Origin: Polytrichum commune
Taxonomy: Eukaryota; Streptophyta; Polytrichopsida; Polytrichales; Polytrichaceae
Assembly (NCBI GenBank): GCA_950295325.1
Contig: OX485803.1
Span: forward strand, 19,344,001 to 19,408,000
DNA length: 64,000 bases
Direction of reading: 5' to 3'
Shown here: one piece after another, positions 1-64,000 of the stretch
Position numbering within the stretch: position 1 is the stretch's first letter
How the letters are laid out: each line of letters begins with the position of its first letter
Made by a program: the position numbers and the translations under genes
Notes under the pieces: model-generated
Databases searched by the model: none
Told to the model about the DNA's origin: nothing
What the model saw: only the letters and a program-made list of their open reading frames with translations

Positions 1-137
1 ATGTCAAATATGGTTAGTTGAAGGGGATCAAAGTAGCGTTGAGATTATCTCAACGTCATGTACACGCTCTTGTGTTTAGAGTTGGTTTATGTTTCTAATC
101 ACTGACTATATAATGTAGTGACCCAGAAGCTCCCAAC

Positions 138-409
138 TACAATAAATAGTCTTAATACCGTGTGCCACAATAATTTTCTAGAGCCCATGTCAGTATTCAG
201 GATGAGAGTTATCATGGTCCACATCAATTCTCGACCTACAAGAAACTTCTAATAGAAAATTAATGTGGATGATTGTTTCATTTTCTGCTCCTTTTGTCCT
301 ACAACTAGTATTCAATGTGTTGGTCGAAATTCTTCATGACACCTTTTCAAGAAAACTGGTGTGGCCCACGTTAATTTCCCATCCACACTAATAGGACTAC
401 TTAGTGTAG
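138..409. mobile_element. MITE, family D, copy 1 (decayed)
   Basis: The ends are imperfect inverted repeats, TACAATAAATAGTC on the left and GACTACTTAGTGTA on the right. The interior, rich in GTGGGCCACA-like blocks, matches the copy at 6515-6883 and more weakly one at 50213-50544. There is no coding capacity and no clear target duplication. Superfamily unknown; boundaries are by eye. Confidence 0.5.
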
Positions 410-1043
410 TTTTCAAGTGGCCCTGATGCAGTGTCTCACAAATGGATTTAGGATCACATTACACTAGAACTTCAGACCCTTGATTTGTGATATACAAACC
501 ATGTGATTGGTCAAGAAGTTGGAGACGATCCATGTTCACTTTATCACATCTCCTTGAAGGCCTGAGGGACCAAAGAAAAGAATTTCGAACGAATGAAAAT
601 TCTACATGGCATCCTAGATGGCCATAAGTGGATAATGATTCATGGTCTACCATATATTGCATTAGGCTTATAATAAATAAATAAATAAACGTGTTTAATG
701 CAAACCAAGGGTCATGCCAATTGACTAAATTGCCAGTGGCTCCTAGAATTGTTATATTGTCATGATGGGGACCAAAACCCAACCATATGTTGAGGTCCTT
801 CAACATGGTCCTATTTCACTTTACATTGAGATTTTATTGGGAAAGGTCTAAACTTACATACATATATAGTTATTTGATTCAACACTAGATGCATATAATT
901 ATTTTATATTTATCACAGTATATCAATAAACAAACAAGGTAAGTAGGTTTGGGTTGTGGTTTGATGTCTCATCTAAGGTACTAAGGCCTCAAAGTAACAC
1001 ATGTCCAATAGTGACACCTCCTTTGCATCCCTAACCTAAAGCC
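410..1043. other. Intergenic, nothing recognised
   Basis: AT-rich DNA. The 115-codon minus-strand frame at 459-806 has no family features and lies in repeat-flanking sequence. I see no gene, RNA or regulatory element here. Confidence 0.6.
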
Positions 1044-1450
1044 ACACTAAATATGATATTTAGTGTCACCAATTCTAATTGTCTTGTTCAATACTAATTG
1101 TAAACGGTGGTATAGTGTCACCAACACTAAATGTTGAACCAACATTATTTGTCATTCCTTGGGATTTTTTGGGGGTGATTATAGATTTACAGTGTTGCAA
1201 TTACTGTCACTTACTAAGTGATTTATCATCCAAATTTCAATCATGCATGACAATATTTCATCACAAGTTGTTGACAAGAGAAGGTAGGGTTTTGGCCAAT
1301 GGATGAACTCATCCATCATCCATCATCTATGACAACATTTGATCACTTATTTATAAGAAGTGTTCTAAAAAAATTACCATAGTGAAATATTATTCATTAA
1401 TTAATTACTTCTAATATTCTATTCTATTTTAATCATGATGAAACACAAAT
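1044..1450 (-). mobile_element. MITE, family A, copy 1 (reverse orientation)
   Basis: The left end is the near-palindrome ACACTAAATATGATATTTAG. The interior is the reverse complement of the copies at 9992-10429 and 15479-15866, with shared blocks such as the GTCACCAA and GTCTTG-TCAATACTAATTGTAAA segments. Positions 1196-1330 also match, in reverse complement, the family A copy that runs off the window end. The right end is eroded and only approximate. Non-autonomous, no coding sequence. Confidence 0.6.
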
Positions 1451-1617
1451 AGTGTGGGCCACATAATTATGATGTATCATAATTAGTGTCATTGTTACCA
1501 AAGAACATTGCCAACACCAAACGGGAGTGAGGACAACATGACAACCAACACCGGAGCGGGAGTCAAGGCATGGACCCAACATCACAAGGGTAAAGGCCCG
1601 GTTATTAAACTAATATG

Positions 1618-1726
1618 CGATTTTATAAGGCGATTTAAGATTAGCGATTATACAAGGCAATTTAAGATTAGATGTTTTGTTAGTCAATTTAAGATTGGCG
1701 AATTAGTAAGCCAATTAAGATTAGTA
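1618..1726. repeat. Short tandem repeat, ~27-30 bp unit, four units
   Basis: Four degenerate units share the core CAATTTAAGATTAG and differ in the spacer. The unit stands alone in AT-rich intergenic DNA. The overlapping 82-codon frame (1508-1756) is made of this repeat and is not called as a gene. Confidence 0.65.
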
Positions 1727-3141
1727 GGCCACTTCAAAGACATTTGGAATTTGTAAGTTCTATATTGATTTAGTCATTCTTGGGTCACTTAGATAATTCA
1801 TAGGCCACCTAGGTAAAGTAATGGGAGGTGGAAGAAAATGGAGGTCAAGAAATGAGTTCTTCGCAATTCCCACAAATCTCCCACACACTTACATAATGCA
1901 AAGATAGATTTTAGATTACAATCTACTATATTTTGAGGATGAAGGATATGTGCTCTCAATTGAGGATTTTAGTGGGCATTCTTCACATACTTCAAGAAAA
2001 GAAGGATATAGCAATTTAGGAGAGTGGTACATGTTAGGCGCCATCTCTCACTATATATAGAGTTAGAATTTGTATTAGCATACCTTATTCATAAGAGACA
2101 GGCTACGAGAGCCAGGTCCTTTGTAGCTTTACCATTTTTTGAATGCAAAGAGCTTGAAGCTCAAACCTTCTCCGTAGTTGTTTAAGGTAGAGGCAAAGTA
2201 ATTATTAGCATAGACACTATCGAGTCAAGAGGTTATGATCGAGAGACATCTTATTGTTCAAAGAGTTCTATGTATAGAAAACTCACATGAGGAGAGAATA
2301 GTTGTGAAAGTGGAAGAGAAGTAATGAGTGAATAGTAGAAGCTCACACAAGGTGAGAGAAATTATAGGTGTTGAAAGGGAATTGTGTAATGTGTGATTAT
2401 AGAAGCTCACATGAGGTGAGAATTGTTGCATCACAAAGTATGTAAGTAGAGTTGGTTACCAGGAAGACTCGTGGAAAATAAAGAGTTTATGTTATAGTGA
2501 TTGTCAATAAAAGTGGAAAGTGAGAGAAAGTGTTTGGTTAGTTCAAAAGAACTTATATATACATATAAATTTATCTACCAACTTGTTTCCTTAGTCAATA
2601 TCATAATTGATTTTTGCGTATATGAGTTATTATACTATCAATAAATTGGGTAATAATCATTAAACTTCTTTATCTAAAATACACAAATTGATTGATTGCC
2701 TAGGTATTGAAAAGTCGATAATGATGAGAAGTAATGAATATAGATTAATATGGAAATCTTTAATCAATAAGGTTATGATTGCATTACATATTTATGCTGT
2801 CCTAAGTATTGATTGATAAATAAATAAAATAAAATAAATAAACTCGTATAATTGTGATGCCGCATTAGTGATATTGTATTGGAAGATTATTGTGAAGAAT
2901 AAAACTATCTTATAAAGAATGGTTGAGGATGGAGAGAAATAACAAGTTACAAGAAAATGAAGCAAGGATGCCTCCTCAAGAATTGAAAAGGTGCTGGAAG
3001 GTTAATAGAGGCATTGTTACCCATATAGAGAGGAAATCTCTGCTACATGGTAAGAGAGTGTTCAACAACAACTTAGTAGTTATTAAATTGATTGCCACCT
3101 ATGTTATATTGAACGGAAACTCCAATAATGAGGAACTACAA

Positions 3142-3143
<2 letters not shown>
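1727..3143. other. Intergenic, nothing recognised
   Basis: AT-rich sequence with scattered GAGAG-rich stretches around 2290-2540. It has some flavour of a decayed long terminal repeat (a TATATATAG box near 2054), but I could find no matching second repeat, primer-binding site or polyprotein, so no element is called. Confidence 0.5.

Positions 3144-3172
<29 letters not shown>
3144..3172. repeat. (GA)n microsatellite
   Basis: Uninterrupted GA dinucleotides, about 14 units, just before the TTACTTGG array. Likely length-variable between individuals. Confidence 0.9.
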
Positions 3173-3176
<4 letters not shown>

Positions 3177-3177
3177 T

Positions 3178-3760
3178 AACTTGGTTAATTGGTCACTTGG
3201 CTGCTTAGCTACTTGGATACTTAGCTACTTGGTCACTTGGTCACTTATAAGAGAGTTATTTGAATTACTTGGATATTTAGTTACTTGGTTACTTGGGTAC
3301 TTGACTACTTATAAGAGAGTTACTTGGATTACTTGGATACTTAGCTACTTGGTTACCCGGTTACTTGACTACTTGGTTAATTATAGAAGAGTTAATTGGA
3401 TTAATTGGCTATTTGGCAATTTGGTTACTTAAGTTACTTCGTTACTTGAGAAGAAGAAGAAGAAGTTGTTACTTGACTACTTGGTCACTTGGTCACTTGG
3501 TCACTTGGTTACTTAGCTACTTGAAGGAAAAGTTAACTAGCTACTTGAGAAGAAGAAGAACTTGTTAATTTGCTATTTGGTTACTTGGTTACTTGGTTAC
3601 TTAGCTACTTGGAGGGAAAGTTAACTAGCTACTTGACAAAGAAGAAGAACTTGTTACTTGGCTACTAATCTACTTGACTACTAATCTACTTGACGGAAGG
3701 ATAACTCGCCACTTGAAAGAGAAAATAGACACTTAGACTACTAGAACTACTTGGATCTAC
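3178..3760. repeat. TTACTTGG-type octamer tandem array
   Basis: About 580 bp of variations on an 8-base unit (ACTTGGTT, ACTTGGCT, ACTTGGAT, ACTTAGCT). It is interrupted by three GAAGAAGAAGA blocks near 3450, 3550 and 3645 that mark a longer repeat of roughly 100 bp. The translation of 2923-3432 (LVTW/LSYL repeats) is a by-product of the 8-base period and not a credible protein. The array looks like a local minisatellite. Confidence 0.85.
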
Positions 3761-4316
3761 AACAACAAACAAGTTTACTTAAAATTACTTAGTTTCATGG
3801 TTCCTATCACAAAAGGATTGAAGCAACACTTGAGTTGAATACGAAACCCCGATGCGAATTAAGAAGAATTTATGCCATCAAGTAAAAGAAGACTTCTATC
3901 AGTACAAGGAAGTCTTTGAGAAAAGAAGAGAGACAACGGCGACACATGAAGAAGTTGCTACACTACAACGCATGAGAAGAAGTTAATATGATCTAGACTA
4001 ATACGAAGAAGTAACTCTTGAACTTAAAAGACAATTGCGGTACACGAAGAGATGCAACATTGCGATACACAAGGAGAAAATTATCAAGATCTAGATCAAT
4101 GCTAAAGAAGTAACACTTTTAGACAACGACGGCAGATGAAGAGTCTAACACTTGAAGAAAATTACATACAACCAAGAGTAACAATTAGTTGGATGTAACC
4201 ACTTGAAGAGATATCACCAAGAGAAGAGTTCATCGCAACAAAGGAGACTTTTGAGTTAAACTTAGAAGTCCACCATGAGGAACACAAGGTAGAGGAACTT
4301 TTAAAAGAGGAACTAA
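3761..4316. other. Intergenic, purine-rich, nothing recognised
   Basis: GAAGAAG-rich sequence continues from the array without clear periodicity. No open frame with family features on either strand. Confidence 0.55.
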
Positions 4317-4324
4317 GACACCTA

Positions 4325-4731
4325 CACGGGGAGGTCACTTCATTGTCAAGTTGACACCACGTGCGGACAAAGTTTGCTACCCCTATATTACATGCCATAT
4401 ATAGTTTTAAAATTTATGATATTTTTTCTACATATACATAACCATTGATAGTATCTTTTGTATATTTTTTTGAAATTTTTAGTCATCTTTATTTTTTAGT
4501 AATTTTTTTAGTTCAATTTTGTGTCATTCTAGTTAGAAACGGTATGTTTTATGAAAAAAACAAATCATCAAATTTAGTTACCATTTTTAACTATGTCATA
4601 GGCACTGTGTATATCTACTCATGAAAAACATTTGATAAAATTTTGACCCATTTTGGTGGTGCAACTTACCAAAAGAAGATTTTTCTGGTCGCACGTGGTG
4701 TTCAACTTGACAATGGAGTGACCCCCCCGTG
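4325..4731. mobile_element. hAT-type MITE, copy 1
   Basis: A 407-bp element with terminal inverted repeats of about 41 bp, beginning CACGGGGAGGTCACTTCATT and ending with its near-exact complement. It is flanked by near-identical 8-base direct repeats, GACACCTA (4317-4324) and GACACTTA (4732-4739). Eight-base target duplications are typical of the hAT superfamily. No coding capacity. Each terminal repeat carries a CACGTG hexamer. A second copy lies at 10939-11349. Confidence 0.85.
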
Positions 4732-4739
4732 GACACTTA

Positions 4740-6514
4740 TCAGTGTAACAAGCCATCCTTGAACCAAATGAAGACAACAACAAACGACAAGGAGATTAGG
4801 TAGTTGAGCCATCTTAATCCGGACGACGCTCTAAGTCACTATGATACGGTCAACCCTAGAAACAAGTGGAGGTAGTTGAGCTCTACAGTCATGTTCAAAT
4901 CTTGAGCAAGTAGAGAAAACTTTGGTTGGTCAACCTTAACTCCTCTCTTAAATTGGTCAACCTTTGGATAGTGGTAATTGGGATGTATGGGTGTGCCATC
5001 AATTAACTCGCATATGAGTTACAGTCTAACCTTCATAATGTCACACCATCCGTTTCACCAAAAAGAGTGATATAAACAAGGTGTGACATATTTGATAATG
5101 TCACATTTTGAAGATTTGTGCATAATGTGGTATTATCAAAAAAATGGGTAGAAAATCTAAATAAAATTACAATGTAAAAAATAAAATAACAAATACGAGA
5201 CTTCAATGTTTTTGAATGTAAAATCTAATTCAAAATTGTGAATAACAACAAGAGCACATCATAATGTGTCATTGAGATAAGGTAAAGACCTCTCACTAGA
5301 GACAAAGAAGCTTCTAGTGTCACATTGTTTTGTTGATGTTAAATGTGCAACACCAATTCTAATGAGTTTGTCATGGATTTTTTCCATTCCTAACAACTCC
5401 AGAGTGTTGAAAATCTGAGAACCTTGGCTAGCCATAAAATTCAAAACATCTTTAGCATATATTTGTGCCCACATGCGTGAACACCGTGAAAACACCGTGA
5501 AAAGACACATAGTTGAACACATGTGACGGAAGGTGGGGTGCATAGAGGCCGAGAAGTCTTGACAGCGCTGTGAAAAGACAACACCTTTGAGTGCCGTGTA
5601 TAGACAACACCGTTCAGGGTTGGTGCACGATCAAGTTCCAAGAATAGCATTGCATTTATCACAGGGGCGGCGCATGACCCTTTCGGCTACTACAATCTGT
5701 CCATCCAACCATCACATACAATCCATCCATACTTGGTATTATCACATTTACACTACGGATTTTGGAAAAAAATAGTGACATTACCAAGGGTGATAGGGAT
5801 AATAACGAGGGAGTTTTACACTATGAAAATCGGTTTCAAACTTTTAGGTGACAATATCAAGGTGTTCTATTAATAAGGGTGACATTATCAAGGTTAGACT
5901 GTACTATAGAGGGCACCCCATTCCATCTTTACATGTGCCGGAATGTAGTTTTTACGTGGGATACAAGTGGGTTGTGGCAAATGTGAGCATGACGCATGAC
6001 AAAAAAATTGAGGGGAAAATATTTTTTGTGTTGGAATAGAGAGCTCTCTATGGTAGTTGATTTCACTAACTCACATTGTTAACTAATTCTCCTAGCTAGG
6101 TGGTGTGGCCATGATTCTAGTTAGCTAGAATGTTGGTTAGCAAATCCTTACTAACTCATGAGAATTAGCTAACTTATGAGTTTGACCATTAACCATGCAA
6201 TGTGGACAATATAACTAATTTGAGTGGTTACTTACTTTAACTGAAACCTTGACCAAGTTGTGCAGCTGAACCCTAGCTTTGTTGTTTACGATAATCCTCC
6301 CGCCCACATGCAACCACCAATTGTGTCTATTCCATTTACCAAAACAAACCAAAGCCTCCAAGGAGTTGGGGAGCTTTGGACTAGATAACCAACAAGAGGA
6401 GAGAATTTACAGCTTTTGGGTTGTGTCTTGACTTGGAGCCACTCCATGAGTGGCTCCAAGGAGGCCAATTATATGATAATAATTACTACTTTGGAAACTC
6501 AATGGCATGTCAAG
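4740..6514. other. Intergenic with one dispersed-repeat fragment
   Basis: No gene is seen. Positions 6211-6270 match the tandem duplication at 11770 and 12588 (the TAACTAATTTGAGTGGTTAC block), showing that this unit is dispersed. Short repeats built on AACACCGTG occur near 5475-5600. The small frames between 5259 and 6039 show no family features. Confidence 0.5.
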
Positions 6515-6883
6515 TACACTAAATAGTCTTACTATTGTGGGCCAAAATTATCTTTTTCTAGAACCTACACTAATTCGTATAATGAGAATTAATATGGGCC
6601 ACACTACTTATCCACCCACATCAAATCTGTGGTAGAAAGTTAATGTGGGCCACAACAAAAAAAAATTCTAGAAAATTAGTGTGGGGTACTTTATCCTATT
6701 TTGTGCTACTTTTGTTCAAAATTTATAGTCAATGTGTTGTTGGGACGTCTTCACGAAGACTTGGGGGAGGACCCGGGGTCTTGGACCCACAGTAAATCCA
6801 CCTTGACAAGAACATTAGTGTGGCCCACACTAATTATTTTCATGCTAAATTTTCCACTCACACTAATAGGACTATTTAGCGTA
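6515..6883. mobile_element. MITE, family D, copy 2
   Basis: Terminal inverted repeats are TACACTAAATAGTC at the left and GACTATTTAGCGTA at the right. The interior aligns with 138-409, including the AATGTGGGCCACA and TCAATGTGTTG blocks. It carries a C/G-rich insertion near 6760-6790 absent from copy 1. No coding sequence and no clear target duplication. Confidence 0.65.
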
Positions 6884-7874
6884 ATCAGGAAGGACGTGGC
6901 ATGTAGTCACTAATTCCATACAACCATGTCACCGACTATGTGCGGTATTGGTTCTTTGAGGCTGGATTTCAATGTACAATGGGGGATCGTGCCGATTGAG
7001 GGCTTCGCATTATACACTGATACCCATCCTCATTAAACCAATCGTAATTCAGATATGGTCATTTCATGGACAAATTTTGGGGAATATGGATGATATTGTG
7101 CGTTCATCAATGAAGCATTGTGTTGAGACTCAAGTTTTGGTGACATTTTTGCTCTTGCATGAGCAAACAACTAAGGTATGTAATAAGTGTCTAATAACCA
7201 ACTCAGGTAGGTGGATGACATGCCCCTCCTTTTTGTTGGTTATTGATAAATAAATAATTAAAAAAAAAAAAAAACTGGATTGAAAAATGTATCTTAGTCT
7301 CTTGTTTAGTTATGATTAACGAACATGCATGTGTCAAAACCTCATTTGAATACACAAGTATATTCAATCGCGTAGACTATTGAGTTTGGACTAGTTAATA
7401 AAAATCGAAGTCGTAGTTCAATCTCCTTTAACATGTGTCCTAGTGGTGTTTGTTTGATAAGATACATAATTGAATTACGGCCACTTACCTACAACTATCG
7501 GCATGGATTGCTGTATGTTAATTTCTGTGTGTTGACTTGGCAAATGGTTCACCATGTGGCATTCTCAAAAACAACTTTTAATTTTTATTTAAAAAACATC
7601 CTAGTCAATTTTCTTCATTGACAAAGTTAGGACTGCATGAAATCATCCAAACATGGTTTTATTAGTACCTCTTTTTGGTCGGTTTTGGCCGACTTGGATG
7701 CACACATGGAAGTGTTCCTTAAGTTAGGCTTAAGTTCCTTGAATCGCGATCCACATACATGATGAGGTAACATGTTGGTAGACTGCAATGTCCTATTGTC
7801 ATGAGGTGAGGAGCTTCTTATAAGTTATATTGACCCTATCATTAAGAGAAAACTTCTTCATTATAAATGTTTGT
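6884..7874. other. Intergenic, nothing recognised
   Basis: The 93-codon frame at 6972-7253 and the 62-codon frame at 7433-7621 show no motif, and neither start is supported by context. A 14-A run lies near 7261. Confidence 0.5.
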
Positions 7875-8051
7875 TGCAACTTGGCCATTGCGACTCATGG
7901 TGAGAAAATGTATAAAGAAACCATTTTGGTTGTCAACCGGAGAGGTTTGGTCATCATTTGTCCAAAAAATCACAGCCAAGAACCTCCGGTTGATAACTAA
8001 TATGATATATTCATGCATTTTCTCACAATGACTCATAATGACCAAGTCGCA
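7875..8051. repeat. Long imperfect fold-back (hairpin), ~74-bp arms
   Basis: The left arm 7875-7948 and right arm 7979-8051 are reverse complements at roughly three bases in four, around a loop of about 30 bases. Matching blocks include TGAGAAAATG, CAACCGGAG and the outer TGCAACTTGG with its partner CCAAGTCGCA. A transcript of either strand would fold into a long stem. It may be a fold-back transposon relic or a young small-RNA hairpin locus; sequence alone does not decide. Confidence 0.65.
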
Positions 8052-8789
8052 GCAGATGGTTGTAATGGACAAGTTTCTGCTAGTATATGTGGTTGTTGTT
8101 TTCACTTGGATATGTACATTTGATTGGTATTCTTGATTAGAATTAGAATTTTAGTGTTCTGATGCTTCACATGTTCATATGCGTGCAAGCTTCAATGCAT
8201 GTGAAATGCTAAATTGGGTGTGAAACAAGGCATATCTTTAACCATTTCAATGTCAAAATACTATGAAAGCCTCGGTGAAAGTTGCATGGAGAAATTCCCT
8301 TCACATGCTTTGCCACACTTACGTAGCCAAATTCATACTTTGTGGCTATGTGTGTGACAACACAAACACTAATTACCCCCATCTTTACATAAAAGAGGTC
8401 CTAATGTTGTGAACTCGGGCCTCAACGTATTACAATTTCATAAGAATTTAAAATATTATTTCATATTTCATATCCCAACATTTGAGAAGGAGGATCAGCC
8501 ATACCTATAGCAAAGTACTTCTAGTTTCTTTAGGTCAAAAACCAAAATGAACTAGTAAGGCAAGCACGAAATCCAAATCTCAACAAACAATTATGTGGAC
8601 ACACTCATGTGTGTGTCCTTGTGTGGCCTTGAAGTTGAGTCTATGGATTGGGCCGATGTTTTTTGTGACTTGGAAAACAACCAAGATTCATAAAGCCTCC
8701 AAGTTACATTTAAAAATGAACTCTCTGTTGAAGGACATTCTCTTGTTATTGTAGTTGTATTATGGATTGGACAAACAACGAGAGGAGAG

Positions 8790-9050
8790 TAAATGACACA
8801 CTGTGGGAGTCAAGAAGGCATGTGTTCAAAAAAGACTGGGTTGTGTGCTCAAAATATGCTAAACATTCCAATGTCAACATGATTGAAGGGACCTATATGA
8901 CCACTTAATGAATAGGACAATCTTCACTTTCATAAAGACTAAGATGTCTGTGTGGATTCCAAATATTTAAAGGCAAATGGCTACAAAAAAGATTCGGATT
9001 TGCTAACCATCTCGCAGTAATTGCATGTATCATATCCTACAAGAAGTGAG
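8790..9050 (+). repeat. Dispersed repeat, family E, copy 1
   Basis: Aligns in the same order with 50755-51112 and 53661-53992. Shared blocks are a GTGTTTAAAAGAGA-like start, ACCTATATGACC, a central CTT-CAAAGAC block and the end TTGCTAACCATC with GATTTG before it. No terminal inverted repeats and no coding sequence were found, so the class is unknown. Confidence 0.55.

Positions 9051-9052
<2 letters not shown>

Positions 9053-9084
<32 letters not shown>
9053..9084. repeat. (GA)n microsatellite
   Basis: About 16 uninterrupted GA units directly after the family E copy. Confidence 0.9.
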
Positions 9085-9088
<4 letters not shown>

Positions 9089-9991
9089 ATTAACACATGT
9101 CTACCTTAGTAATAAGGTAGGGCTTGTTCTTAGTGAAGGCAAATTTAAGTTAATCATGTCATAAATAAATAACCAACATCGGTCAATCTGATGTGAATTT
9201 GAGCATGTTGGGCCTACCCTGCTCAAGAATTCTCTTGGTGCAGGGTGGGGTTTACTGCCTACCTGTGATGGGTGCGCTGTTGGCTTCCTACCTGCTTAGC
9301 TAGTTTTTTCCATCAAGTCGAGAAAATATTTCACAGCGGGAATCGGACCGCTTGCCACTCCATTAGGTAATGGGCATCTCTCCACTATCACCTGGTAGTT
9401 TAGGGTCATCTTGGACCTAAAGAAATCAGATAGATAGAAACTCCAACCCCTTTCAAGCAAGGGGCCGGCGTGAATAAAGTGTCCGTTCGTAATGCCAATG
9501 ACCCGATGCCCACTGGACAAGGGGACATTGGGACAAATACTACTCTCCCCTTGCAAGGATGGACACTATAGTGACACACTATACATGTTCCTAGCTAGCC
9601 ACTAGTGCCTTGAGGATACCGGACATGGTATCCCCCAAAAGGGCTTTGAGGTACCCATACAACAAGGTCCAAGGACCCCCCACCATAGTTGGGTGGACTA
9701 AAGAAATCAAGTGTATACGAAGTGCATGTGTTATTGGTACTTATCAATTTGAATTGCATCCCAAATTTTTTGATGTTGAACAAGTCGTGGAACTTCATGA
9801 GCCGTGAAGTTTTGGGGGTTTATAGATGAGAACAATTTTGTCTCCTTGTTCTTGGACTAGTATAGTTGCTAGTTAGCTGTGTGTTAGACCCAAGGGGATA
9901 CAATTCCAAGTGAAACTTCCATACAATTTCAAGGGAAATTCCGATGGATTGTTACGGTGTACCATGAAGGGGCCCTTTATTTCATCTTGAC
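9085..9991. other. Intergenic, nothing recognised
   Basis: Somewhat higher GC around 9230-9700. The 86-codon minus frame (9296-9556) and the facing 65/67-codon frames (9595-9807) have no recognisable motif. They could be decayed retroelement sequence, but nothing diagnostic is visible. Confidence 0.5.
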
Positions 9992-10429
9992 TACACTAAA
10001 TATTCTATTTTATTTTCATATGGTGTTTTATGCCGTTGTGGTAACTTTTCTAATGACACTTCTTATGAATACATTTCCAAAAAAATTCATTCCAACTTAT
10101 TTCTAGTTCATCTACTTTTGGTATATTTTTCATCTTACCATTTATGTAATGAACCATTGTCGTGGATATATTATAAATTTGAATGAAAATCCACCTAGTA
10201 AGTTACATTGATTATTGCAACATCGTCCCATTAACCTTTTGGCTTCCTGGACTCTAGAATCACCTTCATTTCATTTCATTTCAAAATGTAGAATGCCTGA
10301 TTTTTCTTATAAGGAGTGACAAATAGCATTAGGTTTACATTTAGTGTTGGTGACACTACACATGCAGTCTGCAATTAGGATTGAGCAAGACAAATAGAAT
10401 GGGTGACATTAAATACAATATTTAGTGTA
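9992..10429 (+). mobile_element. MITE, family A, copy 2
   Basis: A 438-bp element from TACACTAAATAT to ATATTTAGTGTA. The interior contains GGTAACTTTTCTAATG near the left and GTTGGTGACACTACAC near the right. It aligns along most of its length with the intron copy at 15479-15866. Non-autonomous; transposase source unknown. Confidence 0.7.
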
Positions 10430-10938
10430 ATGCTGGAATGTAGTTTCCACATGCTGATGGATTCAAGTGGGGTATCGACCAATTAGAGAACGACACATGC
10501 CGTAATTCGAGGGGAGAATCGGTAATTGTTTTGTATGGGAAGAGAGAGAGAGAGAGAGAGAGGGCCCTCTACAACATGATGATTGCTTAAGATATTTGCT
10601 CTTAGATCATGGGCCCTTGGGGAGGCTTTGTGACGACAAATGACATGGACCATGCAAAGTGCACCATGTGAGTCATAGGCCACCATGCGAGATTATACTT
10701 ACATTTCCTCCTTTTCACTTTCCAACGTAACTTAATATTCATATGGAAGTATGGGTGTCTGTCGAACCTTGATGATTCATTAGCCGTACACATTTATGGT
10801 GTTTAATGCCACATGCATAGCTAAAGTGTCACTTACCCTATTTTGAGATGTATTCTAAGTTATATTGATGATTAACAACTTTGTTCTCAAGGTAGAAAAA
10901 CTGAAAACGGTGAATAACAATTACTAGTACATTAGATT
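10430..10938. other. Intergenic with a short (GA)n run
   Basis: A (GA)n run lies at about 10541-10561. Small minus-strand frames at 10483-10793 show no family features. Confidence 0.5.
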
Positions 10939-11349
10939 CACGGGGAGGTCACTTCATTGTCAAGTTGACACCACGTGCGGACAAAGTTTGCTACCCCTAT
11001 ATTACATGCCATATATAATTTTAAAATTCATGATATTTTTTCTACATATACGTAACCATTGATAGTATCTTTTGTATATATTTTTTGAAATTTTTAGTCA
11101 TCTTTATTTTTTTTAATAAATGTTTTAGTTCAATTATGTGTCATTCTAGTTAGAAATGGTATGTTTTATGGAAAAAGAAAATCATCAAATTTAGTTACCA
11201 CTTTTACCTATGTTATAGGTACTGTGTATATCTACTCATGAAAAAAATTTGATAAAATTTTGACCCATTTTGGTGGTGCAACTTACCAAAAGAAGATTTT
11301 TTTTGGTCGCACGTGGTGTTCAACTTGACAATGGAGTGATCTACCCGTG
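10939..11349. mobile_element. hAT-type MITE, copy 2
   Basis: A 411-bp copy of the element at 4325-4731, same orientation, with the same CACGGG...CCCGTG ends and about 41-bp inverted repeats. The flanks are ATTAGATT (10931-10938) and ATTAGACT (11350-11357), an 8-base target duplication with one mismatch. The two copies differ only by scattered substitutions and short indels, so both are fairly young. Confidence 0.87.
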
Positions 11350-11484
11350 ATTAGACTAGGGGTTGAGTGTATCATGTGTGAACCCACAATGGTTAATTGT
11401 AAAGTGGCTGCCCGAAAAGGATGCAATGTTAGGTGGGATGCAGCGATTGGTTGCATAGCTGTTGTTTCACACCACTTGCGATCA

Positions 11485-11962
11485 CTTTTGGGTGGCATTG
11501 CGTTAACCGTTTTTTGTGCATGCGTGTGTTGAGTAGGATATTTTGATGCTCAGATGAGGGAACCTCGAGTGGGGGTTTGACTTACTTGCCTCGGACACAT
11601 GTAACTAATTATTTACAAGGAATAAAGTTACGAAACAACTAGTTTCTCTCATCATTTCCTCTACTCCATCTCAAAAAGCTATTGCACAAATTCCAAACCA
11701 CGTCTTGTAACCGAATTAATTAATTAATTTTTGTAAAAACATCCTTATTTCTACATTACACAATCTAATCAATATAACTAATTTGAGTGGTTACTTACTC
11801 TAACAGGAGCCTTGGTAGGGTTGTGCACGTGGACCCTTATATATAGGTAGAGTCGGAGAGCACAGAGAGGAGGCGGGGCCCACTTTGACACTTCAAAGTG
11901 CACTCTAATTAACTTACTAGTGTTGCACACTCACCACCTGAGAAAGTGTAGAAATTAGGAAA
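11485..11962 (+). repeat. 478-bp tandem duplication, unit 1 (empty site)
   Basis: Begins CTTTTGGGTGGCATTGCGTT and runs to the same sequence at 11963. It contains an AACTAATTTGAGTGG site intact near 11775, where unit 2 holds a MITE. The second half carries a GC-rich segment (GAGGCGGGGCCCAC) that is also repeated in unit 2. No coding function seen. Confidence 0.8.
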
Positions 11963-12748
11963 CTTTTGGGTGGCATTGCGTTAACCGTTTTGTGTGCATC
12001 TGAATGCATAGTGAATATTTTGATGCTCAAATTAGGAAGCTTTTAGAGTGGGGGTTTGACTTACTTGTCTCCTTGGGTATATATAACTAATTATTTACAA
12101 GGAATAAAATTTTAAAAAAAGTTGAATTTCTCTTCAATTCCTTTACGCAATCTCACAAAAAGATTACACAAATTTCAAACCACTTCTTCTAACAGAATCA
12201 ACACTTTAAAAAAGAAAATCTTATTTCTATGCTACACAATATAACTAATATAACTACACTAAATATGATATTAAGTGTTTGATACACTAAATACGAACGC
12301 ATACACTAAATATCACTATATAACCCTATGAAAGTAAGTTACATTTAATGTAAACTCCAACACTAAATATCAACTATGGTAATATGTGGAAGTTACATGC
12401 ACAAATTTAGTGTCAGTAGAGATATGAATAAAAATTAACAATGATAAAAGGAGAAGGGAGGTGGCAATGGGGAAGTTGATGGCGCATTTATGTCTAACAC
12501 TAATTATCAAACAATGAAAAATTAGTGTTGAACAGGATAGGGTGATAACAACACTAAATATCATATTTAGTGTAGTTAGAACTAATTTGAGTGGTTACTT
12601 ACTCTGTGCGGGTGGGCCCCCCAGTCGGAGAGCACACAAGGAGGCGGGCCCCACAACGATGCTTCAAAGGGCACTCTAACTCATAACTTGTTAACTTTTA
12701 GTTTAGTGTTTGCGCACTCGCCGCCGGGTGGAGGAAGTTTAGAAAGCG
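11963..12748 (+). repeat. 478-bp tandem duplication, unit 2 (MITE inside)
   Basis: Matches unit 1 from CTTTTGGGTGGCATTGCGTT through the GAGGCGGGCCCC segment to the GGAAGTTTAGAAA-like end. It is lengthened by a 330-bp family B MITE at 12250-12579. Divergence of the flanks from unit 1 shows the duplication is not recent. Confidence 0.78.
12250..12579 (+). mobile_element. MITE, family B, copy 1, with empty-site paralogue
   Basis: A 330-bp element with ends ATAACTACACTAAATATG and its complement; the terminus itself is a near palindrome (ACACTAAATAT followed by ATATTTAGTGT). It is flanked by the 7-base direct repeat AACTAAT (12243-12249, 12580-12586), and unit 1 of the tandem duplication has a single AACTAAT at the matching place. 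Many subterminal ACTAAAT motifs occur. Three more copies are at 41656, 57256 and 62651. Confidence 0.85.
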
Positions 12749-13989
12749 GGAGCACATGACGAAGGCGATCATGCAAGCGTGGAAGCACAGGCAGGCTGCT
12801 GGCGCGGCCCCGGGTATTGGATCACACTTGAAGGTTGTGCAAAAGCGTAAGAGATGCTGGTCGTAGATTGAACAGTCGTAAAGGAAGCTACGGCGCGGTT
12901 GCCTCCATCTTACTTGTCATCGGCTAGTGTTGCTTTGTTGCGTGTGCGCAGAATAAACATGTTGGAACTCCCTCTTCGATCTTGACTTGGACAAGAAGCC
13001 GAGTCCCATTCCGCCTGCAGCCCGCCCTCGTGTCGTTGTAATTTCCAGAGTGTCTGTGGAGATCCTTCCACCACTGCGGCAGTGCTCCGCCTCATTCGAT
13101 GCCGTGCATGACCACGGGTTGCTGGATGCTCACGTCATCCTCGTGTTCGACCACGCTTACCACTCTACAAAAGTGCCCGGACTGGGTATTTGTTTGTGAT
13201 TAGGAGGTAGAGTAGTTGCAGCTGCTTCGGACCGCACGCTGCCCAAGGCAACAGACAATTCTCGGGGAATAGTGTTGTGTGATTTTGTGTCCTTTTTCTT
13301 TTTGCCTTTGTTTTGTTTTGTGTTGTTTTGTGTGCGCGCGCGCGCGCAGCGGGAAGTGTTTTGAGGTGATTTTCATTTTGACTGATTCTAGCACACACCT
13401 GAGGGTTTTGTATGCGCATCCTGCACACCAAAAAGATAGATATATCCCTGCAATCATTGTAGCTCCTCTTGCCTTGCACCAGTTGGTGTTTTTCGTCCTG
13501 CTGATTTGTCAGCGGCTTTATCGTACGTGTTATCGAAACATTTATAAGAAACTAATAGAAGGTGTTATATGCTTCCTCCGCCCAGCTGACACCGCCAAAT
13601 TCTACATAGACAGCAACTTTGAATGCTCACCGGCTTGGTATGACACAGATATGCCATAATTGGTTCTGTGCGTGGGATGTTTTTGAGTTTATGGAAAGGT
13701 TTTTCTCTTGATTACTCAATCGTTGAGATTCTCTCAAGACACTGAGCATTCATTAGCTATCTAGAAGATATTAACTGCTGCTTTCGGCCGCCCGCACGCT
13801 GCCGAGTTAGACATCGACAGCAATTTCTCGCTGGCCACTTCGAAACAGACATGCAGGTATCCTGTTATGTACAGAGATAGATAGGGAAGAGGTGTTTGCT
13901 GAAGTCGATTCCAAGGTTTTTGGAAGGTTCAAGACCTTGTTCTCGACAAGTTGTTAGTGGCGATCGAATCCGTTGAGGTTGCAGCAGAC
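12749..13989 (+). other. Upstream/leader region of the lipase gene
   Basis: GC rises relative to the MITE-rich DNA to the left, and the region is probably promoter plus 5' leader. An imperfect duplication of about 75 bp links 13572-13655 and 13781-13856 (shared ACATCGACAGCAATTT / ACATAGACAGCAACTTT core). An alternating purine-pyrimidine run GCGCGCGCGCGC sits near 13335-13346. The 126-codon frame 13279-13659 has no family features. I cannot place a transcription start. Confidence 0.45.
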
Positions 13990-16900
13990 ATGGTGCATAC
14001 AAGCGCAACAGTGTCACCTGATGCAGCATCCACGAACGAAATGGCGAGTATTAGTAGTAGGCAAGAGAAACATCAGGAGTTGCCAAGTACTCATGAACCG
14101 CAACAGCAACAACATTTTATAAGCCTGGCGAGTGTGCAGTCCGATCCTTCCTTAATGAACTTCAAATCGTACAAGCACCGGCGCCATAACTCTCTTTTCT
14201 CCTCTTCCTCCGTGGACTCAGGTGCAGCAACTCGTCATGTCGGGAAATCTGCTTCTGGCAAATTTCACCACGATTGGAAGCTCGGAGATCTGTGGTACTC
14301 TCGTAAGGCTTCAGGAAAGGAGAACCTAACCGCGGCTAATGATATTGCCAGCAGTGGTCCTACTCCTTCACGTACTGAAAGTTTCGCTGAGGATCGATCA
14401 GAGGATGTGAGCAGTCGGCGCGGGTTGAAGAAAATCTCGGAGACCAGAAAACCACATCGGGAGTGGAAAATTGGAGACTTTTGGTATACACGACGGCACG
14501 AGAGTCCTCATGTGGATAAGGTTGAGGATGGGACTGCTGCTGATGAATCTGTTACATCGGAATTCAGGTCCACTCAAGTCTCCGGAATCCCAGTGTCTGC
14601 TCCGGTAGGTGATGACGTGACCACAGGGACCACCGAATTAGATGCGGAAATCGTTAAAATCGATCTTTCGAGTAATTCGGAACATAGCCTGCATTACACA
14701 AGCTTGGGAGTGTTCACAAGCTCCAAATTCAGCAGCTCGGATTTGGAGGAAAGTGCCGACAATAATAACATCAATGGCTCGTCACCGCCGAGTAGCCAGC
14801 TGAGAGATACCGAGGTAAGTTCAAAGTAGCAACTCTCGCCGGTAGAGCACTTAAGAATTTGTTCCTGAATTACTTCTACTGATGCTTTTAAAGGATTAGT
14901 GATTTGCTATTTCACAAACAATCCGAGCAACATCCAACGTGGAAAGAGGAGGGGGTTGAGAGGAAGGAGTCCATGCATACCGTGTACGTGTGAATTAGAA
15001 AAAAGGTTTAATATAATACATGCAAATGTCGATGTATCAAGTCCCCCCTCTAAATGTGTAACTTGTTTCTAAACCACTTCTAACTAAATTGGTGATGTGT
15101 TATTTCACAATTCGGAATCTGAGAATCATCAAGCTTGGAAAGATAGGGCGTTTAAGAGGAAGGGATTTATTAATACCATCGGTGTCTGGAATAACAAAGG
15201 CTCATTACACTCTGACTAAAAGGGATGTTTCTAGATCCAATTAGAAGCCATTTTCCACCACCATCCAGAACTTCCTCCTAGTAGGTGTTAATATTTTCAC
15301 CCATTGGAGATGTTGCTTAATTTCTAGAGTCTATTAGTGTACGCAATGGCCACTTGGGTTAACAAAGGTGTGCCAGTGCATTTTATCACACAGAATACGC
15401 TGTTAACAATGCAGTATGTTGTGGAATGTATGTGGAAGTGCAATGTAAGAAATCATGTGTGGGGGAGCCCGAGGGAAGTACACTAATTTTTTTGTTTTGT
15501 GTCATATGATATTTAATGTCACTATGGTAACTTTTCTAGTGGGATCACTTCTTATGAATACATTTACAAGTATTGTCATCCCAACTTTCTTTTAGTCCAT
15601 TGAAATGCCATTTATTGAAAAAAAATTTAGAATATTATACATCCCAACATTTTTGTAGTGAAATATTGTCATTCATGATTGAAACTCGGGTGACAAAAAC
15701 TTAGTGACAGTTTTTGTAACATTGTAAATCTATGATACCCAATTGTTATTACAAGGAATGACATTGTTAGGTTACAAGTAATGTTGGTGACACTACACAA
15801 ACATTTTACAATTAGTATTGAGCAAGACAAATAGAATTGATGACACTAAATACAACATTTTGTGTACTTATATGCAAGAGGCACTTGGACTATAGTTTGA
15901 CCCTATACAAAATGCTTATAATACGAAAGCAAACCAAAACAGTCCTTGTGTCTTACAAATATTTTACGAGTTCTTACTTGGGTATTAATGATTGACGTGG
16001 ACAAGCTTGAGCTAACTTAGCCGCTATCCTTCATCTTTATTATCAAAAACTTGTTCATTGTAATCCTTTGAATAATTTTGTACTTCTAAATGTAGACAGT
16101 TTCATGACATGTGCTTTGGCGAAATTGCTCAAGTACTTTATATGGATATGTCAACAATTTAGAAAAATGAACTGGCTCATCTGTAAGTAGATGAATATTT
16201 TCCCCGTTCAATCATTAAGAAGACGATTACTAATCCCTGGGCCGGGTGTTGTATCATAAGCAGAAGGCGCCTCTGTCAGTCAGGTGGCGAGAGATTCAAG
16301 GCGCGAAGAATTGGGAGGGATTGTTGGACCCCCTGGACCTGGACCTTCGGAAGGAGATTCTTCGTTATGGTGAGTTCGCCCAAATGGCATATGACAACTT
16401 TGAATTCGACCAACGCTCCAAGTATGCTGGGAGCGCCCGGTTCCCGAAGCAGAGGCTCTTCGAAAAGCTCTACAAGGCCGACTGCGGATACGAGGTGACC
16501 AGATACTTGTATGCTACGTGTGAGAACCCCCTCCCCGGTGTCATACAGTCGTCTCTGTGGAGAAGAGCGAAGTGGGACATGCAGTCAAATTGGATGGGGT
16601 TTGTGGCCGTGGCAACGGATCCCAAGGAGATCGAGAGGTTGGGAAGGAGGGACATTGTGGTTTCGTGGCGGGGGACCATGAGGACAATTGAGTGGCTGGT
16701 GGATGCACAAATCCAGATGGCCCCCATGACCATTGCGCCCGACCCCCAACACGAGAGTTCTGCATCTTTATCGCATTACCACCACCATGCGGTAGACCTG
16801 CGGCCGAAAGTGGAGAAGGGGTTCTGGTGCTTGTACACATCCAAGCGCACAGGATCTCAATTCAACCAAAAAAGTGCTTCCGAGCAGGTTCGTTATATCT

Positions 16901-18505
16901 CTGTCGCCGTTTTCGTGCAAACAAATGATCTAATGTTTATTCTGTATGTGGAGCAACCCCATTGTCAAGTGTTAAAAAACCTCCAAAATTATGAGCGCAT
17001 GATACATAGGCTTTTGGTTCGTAGAGCAGTGTGCTCTTGTTTCAAATTAAGTCAAGCTTTTCCTCCTTAAAAGGGGGCAAACGTTTATAACACCTATCAA
17101 GGGGGAGAGAGTTTTGGGGAGGGGAGGGTGAAAAGGATGATTACTATTATAGACCTTGGGGATTGCTATTCCCAGCGAAATCAAACCCCTAAATAGCTCT
17201 TAAATTGAGGTAAAAGACCCCAAATTAGTTTAGAGAGCTTAAATTGAGATTAACCAACAACCAACCTATAGGATATAGGTTTTTATTATTATCCCCTTTG
17301 TATGTGTAATGAAAAAAAGGGTTAAAAAGAGGTAGCAGCTCTCATGGTTCTCAATGCGAGGTTTGTAGTCACCATTAACAAGGTTGGGGCCACACAAGGG
17401 TGCCAAGAGCCATAATCCTCCTCTTTTACTAAGCCTTTTATCTTTAATGCGAGACAAATTATTTACCTATGGGTGCATTGTTTATTCACTACCCCTCCTA
17501 TGAGCACCCTCCCATTAAGTGTAGCATCCTCGTCTCAAATTGTAGCATCCAATGAAGTTTCAATTGTTCAACGTACAACCCTTGTTAGAGATTCTACTTA
17601 TCTCTCCAAGTACCCTACAATGTGAGACACTTAAATGTATTCTTAGCACCCAAAATATAACTTGAGGGAAACTATTTAGCACTTATAATAATAGTGTACC
17701 TATCTGAGATCTATCATTCAATGGCCAACATCGTTAGGATAATTCTCTAATGCACATGAATGTAATGCATTGACTTCATGAAATGCATGTAACTTCATGA
17801 AAATAACAACAATGTGTTTTACCATTCCAGGTCATACAAGAGCTAACAAGGTTGCTGGAGCTTTACAAAGGGGAGCCTCTGAGCATCACACTCACAGGCC
17901 ACAGCCTTGGGGGCGCATTGGCTGCTCTCACAGCCTACGAAATAGCAGAGAGAGGCATGAACAAATTACAAACACAAAACACCAAAGGGAATACCCATGA
18001 AACCACCATCCCGGTGACGCTCTTCACCTTTGGTAGCCCCCGCATGGGGGATGCCATGTTCCGAAAGCGGTTTGAGGAGTTGCAGCTAAAGGCCCTACGT
18101 ATTGTGAATGTGCATGACCTAGTGCCCAAGGCCATTGGTGGGTTTCATCCCCCTTGGGGAGAGACTTACAGACATGTGGGCGTCGAGTTGGCCGTGAATC
18201 ACAAGCTCTCCACCTACATGAAGCCCACAAGGGATCCTTTGGATTGGCATAATCTGGAATGCTACTTACACCATATCGATGGGTACCCAGGGCCCAACTC
18301 CAAGGAATTTAAGCTCATCACAGGCCGGGACCCTGCTTTGATTAACAAAGCAGCAGATATTCTGCAAGATGAGTTTTGTATTCCTCCATATTGGTGGCAA
18401 CAGGAAAACAAGGGGCTCATCATGTCTGCAGAAGGGCGGTGGGTGGAGCCCGACCGCTCATTTGAGGATACTCCATCGCTTGAAAACCAAGACAGATTCT
18501 TGTAA
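13990..18505 (+). CDS. Phospholipase A1-I (DAD1-like) class-3 lipase, plastid type
   Basis: Predicted to hydrolyse the sn-1 acyl chain of membrane glycerolipids, as plastid PLA1-I/DAD1-type enzymes do, releasing fatty acids for oxylipin synthesis or lipid turnover. Exons: 13990-14814, 16264-16887, 17831-18505; all junctions are phase 0 and GT-AG, giving 707 residues. The start is the first ATG after an in-frame TGA at 13900. Residues ~280-330 carry the subfamily signature (RWREIQGAKNWEGLLDPLD, LRYGEFAQ). DIVVSWRGT lies at 405-413. The nucleophile is Ser508 in GHSLGG; Asp579 (HDLVP) and His630 (YLHHIDGY) complete the triad, so the enzyme looks intact. The N-terminal ~270 residues are Ser-rich, contain a motif repeated at 96-106 and 159-169 (WKxGDxWYxRK/R), and may include a transit peptide. 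Intron 1 (1449 bp) holds a family A MITE. The gene converges on the MOS1 homologue. Family assignment is firm; substrate is inferred. Confidence 0.88.
15479..15866 (+). mobile_element. MITE, family A, copy 3, in lipase intron 1
   Basis: Runs from TACACTAATTTTTT to TTTTGTGTA and aligns with 9992-10429 (GGTAACTTTTCTAGTG, CTTCTTATGAATACATTT, GTTGGTGACACTACACAAA). It lies wholly within the 1449-bp first intron, away from both splice sites. Both ends have decayed more than the interior. Confidence 0.65.
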
Positions 18506-20857
18506 AAGAGTGTCACGATCCAGAAACTCTGAGGCCCCTACTGCAGAGTCGGTTAACTATAACCATTGTTAAGGAGTGCTAGAGAACTATATGTCAAGAA
18601 CCCCTGACTATAGTTAACCGGTAGTTTCATGACCACAATGATAGTAAACTGAAACTCTGAATTGAACTGGTCTTGAGAGTTAAGTTTCGCTCCTCGATTC
18701 TCATGGGATTGAAGCTCTTCAGAGAGATAAAAGAAGAGAAGGCCTGTTATGGTATGGCTAGCTCATGCTAACTCTAGGGAAGGTTGGTGTGGCCACAGAT
18801 TCTAGGTAACTCTAATACAACTAGCCCTTAATCAGCGGTGCAGTCCAGATTGATCAGGGTCACATTGGCCCAGAATACAACACCATGAGATTAAGCACAT
18901 CAAGTAGAATGTTCATATCATAGGCATACAGGGAGAGCAAGAACATGTCATGTTCGCTTGACCTCCAGAATAGCATAGTGCTCAATGGCTTCCAAGATTT
19001 CATGATGCACTAAACCCTAACCCTAAATGCCAAGCCCAAGCAATGATCCCTCACTCGTTCAAACCCTGTATTTGAAACATAGATACCTATTAAAGCCGGC
19101 TCATATTAGCCTGCAGTGAACATGCCCAAACTTACATTTTGTCCTTGGCTTCACAAAACCAGAAGCTTGCACATTGTTACCATTCAAGCACAGGAACACG
19201 TAGTGGATTTTTCCAACCACCAGATTCTCAAGAAGCACACATACCAAAGTTGTTGTTGGAATAAAGTGTAGACCTTATGCAGTCACTCTTCTTGAGTCAA
19301 CACCTATATTTGCATGCTATTGCCAAGGCTAGTAGTTCTAAATGGACATCATAAGGACATTATGGATAACTTGCCTTAAAAAGTGTCTCGTGACAAGATT
19401 GAATTGTGTGCCCACAGTACATGAACTGCTTTGACTTTAATTGTTATCACTTTGACCTCCTAGAAGTTCTGTATCTCAACTTCAATCTTACAACTGAACA
19501 CGAAAATCTGTGATTCACAATGTTAAACGGATGAGACAAATCCTATTTAAGTCTAGGGAGTTGAGAATGCCCAGAATATGATCACATTAGTTACACTGGC
19601 CTATCTGAATGCGAGGAGTGGCAAAATTGAATCCACAACACTACTCTAGATGGAACATCATTGAGTGTGCAGCATTCTAAGTCCGCCCATCACTTGGAAA
19701 GCATTCTTGATAATATGGCAAGGAACCAAATACAAATTCATGTCAGTTGAAAGAGAGGGTATGACTTTAAAACTTGGACCATCATGAAGATTGTGAATTG
19801 CAATTGATCTACCTGAATTAGCCTGTCAATCTATCTACAGAAATGACATGAGACCCACCAAAATGCTGGAGGTACTTTCTGAACCATATGAAGCTAAAGA
19901 TATTGCTAGACAATACCAGTGCTCATCCAGGATAGACATAGTACATGAATACCAGGGCAACCTTGATGAATTCAAATTATTGTGCAGATGCAACCCCATA
20001 TGCAAGTGAGGCCAGGTAAATGCCATAAAATACACAGCAATTTGCTTCACCTGTATAATACAACATAAATCTGACAGAGAACTTTAGATGAACCTGAAGC
20101 AAATTAATCAGACTACAATCTGACGTTCAGTGCCATTTTGGCATATGTAGAACTACAAGGTAGCAGGAAAAGCCGCACACATGGTAATCACCAAGTCTAG
20201 GCATTTAAAAATATCCTTTAAATATTTCTTTCCACTCAAGCCCAACCTCTACAAGAGAAAGTCGCACTCTATCTTTTGGAAGACGAGAGAATGCTCTTGA
20301 AAATTGATACACAGGACAGACTTCGATTGAATGTCTCAGCATATCTTCACCGCCTACCTTTACTGGTCAAAGCAGTTCCCACCACATTTAGAAACAGCTC
20401 AACTAAGGCTGAGAGGTTAACTGCAGAGATGGACTTCACAATAAAGCTAGACTTAGAATCACCTTGTTGAGGACGATTCGATTGTAGTGCGATGAAGAAT
20501 GAAGACGAGACGAGAGGTAGGAATGGGGCATCTCCAGCAGATGGAGGCAGTTGCCTTGTTCATTAGAAATATTGTCACGCGACGAAGAAACTCCCCAAAC
20601 CAACGGCTGTATCACTACAGAGTACAAGTGGGGGAGCATCTGATTGATTCCCTGGTTGTAGGGGAATCAAAAAGCAGTATCAAAAATTGGAACACTAAAT
20701 ATGACGATCTGGGAGGATTGGAGCATGGATCAACAAAACTTGGCAAGACCATCTAGAGCTCTGAAGCATTGAACTTTGCACTGCAATGCCAAGCTCCCAA
20801 AAGACTACTGCTCACCAACAAACCTACCATCTTGTATCAGTTGGATAGCGCAGTAAA
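18506..20857. other. Convergent 3' flanks of lipase and MOS1 genes
   Basis: The two genes point at each other across 2.35 kb. Part of this must be their 3' untranslated regions, but no clear AATAAA signal fixes either end. A two-unit telomere-like CCCTAACCCTAAA run is at 19012-19027. The small frames at 20276-20756 lie antisense to the probable MOS1 3' untranslated region and show no family features. Confidence 0.5.
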
Positions 20858-23800
20858 TCAAAGACTGATTGTGGCTTGACTTCCCTCAGTACCATTGAAC
20901 ATGGCTGTGCCTGTGTCACCACTGCTCCTACGAGGGGATGATGCAGGCTTTGCCACATAAACCTGCTCCCAATCAAAAGTCCAACAGTGAATAAGCAGGC
21001 AATTTGTGGGATGGAAAATTGAGCTTGAATGCTAGAGAGAAAGATGAACCATCCAACAGGAAGGTTTCAAAGAACAAAGTTCCAAACCTGTTTCAACTTG
21101 GATGAAGGAGCAAAAATCTTCTCGCCAGAGCTTCCGCGTTCTCCTATTGGAGGCCGCCCTTGGGTCCCGCCCCCTTTCCGGTGCGCTTGGCTCATTGACC
21201 AGTTGTTTGCTGTGCCAACACGGGGTGAGTTTTGCTGTGAAGGACCTCTTTGTTCGGAGTAATTCATTTGATGGTGAGAGTGAGGTTGCCCCATACCACC
21301 CAGTCCCTGTTGCTGTTGAAGTTGAGTCTGAGATTGAATGTGATTTGGTGGAACACGGCCACCATTGGCTCCAGAATTACTGTAAGCACCAGAATTCCCA
21401 CCCATGCCTGGATTCACAGTGCCCACTGTGCTTCCATTTCCACTACCCATAGAGTTTCCTCCTCGAGTTACCCTAGATGATCGACGATTGCTCCGTAATT
21501 TGTTGTTCCCTGCATATAATTGTGCAAACTGTTGGTATCCGTATTTTCACACCTAATTTCACAAACTATAATGCAAAATCACAAGAAAAATAGACTAGAA
21601 CTTCGTGGCAAATTCAACCCATAGAAAGTATCCCTTTGACATTAAGTAAAGCCGAAGTAATGCATTGATCACTTAATTGCCTCACAGACTGAAATTCTCA
21701 GTAACAAAATGAGGAAAAACTCCCTTACCTGGTGAGGACATGGGTGCAGGCTGGTTGCTTACAAGACCTCTGCCAGAGTTCCGCTGACCGCTGTATTGCG
21801 AGCTAGAGCTAGGTACAGAGGAGGAAGTATCACCCAATCCTAATTCATCGGGAAACTGGGCAGCGGCATCCATTGACGAAAAGTTTCCACTGCCCACTTG
21901 ATTTGAACTATGACCCAGATTGAAGCCTCCAGAGCTTTCCATCATGTGAGGAGCTCGTCTGGACTGCTGCATAGCAAAGCCCATTGATATAGGTACACTG
22001 TGCAGTTGGGACGGAACATGTGTCCACTGAGAAGGAATTGAAGAGTCTGCACCAGGAATCTGCAAGAAGTGGTCCAAGTTATAAAGACCCAGAGACTTAT
22101 AACCTCATGCATCCTTTAAAAAGATGCATCTCTTGGACAGTCGAACTAGAAAATAGACATGTAACTGGTTAAACTATCTGAGCACTTCAATAGACAAAGT
22201 GAGCTTGGTTAGTTTAATTCTTAAGGGAATGCCACTCCAGGAAGGGTCCACCAGAATTAGCCAAACTGGCTCACAGTATTACTTCTGTTATAGCATGGAT
22301 ACATTGACCATCCTAATAGGACCAGCAGCTATCAATTATTTTAGTTGCACTAAACCTCTGACTCAGAATACAGATATAAAAAGTGCAGTGTCAGAATTCT
22401 CATATGGACTTAACAAGGACCATCTACCAATAGAAAAGAAAATTCCAAATATTTCCCAATATTTGACAAGCTATTACACTAAACATAGAATAAATTTGGT
22501 AAATCCACAATGGCTTCCTTCCTAATGCAAAAATGTGGTAGGGTACGATGATTTCATCTACTATATTTGAGATGAAACAATCGGACAAAGCAGAACTTAA
22601 CAATACAATGTAATTGTAGGACAGGAGGTCAACACTCAAACAAGGCAACATGAATGTTATTTCAGCTTATTTCCACAAAATGGTAATATATTATTATTAC
22701 CTATATTACGAAGAAACTCAGCAAGCTTGACAAGTCTAGCAATTATCATGAGAGCTATTTCAGGCACAATGAGAGTAGTCCTACCTGAAATGGAGCAGAC
22801 AAGTTCAGATCAAATGGCCCAGGGGGTGGGGCAACTGGCATTACTGCCGGACCTGGAGCCATACGTTGAATGTTGCCGGAGCCCCTTTGGCCCCCCATCA
22901 TGCCTCCTAAGCTGTCACTGTTGCTCATACCTACAACACCTGGACCTGACGACCACACAGGGGTATGTTTCCAATCGGGCTGCTTGCCTGATAAACACAA
23001 AGAGCTCAATCAGCATAGATTTAGGACTCGAGACACTCTACATTTTCTAATTCACAACAGAAGAGGACAGCACACCCTGAGCCATAATCTAGTAACTATG
23101 AATGTTGAAACTAAAGAAATATTCAACTACTGAATACAACCACCTTGGCAGTACGTAGTCATCATATATACAACCATGTTCACTACACCACCTAGTCCAT
23201 GGGAAAATGTGATGCGAGGAAACCAACTGAACATGATTGAGGGATCTAGATAAGAGCTTGCCTGAAGGAAGATATGTCGGGCTCATGAATCCCAGTTGGC
23301 CAAATTGACTGACTGGAGCAAAGGGATTAGTATACACCAGCATATGAGGTGGGGCTATTGCTCCACCTGGGTTGATAAATTGACCAGTAAAGCCAGAAGG
23401 GGGTGGCCCTCCATAATAAGAGTCCACACTTGAATGCTGCGGTTGCCAGCCCCCTCCACTGGGGCCAACACCAGAGATACCCTGATCATTGGAGCTCTGA
23501 TGACCAGAGACTTCCTTAGTATGTCCAAATGGGAAGATCTGGCCACCCAACATTTGGCTCATTTCCAACCCAGAGAATGGTAACTGACCAGAGTTGGAAA
23601 GAAGACTCGAGCCTGCCCCTGGCGATCCCCTTAAAGAAAGGGGGGGCTCCACTGACAGATCAGCAGGCAGGGCTGCAGCCATGGAGTCCTCCATCATTGG
23701 AGATTGCAAATGCACTGGCATACCGCTACCCAAACCCAGACCTGAAAAATCCAAAGAATGACAACTATGATTTTTGCGAATGAAGTTTTTTGCTTCTAGA

Positions 23801-26800
23801 AATTCAAAACAAGCTCTTGTTGTAACATAAATGAGTTAGACACCTGTGAGACAGAAGAAACTCCAACCTACTGTTTTGTCTTCAATGCTCATACCAAAAC
23901 CATAGCATGTCAGAATATATGTTAAATGTCTCTTTGGCGAATCACCAAGCTAGCTCCAGAGCAAGAAATTATACCATAAATCTAAATGCTTTGCTTGGTG
24001 ACAAGTTAGACAGAATACCAGAGTCATTAAAAGGAAAAGATGAGGTTGGAAGCATGAAATAGATGAGTTACTTCTATTTGATACAATCTTCTTACTAGCA
24101 GTACGTGAAGGAAAGGCACTGTAGTTACTGCTCTGATTGGTTGTGGATGCCACGCTTCCGAAGGAATTTTTCAAATTAGTACTTCGCATGGAGATTGTAG
24201 GCTCCCTTGTGCTGCCAACTGATTCATCACTGCTAATAGCAGCCACTGCCACAGCAGATGCAGCTGCCTCAGCCTCTGCCTCAGGATCAATTCCTCCCTC
24301 TAAAACACTCATTTCTCCTTCGCCACGCGTACGTTTACCTGTCCATTTGGATAAGCAAGATGTCTGAAGTTAGTACAACAAGATACTTGCTTCCTCATGT
24401 ATATCCTGGAGCATTGATATAAAACATTGAATCCAAGGACAAAAAGATTAGAAAAATTTGGAGCATAAGAATACATTGAGGTGCTAGTATTTATGACTTC
24501 ATGGTAGTACGTATTCCAGATCATTATAGCCAAGAGTAACGCACTACAAAAACCTTAAAGTTTAACAAGAATCAAAGTCCTTGTAGACCTAGATGGACAG
24601 TTGACTTGGTCCCATTTCCATGGAACCAAAGGAGGTGGAGTTATCTATGTCTTGCTCCTCACCTCTCCCGGTCTAAAGCTCCCCCCATGCCTTATCTTAA
24701 GAGTGGGAGTTACCTTAGATTGCAGATAGCTATATCTAATTTCTTACATGGGTCTCTAGTTAACTTTAGTTAACTTAGTCACATTTACATGGTACCTCAC
24801 AGGTTACACAGACTTTGACAACCAAGCTGAAACATTGATCTGCAAAAGGCCTCAACATTAACCTAAAACTCAATGAAAATTCAGTCCCGATCAGGCAGCA
24901 CTGAAAAAAACAGGACTTCAAGAAGAAATAGCTGCACACTTTGTCGAGGTGTATCTGATGTCAATACTTGGATGTAACTGTATTTAAAATGGAAATTTTG
25001 GACTGCAGAGAAAATTTTGAGAGCAATTCTTGCCGTCCTGTATTCAGTGAGGTCATACCCTTAGTTCATCACAATCAGATTACTGTCTCACTGATACATC
25101 TAAGCACATGCATTGTTGTCAAGGGAAACAAAGAAATATTTTGCATCATATAGTGAAGTCATACCCTTTGCAGGGAATGATGGCACATCAAGCCCAGAAC
25201 CAGATGTCCGTTTTGCTTTCTTGAGGTCAGCCTCTTCAGATGCTGCTTCAACACGGGATGCTAGGGAAGACCCCACTGCATTCATGAGCGCAGGTGTGTG
25301 AGGACGACTATTAGAAAGCGCCAGAGGTGGTGATGTAACAGCACCTGCAATGTTAAATAAAAACCTGATCAGTATGCTTTGGAGGAGAAGAACAGCTAAA
25401 CACAAGCTCAAAATATCACAGCACACTATATACACATAGGATAAACCTAAAAAACTGCTGGACCACTATTCAGTATTAAAGTGAACATAGTAGCCTTTCA
25501 GATTAATGAGGGGCTTGATAGAAGTGAATTTCCACTGCCAAAAGGCATGCAGATTGATCAACAATAATTTCCAAAAGGCTAAGCCAGTAGACACAAGAAG
25601 TGGATAGAATCTGGCACCAAACTGTTCACATCAATTCTGAAACCAATCTCTTGGCGCTCCCCGTGAAAAAAGAGGCACATGGTAACATTGCTAGCACTAT
25701 CTGTTCAAAATCCTTCCAGTGAGTGATACATTGCACACAACAAACTCAGACAACCCTCACAGACAACAAACGTTGAACAATCATAATGACCAGATTTGTA
25801 GCACAATCAGAAACCTACCAAATTGGATCTTGTCCCCAGCAAGAAGAGAGCCAATTGGTCCAGTTGCGGAACCTGACAGTTTGTCCTTGCCTGCCATAGA
25901 TGCAACAGTGGTTCCTGGATCGAGGACCATGCTGCCACGCTCCCCAAGGGGTAGCTGTTGTGGCAAGGGAGCCTCATAACGAGCAGGTTTCATTGCTTCT
26001 TCCAGCTGAATCTGGGTCAGACTCACAACCTGCTGATAGTCAAAAGTAGGAGGACCAATGAGAAGCACAGAAACCAACATCAGTTCTACATGTGGAAATT
26101 TCCTATGCCAAATGCTACAGCCAAGCAACTGAACATTCAATTCCGACCAATTTTATGAGGATCTGGGCAAGTTGAAAGTTCCAGGGGCATGTCCTACCAA
26201 AGTTCCAGATCATTAACATCTATCAGCATTTACAATATATGCAATTAAAACCAATAGCTGTAATCAGAGGGCCCAACTTAAATAAAGTCCAATGTAGGAA
26301 CATCAGATTGAAATAAACACCTGTCTTGTAGAGCGGTTACCACCCCAAGCAATTGATGTGCCAGACATGCTCTCCTGTGGCACACTTTGGCTTTCAGAAG
26401 TAGCCGTCACAGCACCAATCTCACCATCACCTAAGCTTCCTCCTGATGCAGAATTTGAACCAGACGACCTGAGGTCACAAGAAACTTGTCATTGTGAGTA
26501 GATATATAGAAAGCATATTTATCTACTAATCCCTTGACTGCCAGAAGATAGAAACATCAAATCAGTATTGAAGGGTTAAGTATACAACAATCCGTGGCTG
26601 TAAATGACACCTGTTGGAAATCCTCACAAAGAACAGAAAGGGCGTCTGGGACATGCTAGCCACTTTTGAAAGAATTGCAGAGAGGATAATTGGACCCAAA
26701 GTGGTAGACTTAGAAAAATCTAATCGTGTGAAGTAGACATTCAGAACTACAGAGGGATACAATGAATGTGCTCAACAAGCCACAACTTGTTAATTAGATT

Positions 26801-29800
26801 ATTAGAAGACACAATACCAAGACTGTTAATCTAGGAATAACTATACCAGTCTACAAACAAAAGTTGAAAAGATATACCAGAGGAAAGACACCAGATATTA
26901 ACAAGCAGAAGAGGAAACAAAATGGTATGTTCAAGATGGAGATCATTCACTTACTTTGAGATCTTAACCCTTTTATCGGTTGACCCACTTGCTGGAGTCC
27001 CTATAGGTGCAAGTGGAAGTGTTTGTTGAACAGCTGTTACTGCTGTTGATGCCATTCCAGAAGGGGGAGTTCCTGGCTGAGAAACTCGAGTAGTATTGCC
27101 AACATTCTCAGTGCTCTTACTAGGGACCCGCCTCTCTGAGACTGCTCCTATTATGCTGCTGTTTCCAGTTGATCCCTCAAATTGTGAACCCAATTTTGCA
27201 CTGCTCCTTTGCTTCCTGGCAGCTTGTTCTTTGGCCTGCCAAGAATAGTGATAACCAACCACAGTGAATAAAAAAGACAGAAACAGGGGAACCAAAAACT
27301 TTTATGAACTTGAAAGCACAGAAATATAAATACATATATGTGCCCAGCAAACCTACTCTTGGAGTATCGCATTTCTCTACTGAGTACCCTCCTATAAACC
27401 CAATTAAAAACAGAGAATCAAGCAAAATCGAACAGACCCACTCTTATCATAGATAGCTCCCTAAAACATTATATTATTCATAGCATGTAAAAATTTATTT
27501 CATCTAAGTCAGGTCTTGAACCACCACTGCTATAAGGTCTTTGGAATTCAGTACCTTCATGTCCTTTGATTTTGCTTTGATCTCCTTCTCTCGTTGTTCA
27601 CGTCGGTCATTGAGCATCTGACGCTTGGACCTCACTTCAATGAACTCCCCCTGATCACTGGCTTCAATCCCTGGCTGCTTAAACACATGGACCACTCCAC
27701 TCTGTAATGGTACATCTGGTGCCACTTCTGAAGAGTATTTTCCCAGTAAGCCTTCAGCAGACCTTCCAAATCCTCCAGAAGTTCCTGACCCTCGTCCTCC
27801 ATGCTTTTGCAAACCCTCAGAGCTGTAGGTGCGCTCTGGCCTTGGGCCAGCCCGTAAAGAGGATTGGCCTTCCCCTGCTTGCACAGAATGACTTGGCTCC
27901 CCTGATTGGCCCCTCTCCTGCATTTGAACTCCAACCTCTCTAGCATCGCCACTAGTTGCTGCAGTGCTGGCCAGTTCAGAGGAGCCACTTACTGTCTGCT
28001 TGTAAGGCTTGTCAGCACCTAAAGTGGAGGACATCCGATCCACCCCAGTATCCCGCCCTTTAAATTCTGTCCGACGAAAGTTACTCCGCCGACTGGGACG
28101 AGTACCACCTACATTATGTGACATCATTCCAGACGAGGTGCTTATACCTTCAACAGAGCTTTGGGAGGGAACTCTGCCTGAGTGAGATGTACCACTACGA
28201 GGATTTCCTCGAGCAGTCATATGCCCCCCACGAGATCCGGTGCCTCTTCCTCGTGCACCAAGGAACGTTCCTCTTGCCATCGGATCCAGAACAGAACCAT
28301 CTATAGAGGGTCCTGTAACAAGCATGGTACTAATATCAGTGTCTTTAGAAGATCAGGCCAAGACATATTGAGCATTAGGCAGCCTGTAATCCTTGAGAAT
28401 TTTATTTCCATCATCCACATCTCAATCAAGCAAATTCCAACTTGGAAACACAAAGTACATATATATATCTACTCCCAAGAGTTCAGACAAGAATACCTTG
28501 ACTAGTAGCCCCAATGTCATTGGCCTGAAAGGCTGAAGCCTCTTGAGACACTCGTTGACTACCAGGCTCCCTGCGCACAGATTTGATACGAGGGAATTTT
28601 TCTTGGCCAATCGTACCATGTAAGCCTTCACCAAGAACCCCTCTGTCACGTTGTCTTCTATCTGGACGTTGGCCATTCTTTGCGGAAACAAATCTATTTT
28701 CTCTGGCATCCGCTTCCAAGGAAGCTTGGGCATCCACTGATGGGAATTGATTCAACCATGGAGATTGCGGTTGAAGTAGGATGGGATCTTTTCCTTCCTG
28801 TGGAGTAGGCTCCTGTGAAATTGATTCTGGCTTCTGCTGTGGAGGCTCCTCCTATTGTCAGGGGTACAACAAAACAAATATGTTAAGAGCTGGTCTAATG
28901 TGAGGATCTTGTCTTTTTAACTTAATAAGCAACAATCTTAAAATCTATGTCTTGGATGGCAATACCTGTGTGAACATTAATCATCATTCTACATAATGCT
29001 ATAAATTAGCACATATGGCACCACGGCCTACTTTCACAATAGTTTTGGATTGGAATATAGAATCGGGCATTACATTAGCTACTCCTGAGTAGCTAACAAG
29101 TATGAAGCCCAATCCCTTAACCTCCAGAAGACATGTCCCAAGTAGATAATATGTTGACACATAAATGCTCATCTGAGAAAATAAATGTCACAGTTTACTG
29201 TCCTTTAAATGTGAAAACTTTGAGAAGATAAGCAAACAACACATGAAACACAAATTGCCTTAAAGCCAACCTGAGTTTCTGCAACTTGTGCCTGTGACTC
29301 TGTCTGCGTATTCACCACCTGAGACTGCTGCCCAAAAGTTGGCACTGACTGTGAAAGGTTGGTATGGTGAGTCAGCTGCCCAAACTGGAACATGGGGGGT
29401 TGAGTAGGTGGCATGTGGGTAACTTGCTGTAGCCCGATGTAAGGAGGTACATGCAGTGGCATTTGTATTGACCCTATTTGAATAGCAGGAACTGATCCTT
29501 GAAGCAGAGATGAATTAGAAAGAAGCCCAAATTGAAGGGTCACAGGACCCTCAGTTGAATTTGGGTGTCCTGGTAAAGGAACAGAAGAAAGCTGCGATGA
29601 GGAAACTGGAATGATGTTAGCCTGTGGCATAGAGAAGGCCACAAAGGAGAGAGGTTGGTGTGACTGTGACGAAGAAGAATGTCGGACATCATAGGCATCT
29701 GACTCCGTGGTTGATCCAGTTGTTGAAGGTCTTAGACTTTGTTCGGTGACCTCTTGCACCATCCGCCTCCCTCCCATCTCCTCGTTTTTCTGATGTATAG

Positions 29801-32800
29801 AGAGGGAAGTACAGAAGTCAACTCTCATGATCTAGGCACACAGTTTCCTTAAATGAAAAAGATGCAAAAGAGTAGAACCAGAGAGATTCCATGCCATACA
29901 TATAATATAACATACCTAAATGATGAATACTACTGTAAAATATCTGCAGGACACCTATGAACCTATAGCAAGAACTCAGAGCCTAAGAGTGCCAGCCTCA
30001 TGAACTTGTCACTAGCATACACTACAAAGGACATTTTCAATGAGATTCACAGAACACTGAGTCTGGCATTCAAACCTTTAAAGGCTCAGCATATTCATTC
30101 TCAACTGCTTTATAGAGCAGCCTTTCATTCAAATCGCTCTCAGTATGCACCTGCCCTCCTGCCTCTGTGATCCGCTTATCAAAGTCAGCAACAGAGAATA
30201 CTTCATTCTCACTTGTCTCATTGCCAATTTCAGCTTTGTCTATATCTTGCTCAGATAACCCCCTGGCTTCCTCATCACCTTCATCACCCTCATCTTCATC
30301 ATCATCATCCTCATCATCTTCTTCATCGTAGCCTTCATAACCTTCCTCATCTCCTTCTTGGCCATCATCATCTTCTTCCTCCTGCATACCCAATTTCAGA
30401 AGTGCTCAGTAGGTACAAGAAATTGACTGTAGATTGAAAATTTCACATAGAAAGCATGAAGTCAGGACGACAAACAAGAGGTCAAAACATAAGGTATTCA
30501 GCTCAGCAAAAAAAGCAGGGGATTTGAAAGAACTGAATGGTGGAAAGGGCATATCACTCCCTCAACAAGGTTAGTACTGGCAAGGATAAACCACTCATTT
30601 CTATAGGTTAAGTACTTACATCAGTTTGTCCTTGATTGGCTTCTTCCTCAAAGTCAGGATCAATGCTTAGCACTTCAGTGTCTTGTCTATCAGACTCCCC
30701 AACATTCAAAGACACTGCTGCCTCTTTCTCCTCACTCTCCTCTCCTGAATGAGTGTCTATATGAGGAGAATCCTCTTCACAAGAATGACTACTCATCTCC
30801 TGTGATGCAGTTGGTGGTTGCAACTTCGTGTCTTCACGTGCTTGGGACAACTGTAAAAAATCATGTTTCAGAAATAACTTTCATCAAGACCATAATGACA
30901 CAAATTTTAGCATACATCATCCTTGGACATGCTAACACCTCCATAACAAAGTCCCCAAATGATGGGAATGAAGTTACATAACCTGAGAAAATGAACGTTG
31001 CTCTCTGACAGATTGTGATGGCACTTGCTGCCAGTCCCTCTGGGTTGTGCCCCAACCCTTGCTTTGCAACACTTTCACCTCTTCTTGTGACACATCAGCT
31101 CCTGGCCTTGTTGAACCAGAACTCTCAGATTGTTGGTCCTTTGAATCTTCCTGTGCTAAAACATTACCAATGCTTTCAATAGTTGATTCTTCTTGCAAGG
31201 ACATTTCTCGAAACTCTCCATTCTTTGTCTGTGAGCTTGCCAAGAATGTCTGCTCCTCGGTATTTCTTGCTAGTGGACGTTGAGGGACCATCCTGACAGG
31301 TGGAGGGGGAACACGAGGCTGCTTCGCCAAGGAGTGGCGGAGACGCCCGTAAGGGGATGGCTCCACCATGTCAGAGCCTTGGAAGTATGGAGGTGTGCGT
31401 GGAGGAGACAATCGCTGGGCTGGACCATCTCTTACAGATCGCCATCGATCTCCTCTGTCCCTACCCCAACGACGATCCTCTCTATCCCCAGAACTCTCAA
31501 AATATCCACTATCAAAATCAGGAGTGGTTGCACGGGTACTACCTGCCTGCTTGTTGGAAAGGCCAGAATCCTCAGCTGTCCACCTCCTGTCACCAAAATG
31601 AGGTCTCCGAGGATATTCTCCTGAACCTCCCTCAGGGGTAAATCCCACATTATTAGATCCCCCACTGTAAAAATTCTCTAATCGGTCACCATATCCCCGA
31701 CTATTGTAGACACGATCACGGGAAACCGATGCCTCAAAATCAGCATTGTTATCCCGACTATAAGTGGGGAAGGCCTGAGGTTGCCCTGACCCATTACCAT
31801 TGTCAGCAAGATGCTCCCTCCTCCAGGGAACATAATTTCTGCGTTCAGATTCAGTTGCTGTGTTACCTCGGAAATCAGGAACCCAGGCACTTGCCTCCCG
31901 AGTAATGTGCTGAACCTCTGGAGATTCCACTCGACGAGGAATGTCATCTTCTGAGGACCTCTGAATAAAATTCCCTGACTGCGATGGGCGCAAAGGAGCA
32001 CGTTCATCGTCATCCAAATCAGTTCCAGTGATACTTGCAACCAGTTTCTCTTCCTCTTCCCTTTGTGCTTCATCTCGACGCCTCCCTTCCTCCTCCTGTC
32101 TTGTCCGCCATACATTGACTACAGTTCCATCCTCACTTTGCCTGTTACAGTGAAACAATATATATAACAGTCAAGCTTCCAAAGGAAGTTCAAGTGCAAA
32201 GGAGCACCCAGACAAAAGTCATAAAAGCAACTATGCATATTTAAAACCAACTCTTGTGCCATGGGCTGTTGTTCAACATCTACTCTGCAAACAATATGCA
32301 GATTTCCGAGAATGTATATATTTTCTATGGTAGTTGTCATTTAGCACATTATGACATCTCAAAACCCAAACAAATATTGCCTGGCAAAAGAATCTCATTA
32401 TGTGGACAGCAAAGTACCCTAAATGCTTGCCCATATTGTCATGAAAGGCTTAAATGTTGAAACACATCCCTATCATGAATAAGCTAATTTCTGTCATTCA
32501 GCAAATCATGGCAAATGCAAGGTTCACTCTTAATGTCCGTCCAGAATAGACCTTGGTGAAAGAAAATTACCAATTTGATACATGGTGCAGAATGGTAAAC
32601 ATAGATACCACACATGACTTGTGAAGCACCCTCTGCTGAGAACAATTTTGCAATAAATGAGCAGTGTCCTAGATCTACCAAGAAGTGAACCACCGAGTCT
32701 TATCAGTACAAACCTGGCTTCCTCCTGCTGCTTCTTTTCAGCCTCGCGTTTTGCGATTCGCTCCTCCAGCTCCAGCAATTTGCGATGTGCACTTTCCTTC

Positions 32801-35800
32801 CTTCTCTCTTCTTCTAGTTGCATATGTCGCTTCTCATCCTCCCTGGCCTTCCTCTCTTCTTCAACCTTTTGAGCTGCCTCTAAGGCTTCCCGCTCTGCCT
32901 TGGCGGCTGCCTCTTTGGCCTCTTCCTCCAATTTTGCCTGAACATTTCACTTTCAGGGGTCCTTATGAGGTACAAAAAAAAAAGGACAAAGCTTGGCCTG
33001 GTTTCAATATACTCTGTAGACAGACTACCAGCTATCCCACCAACATCTAGAAGTACAAAGTAAACTGTTTCCAAGATTCAAGTTTCAGCTCATCCCAGGA
33101 TTCAATGTTCTCTGAAAGACATGTAGGACTCAGGCTGTCTCCAGGTTGTATAGAATTGAATGGTCTATGAAGAACTGCTCATACTGTCTGTTGAACAGCA
33201 AGAAAAAAATTTACATGGTGACTGATGATATACGGAGACCAAAATTGGAGTAGCAATATAAGGACAAAAGAAATCAAGGGACCTGTCTCTCTTCTTCATC
33301 TCTGGCCTGCCTTTCCCGTTCTTCAATCTCTTTCTGAGCCATCTCCACTGCACGCTCTTTTTCCTCCAGCTTCCGCTGCCGGTCCAATTCCTGAGCCTTC
33401 TGTACTCTCTCTAGCTCAGCTTCAAAGGCCTCTCTCTCTGCATCACGGAAGTTGCTCTCTTTTGCCTCATCTTTCTTTCGCCGGAGGCCAAGTAGGGGGA
33501 TCATTGGAGGGTCTAATCCAACCCCTTGTGCTGGACGAAAGCTCTCCAACCCGTGGATCTCACCATAATTTCGGACATAAGGACCATCATTATGGAAACC
33601 ACCATATCCACGCTTTTCTCTTCCATATTCACCTGCTTGTTCAGGTCCTGAGAATCCTCTACCACCAGAAAAACCTCCAGGACCCCCATTTCTCATAAAT
33701 CGATCACCAAATCGTCCACGTCCTCCATCATATTCCCCACCTTGTACACGCCTATTGTCTCTACCCTGAAAATTATCTCTGAAACCTCCATCACGGTTTG
33801 CATGTGCATCTCTGTTGATGCCACCATCTCGACCCCCAAACCCCTGCCTTTCCTGGAAGCTATCTCTACCTCCAAATTCCCTACTGGATCCAAAATCCCT
33901 ATTCCCTTCTCGACTAAATCCCCTGTTAACGAAGCTAGTATCCCTGTTCCCACTGCCCCCCCATTCACGAAAGCCTGCTTCCCGATTGAAATTCCCTTCT
34001 CTACCTGAGTTGGGACCTCTGTTGAACCCATGATCAACACCAAATCCACCACTATTAACAGATTCTTGTCCAAAGGCATTCTCTACACCATTACGACCTT
34101 CCAAATCTCTATTTGGAGGGGCAAAAGAATGTTGCGCTTCCCTGGGAGGAGGAGGCCGACCATATCCAAAATCATCCCCACCACGGCTTGCATGTCGAGG
34201 CTCTGGCTCACTTTCTGATCTATCACCCCACTCAGGATAACTGCCTCCTTGGGGACGGAAGGTAGGGACTGAATCTCTCTCATCGTCGGTCCAGTTTGAC
34301 TGACGTCGTTGACGAGGTCCAGGTGATGGAGGTCCATAGGATTGATGCTCAGCTTTCATTGTTGGTCGGCCAGATAGACCTGCACTGGTAGATACTTGCT
34401 GCTCCAGTGGTTGCATATCCTCTTTCAGTAATCTGGGGGTCTGATCACTCTTAGCTTGTGCAGACAATGGCTGGGCAGGCTGAAGCTGAGGACCTGTAAG
34501 CAGTTACAAGTCAGAGGAGCAAAACAGGCAGCCAGGACTCAAGATCTCATGTTGTCACTGAAGTGACATAAGAGAGGGGTAGATTGCCAGCCAGATATTA
34601 ATTAACATGTGTACAATAGTTGCAATTCTTCCCTTCAAGTTATGCTTAAGTTTCTGAATATGAACTTTGCCATTCATCCACAGTTCTATGGATCTGCAGT
34701 TTCAATCACGTATTGAATTTGCTACTGTCCTCATCACATATAGGGTTCATCTACTGCCAGTTGCGAATTCCTCTTCAACTGACTGATTTTCCAGGTGAAA
34801 TTTGGTCCAGCCCCTCTTATTTTTCATTGCTAAGCCACCTTCAACTGAAGTGGGTTAAAATACAAGAAAAGGGTCCACCTTCACCACCCACCTCCAAGCT
34901 CTGACTGCGGAACTTCATCAGGTTTCAGAACCGTGTGCTGCTCAGAAAGCTGTTGCAGTCTCATTTGCTGGTCCTTCAATTCCTGTTGTTTCTCCCTCTG
35001 CTTCTGATGCAACTCCTTCTGCCGTTGCTGTGGAGGAACTGGAGGAGGAGGCAATGCTGCTTGAAGTGTAGGAAAATCTTCACCTCTCAAAACAACAGCC
35101 TTCTCCACAGTGGGCACAACATGACCACTCACCGAGGGAGGGGGAGCTTGCATTGTCCGTGCACTAGGAGGAGTATATACTCCAGATCTCACTGCAGCTG
35201 TTTGATTTGTTCCAGTAGCTGCAGCTTGATTTGGAACAGGCCATTGATCGCCACTAAGTGATCCTGCTGCAGGATGGCCACTTGAAGGTGAAGTTCCCCA
35301 TGTTGATCCAACACTTAACGCAGGCACTAACCTAGCCATACCTGCAGCATTTATACAAATTCAGAAACGGTCACATTCAATCCATTGCTCTTAAATGCAT
35401 AGATCAAAGACTTGCATACCTCATAGATGTCCAAAGAGTTCAGCGACAAGGACAGAGGTAGGGAGCATCTCCCATTTTAGCCAGATTCCTGAGTGCTTGC
35501 ATAGGGTATTGACCTATACGTCATACCGAATATGGCAATCGTAAAAACGGGCAAAAACAAGACCTTGCAGGTTGCCTCCAAGAAAATTGTATCCTACCAC
35601 TCCAAACCCACCAGTATCGGACAGTCTCTCAAAACCTAAGCACCTTCCGCTTCTCCTTGACAGCTATTAGAATAACTTATCAGGCCCCGCATGCTTCCTA
35701 GATGCATGATAGTCTGAGAGCAAAAATCACAAATAGAATATACTATAAAGTCTAACATATCGACGGTGAACAAACTTACACACATTCCTCACCTCGCTCT

Positions 35801-36916
35801 GCTAGGCGCAAATTCTGACAAGGGGCAACAAAATGCCTTCTCTTTAGGTCATCTAATCTTCTTTGAACTCTCGAGGCATTCAAATAGCATTAAGGTTCAC
35901 ACAACCACTTATTTTAAATACAAATCATACAAACACATTACCTAACTAACAGACAAGATGACAACGTTCCTGGAGGCTGTTGTTAAAATGACTGCTATCA
36001 CGCAAAGGTGAACAGCGCCCAGCCACAAGACCTACTCCAACGGTATCTGGGCACAATTGTTCACATAGAAAAAACCTTCATTCCACTCCAACTTCAACGC
36101 TTGACCATCCCATCACAAGTTGATCATGGAAGATAAAACTCGTCTTTTCATACGCTTCTTCCCAACTTCAAAGTTCAAGAGCCAATTTTTGGAAGATCGG
36201 ACTTAATGACTGCCTCTCGGACTTGCGAGATTGTGTGGGGTCAAGTTGTTCTACAGCCAGGGAGATTGCACTAATACGCCACCATAAAATAGATAAATGC
36301 CGGTGGAAATGCTGCCGACTGGATTTCCGATTGGATGTCAGTAATCGTATGACCACTGAGAAGGAGTGCGTTGATAAAACGCATTCCAGCATACAAGAAC
36401 ACGAAAGAATCGGTGCAAGCCAAGCAACCCGATTTCGACCAAAACAAATAATACCATCATGATGATGACGATGATGCACCTTTTGTTTCGTGCCATACCT
36501 GATGTTGTTGTCTCCGGGACAGTGGCAACGGGCAGCTCTTCCTGTTGCTGTGTTTTGGTCCATCCAGAAGCTCCCGTCCCGCCCACAAGTGCAATGGTAG
36601 GGTCATTTCCCGCGTGCTCTCGTCTAAGAGACGGCAAGTTGACCGGCCGCGGCACAATAACCTTCCCACTCTTTGGTGGCACGTTGGCGGCCCCCGCTCC
36701 TCCTCCTCCTCCTCCAGGCTGCTGCTGCAGGGGGCGGACGGGCCTCGAGAGCAACAACATTCCCGACGACGCCCGGGCTCGACCGCCGGACGCCCCCCCC
36801 AGGACTGCATTCCCCGAACTCAAACTGCCCGACGTCGATGCCGCGGCCGGCTTGCCATAGCTTTTGTTCAAGTTCACAGAAGCAAACTTTGTGTTGCTGC
36901 TCGAGGCACGCGCCAT
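20858..36916 (-). CDS. MOS1: MOS1-like BAT2 N-terminal domain protein, 20 exons
   Basis: Homologue of plant MODIFIER OF SNC1 1, a large nuclear protein that in Arabidopsis controls SNC1 immune-receptor expression and cell-cycle genes. Exons (5' to 3'): 36499-36916, 34892-35341, 33283-34493, 32714-32937, 30983-32141, 30620-30850, 30076-30381, 29271-29789, 28497-28797, 27555-28312, 26955-27235, 26321-26468, 25819-26029, 25165-25344, 24072-24338, 23262-23741, 22785-22987, 21729-22059, 21088-21509, 20858-20962. All phases join, giving about 2734 residues, roughly twice Arabidopsis MOS1. The BAT2-N hallmarks are VPRPVNLPS (88-96) and GEDFPTL (226-232). Exon 3 is rich in RGG/GG and DR; charged coiled coil spans ~640-770; exon 7 is very acidic; FIEVRSKRQMLNDRREQREK is near 1830. 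The C-terminus contains IFAPSSKLKQVYVAKPAS across the last junction. Start ATG 36916 is the first in its frame. Exon 9 start is uncertain (28797 or 28853); intron 16 is GC-AG. Confidence 0.88.
22988..23261 (-). other. GC-AG intron 16 of the MOS1 homologue
   Basis: The donor reads CAG|GCAAGC and the acceptor CAG|GCAAGC. No GT donor near the exon end keeps the frame, while the GC donor joins TCA-G|GC-AAG cleanly into PSGKQPDWKH. The 10-base string TCAGGCAAGC is present at both ends of the intron. Confidence 0.75.
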
Positions 36917-37140
36917 GGATCGTGCTCCTCTCTCCCTCCGTTTCCTGCATAAGCACGAAAGTTCCTCTCCCCCTCCCTCCCTTCTCCTTCCTTCCTTCCT
37001 TGCCGATCTCCTCCTCCTCCCCCTGCTATCCTCTCCCCTCCTCCCCTCTCCTCTCACCTCACCTCTTCTTCTCCGCCTTTCTTCGTCCCCTCCTCTGTTC
37101 TGCTGTTTCCCGAAACCTAACTTACTGATGAAACCCTAAC
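36917..37140 (-). promoter_or_regulatory. GA-rich leader and telo-box of the MOS1 homologue
   Basis: On the gene strand this is a nearly pure GA-rich tract (36925-37090), typical of plant 5' leaders. An AAACCCTAA telo-box is at 37131-37139 on the + strand. The frame that runs upstream of the start ATG to 37057 contains no other ATG and is just the low-complexity leader. The transcription start is not determined. Confidence 0.5.
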
Positions 37141-37199
37141 AACTCCCTGCGGGTGCTCAGGTCCGTCCGAGTCGGGGATTCATGACCTAGGGTTCATGA

Positions 37200-37535
37200 C
37201 GCTGTGAGGGTGGTGATGGAGAGAGAGAGAGAGGTTGTGGCAGGCACCCCTCGAGGGAGTGGGGCAAGAGCATCTACAGGCTACGGAGGAAGGAGAGGAA
37301 AAAGAAAAGGAAAAATGGCAAGACAGGAGTGTGGAGCAACCACAAGGGCCGTATGCCCTCCTTCGCTTCGTCCCTGCCTCCTTGCTTGTCTCCCCCTTCC
37401 TCTTCCCTTCCCCCTCCCTTCCCTTCCCCCCTTTGCCTTGGCACCTCCACCCACCCTCTTCTCTCGCCCCCGCTGCCCTGCCCTGCCCTGCCCAGCCACC
37501 CTCCGCCCCCTCACCGGGCAGGCCGGGCACGCCCT
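37200..37535. other. GC- and pyrimidine-rich DNA upstream of MOS1 homologue
   Basis: C/T-rich on the + strand, with CCCTGCCCTGCCCTGCCC near 37480. The long overlapping frames on both strands here (37180-37750) have low-complexity Pro/Ser/Gly-Arg content and no family features, so none is called. Confidence 0.5.
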
Positions 37536-40450
37536 GTGGGCCCCACCTCCGCGCATTTATGAGCTGCTGAGTGGGCTGGATAGCAGCAGTAGAGTAGTGG
37601 AGATACATCGCCAAGAGTTGCATCTTGCGATTGCTCAAGTGGAGGCGGGGTGGGGTGGGGTGTTTGCACCATAAATCGAATAAAAATAACAAATAAAATA
37701 ACAAAAACGCCCTTATCTAAGGGCTGCTTTACACCTAGAGACCGGGCCAATTCGATGTGTAAGAGGCTTCAAATCTTCGCTTGTGATTGGTCAAAAGGCT
37801 GAAATCGGTCCCAACCCCTTTACACCTAGAGGTCAGGCTGATTTGGTGGTATGTACTTTTTAATCAAGAAATGCATGGTATGACACGGCCCGAGCTCAAT
37901 GAATTGGGTGCACCCAAAATGAAAGGCCAATTCTTGGTCTCGGGCCCAATGTCAAGTTTCAATTAATTGTTTTAATAAAATATTGTTTTTTAAGTGAATC
38001 ATATCCATTGGATTATGTGGAAATATGAACAACTCTATACTAGATAATGCTATATATGTTGGATTATGCTGTATTTATTGAATTGGTCTAGCTTCTTGGC
38101 CCTAAGGCCTTTACATATGGGGAAATTGGCCCCCATCATAATCTTATTATAATGGGTAGTTCAGGCCGGCCTCCAACCCAAAAGGTGTTGAAATTTCATG
38201 TAATCGGCCTCGAGGGGAATTGGCCTGGCCTCTAGGTGTAAAGCGGCCCTAATTACTAGCATGAATGTGAGCCCTTGGCCTAATGTTGATCACGGGTATC
38301 GTGATGCAATGGAAAGTGTTATGTCTCCTTTGGTGTTTGTAGCACCTCAGGGAGGTGGCTCGTTTTCTTAATCGGACCCTTATATTCTGATTGCTACATG
38401 GTTCGGTGAGGATCGAAGAACAAACATCTCAAACACACATGGTTAAAAGAGAATGCATCGTCAAGAGTATAATAGTGGATACATCGCCAAGAGTTACATC
38501 TTGAGATTGCTCAAGTGGAGGCAGAGTGTTTGCAACATAAATAAATAAAATAAAATAAAATAACAATTGTATCTAAGTATTGGCATGAATGTGAGCATGT
38601 TGGCCTAATGTTGATCACAGGTATCGTCATTCATTCATTCATGGCAGCTACGCACGTAATGTTAACCTTTTGAGTTCAGGCTAAATCGTCTTAGTGTGCT
38701 AATTAGGGTTGTGAACAATGTGATTCCACATGCTCTCGAGTTCTTTAACATTCTTGAATTTTAGAGGTTCGTTACCTAAAGCGTGGATGCCAAGTTGACT
38801 TTGTGTGAACACCACAGTGAATTTATGTGTTGTCGGTGAATGTGAGATGTTGACTTTGGATTAGGTTGTTCCATGGCACCGAATTTCCTAATACGTACAT
38901 TTTGATGATTGTTTTTCCTTTCCTTGCCATCTAACCTAATAATTTCCCCAAAAAATAGTCTTGATTATTTATTAATTATTTTCGGCCGAACATGCTATCA
39001 GCCTATGGTAATCAACAAACATGCACTTCCAAGAACCATAACTCAATCATGTTAGGTCTAATTTTCACTCCGGTTTTTGCACATGTTTCATTGTAGATAT
39101 GCTAATGCAACACAAGTTTTGTTGTGTAGAATTAAATGGGGTAAGTTGGAGAACATGAAAAACAAATTGAATAACATCCACATATCTTATGGACTAGATA
39201 ACAGGTGAGAGTCCCATAGTTTTATCATACATCTATTCAAGTTGGTTATTGGTCACATTCAAACGGTTTGGAATTTATGGATGACGTCAATGTCCCCTTC
39301 AATTGAGGGTTCTATCTCTACACATTCATGGGTTGAGATGGGTGGGATAGTGGGTACATCTTTTTTAAGTTACAAATTGAGTTTGCTCGTGTGGGGGCGG
39401 GTTTCTTGCAACACCTATGGACTAGATAACCAATGAAAGCCATGCAATCCATCATCCATTTAATCAAGTTGGTTTTTTTTGTCATACTTGATCATTTCAT
39501 GTAGAGAGTATGGAAATATGGATGATATCACACCTCCATGGATGAAAAAGTGTGATGAATCATGGTAACCTTATTGTTGAATTATGTGTTCATCAAAGGG
39601 AATGCACTTATCTAAGTGCATGTTCACTTGTAAATGACAATTGAGGGCAAAAATTATCAGGGTTCGTACATTACAATGCATCTTCGTTCACTTATCGTGT
39701 CATACCCATGTTGTCCAACCCTTTTCACCCCCCCCCCTCACCCAATAGGGAGGGGAAGTGTGGGCCCTTACCTCCATGCATTTATGAGTCAAGTGGGTTG
39801 GATAGTGGATACCTCTACTTTTATCTTGAGTTCATGTGGAAGCGGTTGTTACAACTCCTCTCTATGCATGGGTTGATACAACACATTGCATACTGACATT
39901 GACATTATAATTGCAATGCACCTTCTATCACTTACCATGTCTAGTCCATGTTGACAGCCTACCACGTGGCACGAAGGGGAATTGTGGGCCCTACCTCCTC
40001 CCATTCACGAGTTGAGTCGGTTTAATAGCATATGCATTTACATGCTGGACTTTGAGTTTGTGCGGGAACGAGTTATTGCAACGCATATGTGTGTGTTATA
40101 TGAAGGGAACGCGACAATCCAAGGGCCCTTTCGCATGCATGTGGCTTTTGAGGACGGGGAGCTATCATGATTGATACACAACCTTGTATCATCCCATTGT
40201 ACATTACAATGCGCCTTCATTCAATTATCATGTTTGCCCCCATTGCCAGCGTCCCACAGTCCCCTAACCCGATTTGGAAGTGTGAGCCCTACCTTCTCCC
40301 ATTCATGAGCTTAGTGTGTGGGCTAGTGGACACATCCTAAAATTTCCATGCGGAAACATACTATTGCAATATCTATGCATTTAATAAAGGGAACGCATTT
40401 ATTCAAGCACCCTTTCACACATAGTAGTTGAACGTGATATATTGTACGAA
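37536..40450 (+). repeat. Degenerate tandem repeat field, ~230-300 bp units
   Basis: An anchor resembling GTGGGCCCTACCTCC, then CATTCATGAGTTGAGTGGG and GGATAGTGGATACATC, recurs near 37538, 39327 (second half only), 39761, 39985 and 40276. The latter three units are 224 and 291 bp apart and share a leader (ATTACAATGCGCCTTCATTCA-like) near 39676, 39907 and 40201. An additional copy of the SAAGAGTTACATCTT/GCTCAAGTGGAGGC half is at 38465-38635. Decay is heavy. No coding function is seen; the 37721-38249 MITE interrupts the first copy. Confidence 0.6.
37721..38249. mobile_element. Harbinger-like MITE, family G, copy 1
   Basis: A 529-bp element with about 30-bp inverted repeats starting GGGCTGCTTTACACCTAGAG and ending in the complement. 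It is flanked by TAA on both sides (37718-37720, 38250-38252), the 3-base T(A/T)A duplication of PIF/Harbinger elements. The paralogous repeat at 38565 shows the same flanks joined without an insert, confirming the boundaries. A second copy is nested at 43123-43657. Confidence 0.85.
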
Positions 40451-41413
40451 TTTTATTGTCCAAGTGAAATAAACTAAGGTTGAAAGGGTGGATAATAATG
40501 CAAATTTTATCATTTCTACTTAATATTTTGTGCAAGAATAGACCAACTATGTAACTACATGTGAGAGAACAATAATGGATCAAAGTCATAACAAGGAAAT
40601 TTCCTCATAATCACAAATGTGCTAAAAAGTGTGTGTGTGCAGCCAACAACATTTGAGCACAAATCAAACACAACATTCTTGAAAATAATAGGTTTACATA
40701 TCCAATTGTAAATAATAACACACAAGTGAGTTTTCACAAAAAGACATCCATGCAATATTGGAACCAAAAATGTCACATTTTTTTATTAATATTCCCCCCC
40801 CCCCCCCGCAAATGATACTAATCTATGAGAATATAGCTATCATAAAACTACCAACACTAGAAGGTCTTGTGTAGAGTGGAAATTCATATCCAGCAATTGT
40901 GTAAGGTAATTAAGAGATAATTTGACAAAACATGCCTATATTATACTAAGTAATCCAAAGCCTAATTTATGAATATTTTTTGTGTTGGACCGACTATCCG
41001 GCTCCAACAAATGTTGTTCCAATGATTGTTTCGAAGTTTCAAAGTAGTTGGCAGTCGACGGAGACACAAAAAGAACAATGCAAAATATAACCCTCAACAT
41101 CAATCTCAAGAGCATTGGTGCAACGTGTTGGGACAGTTTATGAGGGCACATGATATTGGATCATATGCACAAGTGCAACATGTCAGGACGGGCACATGCC
41201 CCAAGTAGTGCATCACATTACACAATACATTGTCCTCAATGCGTTCCATGTGATATATTGCCTTGACTCACCTCATGTTACGAAATCGCAATAATGCATT
41301 AGAGTGTTGTGAGGATTGGGCTTCCAAGTACGGTTTTTTTGAAAAATTGCTAGATGAGTGGTATGCATGAATCTAAGTTAAAAGGATGGTCATTGGTATG
41401 CAATGAACAAGGA
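40451..41413. other. Intergenic with 14-C homopolymer
   Basis: A run of 14 C lies at 40794-40807. The frame 41026-41208 and its surroundings look like decayed coding sequence but show no family motif. No gene is called. Confidence 0.45.
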
Positions 41414-41655
41414 GAACCGACCATTCCACTGATTATCCCAATGAGTGTGTGTTACTATTTGGAGTTACACAATGCAAAAACATATGACTCAGGAATTAAA
41501 ATGTTAATATTAAAGTTCATTAGGTTGTTCGGACATTATAGAACATAAATGACTTTGCTTGGTAGAATATTACATTATATTGAAATAGTTGAAGCATTGT
41601 ATAACTTCTAATAGTATACATGTGTTAATTGGGATAATTAGTGTAGTTACATATA
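41414..41655 (+). repeat. Dispersed repeat, family F, copy 1
   Basis: Matches 57020-57240 in order: GAGTGTGTGTTACTATTTGGAGTTACACAAT, TAGGTTGTTCGGACATTATAG-like, ATAAATGAC-TTGCTTGGTAGAA and AATTGGGATAAT. A short piece of its end recurs near 48770. Each full copy ends beside a family B MITE. No coding sequence is recognised. Confidence 0.6.
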
Positions 41656-41923
41656 AACTACACTAAATATGATATTTAGTGTTAGACATAAATGCACCCC
41701 CACCTTCCCTATTGCCACCTCCTTTCTCCTTGTATCATTGTTAATTTTTTCTCATATTCTTACTAACACTAAATTCATGCATGTAACTTCCACATATTAC
41801 CATAGTTGATATTTAGTGTTTGAGTTTACATTTGATGTTACTTTCTTTCATAGGGTTAGTGATATTTAGTGTATGCATTCGTATTTAGTGTATCAAACAC
41901 TAAATATCATATTTAGTGTAGTT
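41656..41923 (-). mobile_element. MITE, family B, copy 2 (reverse, internally deleted)
   Basis: Ends AACTACACTAAATATG and CATATTTAGTGTAGTT. The order is the reverse complement of the copy at 12250-12579. About 60 bp next to the left end (the AATTAGTGTTGAACAG block) is missing, which explains the 268-bp length. Confidence 0.8.
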
Positions 41924-42349
41924 GAGTTTGGAAAATAACCGGTTGAAGTTCAAAACTTCAAGAAAATAGCCAGTTATTATAGAGGAATCGATGAAATATG
42001 ACTTGAAATAGTAAAGAAAAACCAAAAGTTCACAACAACATGTAAACCGGTTGGACTTGGAAACACTAGGATCTCGATCAATTATGCTCAAAAATCTCCC
42101 CGGACAGTGTTGGTCTGGACTCTTTCAAGTCAAAGTTAGGTCACATGAGAGAGGATGTGCAATGATGCGACCTTGATGACTCGTCAATTATTTTTTTGGG
42201 TTAGGGTTTAGGTTAAAAAATTTCGCATGGCAAAAAGACAAGTGACATGGCAAAGGCACAACACTATGTAGAAAGCTTTTGGACACTATTGCATGTGAAT
42301 CCTATAAATAAAGAGGAATACAAGGATTTGGAAGAGGAAAGTCTTTTAA

Positions 42350-42920
42350 GGCCGGTTTACACCATGGACCATGAAGTCAGACCATGGAAAATGGCATTTA
42401 TCCATGGTCCAACTTGATGGTCCAACATCCATGGTCCGATTTCTTTAAAAAGATGATTTACAAAGGTTTTTGGGCCCCTCCCTAGGTGTAATGTGAATGT
42501 GGACCAAGAGGAATGACCATGCACCAAAAAGTGATAGTGTTGGTTTTTTGAATATATGTCCAAAAAGGGCAATTTTGAAAAGAAAATAAATCAAAATTTT
42601 GACCATTATCTTGTCTTCATCAACTCTTCCCCCGAAAAAAATTCCAGTCAAAAATTATTAGAGCAACATCTCTTTGTCATGGGCCCTTGCCTTTTTCTAC
42701 AAGAGCAACTCTTTTGCCTCTCCCACTGCAAAACCCGTTGGATCATGCTAGTGGATAATGTAGGCCTTAAAATATGTTTGTCGGGGACCTCAAACTCCAT
42801 GGTCACTCTAACATTTTCTTCCTTGGTGTAAACTAAAGTGGTCCCGGGACGAGTTCAATAGCCAATCACATATTTTACAAGGCCTTGGGACGGCTTCATA
42901 ATCCATGGTGTAAACAACCC
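42350..42920. mobile_element. MITE with GTTTACACCATGG termini
   Basis: A 571-bp element. The left end GGCCGGTTTACACCATGGAC and the right end ATCCATGGTGTAAACAACCC are inverted repeats of about 27 bp. The GGCC start and preceding TAA recall PIF/Harbinger elements, but the right flank does not repeat TAA, so the superfamily is tentative. Several internal CCATGGTCC motifs occur. No coding capacity. Confidence 0.65.
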
Positions 42921-43098
42921 CTCAGTTGGATAAGTTAACATTACGATGTCAACAAAGTTGTCACTTTATCGGAACAAGGACATGGTGGTAACGGCCTCAA
43001 TTGGAGCTTCTTATTCAAGGCATTGCACGTGCTCTCAACTTCAAGTGCCAATAAACAATGTAACTTAAATGAAGGCATTTGAGATATTCAATGAGTGA

Positions 43099-44135
43099 GG
43101 GCCACTTCACACACAAGAGTAAGGGTCGCTTTACACTTAGAGGCCAGGCCAATTCGCCGTGTAAGAGGTTTGAAATCCTCACTTATGATTGGCCAAAAGG
43201 CTGAAATCGGCCCCAACTCCTTTACACCTAGAGGCGGGGCCAATTTGGTGGTATGAAATTTTTAATCAAAAAATGCATGGTATGACATTGCCCGAGCTCA
43301 TTGAATCGGGTGCATCCAAAATGGAAGGCCAATTCTTGACCTCATGACCAATGTCAAATTTCAATCAAAATCCTTTTTTTTAAATAACATATGATTTTTT
43401 TAGCGAACCTTATCCATTGGATTATGTGGAAATATGAACAGCTCTATGCTAGATTATGCTAGATCCGTTAGATTATGCTAGATTAATTGAATCGGCCTAG
43501 CTTCTTGGCCCTAAGGCCTTTACATATGGAAAATTGGCCCCCATTATAATCTTATTATAATGTGTAGTTGAGGCTAGCCTCCAACCCAAAAGGGGTTGAA
43601 ATTTCATATAATTGGCCTCAAGGGGAATTGGCCCGGCCTCTAGGTGAAAAGCGACCCTAAGTGCATGTGACCATTACACTTCAAGCACTCTCATTGGTGG
43701 AAAAGGTGGAGTTGGTCCAAGTTCGCTTTACACTACGCTTGAGAGACCAACAAAGTAAGTGAATGCAAAATGGATGTAAAGTCTACATAGATTCCTACGT
43801 GGCATTAAACAGACCATGTTTCATGGTCACTTGGCCTATTTTCAAAAACCACCTCTTTGAGGTAGGCCTAACACAAAACCCAGAGACCATGGCACTCTAA
43901 ACGTTCACAACCGTTGATTTATTCTATTTTATCATGTGTGAGGACCCGCATGAATAGAAATTCATTGAAATAGCATTTGGTTGAGGGCCCGGTCACATAT
44001 GACTTCGCACTACACTTGAGGGCATGTGACCACACTACATGATGTTGGAGGTGTCTTGGGACGGCCTTTGGACACTTTCTTTTGGGCTCTCACAATTTCA
44101 TGGTCATGGCTCTTGGCTCGTGTGTGAAGTGGCCC
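43099..44135 (-). mobile_element. Harbinger-like MITE, family H, copy 1, with nested insert
   Basis: The ends are GGGCCACTTCACACACAAG and GTGTGTGAAGTGGCCC. Removing the nested element and one TAA leaves 499 bp, exactly the length of the copy at 57729-58227. Orientation is opposite to that copy. The left flank is TGA and the right flank TAA, so the target duplication is degraded or one base has mutated. Confidence 0.8.
43123..43657. mobile_element. Harbinger-like MITE, family G, copy 2 (nested)
   Basis: A 535-bp element with 33-bp inverted repeats starting GGGTCGCTTTACACTTAGAG, flanked by TAA (43120-43122 and 43658-43660). It sits just inside the left end of a family H element, so G moved after H. 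Interior and ends align with 37721-38249. Confidence 0.88.
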
Positions 44136-45691
44136 TAAGTTGGATATTGTATCGAGAACATGAGGTAAGCATTGTGGACATATTTAGAAGGTGATTTTCC
44201 ACAAATAGTATAATGCATTGGCTCACAATATTATATATCTTCAAAGAAAATAGTGTGCACTATCTAATTGATAAAATAATGCATTATATACACTAACATA
44301 TACAATTCATTAACACACTATTTTAGGATGCATACAAAATTATCGTATATTAATACACGGTGGATATGATTGTCAATAGTAGACAATGAGTGTAGTCCAA
44401 ACCATTGGCCTCGCGTACTAAATATCGGGGATTGCAAAATAAGGTGCACTCGTGATATCATCCCCAATGAGTGTGGAATTTCAATTAAGTGTTGTGGGCC
44501 TCTAGTTATTTATCATTTTCAATGTAGTGTGGAAGTAGGCTAATGGAAGACTCTATTGGAGCTTCTTACTACACAAGCAATAAAAAAAAATACACATTCA
44601 TGTTTTATTAAATGAATTATGTTCCATCACTAGGTTTTCTCTAAGATTCGCTGGACAAGCGTGTTATTGTCACCATTAATTGTCAAGCCAATGGTTTGAG
44701 TAACTGGATGTCAATCTTGAATTCCAAGTAGCATAAGTTTCAACATTCACGTAATGTAGCTTCTCTAGCAGCTTGGGTACCTTTTTGCCTAATGATTAAT
44801 TAAATTATGAAAGTAAGTAAGTCAGGCAACTCGGAAAAGGTTATTCTAAAATTGGGCAGATTAAAAAAGTAATTGAAAATAAGTCAAACATTCATCCAAG
44901 TCAATTCTAGCATTTGTGGATGATTTTCCTAATTTTATCTACGGATCATTATGATTTTAGGCACTCTTTGAATGTTGTTTAATTTTTTTGGACACTCAAC
45001 GAAATTAATTTCCCAAAAATTTAAGCACCTTTAAAATTAATTGTTTTTTTGCCCAAGCTGCTAGAAAACTACAGTAACCGTGCTAGTGCAATACACTATG
45101 ATCCACCCAATCATTGGAGGGGTTAGTAGGTCATCTTGGAGGGGTTGAATAATGAGCGATCCTATTGTTTAATTATACTTATTAGGTTGCCAAAATAAAT
45201 TGTTTGGAATGTGTCCATCTCGTAAAAAATAATGAGCCCCACAATATCTACATATCTACGTCAATTACAATCCATGGTTTATAAAAATTTAGATTGATTG
45301 TTTTTTGGCATCAACAAGGGTTCTCTCACATTTGAGTGCCATGTATAATATTTATTTTACTTTATTTTCTTCTAGACGAGAGCAATTATCTCCCATATTG
45401 TTTTCAAGGGATGTCATATAGTACCAAACACAACGTTTTTGATAATGGTTGAATGATTGACACCCATAATACACGTGAACAACTTAGCGGTAAATGGTCA
45501 TGCAGTGAGCGGTGCGCAATGAGCAACGAGTTTCAATTAGCAACATTCCTAACTCCAAATCAAGTTTGTATGCAAAATATAGGTTCACACATCGGTACAC
45601 AAATCCTCAAGGTTCACAATCATGTATAGGGCTCTCACTTTCAACCCAAATAATGACGATCCCCTTCAAACTTTGCCACATGTCATTTGTA
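44136..45691. other. Intergenic, nothing recognised
   Basis: AT-rich. The palindrome-like ATAATGCATTAT block appears near 44210 and 44275. No open frame or element with defined ends was found. Confidence 0.5.
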
Positions 45692-46104
45692 CTCCCTCCG
45701 TTTCAAAATAAAAGTTACGTTTTAGAAAATCCGTGGGTTTTTAAGGTCATTTTTCACACTTTTAGCACAAAACTGCGTGTGTTACATAGCTCTCACTAAA
45801 CACTTTCCGGTGAGCTGGGGGTGTCCACAGTAACACCCGTTCATCGTCATTGACGATTATCACCGATTGATCTCACACATCAAATTGCGTTTATGTGCAT
45901 CAACGCCGTCGAGTCCACATATCAATTATTAAACAAGAGTAAACCGTTATTTGACTTGGTAGTTCATCAGCAACAACATTTACATTGTTTCAGGCAACAT
46001 TCCAGTTCGTTTGACGAAATTTGAAAGAAACTTCACCAAATGTAACTCTTATTTTGTAACGCAACTTATGTCCAAATGTAACTCTTATTTTGAAACGGAG
46101 GGAG
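45692..46104. mobile_element. Stowaway-like (Tc1/mariner) MITE
   Basis: A 413-bp element with ends CTCCCTCCGTTTCAAAATA and TATTTTGAAACGGAGGGAG, flanked by TA on both sides (45690-45691, 46105-46106). The CTCCCTCCGTT terminus and TA duplication are the hallmarks of Stowaway elements, best known in flowering plants. A partial second copy of the subterminal block (TGTAACTCTTATTTTG) lies about 35 bp inside the right end. No coding sequence. Confidence 0.88.
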
Positions 46105-49100
46105 TACTTGGTTAAGACCCACTTAATTGGTCTTATGTGGAAACCACTTTCCAACACTACTATAGTAAAGATGAAATAGAGTGTGTGTTTACAAATGGAT
46201 TTTCATTTCTTAATACCCTCGTTTCATCATCAATCATCGAGTAGGAAGATGCCACCCTTTGAGCCTCTTAAGTTTATGATAACTTTAGCATCATACTTTG
46301 GGTGATACCTTGATGCTCTTTGAGTTGTCTTTGGTGGTGATCAATGATTGTCTTTTGGGGTACCTCTCACTCTAAATATTGTTCAATGTGGTGGGGATAG
46401 AATATTCAACTACGTATTCTCTCTTTTGGACATATAATGTTGTTGTAAACTTTGCAATTTTTGAAAGCTATCACTCTAATTTGAATGATAATACTAAATT
46501 GAACGAACGAGTTCGTTTTATCCTTTTTTCAATTATTTATGCAAATATTATGAATGTAAATAGGTACTTATGTCCGGAGTATATCTTATGTTTTACTTCC
46601 TATGAAAACAAAAAAAAAATCCTTAGTGGTGATGCCTTGTAGTCGTTGCTTTCAAAAGGAAAAAAGAATAAAGACAAAAAGAAAAACTTGAGAGTTGGTA
46701 ATGATTTAAGAAAGTTGTTCCTTGTATTTTCTAATGTTGAGTGGGTGTTAGATTTTGTTGCTAACCTCCGTTTCTGGTTTTGGAAGACAAAATAAAAGCA
46801 AAGAACTTTTGGTTCCAGGGTTTTGAGAGTTTTTACAATAAAAGAACCTCCGGTAATAGTTATTCAAAAACAAATAAAAGATTTGGTGGTTTTCATGATA
46901 AAACCAACAAAGAACCAATATTTTTTTAGAAGCTTCTTAGACTGGGTTTTGATTTTTGGGAACCATGGTTATGAATCAAGTTCAATTGTTTGAAAATTTG
47001 AGAACCACATTTGTAAATCTAAAGAACCGCCTTGATAATCGGCGGGGGTTTGGTGCCAAATTTAATACCTACCCAACACTAGTGCTTTCGATGTGGAGTG
47101 GAAAGAACCCTTCTTCTCTCTTGGTGGCATAGCATCACTTTTAGAAGTAATTACAAAGGATTGTTTGGAGACACTTCTATAAAGAAGCGGCATGCGGATA
47201 TTAGGCTAAGGTAGAAGCACTCACTTCCATTAGTGACCCCAATTCCCCGCACCTATTTTCCTTCGATAAAGGCCAACTGCGTAAGTGAACAAAAAATTGT
47301 CATGAACAAAAAAATTGTATTCTTTCAAGACTAAAAACACAACTCATTGGTTGAAGAAGACATAATGTCAACAATCAACATTGTTCTCCTTTTTTTGGGG
47401 GGGGGGGGGGTATGTGACTAGGAAGGGTTAAATGAGGTATGTGACTTGGACCATTTTTATAGAAATGAAACATGATTTAAATCTTGTGATTTTGATGTTG
47501 TTGGGCTCGTAATGTATTTGCTAATCCAAATAAAATTTAGGTAATTTGTTTGGATTAAGTCATGGTTAGGTATGGGACTGTAGTGCTCAAAGTGTTCACA
47601 ACATGTGTTTCTACCTTTGTTCGAAGGAAGTCATGAAATAGAGCTATACGTTCACTTATCTCTTTGGGAGGGAACAAGAGACCATGAGACCATGAGAATG
47701 TGGGAACACCCAGGTGAGCATAATTCTCTAGTACAAAATGCTTTTTGTAGAAACGAGCAAAGAATAACAAATAATTGCAAGACATGTGAGCTTAAACTGG
47801 ACAAATATCTCAATTGGTTTATCAATGTATGGTTTTTGCTATATTTGTTAACTAGAATGAAAAGGATGCTAATTTTTTTATAAGCTTTCGACCACTTTAT
47901 AAATTACATGTGTTTTGGGGTCCATTGTGTGTTTGGATGCATCATATGGAGGTGTTCACGGTTATTCAATGTTGTTTTTACTTGATGATCACGTGAAATG
48001 TGAGCATTCTTTAAAATTAACTAACCTAACAAGTTTGTGCATACAAAATACATTGAGAGTCGAGCTCATATAAGTGACATGGATATAAATGGGTTCGTAG
48101 CACCTACCAACAAGGAGGATGAAAGCATTGATTGTTGTGTAGAGCCCAAAGGTATTTGTTGCTTATGTATCGTTAGGGACAAAGACTATGTGATCATTTT
48201 TGGCCTTGGACATAGTGGATGGATGCAAAAAATATCAATGGATGAAATGTTTGTTGAGTTGTCATTCATTTTTTTGTCCAAAAGTTTGCCCTTAGATGAA
48301 CGTGTTGGATGAATGTGGATACTAGATAACTAACATGGATCAAACTAAGTGAGATTTAGATAACTAGAGACTCACGTAAGAAATTGCATTGGTCATCATG
48401 ATTAGTGAGTGGGGGTGGGGGGTAATAGTGAGCATGGGAAATTAGTGAACTTGATACTAAATGATGTGAAATAAGTGTCATCAAAAGATCTAGGAAGCAT
48501 TATTCAATGGAAATACTATTCACAACAACATCATTCATTGAAAGTACCGATATTATTTATCCTAGCAATATTCATCAGCAAACATGTGTTTGCATGTAAT
48601 TTTTTTTTTATCACTCTACGGGCGCCTTAGAACATGCATTGATGTTCTTGGAATGCATGGTTTAAGATGAGCATGTATTCATGAATTTAGTATCTCTTAG
48701 TAGATTTTTAACCCTCGCTAATTTTGAGACTTGGCAAAACAATGCGTGTTTTGGGAATTAGTACCACACACACTAATTGGGATAATCATCATAGATAGAG
48801 CGATCTAGAACATTGACTTAACTCCCACTCTTTAGATAAGGCATGGGGGGGAGCTATAGACAAGAAGAGGTCAACGTACTTCAATAGACTACAAGATTAT
48901 TTCCAACATTGTCATTCTCCTTAATATACTACACCACAACAACTTTCAACCAACCATATGTGTATCCAATGGGCAAAGCCTTATGTGTGTAGCACCTTGT
49001 TCTACTCAAATTACATCAGTTGGGATCAGAGTCCCTAAGTTAGTTTATTGTGGTTAAATTAGGATGAATCAACAACAAACCTACACGAGACATGTTAATA

Positions 49101-50212
49101 TTGTACCTTTGTAGTAGGTGTTGGGAAACAAAATCCATTCAAAATGATTTAGTCCCTCATGTTTTCAATGTCTAGTTTGATATGATCTTGGACCGTCTCT
49201 AGCTTCACGATCAATCACATAATTTATATATCACGACACAAAAATGTAGTGCAAAATGGGCAATGTTCCATTAATAACAGATCAATTAGATTATCACCAA
49301 AATAATTGTCTATCACTCTTGATAAAAAAAAATTAAAATAAATATAGCAATTTTTTGTAATATTGTAAATACTACCAAGCATACCCATGTGCTACGCTAT
49401 CATTAACCATATGTATAACTTAAAGGCACATAAGCTTATAACGGACACTTCCAACATTCGGCATATGCATGGAACCTAGAACGAGTCCCAATTCCATCGA
49501 AGAACATGTCAAATATCGAGATTGCAAATTTCAAAACCAAGATGAATTCTTGAAGTGTTACTTTGTAGATCTTTTCTTAAGTATTTCTTCTTTCATATAA
49601 AGACATCACATACATATCTTAAAATTTGTAGACATGTGATATTAGAGATGTTTTGAATAAGGCATCTATACGTTCATAGGAACAAACACGAAAAGTTGAA
49701 GTGGTGTTGTTTGGTGCGGTACCAAACCCTAGACCGTATCACCGCCCTCGAATTTAAACAACAAAGATACGTTAGATACCTTACATGCTAGATACAAGGA
49801 TGCCTTAGAACATTCTCACATGACCGGGAAGATGATCAAAAGACCCACACCATGCACTCCCACAAAGGTCGCATCCTTGGCCGCATTTTAAAAGTAATAA
49901 GTGTCTCCACAATGGTCAATTCCCGGTCCCCAAGATCAAGGGCATTTTCGGGTGTTATTGCTCGGAAATGGTGGGTCATCTCTTTCTTGCCATGTCAACA
50001 CCAATATGCACCACCAAGAGTTCCGAACCTAAACCCAAACCTAAACCCAAACCTAAAAAAAGTACATGACTTATTTCGTTGCCGAACCTTTGCTTTTCTT
50101 CTCATGCAATGAATAGGGAGTCGCATCCCTTACCCAAGGAATATCGTCTCTTTATTTGCCACGTAGGAAAGACTTATGCATCATGTGAAAAGGTCCTTTA
50201 GGTACACTATAC
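46105..50212. other. Intergenic, no supported gene; G-run and telomere-like tract
   Basis: Several frames of 60-95 codons occur (46379, 47605, 48037, 49852) but none shows a family motif, splice context or codon bias. A 14-G run lies at 47397-47410. The 12-base telomere-variant unit CCTAAACCCAAA repeats three times at about 50030-50056. A 48770 fragment matches the end of repeat family F. Confidence 0.5.
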
Positions 50213-50544
50213 ATCTAATTTGGTGTGGCCCGCCACACTTTCATCATCGATCCACAACAATGAACAATAGACTTATTATTGTGGGTTCACGTCATTTTTT
50301 TAAAGTAACATCTTCTCTCACAAATGTTTATTAGTATGGGCCACATGATTTACCATAAACATATATTAACGTGGTTTAGTATTATTGGAATATACAATTC
50401 TATCGATGTTACGACAAGAGGCTCCACTAATTCATCATTAGATAACAAATCAAATGTTAAGTGTTTGAATATTAATGTGGCCCGTGATAACTATCATGTA
50501 GAACAACAGTTCTGATGCCCACACTAAATGACATAGTAAGTGTA
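50213..50544. mobile_element. MITE, family D, copy 3 (diverged)
   Basis: Starts TACACTATACATC and ends CATAGTAAGTGTA. The interior has the GTGTGGCCCGCCACA, ACTTATTATTGTGGG and TATGGGCCACAT blocks of the copies at 138 and 6515, but similarity is patchy. Boundaries are approximate. Confidence 0.42.
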
Positions 50545-50754
50545 TACTTATATGTGCAATTAGGTTGCCTCCACAAACAGGTCGCCCCTTTACGTGTGCA
50601 AATTACATTGGATAAATGACCAAATCACAAACACTCGTAACTATGTTTACTCCACCGTGTAGCAACAACAATATTAGAAAAAAACAATGTATTTTGTTAC
50701 CATGGTGACAATTATTCAAGTCTCATGGCATATTATATATACATGTGTGTGATC

Positions 50755-51112
50755 TAAGGTAAAGGTGCCTTGATTGGTTACTGCTCTTAATTGGACACCT
50801 GTATTTGAGTGGTACGTGATTAGGCGTGGCTACAAGAATGGATACCAAGAAACACGTGTTTAAAAGAGATTGAACTACATGCTTAGAATATGAGAACCAT
50901 TCCAAGTTGAATAGTCACTATAATTTGGGGAGACCTATATGACCGGATAACGAGCAGAACGAGAAGCTCAACTTTGATAATGGATAAGGTATTCATACAA
51001 GCTCCAAAAATTATGAGGAAAGTGTGTACGGGCTCAATTTGGATTTGCTAACCATCTTGTATTGATTGTGTGTTGTATGTTATGTCCTAGGAGATGTGGG
51101 CTATTCGGAAAG
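50755..51112 (+). repeat. Dispersed repeat, family E, copy 2
   Basis: Aligns with 53661-53992 over its full length: CTTAATTGGACACCTGTATTTGAGTGG-like start, ACACGTGTTTAAAAGAGA, ACCTATATGACCG, TACAAGCTCCAAAAATTATG and TTGCTAACCATC, then CCTAGGAGATGTGGGC at the end. It lies just upstream of the MIC13-like gene; the other copy lies in that gene's second intron. Confidence 0.7.
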
Positions 51113-51623
51113 AAGTAACCATTTAAGGCCCATCTACATTAGTTTGAACTTTGAAAGGGGCCTGAGAAAGAGATGGAAGAGATGCCTGTCCCTCTCTCTG
51201 GTGTGGGGAACGCGGGAACGTGAGAACGGTAGGCGGGAACATGACTGGGTACGGGTATGTGTACAGGAACGGGATCAGACCGGGACCCGTTCGGAACAGA
51301 GGGTGTCACCCGCCCAAACTCTCCGTTCGTCTCGTGAGCCAAGCAGAGCGATGAGTGTTGTGTTGTGTCGTGTCGTGCCCATGCGGTCGACCAATCCATC
51401 GAGATTCGACTCCGTGCATTGGTTGCTAGATCGATCTTGGCAATTCTTGCATTCACATGCACCTCCGAAGCATCAGGTGTGACATCATCGCTTGCATTTA
51501 GTAGCGGCAGGTGAGGAGCCGAGACGAGAGCGGGAGAAGAAGGAAGACTCAGGGGTCAGTGCGGGAGGAGCGAGAGCAGCCTGAAGACAAAGTAGACCAG
51601 GAATTCATTTCGATCCGTCCACC

Positions 51624-54176
51624 ATGCCGCTGCTCTATCCTTCTCTTATCTTCCAGGTTTTCCTTTCTTTTCCCCATTTTTTACGTCCAGGGGGTTGAGG
51701 GGGCGCGGCTCTCGGCTGTTGGCAGAGATTGCTCTTGTTTCTGATGAGGTGCTAGGGCATTGGGGAGAGCGAGGTATGCCGCTCGTGGCTTATTTGCAGA
51801 GAGTATTAAGGAAGGCAGGCAACACGTTTTTATGGCATGAAAGCAACAAGTGCACATGGATTGCGCGTAAATTAGGGTTGCGTCCTAATGTGTTGCTATG
51901 AATTCACTTAAATGAATGGCGGACGAGAGTGCATGGCGGTATTCTCATTCGTTGTTCAAGCTTCGGAAAACTTGTTTCATCTTCGTGCAACCTAAAAAGG
52001 ACTGGTAGTGGTTGCTATTTGCTCATTCTTGCAGCTTAGGGTTTAGGTTACTGTTTTTATCCATGTCATGGCATGTCGCCAAGGGTGATTTGGAATTTAG
52101 GATTGTGAAGAATATATCAGTTTCTATTGTTTTTAAGAGGAACATGGTAATTTAGATGTCTTCCGGGGAAGGGACGGGAGGAGTTACAGGGTATGCCGCT
52201 CGTTGTTTCTCTTAACAGAACGTCATAAGAAAGGCAGCCAGCAGGTTAGTATGGCGCGGAAGCAACAAATGCAGATGAATTGTACATAAATTCAGGGTTG
52301 CTTTGAATTCACTTAAACCAATGCCAATGATGCGTGCATTGTAGTATTCTCATTCCTATTTCACGCTTAGGATTTTTTTTTTTAAGCTTCGTGCAACCTA
52401 AGGACTGATAGTGGTTGCTATTTGTCTGTTCTTGTAGCTTAGGCTATAGATTACTGTTAGTATCCATGCCATGGCATGCTGACAAGGGCGCTTAAAATTG
52501 ACAAATGTGAAGAATATATCAGTTTCTATTGTTTGTGAGAGGAACATTACGACTTCATGTCTCCTGGTGAGGGGATGGGAGCAAGAGTATATAGGCAGCA
52601 CATGATATTCACCAAACGTTTGATCATAAGGCTTCACAGTCTATTAATATAGAGACATTGCATTGGATAGTATGAATAGTTGGGCCGCATGCATCCTGAA
52701 CAGCAAAGAAAGCTCCAAGAGCTTATTGAGTTAGTACTGTTGCATAAACACTAAAACTTATCCACTATTCTTAACATCAAAAGAGGAGTCTGCATGTAGA
52801 TGATCAATTATATATTTAGATTCACAAACATTTATATCACTCCTGGGGAAGATCCAAAGCAGATCGTGTAACTATCAGACACCATAGATACTCACATTGG
52901 TTGAAATAGCTGCCTTATGGGTTTGCTGTTGTATCGGAGTGAGAGGGGAAAAAATACCTGAACACACAGCATGGCCTCATCTTTGTTTAATTCCTTCTTG
53001 GCTTACATATGGAAAATAACAGGAAATATTTGAATCTTGCAGGAACGTGTTCTTGGATTTGCATTAGGAACTGCTTTTGGTTTGGGGGCTCTGTTTTATG
53101 ATCAACGAGTGATATGGAGATCAACCTCACAGCTTGCTGATACTCTCTCTGGTGGACTTCTTCCTCCGGCCCATCCTGTTGAGGTATTTAAGATTTCCTT
53201 TCACCATCCTTCATTCATTAATTTCTCGGAGACACATGTCATCTTGTTTTCTTCTAAAGATGATAATTGAATCTTTGGAGTTTGTATACCATGCAAGGTC
53301 TATCTCTTGCACACCATTCATGACAATCAGTGATATGTTTCTATGGATCCCATTCTCCTGTCACTCGTGTGGCACTGGAGAATCCTTTGCCTGATTGACC
53401 TCGTTATTAAATTAGTGATTTATCATACTTTCTATACTGATTCTGTACTGCTTTAATAGAACTGTTTGGTTGCCAGTGTTGTGCTTTTGGGTTACAGGTT
53501 GATGTTCTTAAGTTGATCTGAACCTTTGCACCTAGTTAACCGTTCATCCCTAGTGGAAATGCCTTGCATTGGTGAAACCTTCTTCATGTCTGACTATTCT
53601 GAATTGGAAAAATAAATTTTTGAGATGTTTGTACGCCAAGTCACTCTGTTATTAAGGTGAGTGGGCCTAATTCAGTCACTTATCTTAATTTGATGCCTAT
53701 ATTTAAGTGGTGAATGGTTAGGCATGGAACTAAGAACAGACACGAAAAATATACGTGTTTAACAGAGAATGGCCTGCTTGCTCAAAATTAGTTAACTGGT
53801 CTTGGTTCAATAATTACCAGCATTGGGGGGGAACCTATACGATCATTCAAGAAGAAGATAATTTTCACTGTGATAAGCAGTAAGATGTCCATACAAGCTC
53901 CAAAAATCATGAGGAAACTGTCTACAGCCTCAATTTGAATTTGCTAATCATCCGGTACTTGTTGCGTGCTTAATAGCCTAGGAGAAGTGGGTGCAGAGCA
54001 CAAATTGTCCGTTTCAGGCCAACTTACCATGTGTCAATCTCTCGTCTTGTTATCTGCAGGTACCGCCACCACTAATGGGTAGGGAAGCTCGGGAGGAGAT
54101 AGCACATGCTTGGAATACAACCGTAGACAGAACATTAGGTCAACTGGTTGTGGCACTGAGCTCAAGAGGTTGGTGA
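51624..54176 (+). CDS. MIC13/QIL1-like MICOS subunit candidate, 96 residues
   Basis: Three exons, 51624-51656, 53043-53183 and 54060-54176, join in phase 0 with GT-AG introns to give a 96-residue protein. The ATG has a strong CCACCATGCC context and is followed after 11 codons by CAG|GT. Residues ~16-29 (LGFALGTAFGLGAL) are a single hydrophobic, glycine-rich segment followed by FYDQ. The C-terminus holds AWNTTVDRTLGQLVVALSSRGW-like sequence, compared here only by its WN and ALS positions. The layout of one membrane segment, then YDQ, a proline-rich linker, and a WN...ALS helix recalls metazoan MIC13/QIL1, which bridges MICOS subcomplexes at mitochondrial crista junctions. That identity is an inference from motif order; the short length makes it uncertain. 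The gene model itself is well supported by three matching splice phases. Intron 1 contains a 415-bp tandem duplication, and a possible AATAAA lies at 54401. Confidence 0.62.
51772..52605 (+). repeat. ~417-bp tandem duplication inside intron 1 of the MIC13-like gene
   Basis: Unit 1 starts GGTATGCCGCTCGTGGCTTA at 51772 and unit 2 starts GGTATGCCGCTCGTTGTTTC at about 52190. Both continue through AAGCAACAAATGCA, ACTTAAA-AATG, GTGGTTGCTATTTG and AAGAATATATCAGTTTCTAT to GAGGAACAT. Divergence is moderate. The 68-codon frame 51695-51901 lies in unit 1 and is not preserved in unit 2. Confidence 0.8.
53661..53992 (+). repeat. Dispersed repeat, family E, copy 3, in intron 2
   Basis: Same orientation and block order as 50755-51112, ending GCCTAGGAGAAGTGGG 68 bp before the exon 3 acceptor. 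It lies wholly inside the 876-bp second intron of the MIC13-like gene. Confidence 0.7.
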
Positions 54177-55578
54177 ATTTAGTTCATCAAGTGTGTAGAA
54201 AAGATTTGTATAGGACTGGGTTTGGTCTCTATAATTTCATTGGGGGTTTACTTGAGCGGCCCAGGGCTTTGTTTGATTATCAAAAGCATCATTCAAAAAC
54301 TTGCACTCAATAGTGCAGGGCTTTATTGTATGCACTACGTACAATACATTCTCTCATTTGTTACCACTTGAGCTGCTAGCTTAGTTGTTATCTCATCATG
54401 AATAAACTTCCACATTTCAATGATTATACCAGTTTTCAATTCTGTCTCACTAAGGGATGTAAGATGCAGAAGATTATAACATGTGATAGATATGTGTAAC
54501 TTATGCCAAATATCACATTTCTGGCTTATGTTACATGGTGTTTTGGATAACCATCAGCTTCCAATGTGTTCTGCTATCTAGTAACTTCTCAAATAGGAGA
54601 ATACATGGACAGTACTTTGGCATTACAAGACAGCATCAGAGAACCGTTTGCTGGTTAAAGGTCATTAGTACTCAGCAACATATGAAATGTATACTGCAAA
54701 TGTCCTCTGTACAAGATTATGGTGAAAGCATACATTGCATGAAGCTTTTAGGGAGTGGGAAGTGGGAATTGGGTGTATACTCAAGGGAGGACAATTCCTG
54801 AGTCCGAGTCCGAGTTCGCCCTGATTCCCATAGGCAACATTCAACATCCCAAACATTTCGGAGTGATTTACAACAAACTCTTAACTTTTCAGGATACTTG
54901 TAATTTTGAGTGTCACAATTGATTCCTGCATTGTACTTTGTTGATTGACCTTGCTCTGCTCATTTTACATTCACATCAATCTGGATATCATGACATCAAC
55001 ATCAGTTTACATGGTGTGTGATATAGCAAGTTACAAGTTGTTCAACATGAAAGTTTTGCAAGCATAAACTTAAGGGTGCAGTTCCTTTTGTGCTGATCCT
55101 GAGCTTGATCAATCAATGTGAGGCCTAAGCAGAGAGGGCTGATGATATAACCAGAATTTCTCCAATAGTGCAGCATCGTCACTTGGGAATGATATACTTC
55201 GATTGATCAGGGAAGGGTAGAACTTCCTGTTGGCTACTAGAATATGAAGTTTGCCAAGAACACAACTGGACATAGGTGCTCTAACATATGTAATGAAATA
55301 TGCAAATGTCATAACCTAACTTCCTTCTACATTGTTGAGAGTGTCCATGAAAGTACTTGCATTGTCATCCGTTTTGACAACCAGTTGTATTCCCCATCTT
55401 GAAGTACATTCTAGTCAGTGGATGTGACAAGGCAAGAGTGGTGTCTGACCACAAAACTGGTTGTTAGGAATAATGGGGAATTCATACTACTGTGTTCCTG
55501 ACAAATGTGTTGGTTTCCGTAGTGGTGTATCTGTTGTGTCCAACAAATAGAGTATACTGTACCTTCTCTTCAGCCTTA
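54177..55578. other. 3' flank of MIC13-like gene and intergenic DNA
   Basis: A possible polyadenylation signal AATAAA is at 54401-54406, 225 bases after the stop. Beyond it no gene is supported; the 88-codon frame at 54535-54801 has no motif. Confidence 0.5.
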
Positions 55579-56158
55579 GGGCCACTTCACACACAAGCCA
55601 AGAGCCGTGACCATGAAATTGTGACAACCCACAAGAAAGTGTCCAAAGGCCATCTCAAGACACCTCCAAAATCATGTAGTCTGGTCACGGATCCTCAAGT
55701 GTAGTGTGAAGCCATATGTGACCGGGCCCTCAACCAAATGCTATTTCAATGAATTTCTATTCACGCGGATCCTCACACATGATAAAATAGAATAAATCAA
55801 CATTTGTGAGCATTTGGAGTGCTATTTCAATGAATTTCTATTCACACGGATCCTCACACATGATAAAATAGAATAAATCAATATTTGTGAGCATTTGGAG
55901 TGCCATGGTCTCCTGGTTTTGTCTTAGGCCTACCTCCAAGAGATGGTTTTTGAAAATAATCCAAGTGACCATGAAACATGATCCATTCGATGCCATGTAG
56001 GAATCCATGTAGACTTTACATCCATCTTGCACTCACATACTCCGTTGGTCCCACAAGCGTAGTGTGAAGCGAACTTGAACCGGCTCCGCCTTTTCCACCA
56101 ATAAGAGTGCTTGAAGTGTAATGGTCACGGGATCTCAGTCTCATGTGTGAAGTGGCCC
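55579..56158 (+). mobile_element. Harbinger-like MITE, family H, copy 2
   Basis: Ends GGGCCACTTCACACACAAG and TGTGTGAAGTGGCCC, flanked by TTA on both sides (55576-55578, 56159-56161). The length is 580 bp; subtracting one unit of its internal 81-bp tandem duplication gives 499 bp, the same as the other copies. No coding capacity. Confidence 0.88.
55740..55901 (+). repeat. 81-bp tandem duplication inside family H MITE
   Basis: Unit GCTATTTCAATGAATTTCTA... occurs at 55740-55820 and again at 55821-55901 with only two or three differences. Family H copies 1 and 3 have a single unit, so this arose after the copy inserted or in its direct parent. Confidence 0.9.
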
Positions 56159-57019
56159 TTAGTAAAGAAGAGAAAAAGGGCCTGAAGTGGATAAGAAGTA
56201 CTTAAGTAGTAGTAAATTGGTAAGTTAATACTCAGAAGGCACTTGGACCAGGTACTAGGGTTTTCATTTTTAAGTTTTACAAATATTTGCATGTTGGCTG
56301 CACAATGCATAATGAAGAGTGCCATTTGGCTTTTTGTTTGTTTTATCCTAATTCAAAGTTGGTGATAGGATATATATTTTTCTTAACAATTGGAGTTAGG
56401 TCAGTAGTTATAATGTTTGATTTATTGGCGACAATATAGGTTGTATATGTTAGATTTGATGTGGTAGTTGGCACTAGCTTGCCGAACCATGTTGCTTTGT
56501 TGGTTTTTTCACTTTTTTTTTGTGTGTTTATGTTTCAAAGGGAAAATGCTATTTCTTTATGTTTGGTGTGATTTGACATCATGAAGCCCCCAAAAAAACA
56601 TTGACTTGGACATATATAGGATATCACTCTTTACGTGTAATACACCTTTTTGGAAATGGCGTAAGTAGTTCTTTGCAACAATGGTAGTTGTTTTATTATC
56701 TAAGCAGTTCATTCAAGTCCTTTGTGTTGAAGGGTGAATGTCCCGACTTTCATAAATTTGTTGATGTTTTTTTCATGTTGAACAATCGCAATCTTTTCAA
56801 AATTTGCTAACCTAGTGGCGATGTTGTAGGATGGGTTATGGGAGGACAATTGCCAACCGAGTTAAGCAATGGATGCATCAACCAAACACTATGGGAATCG
56901 ACGCTCCTTAGCATGGGTTTTCTCCCACCGGATGGTTATATGATTTACTACTACAACTAACTTTCTATCAACATTCATAGATTTTAAATCCATCTAGTGG
57001 AAGAGAACTACACTGTTTA
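56159..57019. other. Intergenic, nothing recognised
   Basis: AT-rich sequence with T-runs; no open frame, RNA or element with defined ends. Confidence 0.5.
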
Positions 57020-57255
57020 TCCCGATTAGAGAGTGTGTTGGTATTTGGAATCACACAATACAATGATGTCTTACTCACGAGTCAAATTTTTACTAATGAA
57101 ATTTCAATGGGTTGTTTGAACATTATGAAACATAAATGACCTTGCTTGGTAGAAATATTACACTCTCATTAAATAGTTATAGCACTGCGTAACTCCAAAC
57201 AGTAGCACACACCAATTGGGATAATCAATATAGTGGCAAGGAACCACAATTCCCG
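57020..57255 (+). repeat. Dispersed repeat, family F, copy 2
   Basis: Aligns with 41414-41655 (TATTTGGAATCACACAAT, GTTTGAACATTATGAAACATAAATGACCTTGCTTGG, AATTGGGATAAT). It is again followed directly by a family B MITE, here in the opposite orientation. Confidence 0.6.
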
Positions 57256-57579
57256 GTACACCAAATAGGATATTTGGTGTTTGATACACTAAACATGAAC
57301 GTATACACTAAATATCAATAACCCTATGAAAGTAAGTAACACTAAATGTAAACTCAAACACTAAATATCAACTATGGTAACATGTGGAAGTTACATATTT
57401 GAATTTAATGTTAGTAAGGATATGATAAAAGAGAATATCATAAGGGAGGTGGTTGTAGGGAAGGTAGAGGCACATTTATGTCGAACATTAATTATCAAGG
57501 AATTGAAATTTAGTGTTGAGCACGGTAGGGTGGTAACAACTAAATATAATCAAACACTTAATATCCTATTTAGTGTAGT
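57256..57579 (+). mobile_element. MITE, family B, copy 3
   Basis: Left end ACACCAAATAGGATATTTGG, right end TATCCTATTTAGTGTAGT. The interior follows the 12250-12579 copy: GTATACACTAAATATCA, CCCTATGAAAGTAAGT, GTAACATGTGGAAGTTACAT. The terminal palindrome centre is AGGATAT/ATCCTAT instead of ATGATAT, as in the copy at 62651. Confidence 0.78.
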
Positions 57580-57728
57580 GAAATGCCTCATCTTGAAACA
57601 AGTGACAATTGAAGTTTCTCATCCACCAACTGACATTCTCTAGTAAGCTAGAATGACATGGTCTATTCTACCATGAGATCAAATTTTTTATAGGACAGAC
57701 CTCAAATCTTCTAGGATACTTTTTCTTA

Positions 57729-58227
57729 GGGCCACTTCCCACACGAGCCAAAAGCCGTGACCATGAAACTGTGAGAGCCCAAAAGAAAGTGTCGAAAGGC
57801 CGTCCCAACACACCTCCAAAATCATGTAGTGTGGTCATGGACCCTCAAGTGTAGTGTGAAGTCACATGTGACTGGGCCCTCAACCGAATGCTATTGCAAT
57901 AAATTTCTATTCATGCGGGTGCTCACACATGATAAAACATAAAAAATCAACGGTTGTGAATGTCCGGAGTGAAATGGTCTCCCGGTTTTGTGTTAGACCT
58001 ACCTCCAAAAGGTGGTTTTGGAAAATAATGCAAGTGACCATGAAACATGATCCATTCGATGCCATGTAGGAATCCATGTAGACTTTACATCCATCTTGCA
58101 TTCACATACTTTGTTGGTCCCTCAAGCATAGTGTGAAGCGAACTTGGACCGGCTCCACCCTTTCCACCAATGAGAGTGCTTGAAGTATAATGGTCACGGG
58201 TTCTCAGTCTCGTGTGTGAAGTGGCCC
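57729..58227 (+). mobile_element. Harbinger-like MITE, family H, copy 3
   Basis: A 499-bp element from GGGCCACTTCCCACACGAG to GTGTGTGAAGTGGCCC, flanked by TTA on both sides (57726-57728, 58228-58230). It is complete, without the internal duplication seen in copy 2. Confidence 0.9.
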
Positions 58228-58259
58228 TTAATCCCCAAAAGGTACCAAACTTACTTAAT

Positions 58260-58790
58260 GTCATGAAGTTGGGTAGAAAAAGGACCCTGGAAACTTCGGC
58301 AGACAAGCCGTAAAGGATTTTGAGGCCGATACCACATGAGTGGCAGCCTGGGAGGAGGTAAAGGCTAGGGTAAAGCCTAGGGTGGGGGGTGGCACGTCAG
58401 CCGTTGCCCCTGACCCCCACCACACTTTGCCGGGGAGTGAGGGAGCTCGGAGCAGGAGCGGGGAGTGAGGGTGCTGGAGGATACGCCATATGGTGGTCCC
58501 GCCATCTGATGTGGCACGGCAGGTGAGCGCTGCCAGTGTATTTTCCATGGTAGAGTCTCCCTGCTGCTCGGGGATGCCACTGGGGATAGCCTCTCACCTG
58601 CCTGCCCTTGGTGTGGTAAGTGGCAGGTGGGCTCGGCCAATGGGGGCAAGCAGTACGGCCTGCCTACCCCCCATGTGGTTCCCCCCTGAGTAACTTGCAG
58701 TAATGGGAGCCGCTGGGGTGCTGCAACGTGGCATTCGTGCTGACGTGGATGCCACATCAGCTCCTCAATCGGCCCACAGACAAGTGTCCT
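58260..58790. other. GC-rich islet, unknown origin
   Basis: Base composition shifts abruptly to GC-rich between two MITEs. The long overlapping frames on the minus strand (58261-58757) have Pro/Ser/His-rich low-complexity translations and no family features. TGGCACGTCAGCC near 58388 and its partner-like GGATGCCACATCAGC near 58746 suggest element ends, but the match is short. Possibly a transposon fragment from a GC-rich family. Confidence 0.4.
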
Positions 58791-58792
58791 TA

Positions 58793-59347
58793 GGGCGGCT
58801 TTATATTAGGGCCCATTTGCCGGCCGGCCCATTTGGAGTAGAGTCCACTTGGACTTGAAGTGGGCCTTACTTTACTCTAACTCTAGCCCTACTTTACAAA
58901 GTGGGCCGTTGAGTGGACCTTGCAATATAAAGTCCATAGGACCACTTGTAGGGTCCAAATTGGAAATTCCGCTTTAAAGTGGGCCTTCCAAATGGGCCTA
59001 GGGACTTTATATTGTAAGGCCCAATCCACGGCCCACTTTGTCTTAAATGAATTATGCCCTTCTTGAACTAAAGTCATAAAGTCATAAATGACTATATGAC
59101 GGAAGTTGGGTGAAGTGGGCCGTAGATGCGAAGTGGGTCTCCATAAACCCTCGACCCATTTTTTTGCCGGCGGCGCACTTTTTTCCCTCCAAAACGCCAC
59201 CATGTCACCCGCCACGCAAGCTTTAGGAGAAGTGGGCCGACTCTCAATATAAAGCCCTCGGGACCATATTAGGGTCCATTTGGGCAATCTAAGCACTCTC
59301 ATTGGTTGATGCCTAGGGTTTGGAAATGGGCCCTAATATAAGCCTCC
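58793..59347. mobile_element. MITE with GGCTTTATATTAGGGCCC termini
   Basis: Left end GGGCGGCTTTATATTAGGGC and right end GCCCTAATATAAGCCTCCAC are inverted repeats of about 28 bp. Internal TTTATATTG and CAATATAAAG motifs and GTGGGCC blocks are themselves inverted. TTA precedes the left end but does not follow the right. The right end stops about 14 bp before a TATA-like box of the LEA gene. Confidence 0.65.
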
Positions 59348-59360
59348 ACTCTTCGGCGCT

Positions 59361-59370
59361 CCATAAATCC
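59361..59370 (+). promoter_or_regulatory. TATA-like box, candidate LEA core promoter
   Basis: CCATAAATCC is followed by a C-rich, leader-like stretch with CGCACGCACGCACG near 59409. It is the only TATA-like site in a gene-like composition between the MITE and the LEA coding region. It lies about 490 bp upstream of the fusion ATG and about 850 bp upstream of the LEA ATG. Tentative. Confidence 0.35.
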
Positions 59371-59849
59371 CCTCGTGCCCAAACCCCTGCTACGCATTTG
59401 CATTCGCACGCACGCACGCTGATCGAGTTGCTAGTCCTTCACCACTCGTCGAATTCGTGTGCGTACTTACAGTACGTTATTTGTGTTGTGTAAACTTTTC
59501 TACGGTTCTCAAGAAATGAGTCAATGCCCCAATCAAGGAGCATTGATGGGGGCTAGCCGGGAAACATTAAGTTAAGGCGGATGAAGCCGAGCAAAAAAAT
59601 CTATTGTGCCTCATGCACTCTTAACACATGCCACATGGCGCTTTGCCTAAATAATATCTACATTGTGAGTTAAGATCACAAATGTGCATGTACCCTTATA
59701 GACTCAATTTTTGAGGTGCGTGGCTTGTGGAGCAACTTCCCATGAGTGTAGAACATAGAGAAATTTGTGTTTTTTGATGAATTTTTTTGTGATTTCTCTT
59801 CTCTTCCTTCTTGTGGACCACACTGTGGAGAATAGGAATTAGAATTGGC

Positions 59850-60206
59850 ATGATGAAGCCAATTTCAAGAGACAAAGTGAGAGATATTGTTGCTCTTTTG
59901 ATGAAAGGTAAGAGTTCAAGAGTGGTTGCAAAGTCATTGGGTTTCTCACAGAGTACGGTGAATAGAGTGAGGAAGAAACATTGTAGTAACTTAGAATTGC
60001 CAAAACGAGGTGCTCCAAAGATTCTTAGCACTTCAGAGAGACGACGTGCTGTGCGTTTGGTCACGGTTGGAGGGCTGGAAACGGCAGTAGAGGCAGCAAA
60101 AGTGTTGAGAGAGGGTAGAGAAGTGGGTTTCTGTGATAACACTTTGCGGTCTGCTTTGAGAGATGTTGGATTGAGTGCCTGTAGAGGGAGGTATAAGCCA
60201 GTCAAG
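59850..60206 (+). mobile_element. Tc1-type transposase N-terminal remnant, open and in frame
   Basis: Encodes 119 residues with the paired helix-turn-helix layout of Tc1-family transposases. The first HTH is ~4-41 (ISRDKVRDIVALLMKG, then KSLGFSQSTVNRVRK). A GAPKILSTSERR linker leads to a second HTH ~64-110 ending NTLRSALRDVGL. The family then continues with a basic KKP-type stretch and the DDE catalytic domain; here the sequence stops at RGRYKPVK and the LEA start codon follows. No catalytic domain or terminal repeat was found. No stop codon interrupts the 119 codons. AT content is higher than in the LEA part. Confidence 0.75.
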
Positions 60207-60908
60207 ATGCAAGGAGTCAAGCACGCAGCTGCCAATGCCAAGGAGAAGGTTGGCAATATGACCGCCAAGGTGGAGGAGAAGATGGACAAGGGCAAGGCCT
60301 CAGCTGCCGAGAAGGTATGAATGAATTCTTCACCATCTGGACTCTGGAGCTCTGAGAACGCGGGTAATGGAGTCTGTGACACTACGTTGGTGGTAGTAGA
60401 ATTTTTGACATTCCAACGTGTAACTTTTTCATGAGACTTTTGCGTTCGCATGTAATCTTTTGTGTGAGATTTGAGATGGGAGCAGTTATGTCAAGATGAT
60501 GAACTTGTTTGAGAACGTTGGGGGCACGGATGCAATTTGTATACAAACTCGGCTTCCTCGCTGTAATATGTCATTATCGGCGACTCAAAGGTTCGGCGAG
60601 AATCATATGTAGTCTTGCGTTTATCTCGAATTAATACAATTTCGAGAAATGGGTAATAATGAGGCTGATGTGTATGAACCACCTCTCTTTTGCAGACGGA
60701 CAAGGCCATGGCCGACGACAAGGTTGGAAAGTTGGAGGCCAAGGAAAGGAAGCATGAGCGGGAAGGACAGGCTGAGCGCGTGAAGGACCAAAAGAAGGTC
60801 GAAAATGCTCAGGAAGTGTCCAACATCAAACAGGACGTCGACAACCGCCATGCAGCTGCCGACCACGCTTACAAGCACCCCGAGACTGTTCCAACAGCCA
60901 ATGTCTGA
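59850..60908 (+). CDS. LEA_1 (group 4) protein with N-terminal transposase HTH fusion
   Basis: Exons 59850-60314 and 60696-60908 join in phase 0 (AAG|GTATGA ... TTTTGCAG|ACG) to give 225 residues. Residues 120-225 are a typical LEA_1 protein: start MQGVKHAAANAKEKVGNMTA, alanine/lysine/glutamate-rich amphipathic repeats, then a basic KLEAKERKHEREGQAER region and a His/Pro C-terminus. Such proteins are cytosolic or nuclear, disordered in water, and protect proteins and membranes during desiccation or seed/spore drying. Residues 1-119 are the Tc1-type double HTH described separately. The LEA-native ATG (60207) is intact, so two products are possible: a 106-residue LEA protein or a 225-residue DNA-binding fusion. 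The single intron position inside the LEA part fits a host gene. Whether the long form is translated cannot be told from sequence. Confidence 0.8.
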
Positions 60909-62650
60909 GTTGTGTATTTATACTTGAAAATGCAGGCCGCAGTTGCTGCACCTGGCATCATGTTGATGAATCTCAATCCTCGACGGGAGGTGTCGGTGTA
61001 GGTCGAATTAGATTGATCACTTCGACTTCTTTTGTACATTTATCAGCGTCACAGTTCTGTCCATGGTAGTTGTATATCGAACAGAAAGAAATCATTTGAG
61101 GCTAGAAGATTTGGATACATTTTTGTATTCTTCTACCATTTTGGTGTGCACATCAATATTACTCGCTATTCATGATTCCTTTCCTGGTAGCCTGTACCGA
61201 TTGACTTCAGTTTTTTGGCACCGCAATGCACATGGTTTCACTTGTCGGAATTGTTGTTACGAGCTGTTTTGTTTATGTGCTCCTCTTTGTGCGACGGCGT
61301 ACTGCAAAGAGCTCAGTGATGAAGATGTTATGCTGGAGAATGTAACGTATAGTTGATGGTATTCTGGAGATTGTAACTGAAGAGTTGTGCATTGGAAGTA
61401 ACAGTTGTTTATCAACTAGATTCGAGGACATTCATCAGCTTCTCAGTTTTGTAGATTAGAGGAGCCCATAACCAATCAATCACTTAAGAGTTCTGCTCCA
61501 AATACGGAGAATTACGAACCGGTGCATATTTTCCTGTGGGAAGATCAAAACCACTGAAATTTTTTAAAGTCAAAAGTTGACCTGAACACATAACCAATGT
61601 CTAGAGTCAGTCAGAACTAAGCTTACTCATTTTACGACGAATGTTCCCTTAAGCAGAGTCTGGGAATTTCTATAGAGAAAATGGATAATTTCCTAGGTTC
61701 TAGAAGATGGCTAGGATTTTTCAATTTTTACCTGGAGGTGGGCCTAGAAAGTGCAAATTTTATTGGTTGATATCCCCCATCTCCTAATGTATTTAGGCAA
61801 TTAGACGACATTTCTTTTTTCAATTATCTAGATTCCTAAATGTTTAAAATGGGGCCGGTTTTATATTTTGGTGGTGGATATTTTTCCTTTTTTAAAATTT
61901 CAATGTCATTTTTTTTACCCAAGTGTTCATGGCTAGGAAATGTCAGCATTTCTTCTTCTTCTTCTTCTTCTTCTTCTTCTTCTTCTTTGTCTAAATAGTA
62001 TCCTGGCAAAGCTCCTAAGCTTGGGGCTAAGACTTTAGCCTTCAAAAAGCACAAGCACCACGAAGGGTCCAAGTATTTTCCGATAGCGGCTCCGTGCGCT
62101 GAGAGCTCCAGATATGAAACAAGAGATGTCTCAGTGGCACATAGCTAATCACTCAACAATTCAACGATTTAAGAAGTCAAGCACTCAAAAATTCGGAATG
62201 GAAATGAAAATGCAAGTTGCGGCGACAAGCAACTAACCCTAAACCACAAGCTAGCAATCAAGGCAATGGTAACTCCAAGTCTCTAAGTCTCCAAGTTTGC
62301 ATAGTGTTAATTTTTTCCCTAAACAATATATGTCTAGTCGGCTGCCCACCGTGAAAAATACCTTTCAATGGGTAGTTTGCCGTGGATACTCTAGGGCAGC
62401 TTGCCTAAATGCCGGCCATTTTGTTTTCCCCCGAATGGGCTCATATCCGAAAACCTTGATTTTCTTTCGGAACCCCTTTCTAAACATTTCTATTTCATTT
62501 GGAAATTCACAAAATCAACTGGCTAGCTTGTAAATAACTGCCAACACTACCCATTCGTTGCTCTTAAGCACTCACATACTCCCCTTGTGTCATGTCACTA
62601 TCAATGTCATGATTATACCAAAACCAAAAGTTGGAGATTTTGAAACCATG
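60909..62650. other. LEA 3' flank and intergenic DNA
   Basis: The first few hundred bases are probably LEA 3' untranslated sequence. The 97-codon frame at 61063-61356 has no family features and is best read as part of this flank. A (TTC)n tract is listed separately. No other gene is seen. Confidence 0.5.
61950..61987. repeat. (TTC)n microsatellite
   Basis: About twelve uninterrupted TTC units. It gives a spurious poly-Glu run on the minus strand. Confidence 0.92.
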
Positions 62651-62980
62651 AACTACACTAATTAAGATATTTAGTGATTGATTATATTTAATGTTGTTAT
62701 CACGCTACCTTGCTCAACACTAGTTTTCAATTTGTTTTTGTTAATTAGTGTTAGAAGATATCCTAGAAGATATGTTGGATTTTTTTTATTTAGAATAAAT
62801 TTATTACCCCCATATTCTTACTAACACTAAATTCAAACATGTAACTTCCACATATTACCATATTTGATATTTAATGTTTGAGTTTACATTGAATATTACT
62901 TACTTTCATAGGGTTATTGATATTAACTGTTTGTGTTCGTATTTAGTGTATCAATTACTAAATATCCTATTTAGTGTACT
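62651..62980 (-). mobile_element. MITE, family B, copy 4 (reverse)
   Basis: A 330-bp element from AACTACACTAATTAAGATAT to CCTATTTAGTGTA, the reverse complement order of 12250-12579, with the CTAACACTAAATTCAAACATG and CTTTCATAGGGTTATTGATA blocks. A 35-bp T/A-rich stretch near 62775 replaces the GGGAGGTGG block of the other copies. Confidence 0.78.
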
Positions 62981-63789
62981 GATGTTCAAGTTGACAGGAT
63001 GAGTTTACTGTAACCACAATTATCTGAACCTAATTCAGTTCATCCAATTCGCCATCAGCTTCAATCTTCTGTTACTTTAACCATGGTACATGTGAAGAGA
63101 ATGGCAGACATTTGGGCTTAATTAGGATAAATCGGAATTAATTAAACCTAATTACATTTAATCACATGTAATTGGTCTGAATGCGTATGAATACCTGTGA
63201 AAGTAGATGGCATTACCTAAAATATAAAAAAATATGCATACTAAATGAGCACACTAATTCTAAATGTCATATTAGAATGACAAAGACAATTTCAATTGGT
63301 AAGTCATAAAAATTATAACCTCAATGTTAATGAGAATTTTGTAATTTTTTTGACCTCCAAGTTAACTACGTGCTTCATTGATGGTTTCACTTCTGGAATG
63401 AAATCCCAATCAATTGCTTGTTTACTGATTGGAAGTGCAATAAATGAATAAATGTAACATCGGCGTTTTACTTGTATTCTGACGTGAATGGAAGCATGTT
63501 CCTCTCTATCGTGTTCATGTTTGACCAAACGTCACCGTAGGAGTGTTTCCTTCCTTGGAAGTGCACATATATATTGGATTTTAGACCTTGAAGGTGAAGT
63601 GCACTCAATATGGGATTTGCAGTCAAGCGACCTTCAAGAATGCAAGGGCAATGTTTTTTTGAAGTTGGGCGGGGTGGGTAGCAATTTTCGATCAGGTTTA
63701 CAAATTTCCCTGGAGAGCTGCCCCAACCCGGATCTGATACCCCCCAAAGTTCATAAGGGGGGACTTAATGTCCACCAAAGAGAATTGCT
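62981..63789. other. Intergenic, nothing recognised
   Basis: AT-rich, with TAATTAAAC-TAATTACAT repeats near 63120-63170. The 102-codon frame at 63488-63796 runs into the next MITE and has no family features. Confidence 0.5.
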
Positions 63790-64000
63790 ACACTAAATAT
63801 GATGTTTAGTGTCACATGGTAGTTTATGTCACCTTTTCAGATGACACATCTTATGGATAAGTTTACAAATATTGTCATGGATGATGGATGAGTTCATCCA
63901 TTGGCCTAAACCCTACCTTCTCTTGTCAGCAACTTGTGATGAAATATTTTCATGGACGATTGAAATTTGGATGATAAATCACTTGGTAAGTGACAGTAAT
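63790..64000 (+). mobile_element. MITE, family A, copy 4 (cut by window end)
   Basis: Starts TACACTAAATATGATGTTTAG and continues with sequence that is the reverse complement of 1196-1330, including GATGAGTTCATCCATTGG and ACTTGTGATGAAATATT. The right part lies beyond the window. Confidence 0.72.

Follow-up and report, generated by a model that had tools for sequence, protein, structure and literature searches.

A Tc1-like transposase fragment open in frame with a LEA_1 gene in Polytrichum commune: a possible nascent fusion, most likely neutral

Introduction

When a transposase frame runs without interruption into a host gene, is the result a new host-transposase fusion or a transposon remnant that happens to be open? 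One locus of the moss Polytrichum commune raises this question. It lies in a 64,000-nt stretch of DNA (hereafter the window; assembly GCA_950295325.1, contig OX485803.1), in which Tc1-type helix-turn-helix (HTH) codons lead into a LEA_1 gene. A first-pass annotation, made from the sequence alone, described a chimeric gene able to encode a DNA-binding stress-protection protein and named a young, neutral insertion as the main alternative. We find a possible nascent host-transposase fusion that is most likely neutral.

Results

A single frame joins a transposase N-terminus to a LEA_1 protein

One open frame on the forward strand, from 59850 to 60314, carries the transposase and host domains together (Table 1). 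As first annotated, the HTH codons run without a stop into an intact LEA start, and exon 1 continues in phase into exon 2. The phase-0 junction joins 59850-60314 to 60696-60908, with donor AAG/GTATGA (GT at 60315) and acceptor TTTTGCAG/ACG (60695/60696). The fused product would be 225 aa long, of which 106 aa are the intact LEA_1 protein (PF03760; 47.9 bits, Pfam cut-off 25) and 119 aa precede it. Its predicted mass is 24.8 kDa, against 11.7 kDa for the LEA protein alone. All 119 codons had been ascribed to Tc1. This holds for 111 of them; the remaining 8 (60183-60206) form a leader that aligns with none of the 12 sibling copies described below. The leader contains TAAGCC at 60194-60199, at the same offset as in the siblings. 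With 2/11 of the preceding bases matching and 9/11 differing, we rejected the reading of this stretch as diverged Tc1 sequence.

Table 1. Features of the locus, in window coordinates
Feature	Positions	Strand	Basis
Two ABRE-like ACGTG motifs (starts 58726, 58743), taken as original LEA promoter, now upstream of the MITE	58726..58747	+	Pattern scan
MITE-like repeat bounded by 18-bp terminal inverted repeats (58801-58818, 59324-59341)	58801..59341	.	Repeat search
TATA-like CATAAATC, putative native LEA promoter	59362..59369	+	Motif likeness to L021, L022
Putative native 5′ leader of LEA, portion before the fragment	59370..59508	+	No match to 59342-59520 among the best 40 of 209 candidates
Tc1-like fragment, element positions 9 to ~673 of ~1607 (L002 coordinates), both ends missing	59509..60182	+	Genome comparison
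HTH transposase N-terminus, 111 codons, two HTH units	59850..60182	+	Pfam, sibling alignment, structure model
24-nt non-Tc1 leader, 8 codons (RGRYKPVK)	60183..60206	+	Aligns with 0/12 siblings
LEA_1 exon 1, native ATG	60207..60314	+	Pfam, protein search
LEA_1 intron, phase 0, GT..AG	60315..60695	+	Splice-site scan, fused translation
LEA_1 exon 2 including stop	60696..60908	+	Protein search, fused translation

In Pfam, the 119-aa part scores 24.7 bits for HTH_23 (cut-off 24.6) and stays below the cut-off for HTH_50 (24.9; cut-off 27) and HTH_Tnp_Tc3_2 (16.4; cut-off 31.5). The HTH part is basic, with a pI of 11.1. A single-sequence AlphaFold model of 59850-60314 (mean pLDDT 59) predicts helices at residues 7-18, 23-30 and 34-44 with confidence and at 61-71, 79-87 and 97-105 with low confidence; the confident part is the first three-helix unit only. 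Searched against PDB sequences, the HTH part gave weak matches only (best E 0.32).

The transposase part is a fragment of a recently amplified Tc1-like element

We compared 59700-60300 as a DNA query with the genome that contains the window (64 contigs, 407.8 Mb in total). Of the 18 match rows, one is the window, 13 come from 12 loci (91-96% identity), two are LEA paralogues and two are weak matches to Tc1. Among these 18 matches listed, the window alone spans both the Tc1 and the LEA part. In a longer-region comparison, the 12 loci (the siblings) match the window at 90-96% identity over 59508/59509 to 60180/60182, which places the Tc1 origin beyond doubt. One sibling, L018, aligns in two pieces that flank an insertion. 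A query from the DDE side recovers 11/12 sibling loci at at least 92% identity, the next long matches reaching at most 69% and two short stretches 76-78% (best 40 of 76 candidates). With the HTH protein as the query, the next match beyond the sibling loci is at most 57% identical (best 150 of 302 candidates).

The sibling L003 retains an uninterrupted 340-residue transposase with a DDE_3 domain at residues 143-288, in which 34 residues separate the E from the second D. The fragment in the window is therefore homologous at the DNA level to elements with a DD34E transposase, as expected of a Tc1-like origin. A TA precedes the left tip in 12/12 siblings. A right end was found in 10 of them, and in 9 of these, all but L002, a TA comes directly after the tip. 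In a tree rooted by a distant Tc1 subfamily (9/11 fetched copies used; L026 and L027 are without a usable N-terminus), the window is placed, with low support, within or next to the group of the nine closest copies. By its described features, the family resembles PpTc1/PpTc2 of the moss Physcomitrium patens: the siblings share with the elements of PMC4054914 the CAGT-type tips and TA flanks, a length of ~1.6 kb, a 338-340-aa transposase with two HTH units and DD34E, and a recent burst. The window copy differs from those elements in having neither end and no DDE domain.

On the left, the window copy is without the eight terminal bases CAGTGACT and their TA; on the right, everything beyond element position ~673 is gone. 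Terminal inverted repeats with CAGT tips and a TA target duplication are thus absent at both ends, and the Tc1 piece is therefore a fragment, not an element. The annotated loss of the 3′ part is correct in that the whole of it is missing, but the left tip is gone as well. The transposase had also been described as cut exactly where the DDE domain would begin; the cut in fact lies 32 residues earlier. In L003, the HTH_Tnp_Tc3_2 match ends at residue 133 and DDE_3 begins at 143, and the window stops at residue 110 of the same numbering, 23 residues short of the end of the HTH_Tnp_Tc3_2 match. The cut is thus inside the second HTH Pfam match, yet the helices of both HTH units are kept.

To the left of the fragment, a TACAGT (TA plus the Tc1 tip CAGT) occurs at 59468-59473, beginning 41 bp from the fragment's first base. 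It could be what remains of the true left end, followed by 35 bp of filler, or a chance occurrence (~1%, an estimate).

The LEA_1 gene has received two transposons

A protein search identified two further LEA_1 loci in the genome, L021 and L022. A whole-genome search for the LEA_1 Pfam family gave no match, and its 14 controls were also unmatched, making that search uninformative. The start MQ.VKHAA is common to all three loci, and L021 encodes a full relative in which the intron position is also shared. Between the window and L021, dN is 0.33 and dS is 1.63; for exon 1 (31 codons) against L022, the values are 0.09 and 1.15. The LEA protein was therefore under purifying selection over the history of the paralogues, by a pairwise measure that mostly predates the insertion. 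The native 106-aa protein resembles LEA_1 (PF03760) proteins in its Pfam score above the cut-off and, as in L021, in its start and intron position; the window gene differs in its potential 119-residue N-terminal extension.

The fragment lies between the LEA_1 promoter and leader and the native ATG, in agreement with the first-pass annotation; L021 and L022 share with the window the protein start, a CATAAA/CATAAG motif and upstream ACGTG motifs. The TATA-like motif reads CATAAATC in L021, 260 bp before the ATG, and CATAAGCC in L022, ~158 bp before it. With the fragment set aside, the window's motif would stand ~171 bp before its ATG. ACGTG/CACGT motifs occur ~50-130 bp before the TATA-like motif, one in L021 and three in L022. 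The window's two ACGTG motifs, which we take to be ABRE-like and whose function is putative, are separated from its TATA-like motif by the MITE-like repeat, which splits the LEA promoter. This repeat has at least 39 other near-full-length copies (best 40 of 227 candidates), and the matches to other copies start near 58789-58792. The interval 59342-59520 gave no match in the genome (best 40 of 209 candidates). With a MITE in the promoter and a Tc1 fragment in the leader, each of the two has thus received a transposon. The MITE itself may disturb ABA control of the LEA gene.

A message from the native promoter would start near 59390, a guess from the TATA-like motif, and would carry the fragment. 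Between 59390 and 59850 there are 11 ATGs, all within the fragment, that open frames of 3-30 codons, the last of which ends at 59842. The LEA ATG is also preceded by three in-frame ATGs of the HTH frame and by one out-of-frame ATG (60163). Since 11 ATGs stand before the fusion start on such a message, the insertion may simply impair the LEA gene: the short upstream frames would leave little protein, and what is made from 59850 would be mainly the HTH-LEA hybrid. Alternatively, a promoter inside the fragment could yield a message with 59850 as its first ATG, or a donor-like site at 59908 could destroy the message.

The open join needs no selection

The HTH segment is open in 8/12 siblings; the other four have frameshifts (L010, L013), a stop (L012) or stops and an insertion (L018). 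We slid the breakpoint through the HTH frame of the 12 siblings, joining each to the real 24-nt leader, and 831 of 3283 simulated breakpoints (0.25) gave an open fusion. With an open join arising at this rate by chance, openness needs no selection. The Tc1 homology is more than chance; the in-frame, stop-free join is not.

The fragment is also young. The window's terminal branch measures 0.015-0.016 substitutions per site over the whole fragment and 0.024-0.025 over the HTH codons. At 1% per My, the rate used for moss Tc1 elements in PMC4054914 and one that may not hold here, the fragment would be about 1.5-2.5 My old.

Private changes in the HTH part comprise three at the residue level and none that is synonymous (two nonsynonymous and none synonymous under a stricter nucleotide filter), and three changes are too few to show constraint or purifying selection. 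In the neighbouring 341 noncoding nt of the fragment there are four private substitutions and two small private insertions. That the HTH part carries no indel or stop against two insertions in this adjacent sequence is a weak difference (Poisson ~0.13 at equal rate). The working chimeric DNA-binding stress gene first proposed is not borne out by these few changes and a frame that is open at ~0.25 by chance. The alternative named beside it, a young insertion open by chance, accounts for the frame and fits the private changes.

One comparison goes against a neutral reading. All three private residues, R7, S23 and E81 (59868, 59916 and 60090-60092), equal the majority residue of the distant Tc1 subfamily, compared with 0/26 private residues in the 12 siblings (Fisher 2.7e-4, post hoc); the expected match rate per random change is 0.05. 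The counts omit gapped codons, positions read as stops and a locally scrambled stretch of L017 (codons 21-26). Frameshifted siblings were counted after alignment to the window frame, and stops in the distant family were ignored in determining the majority. At residue 81 the window has the same codon as the distant subfamily, but at 7 and 23 its codons are different, so sequence exchange fails to explain all three. This match hints at protein-level constraint at some time on the lineage, in a test devised after the data were seen; it cannot tell constraint during the life of the element from constraint after the fusion.

Discussion

Weighing the explanations

We consider it probable that a piece of a recently amplified Tc1-like element lies in the leader of the LEA_1 gene and was joined to it in frame by chance, probably leaving an altered or weakened LEA gene with no selected function. 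The fragment would have landed in the leader of a LEA_1 gene with ABA-type motifs, or remained there after partial loss at both ends, and the transposase HTH frame would have met the LEA ATG in frame by chance, roughly one time in four. We favor this explanation because of the youth of the fragment, the eight open siblings, the frequency of open joins in the simulation, the single locus, the 11 upstream ATGs and the MITE-split promoter; the intactness of both the LEA and the fusion frame counts against it, as do the three private residues and, weakly, the HTH part free of indels and stops. In a selected host-transposase fusion, by comparison, the HTH would lend the LEA protein nuclear, DNA or protein binding, for example to Tc1 ends or to A/T-rich chromatin during drying. 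The open fused frame, the six predicted helices (the second three of low confidence), the basic pI and the match of all three private residues to the distant subfamily speak for such a fusion, and there is precedent in PMC12062965, where an N-terminal Tc1/mariner HTH in F-box genes affects thermotolerance. Given the youth of the fragment, its presence at one locus, the lack of any private synonymous change for comparison, the chance rate of the join and the upstream ATGs, we regard selection for the fusion as quite improbable. We give a very slight chance to a more specific version, in which a newborn fusion ~1.5-2.5 My old would yield an HTH-LEA protein induced by desiccation; R7, S23 and E81, kept or regained toward the DNA-binding consensus of the wider family, would let it bind Tc1 ends or chromatin.

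The fusion might also never be read, with wild-type LEA protein alone being made, either because transcription begins downstream of 59901, within the fragment or beyond it, or because the fragment is spliced out of the message. Transcripts of moss PpTc1 copies are reported in PMC4054914, so a promoter inside the fragment is possible. The donor-like AAG/GTAAGA at 59908 outscores the LEA donor (7.6 vs 5.4, with a crude matrix), but by the same crude matrix the AG just before the LEA ATG (60201) scores -3.5. The single acceptor above 3 within the fragment is just 44 nt from this donor, and beyond it none exceeds 3 until the LEA acceptor (60695); a splice from 59908 to 60695 would drop the first LEA exon and disrupt the reading frame (58 nt). 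Production of wild-type protein only is, on balance, unlikely. It is hardly credible that the join is an assembly or haplotype artefact in which a Tc1 read was attached to the LEA locus: both ends of the fragment do fall where sibling copies do not end, but the window lies within a 77.9-Mb contig of the 64-contig assembly, and the fragment's private substitutions and insertions are found in 0/12 siblings.

Relation to known fusions

The chance in-frame join that we prefer can be set beside known host-transposase fusions. The Caenorhabditis F-box A2 genes, as presented in PMC12062965, likewise place a Tc1/mariner HTH N-terminal to a host protein and are linked to a stress response. That family is old and expanded, bears signatures of purifying selection and has a tested function, whereas the window holds one young, predicted fusion, in which the partner is a LEA protein and the route is direct read-through. 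According to a section heading in the same source, the F-box A2 HTH plays no part in transcriptional regulation. The tetrapod fusions SETMAR and KRABINER, named there, also join a transposase DNA-binding domain to a host domain; they are reported to bind DNA and regulate expression, whereas the fusion described here is a predicted frame with a LEA partner. A literature search by title and abstract opening, with partial coverage, found no LEA-transposase fusion.

If the fusion is translated, it would represent a very early stage of host-transposase fusion, reached by plain read-through and not by exon capture, with a plant stress-protection partner. If it is not, the locus would cleanly illustrate how a pair of transposons can reshape both promoter and leader of a single LEA gene. 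It would also serve as a warning: with open siblings and a one-in-four chance, a chimeric frame that is open counts as weak evidence.

Elsewhere in the same genome (G000), three loci (C1:29375836, C6:19174573 and C3:551205) match the Tc1-like HTH at 40-44% identity and have stop-free frames of 323-405 aa. These are either intact members of other Tc1 families or domesticated genes.
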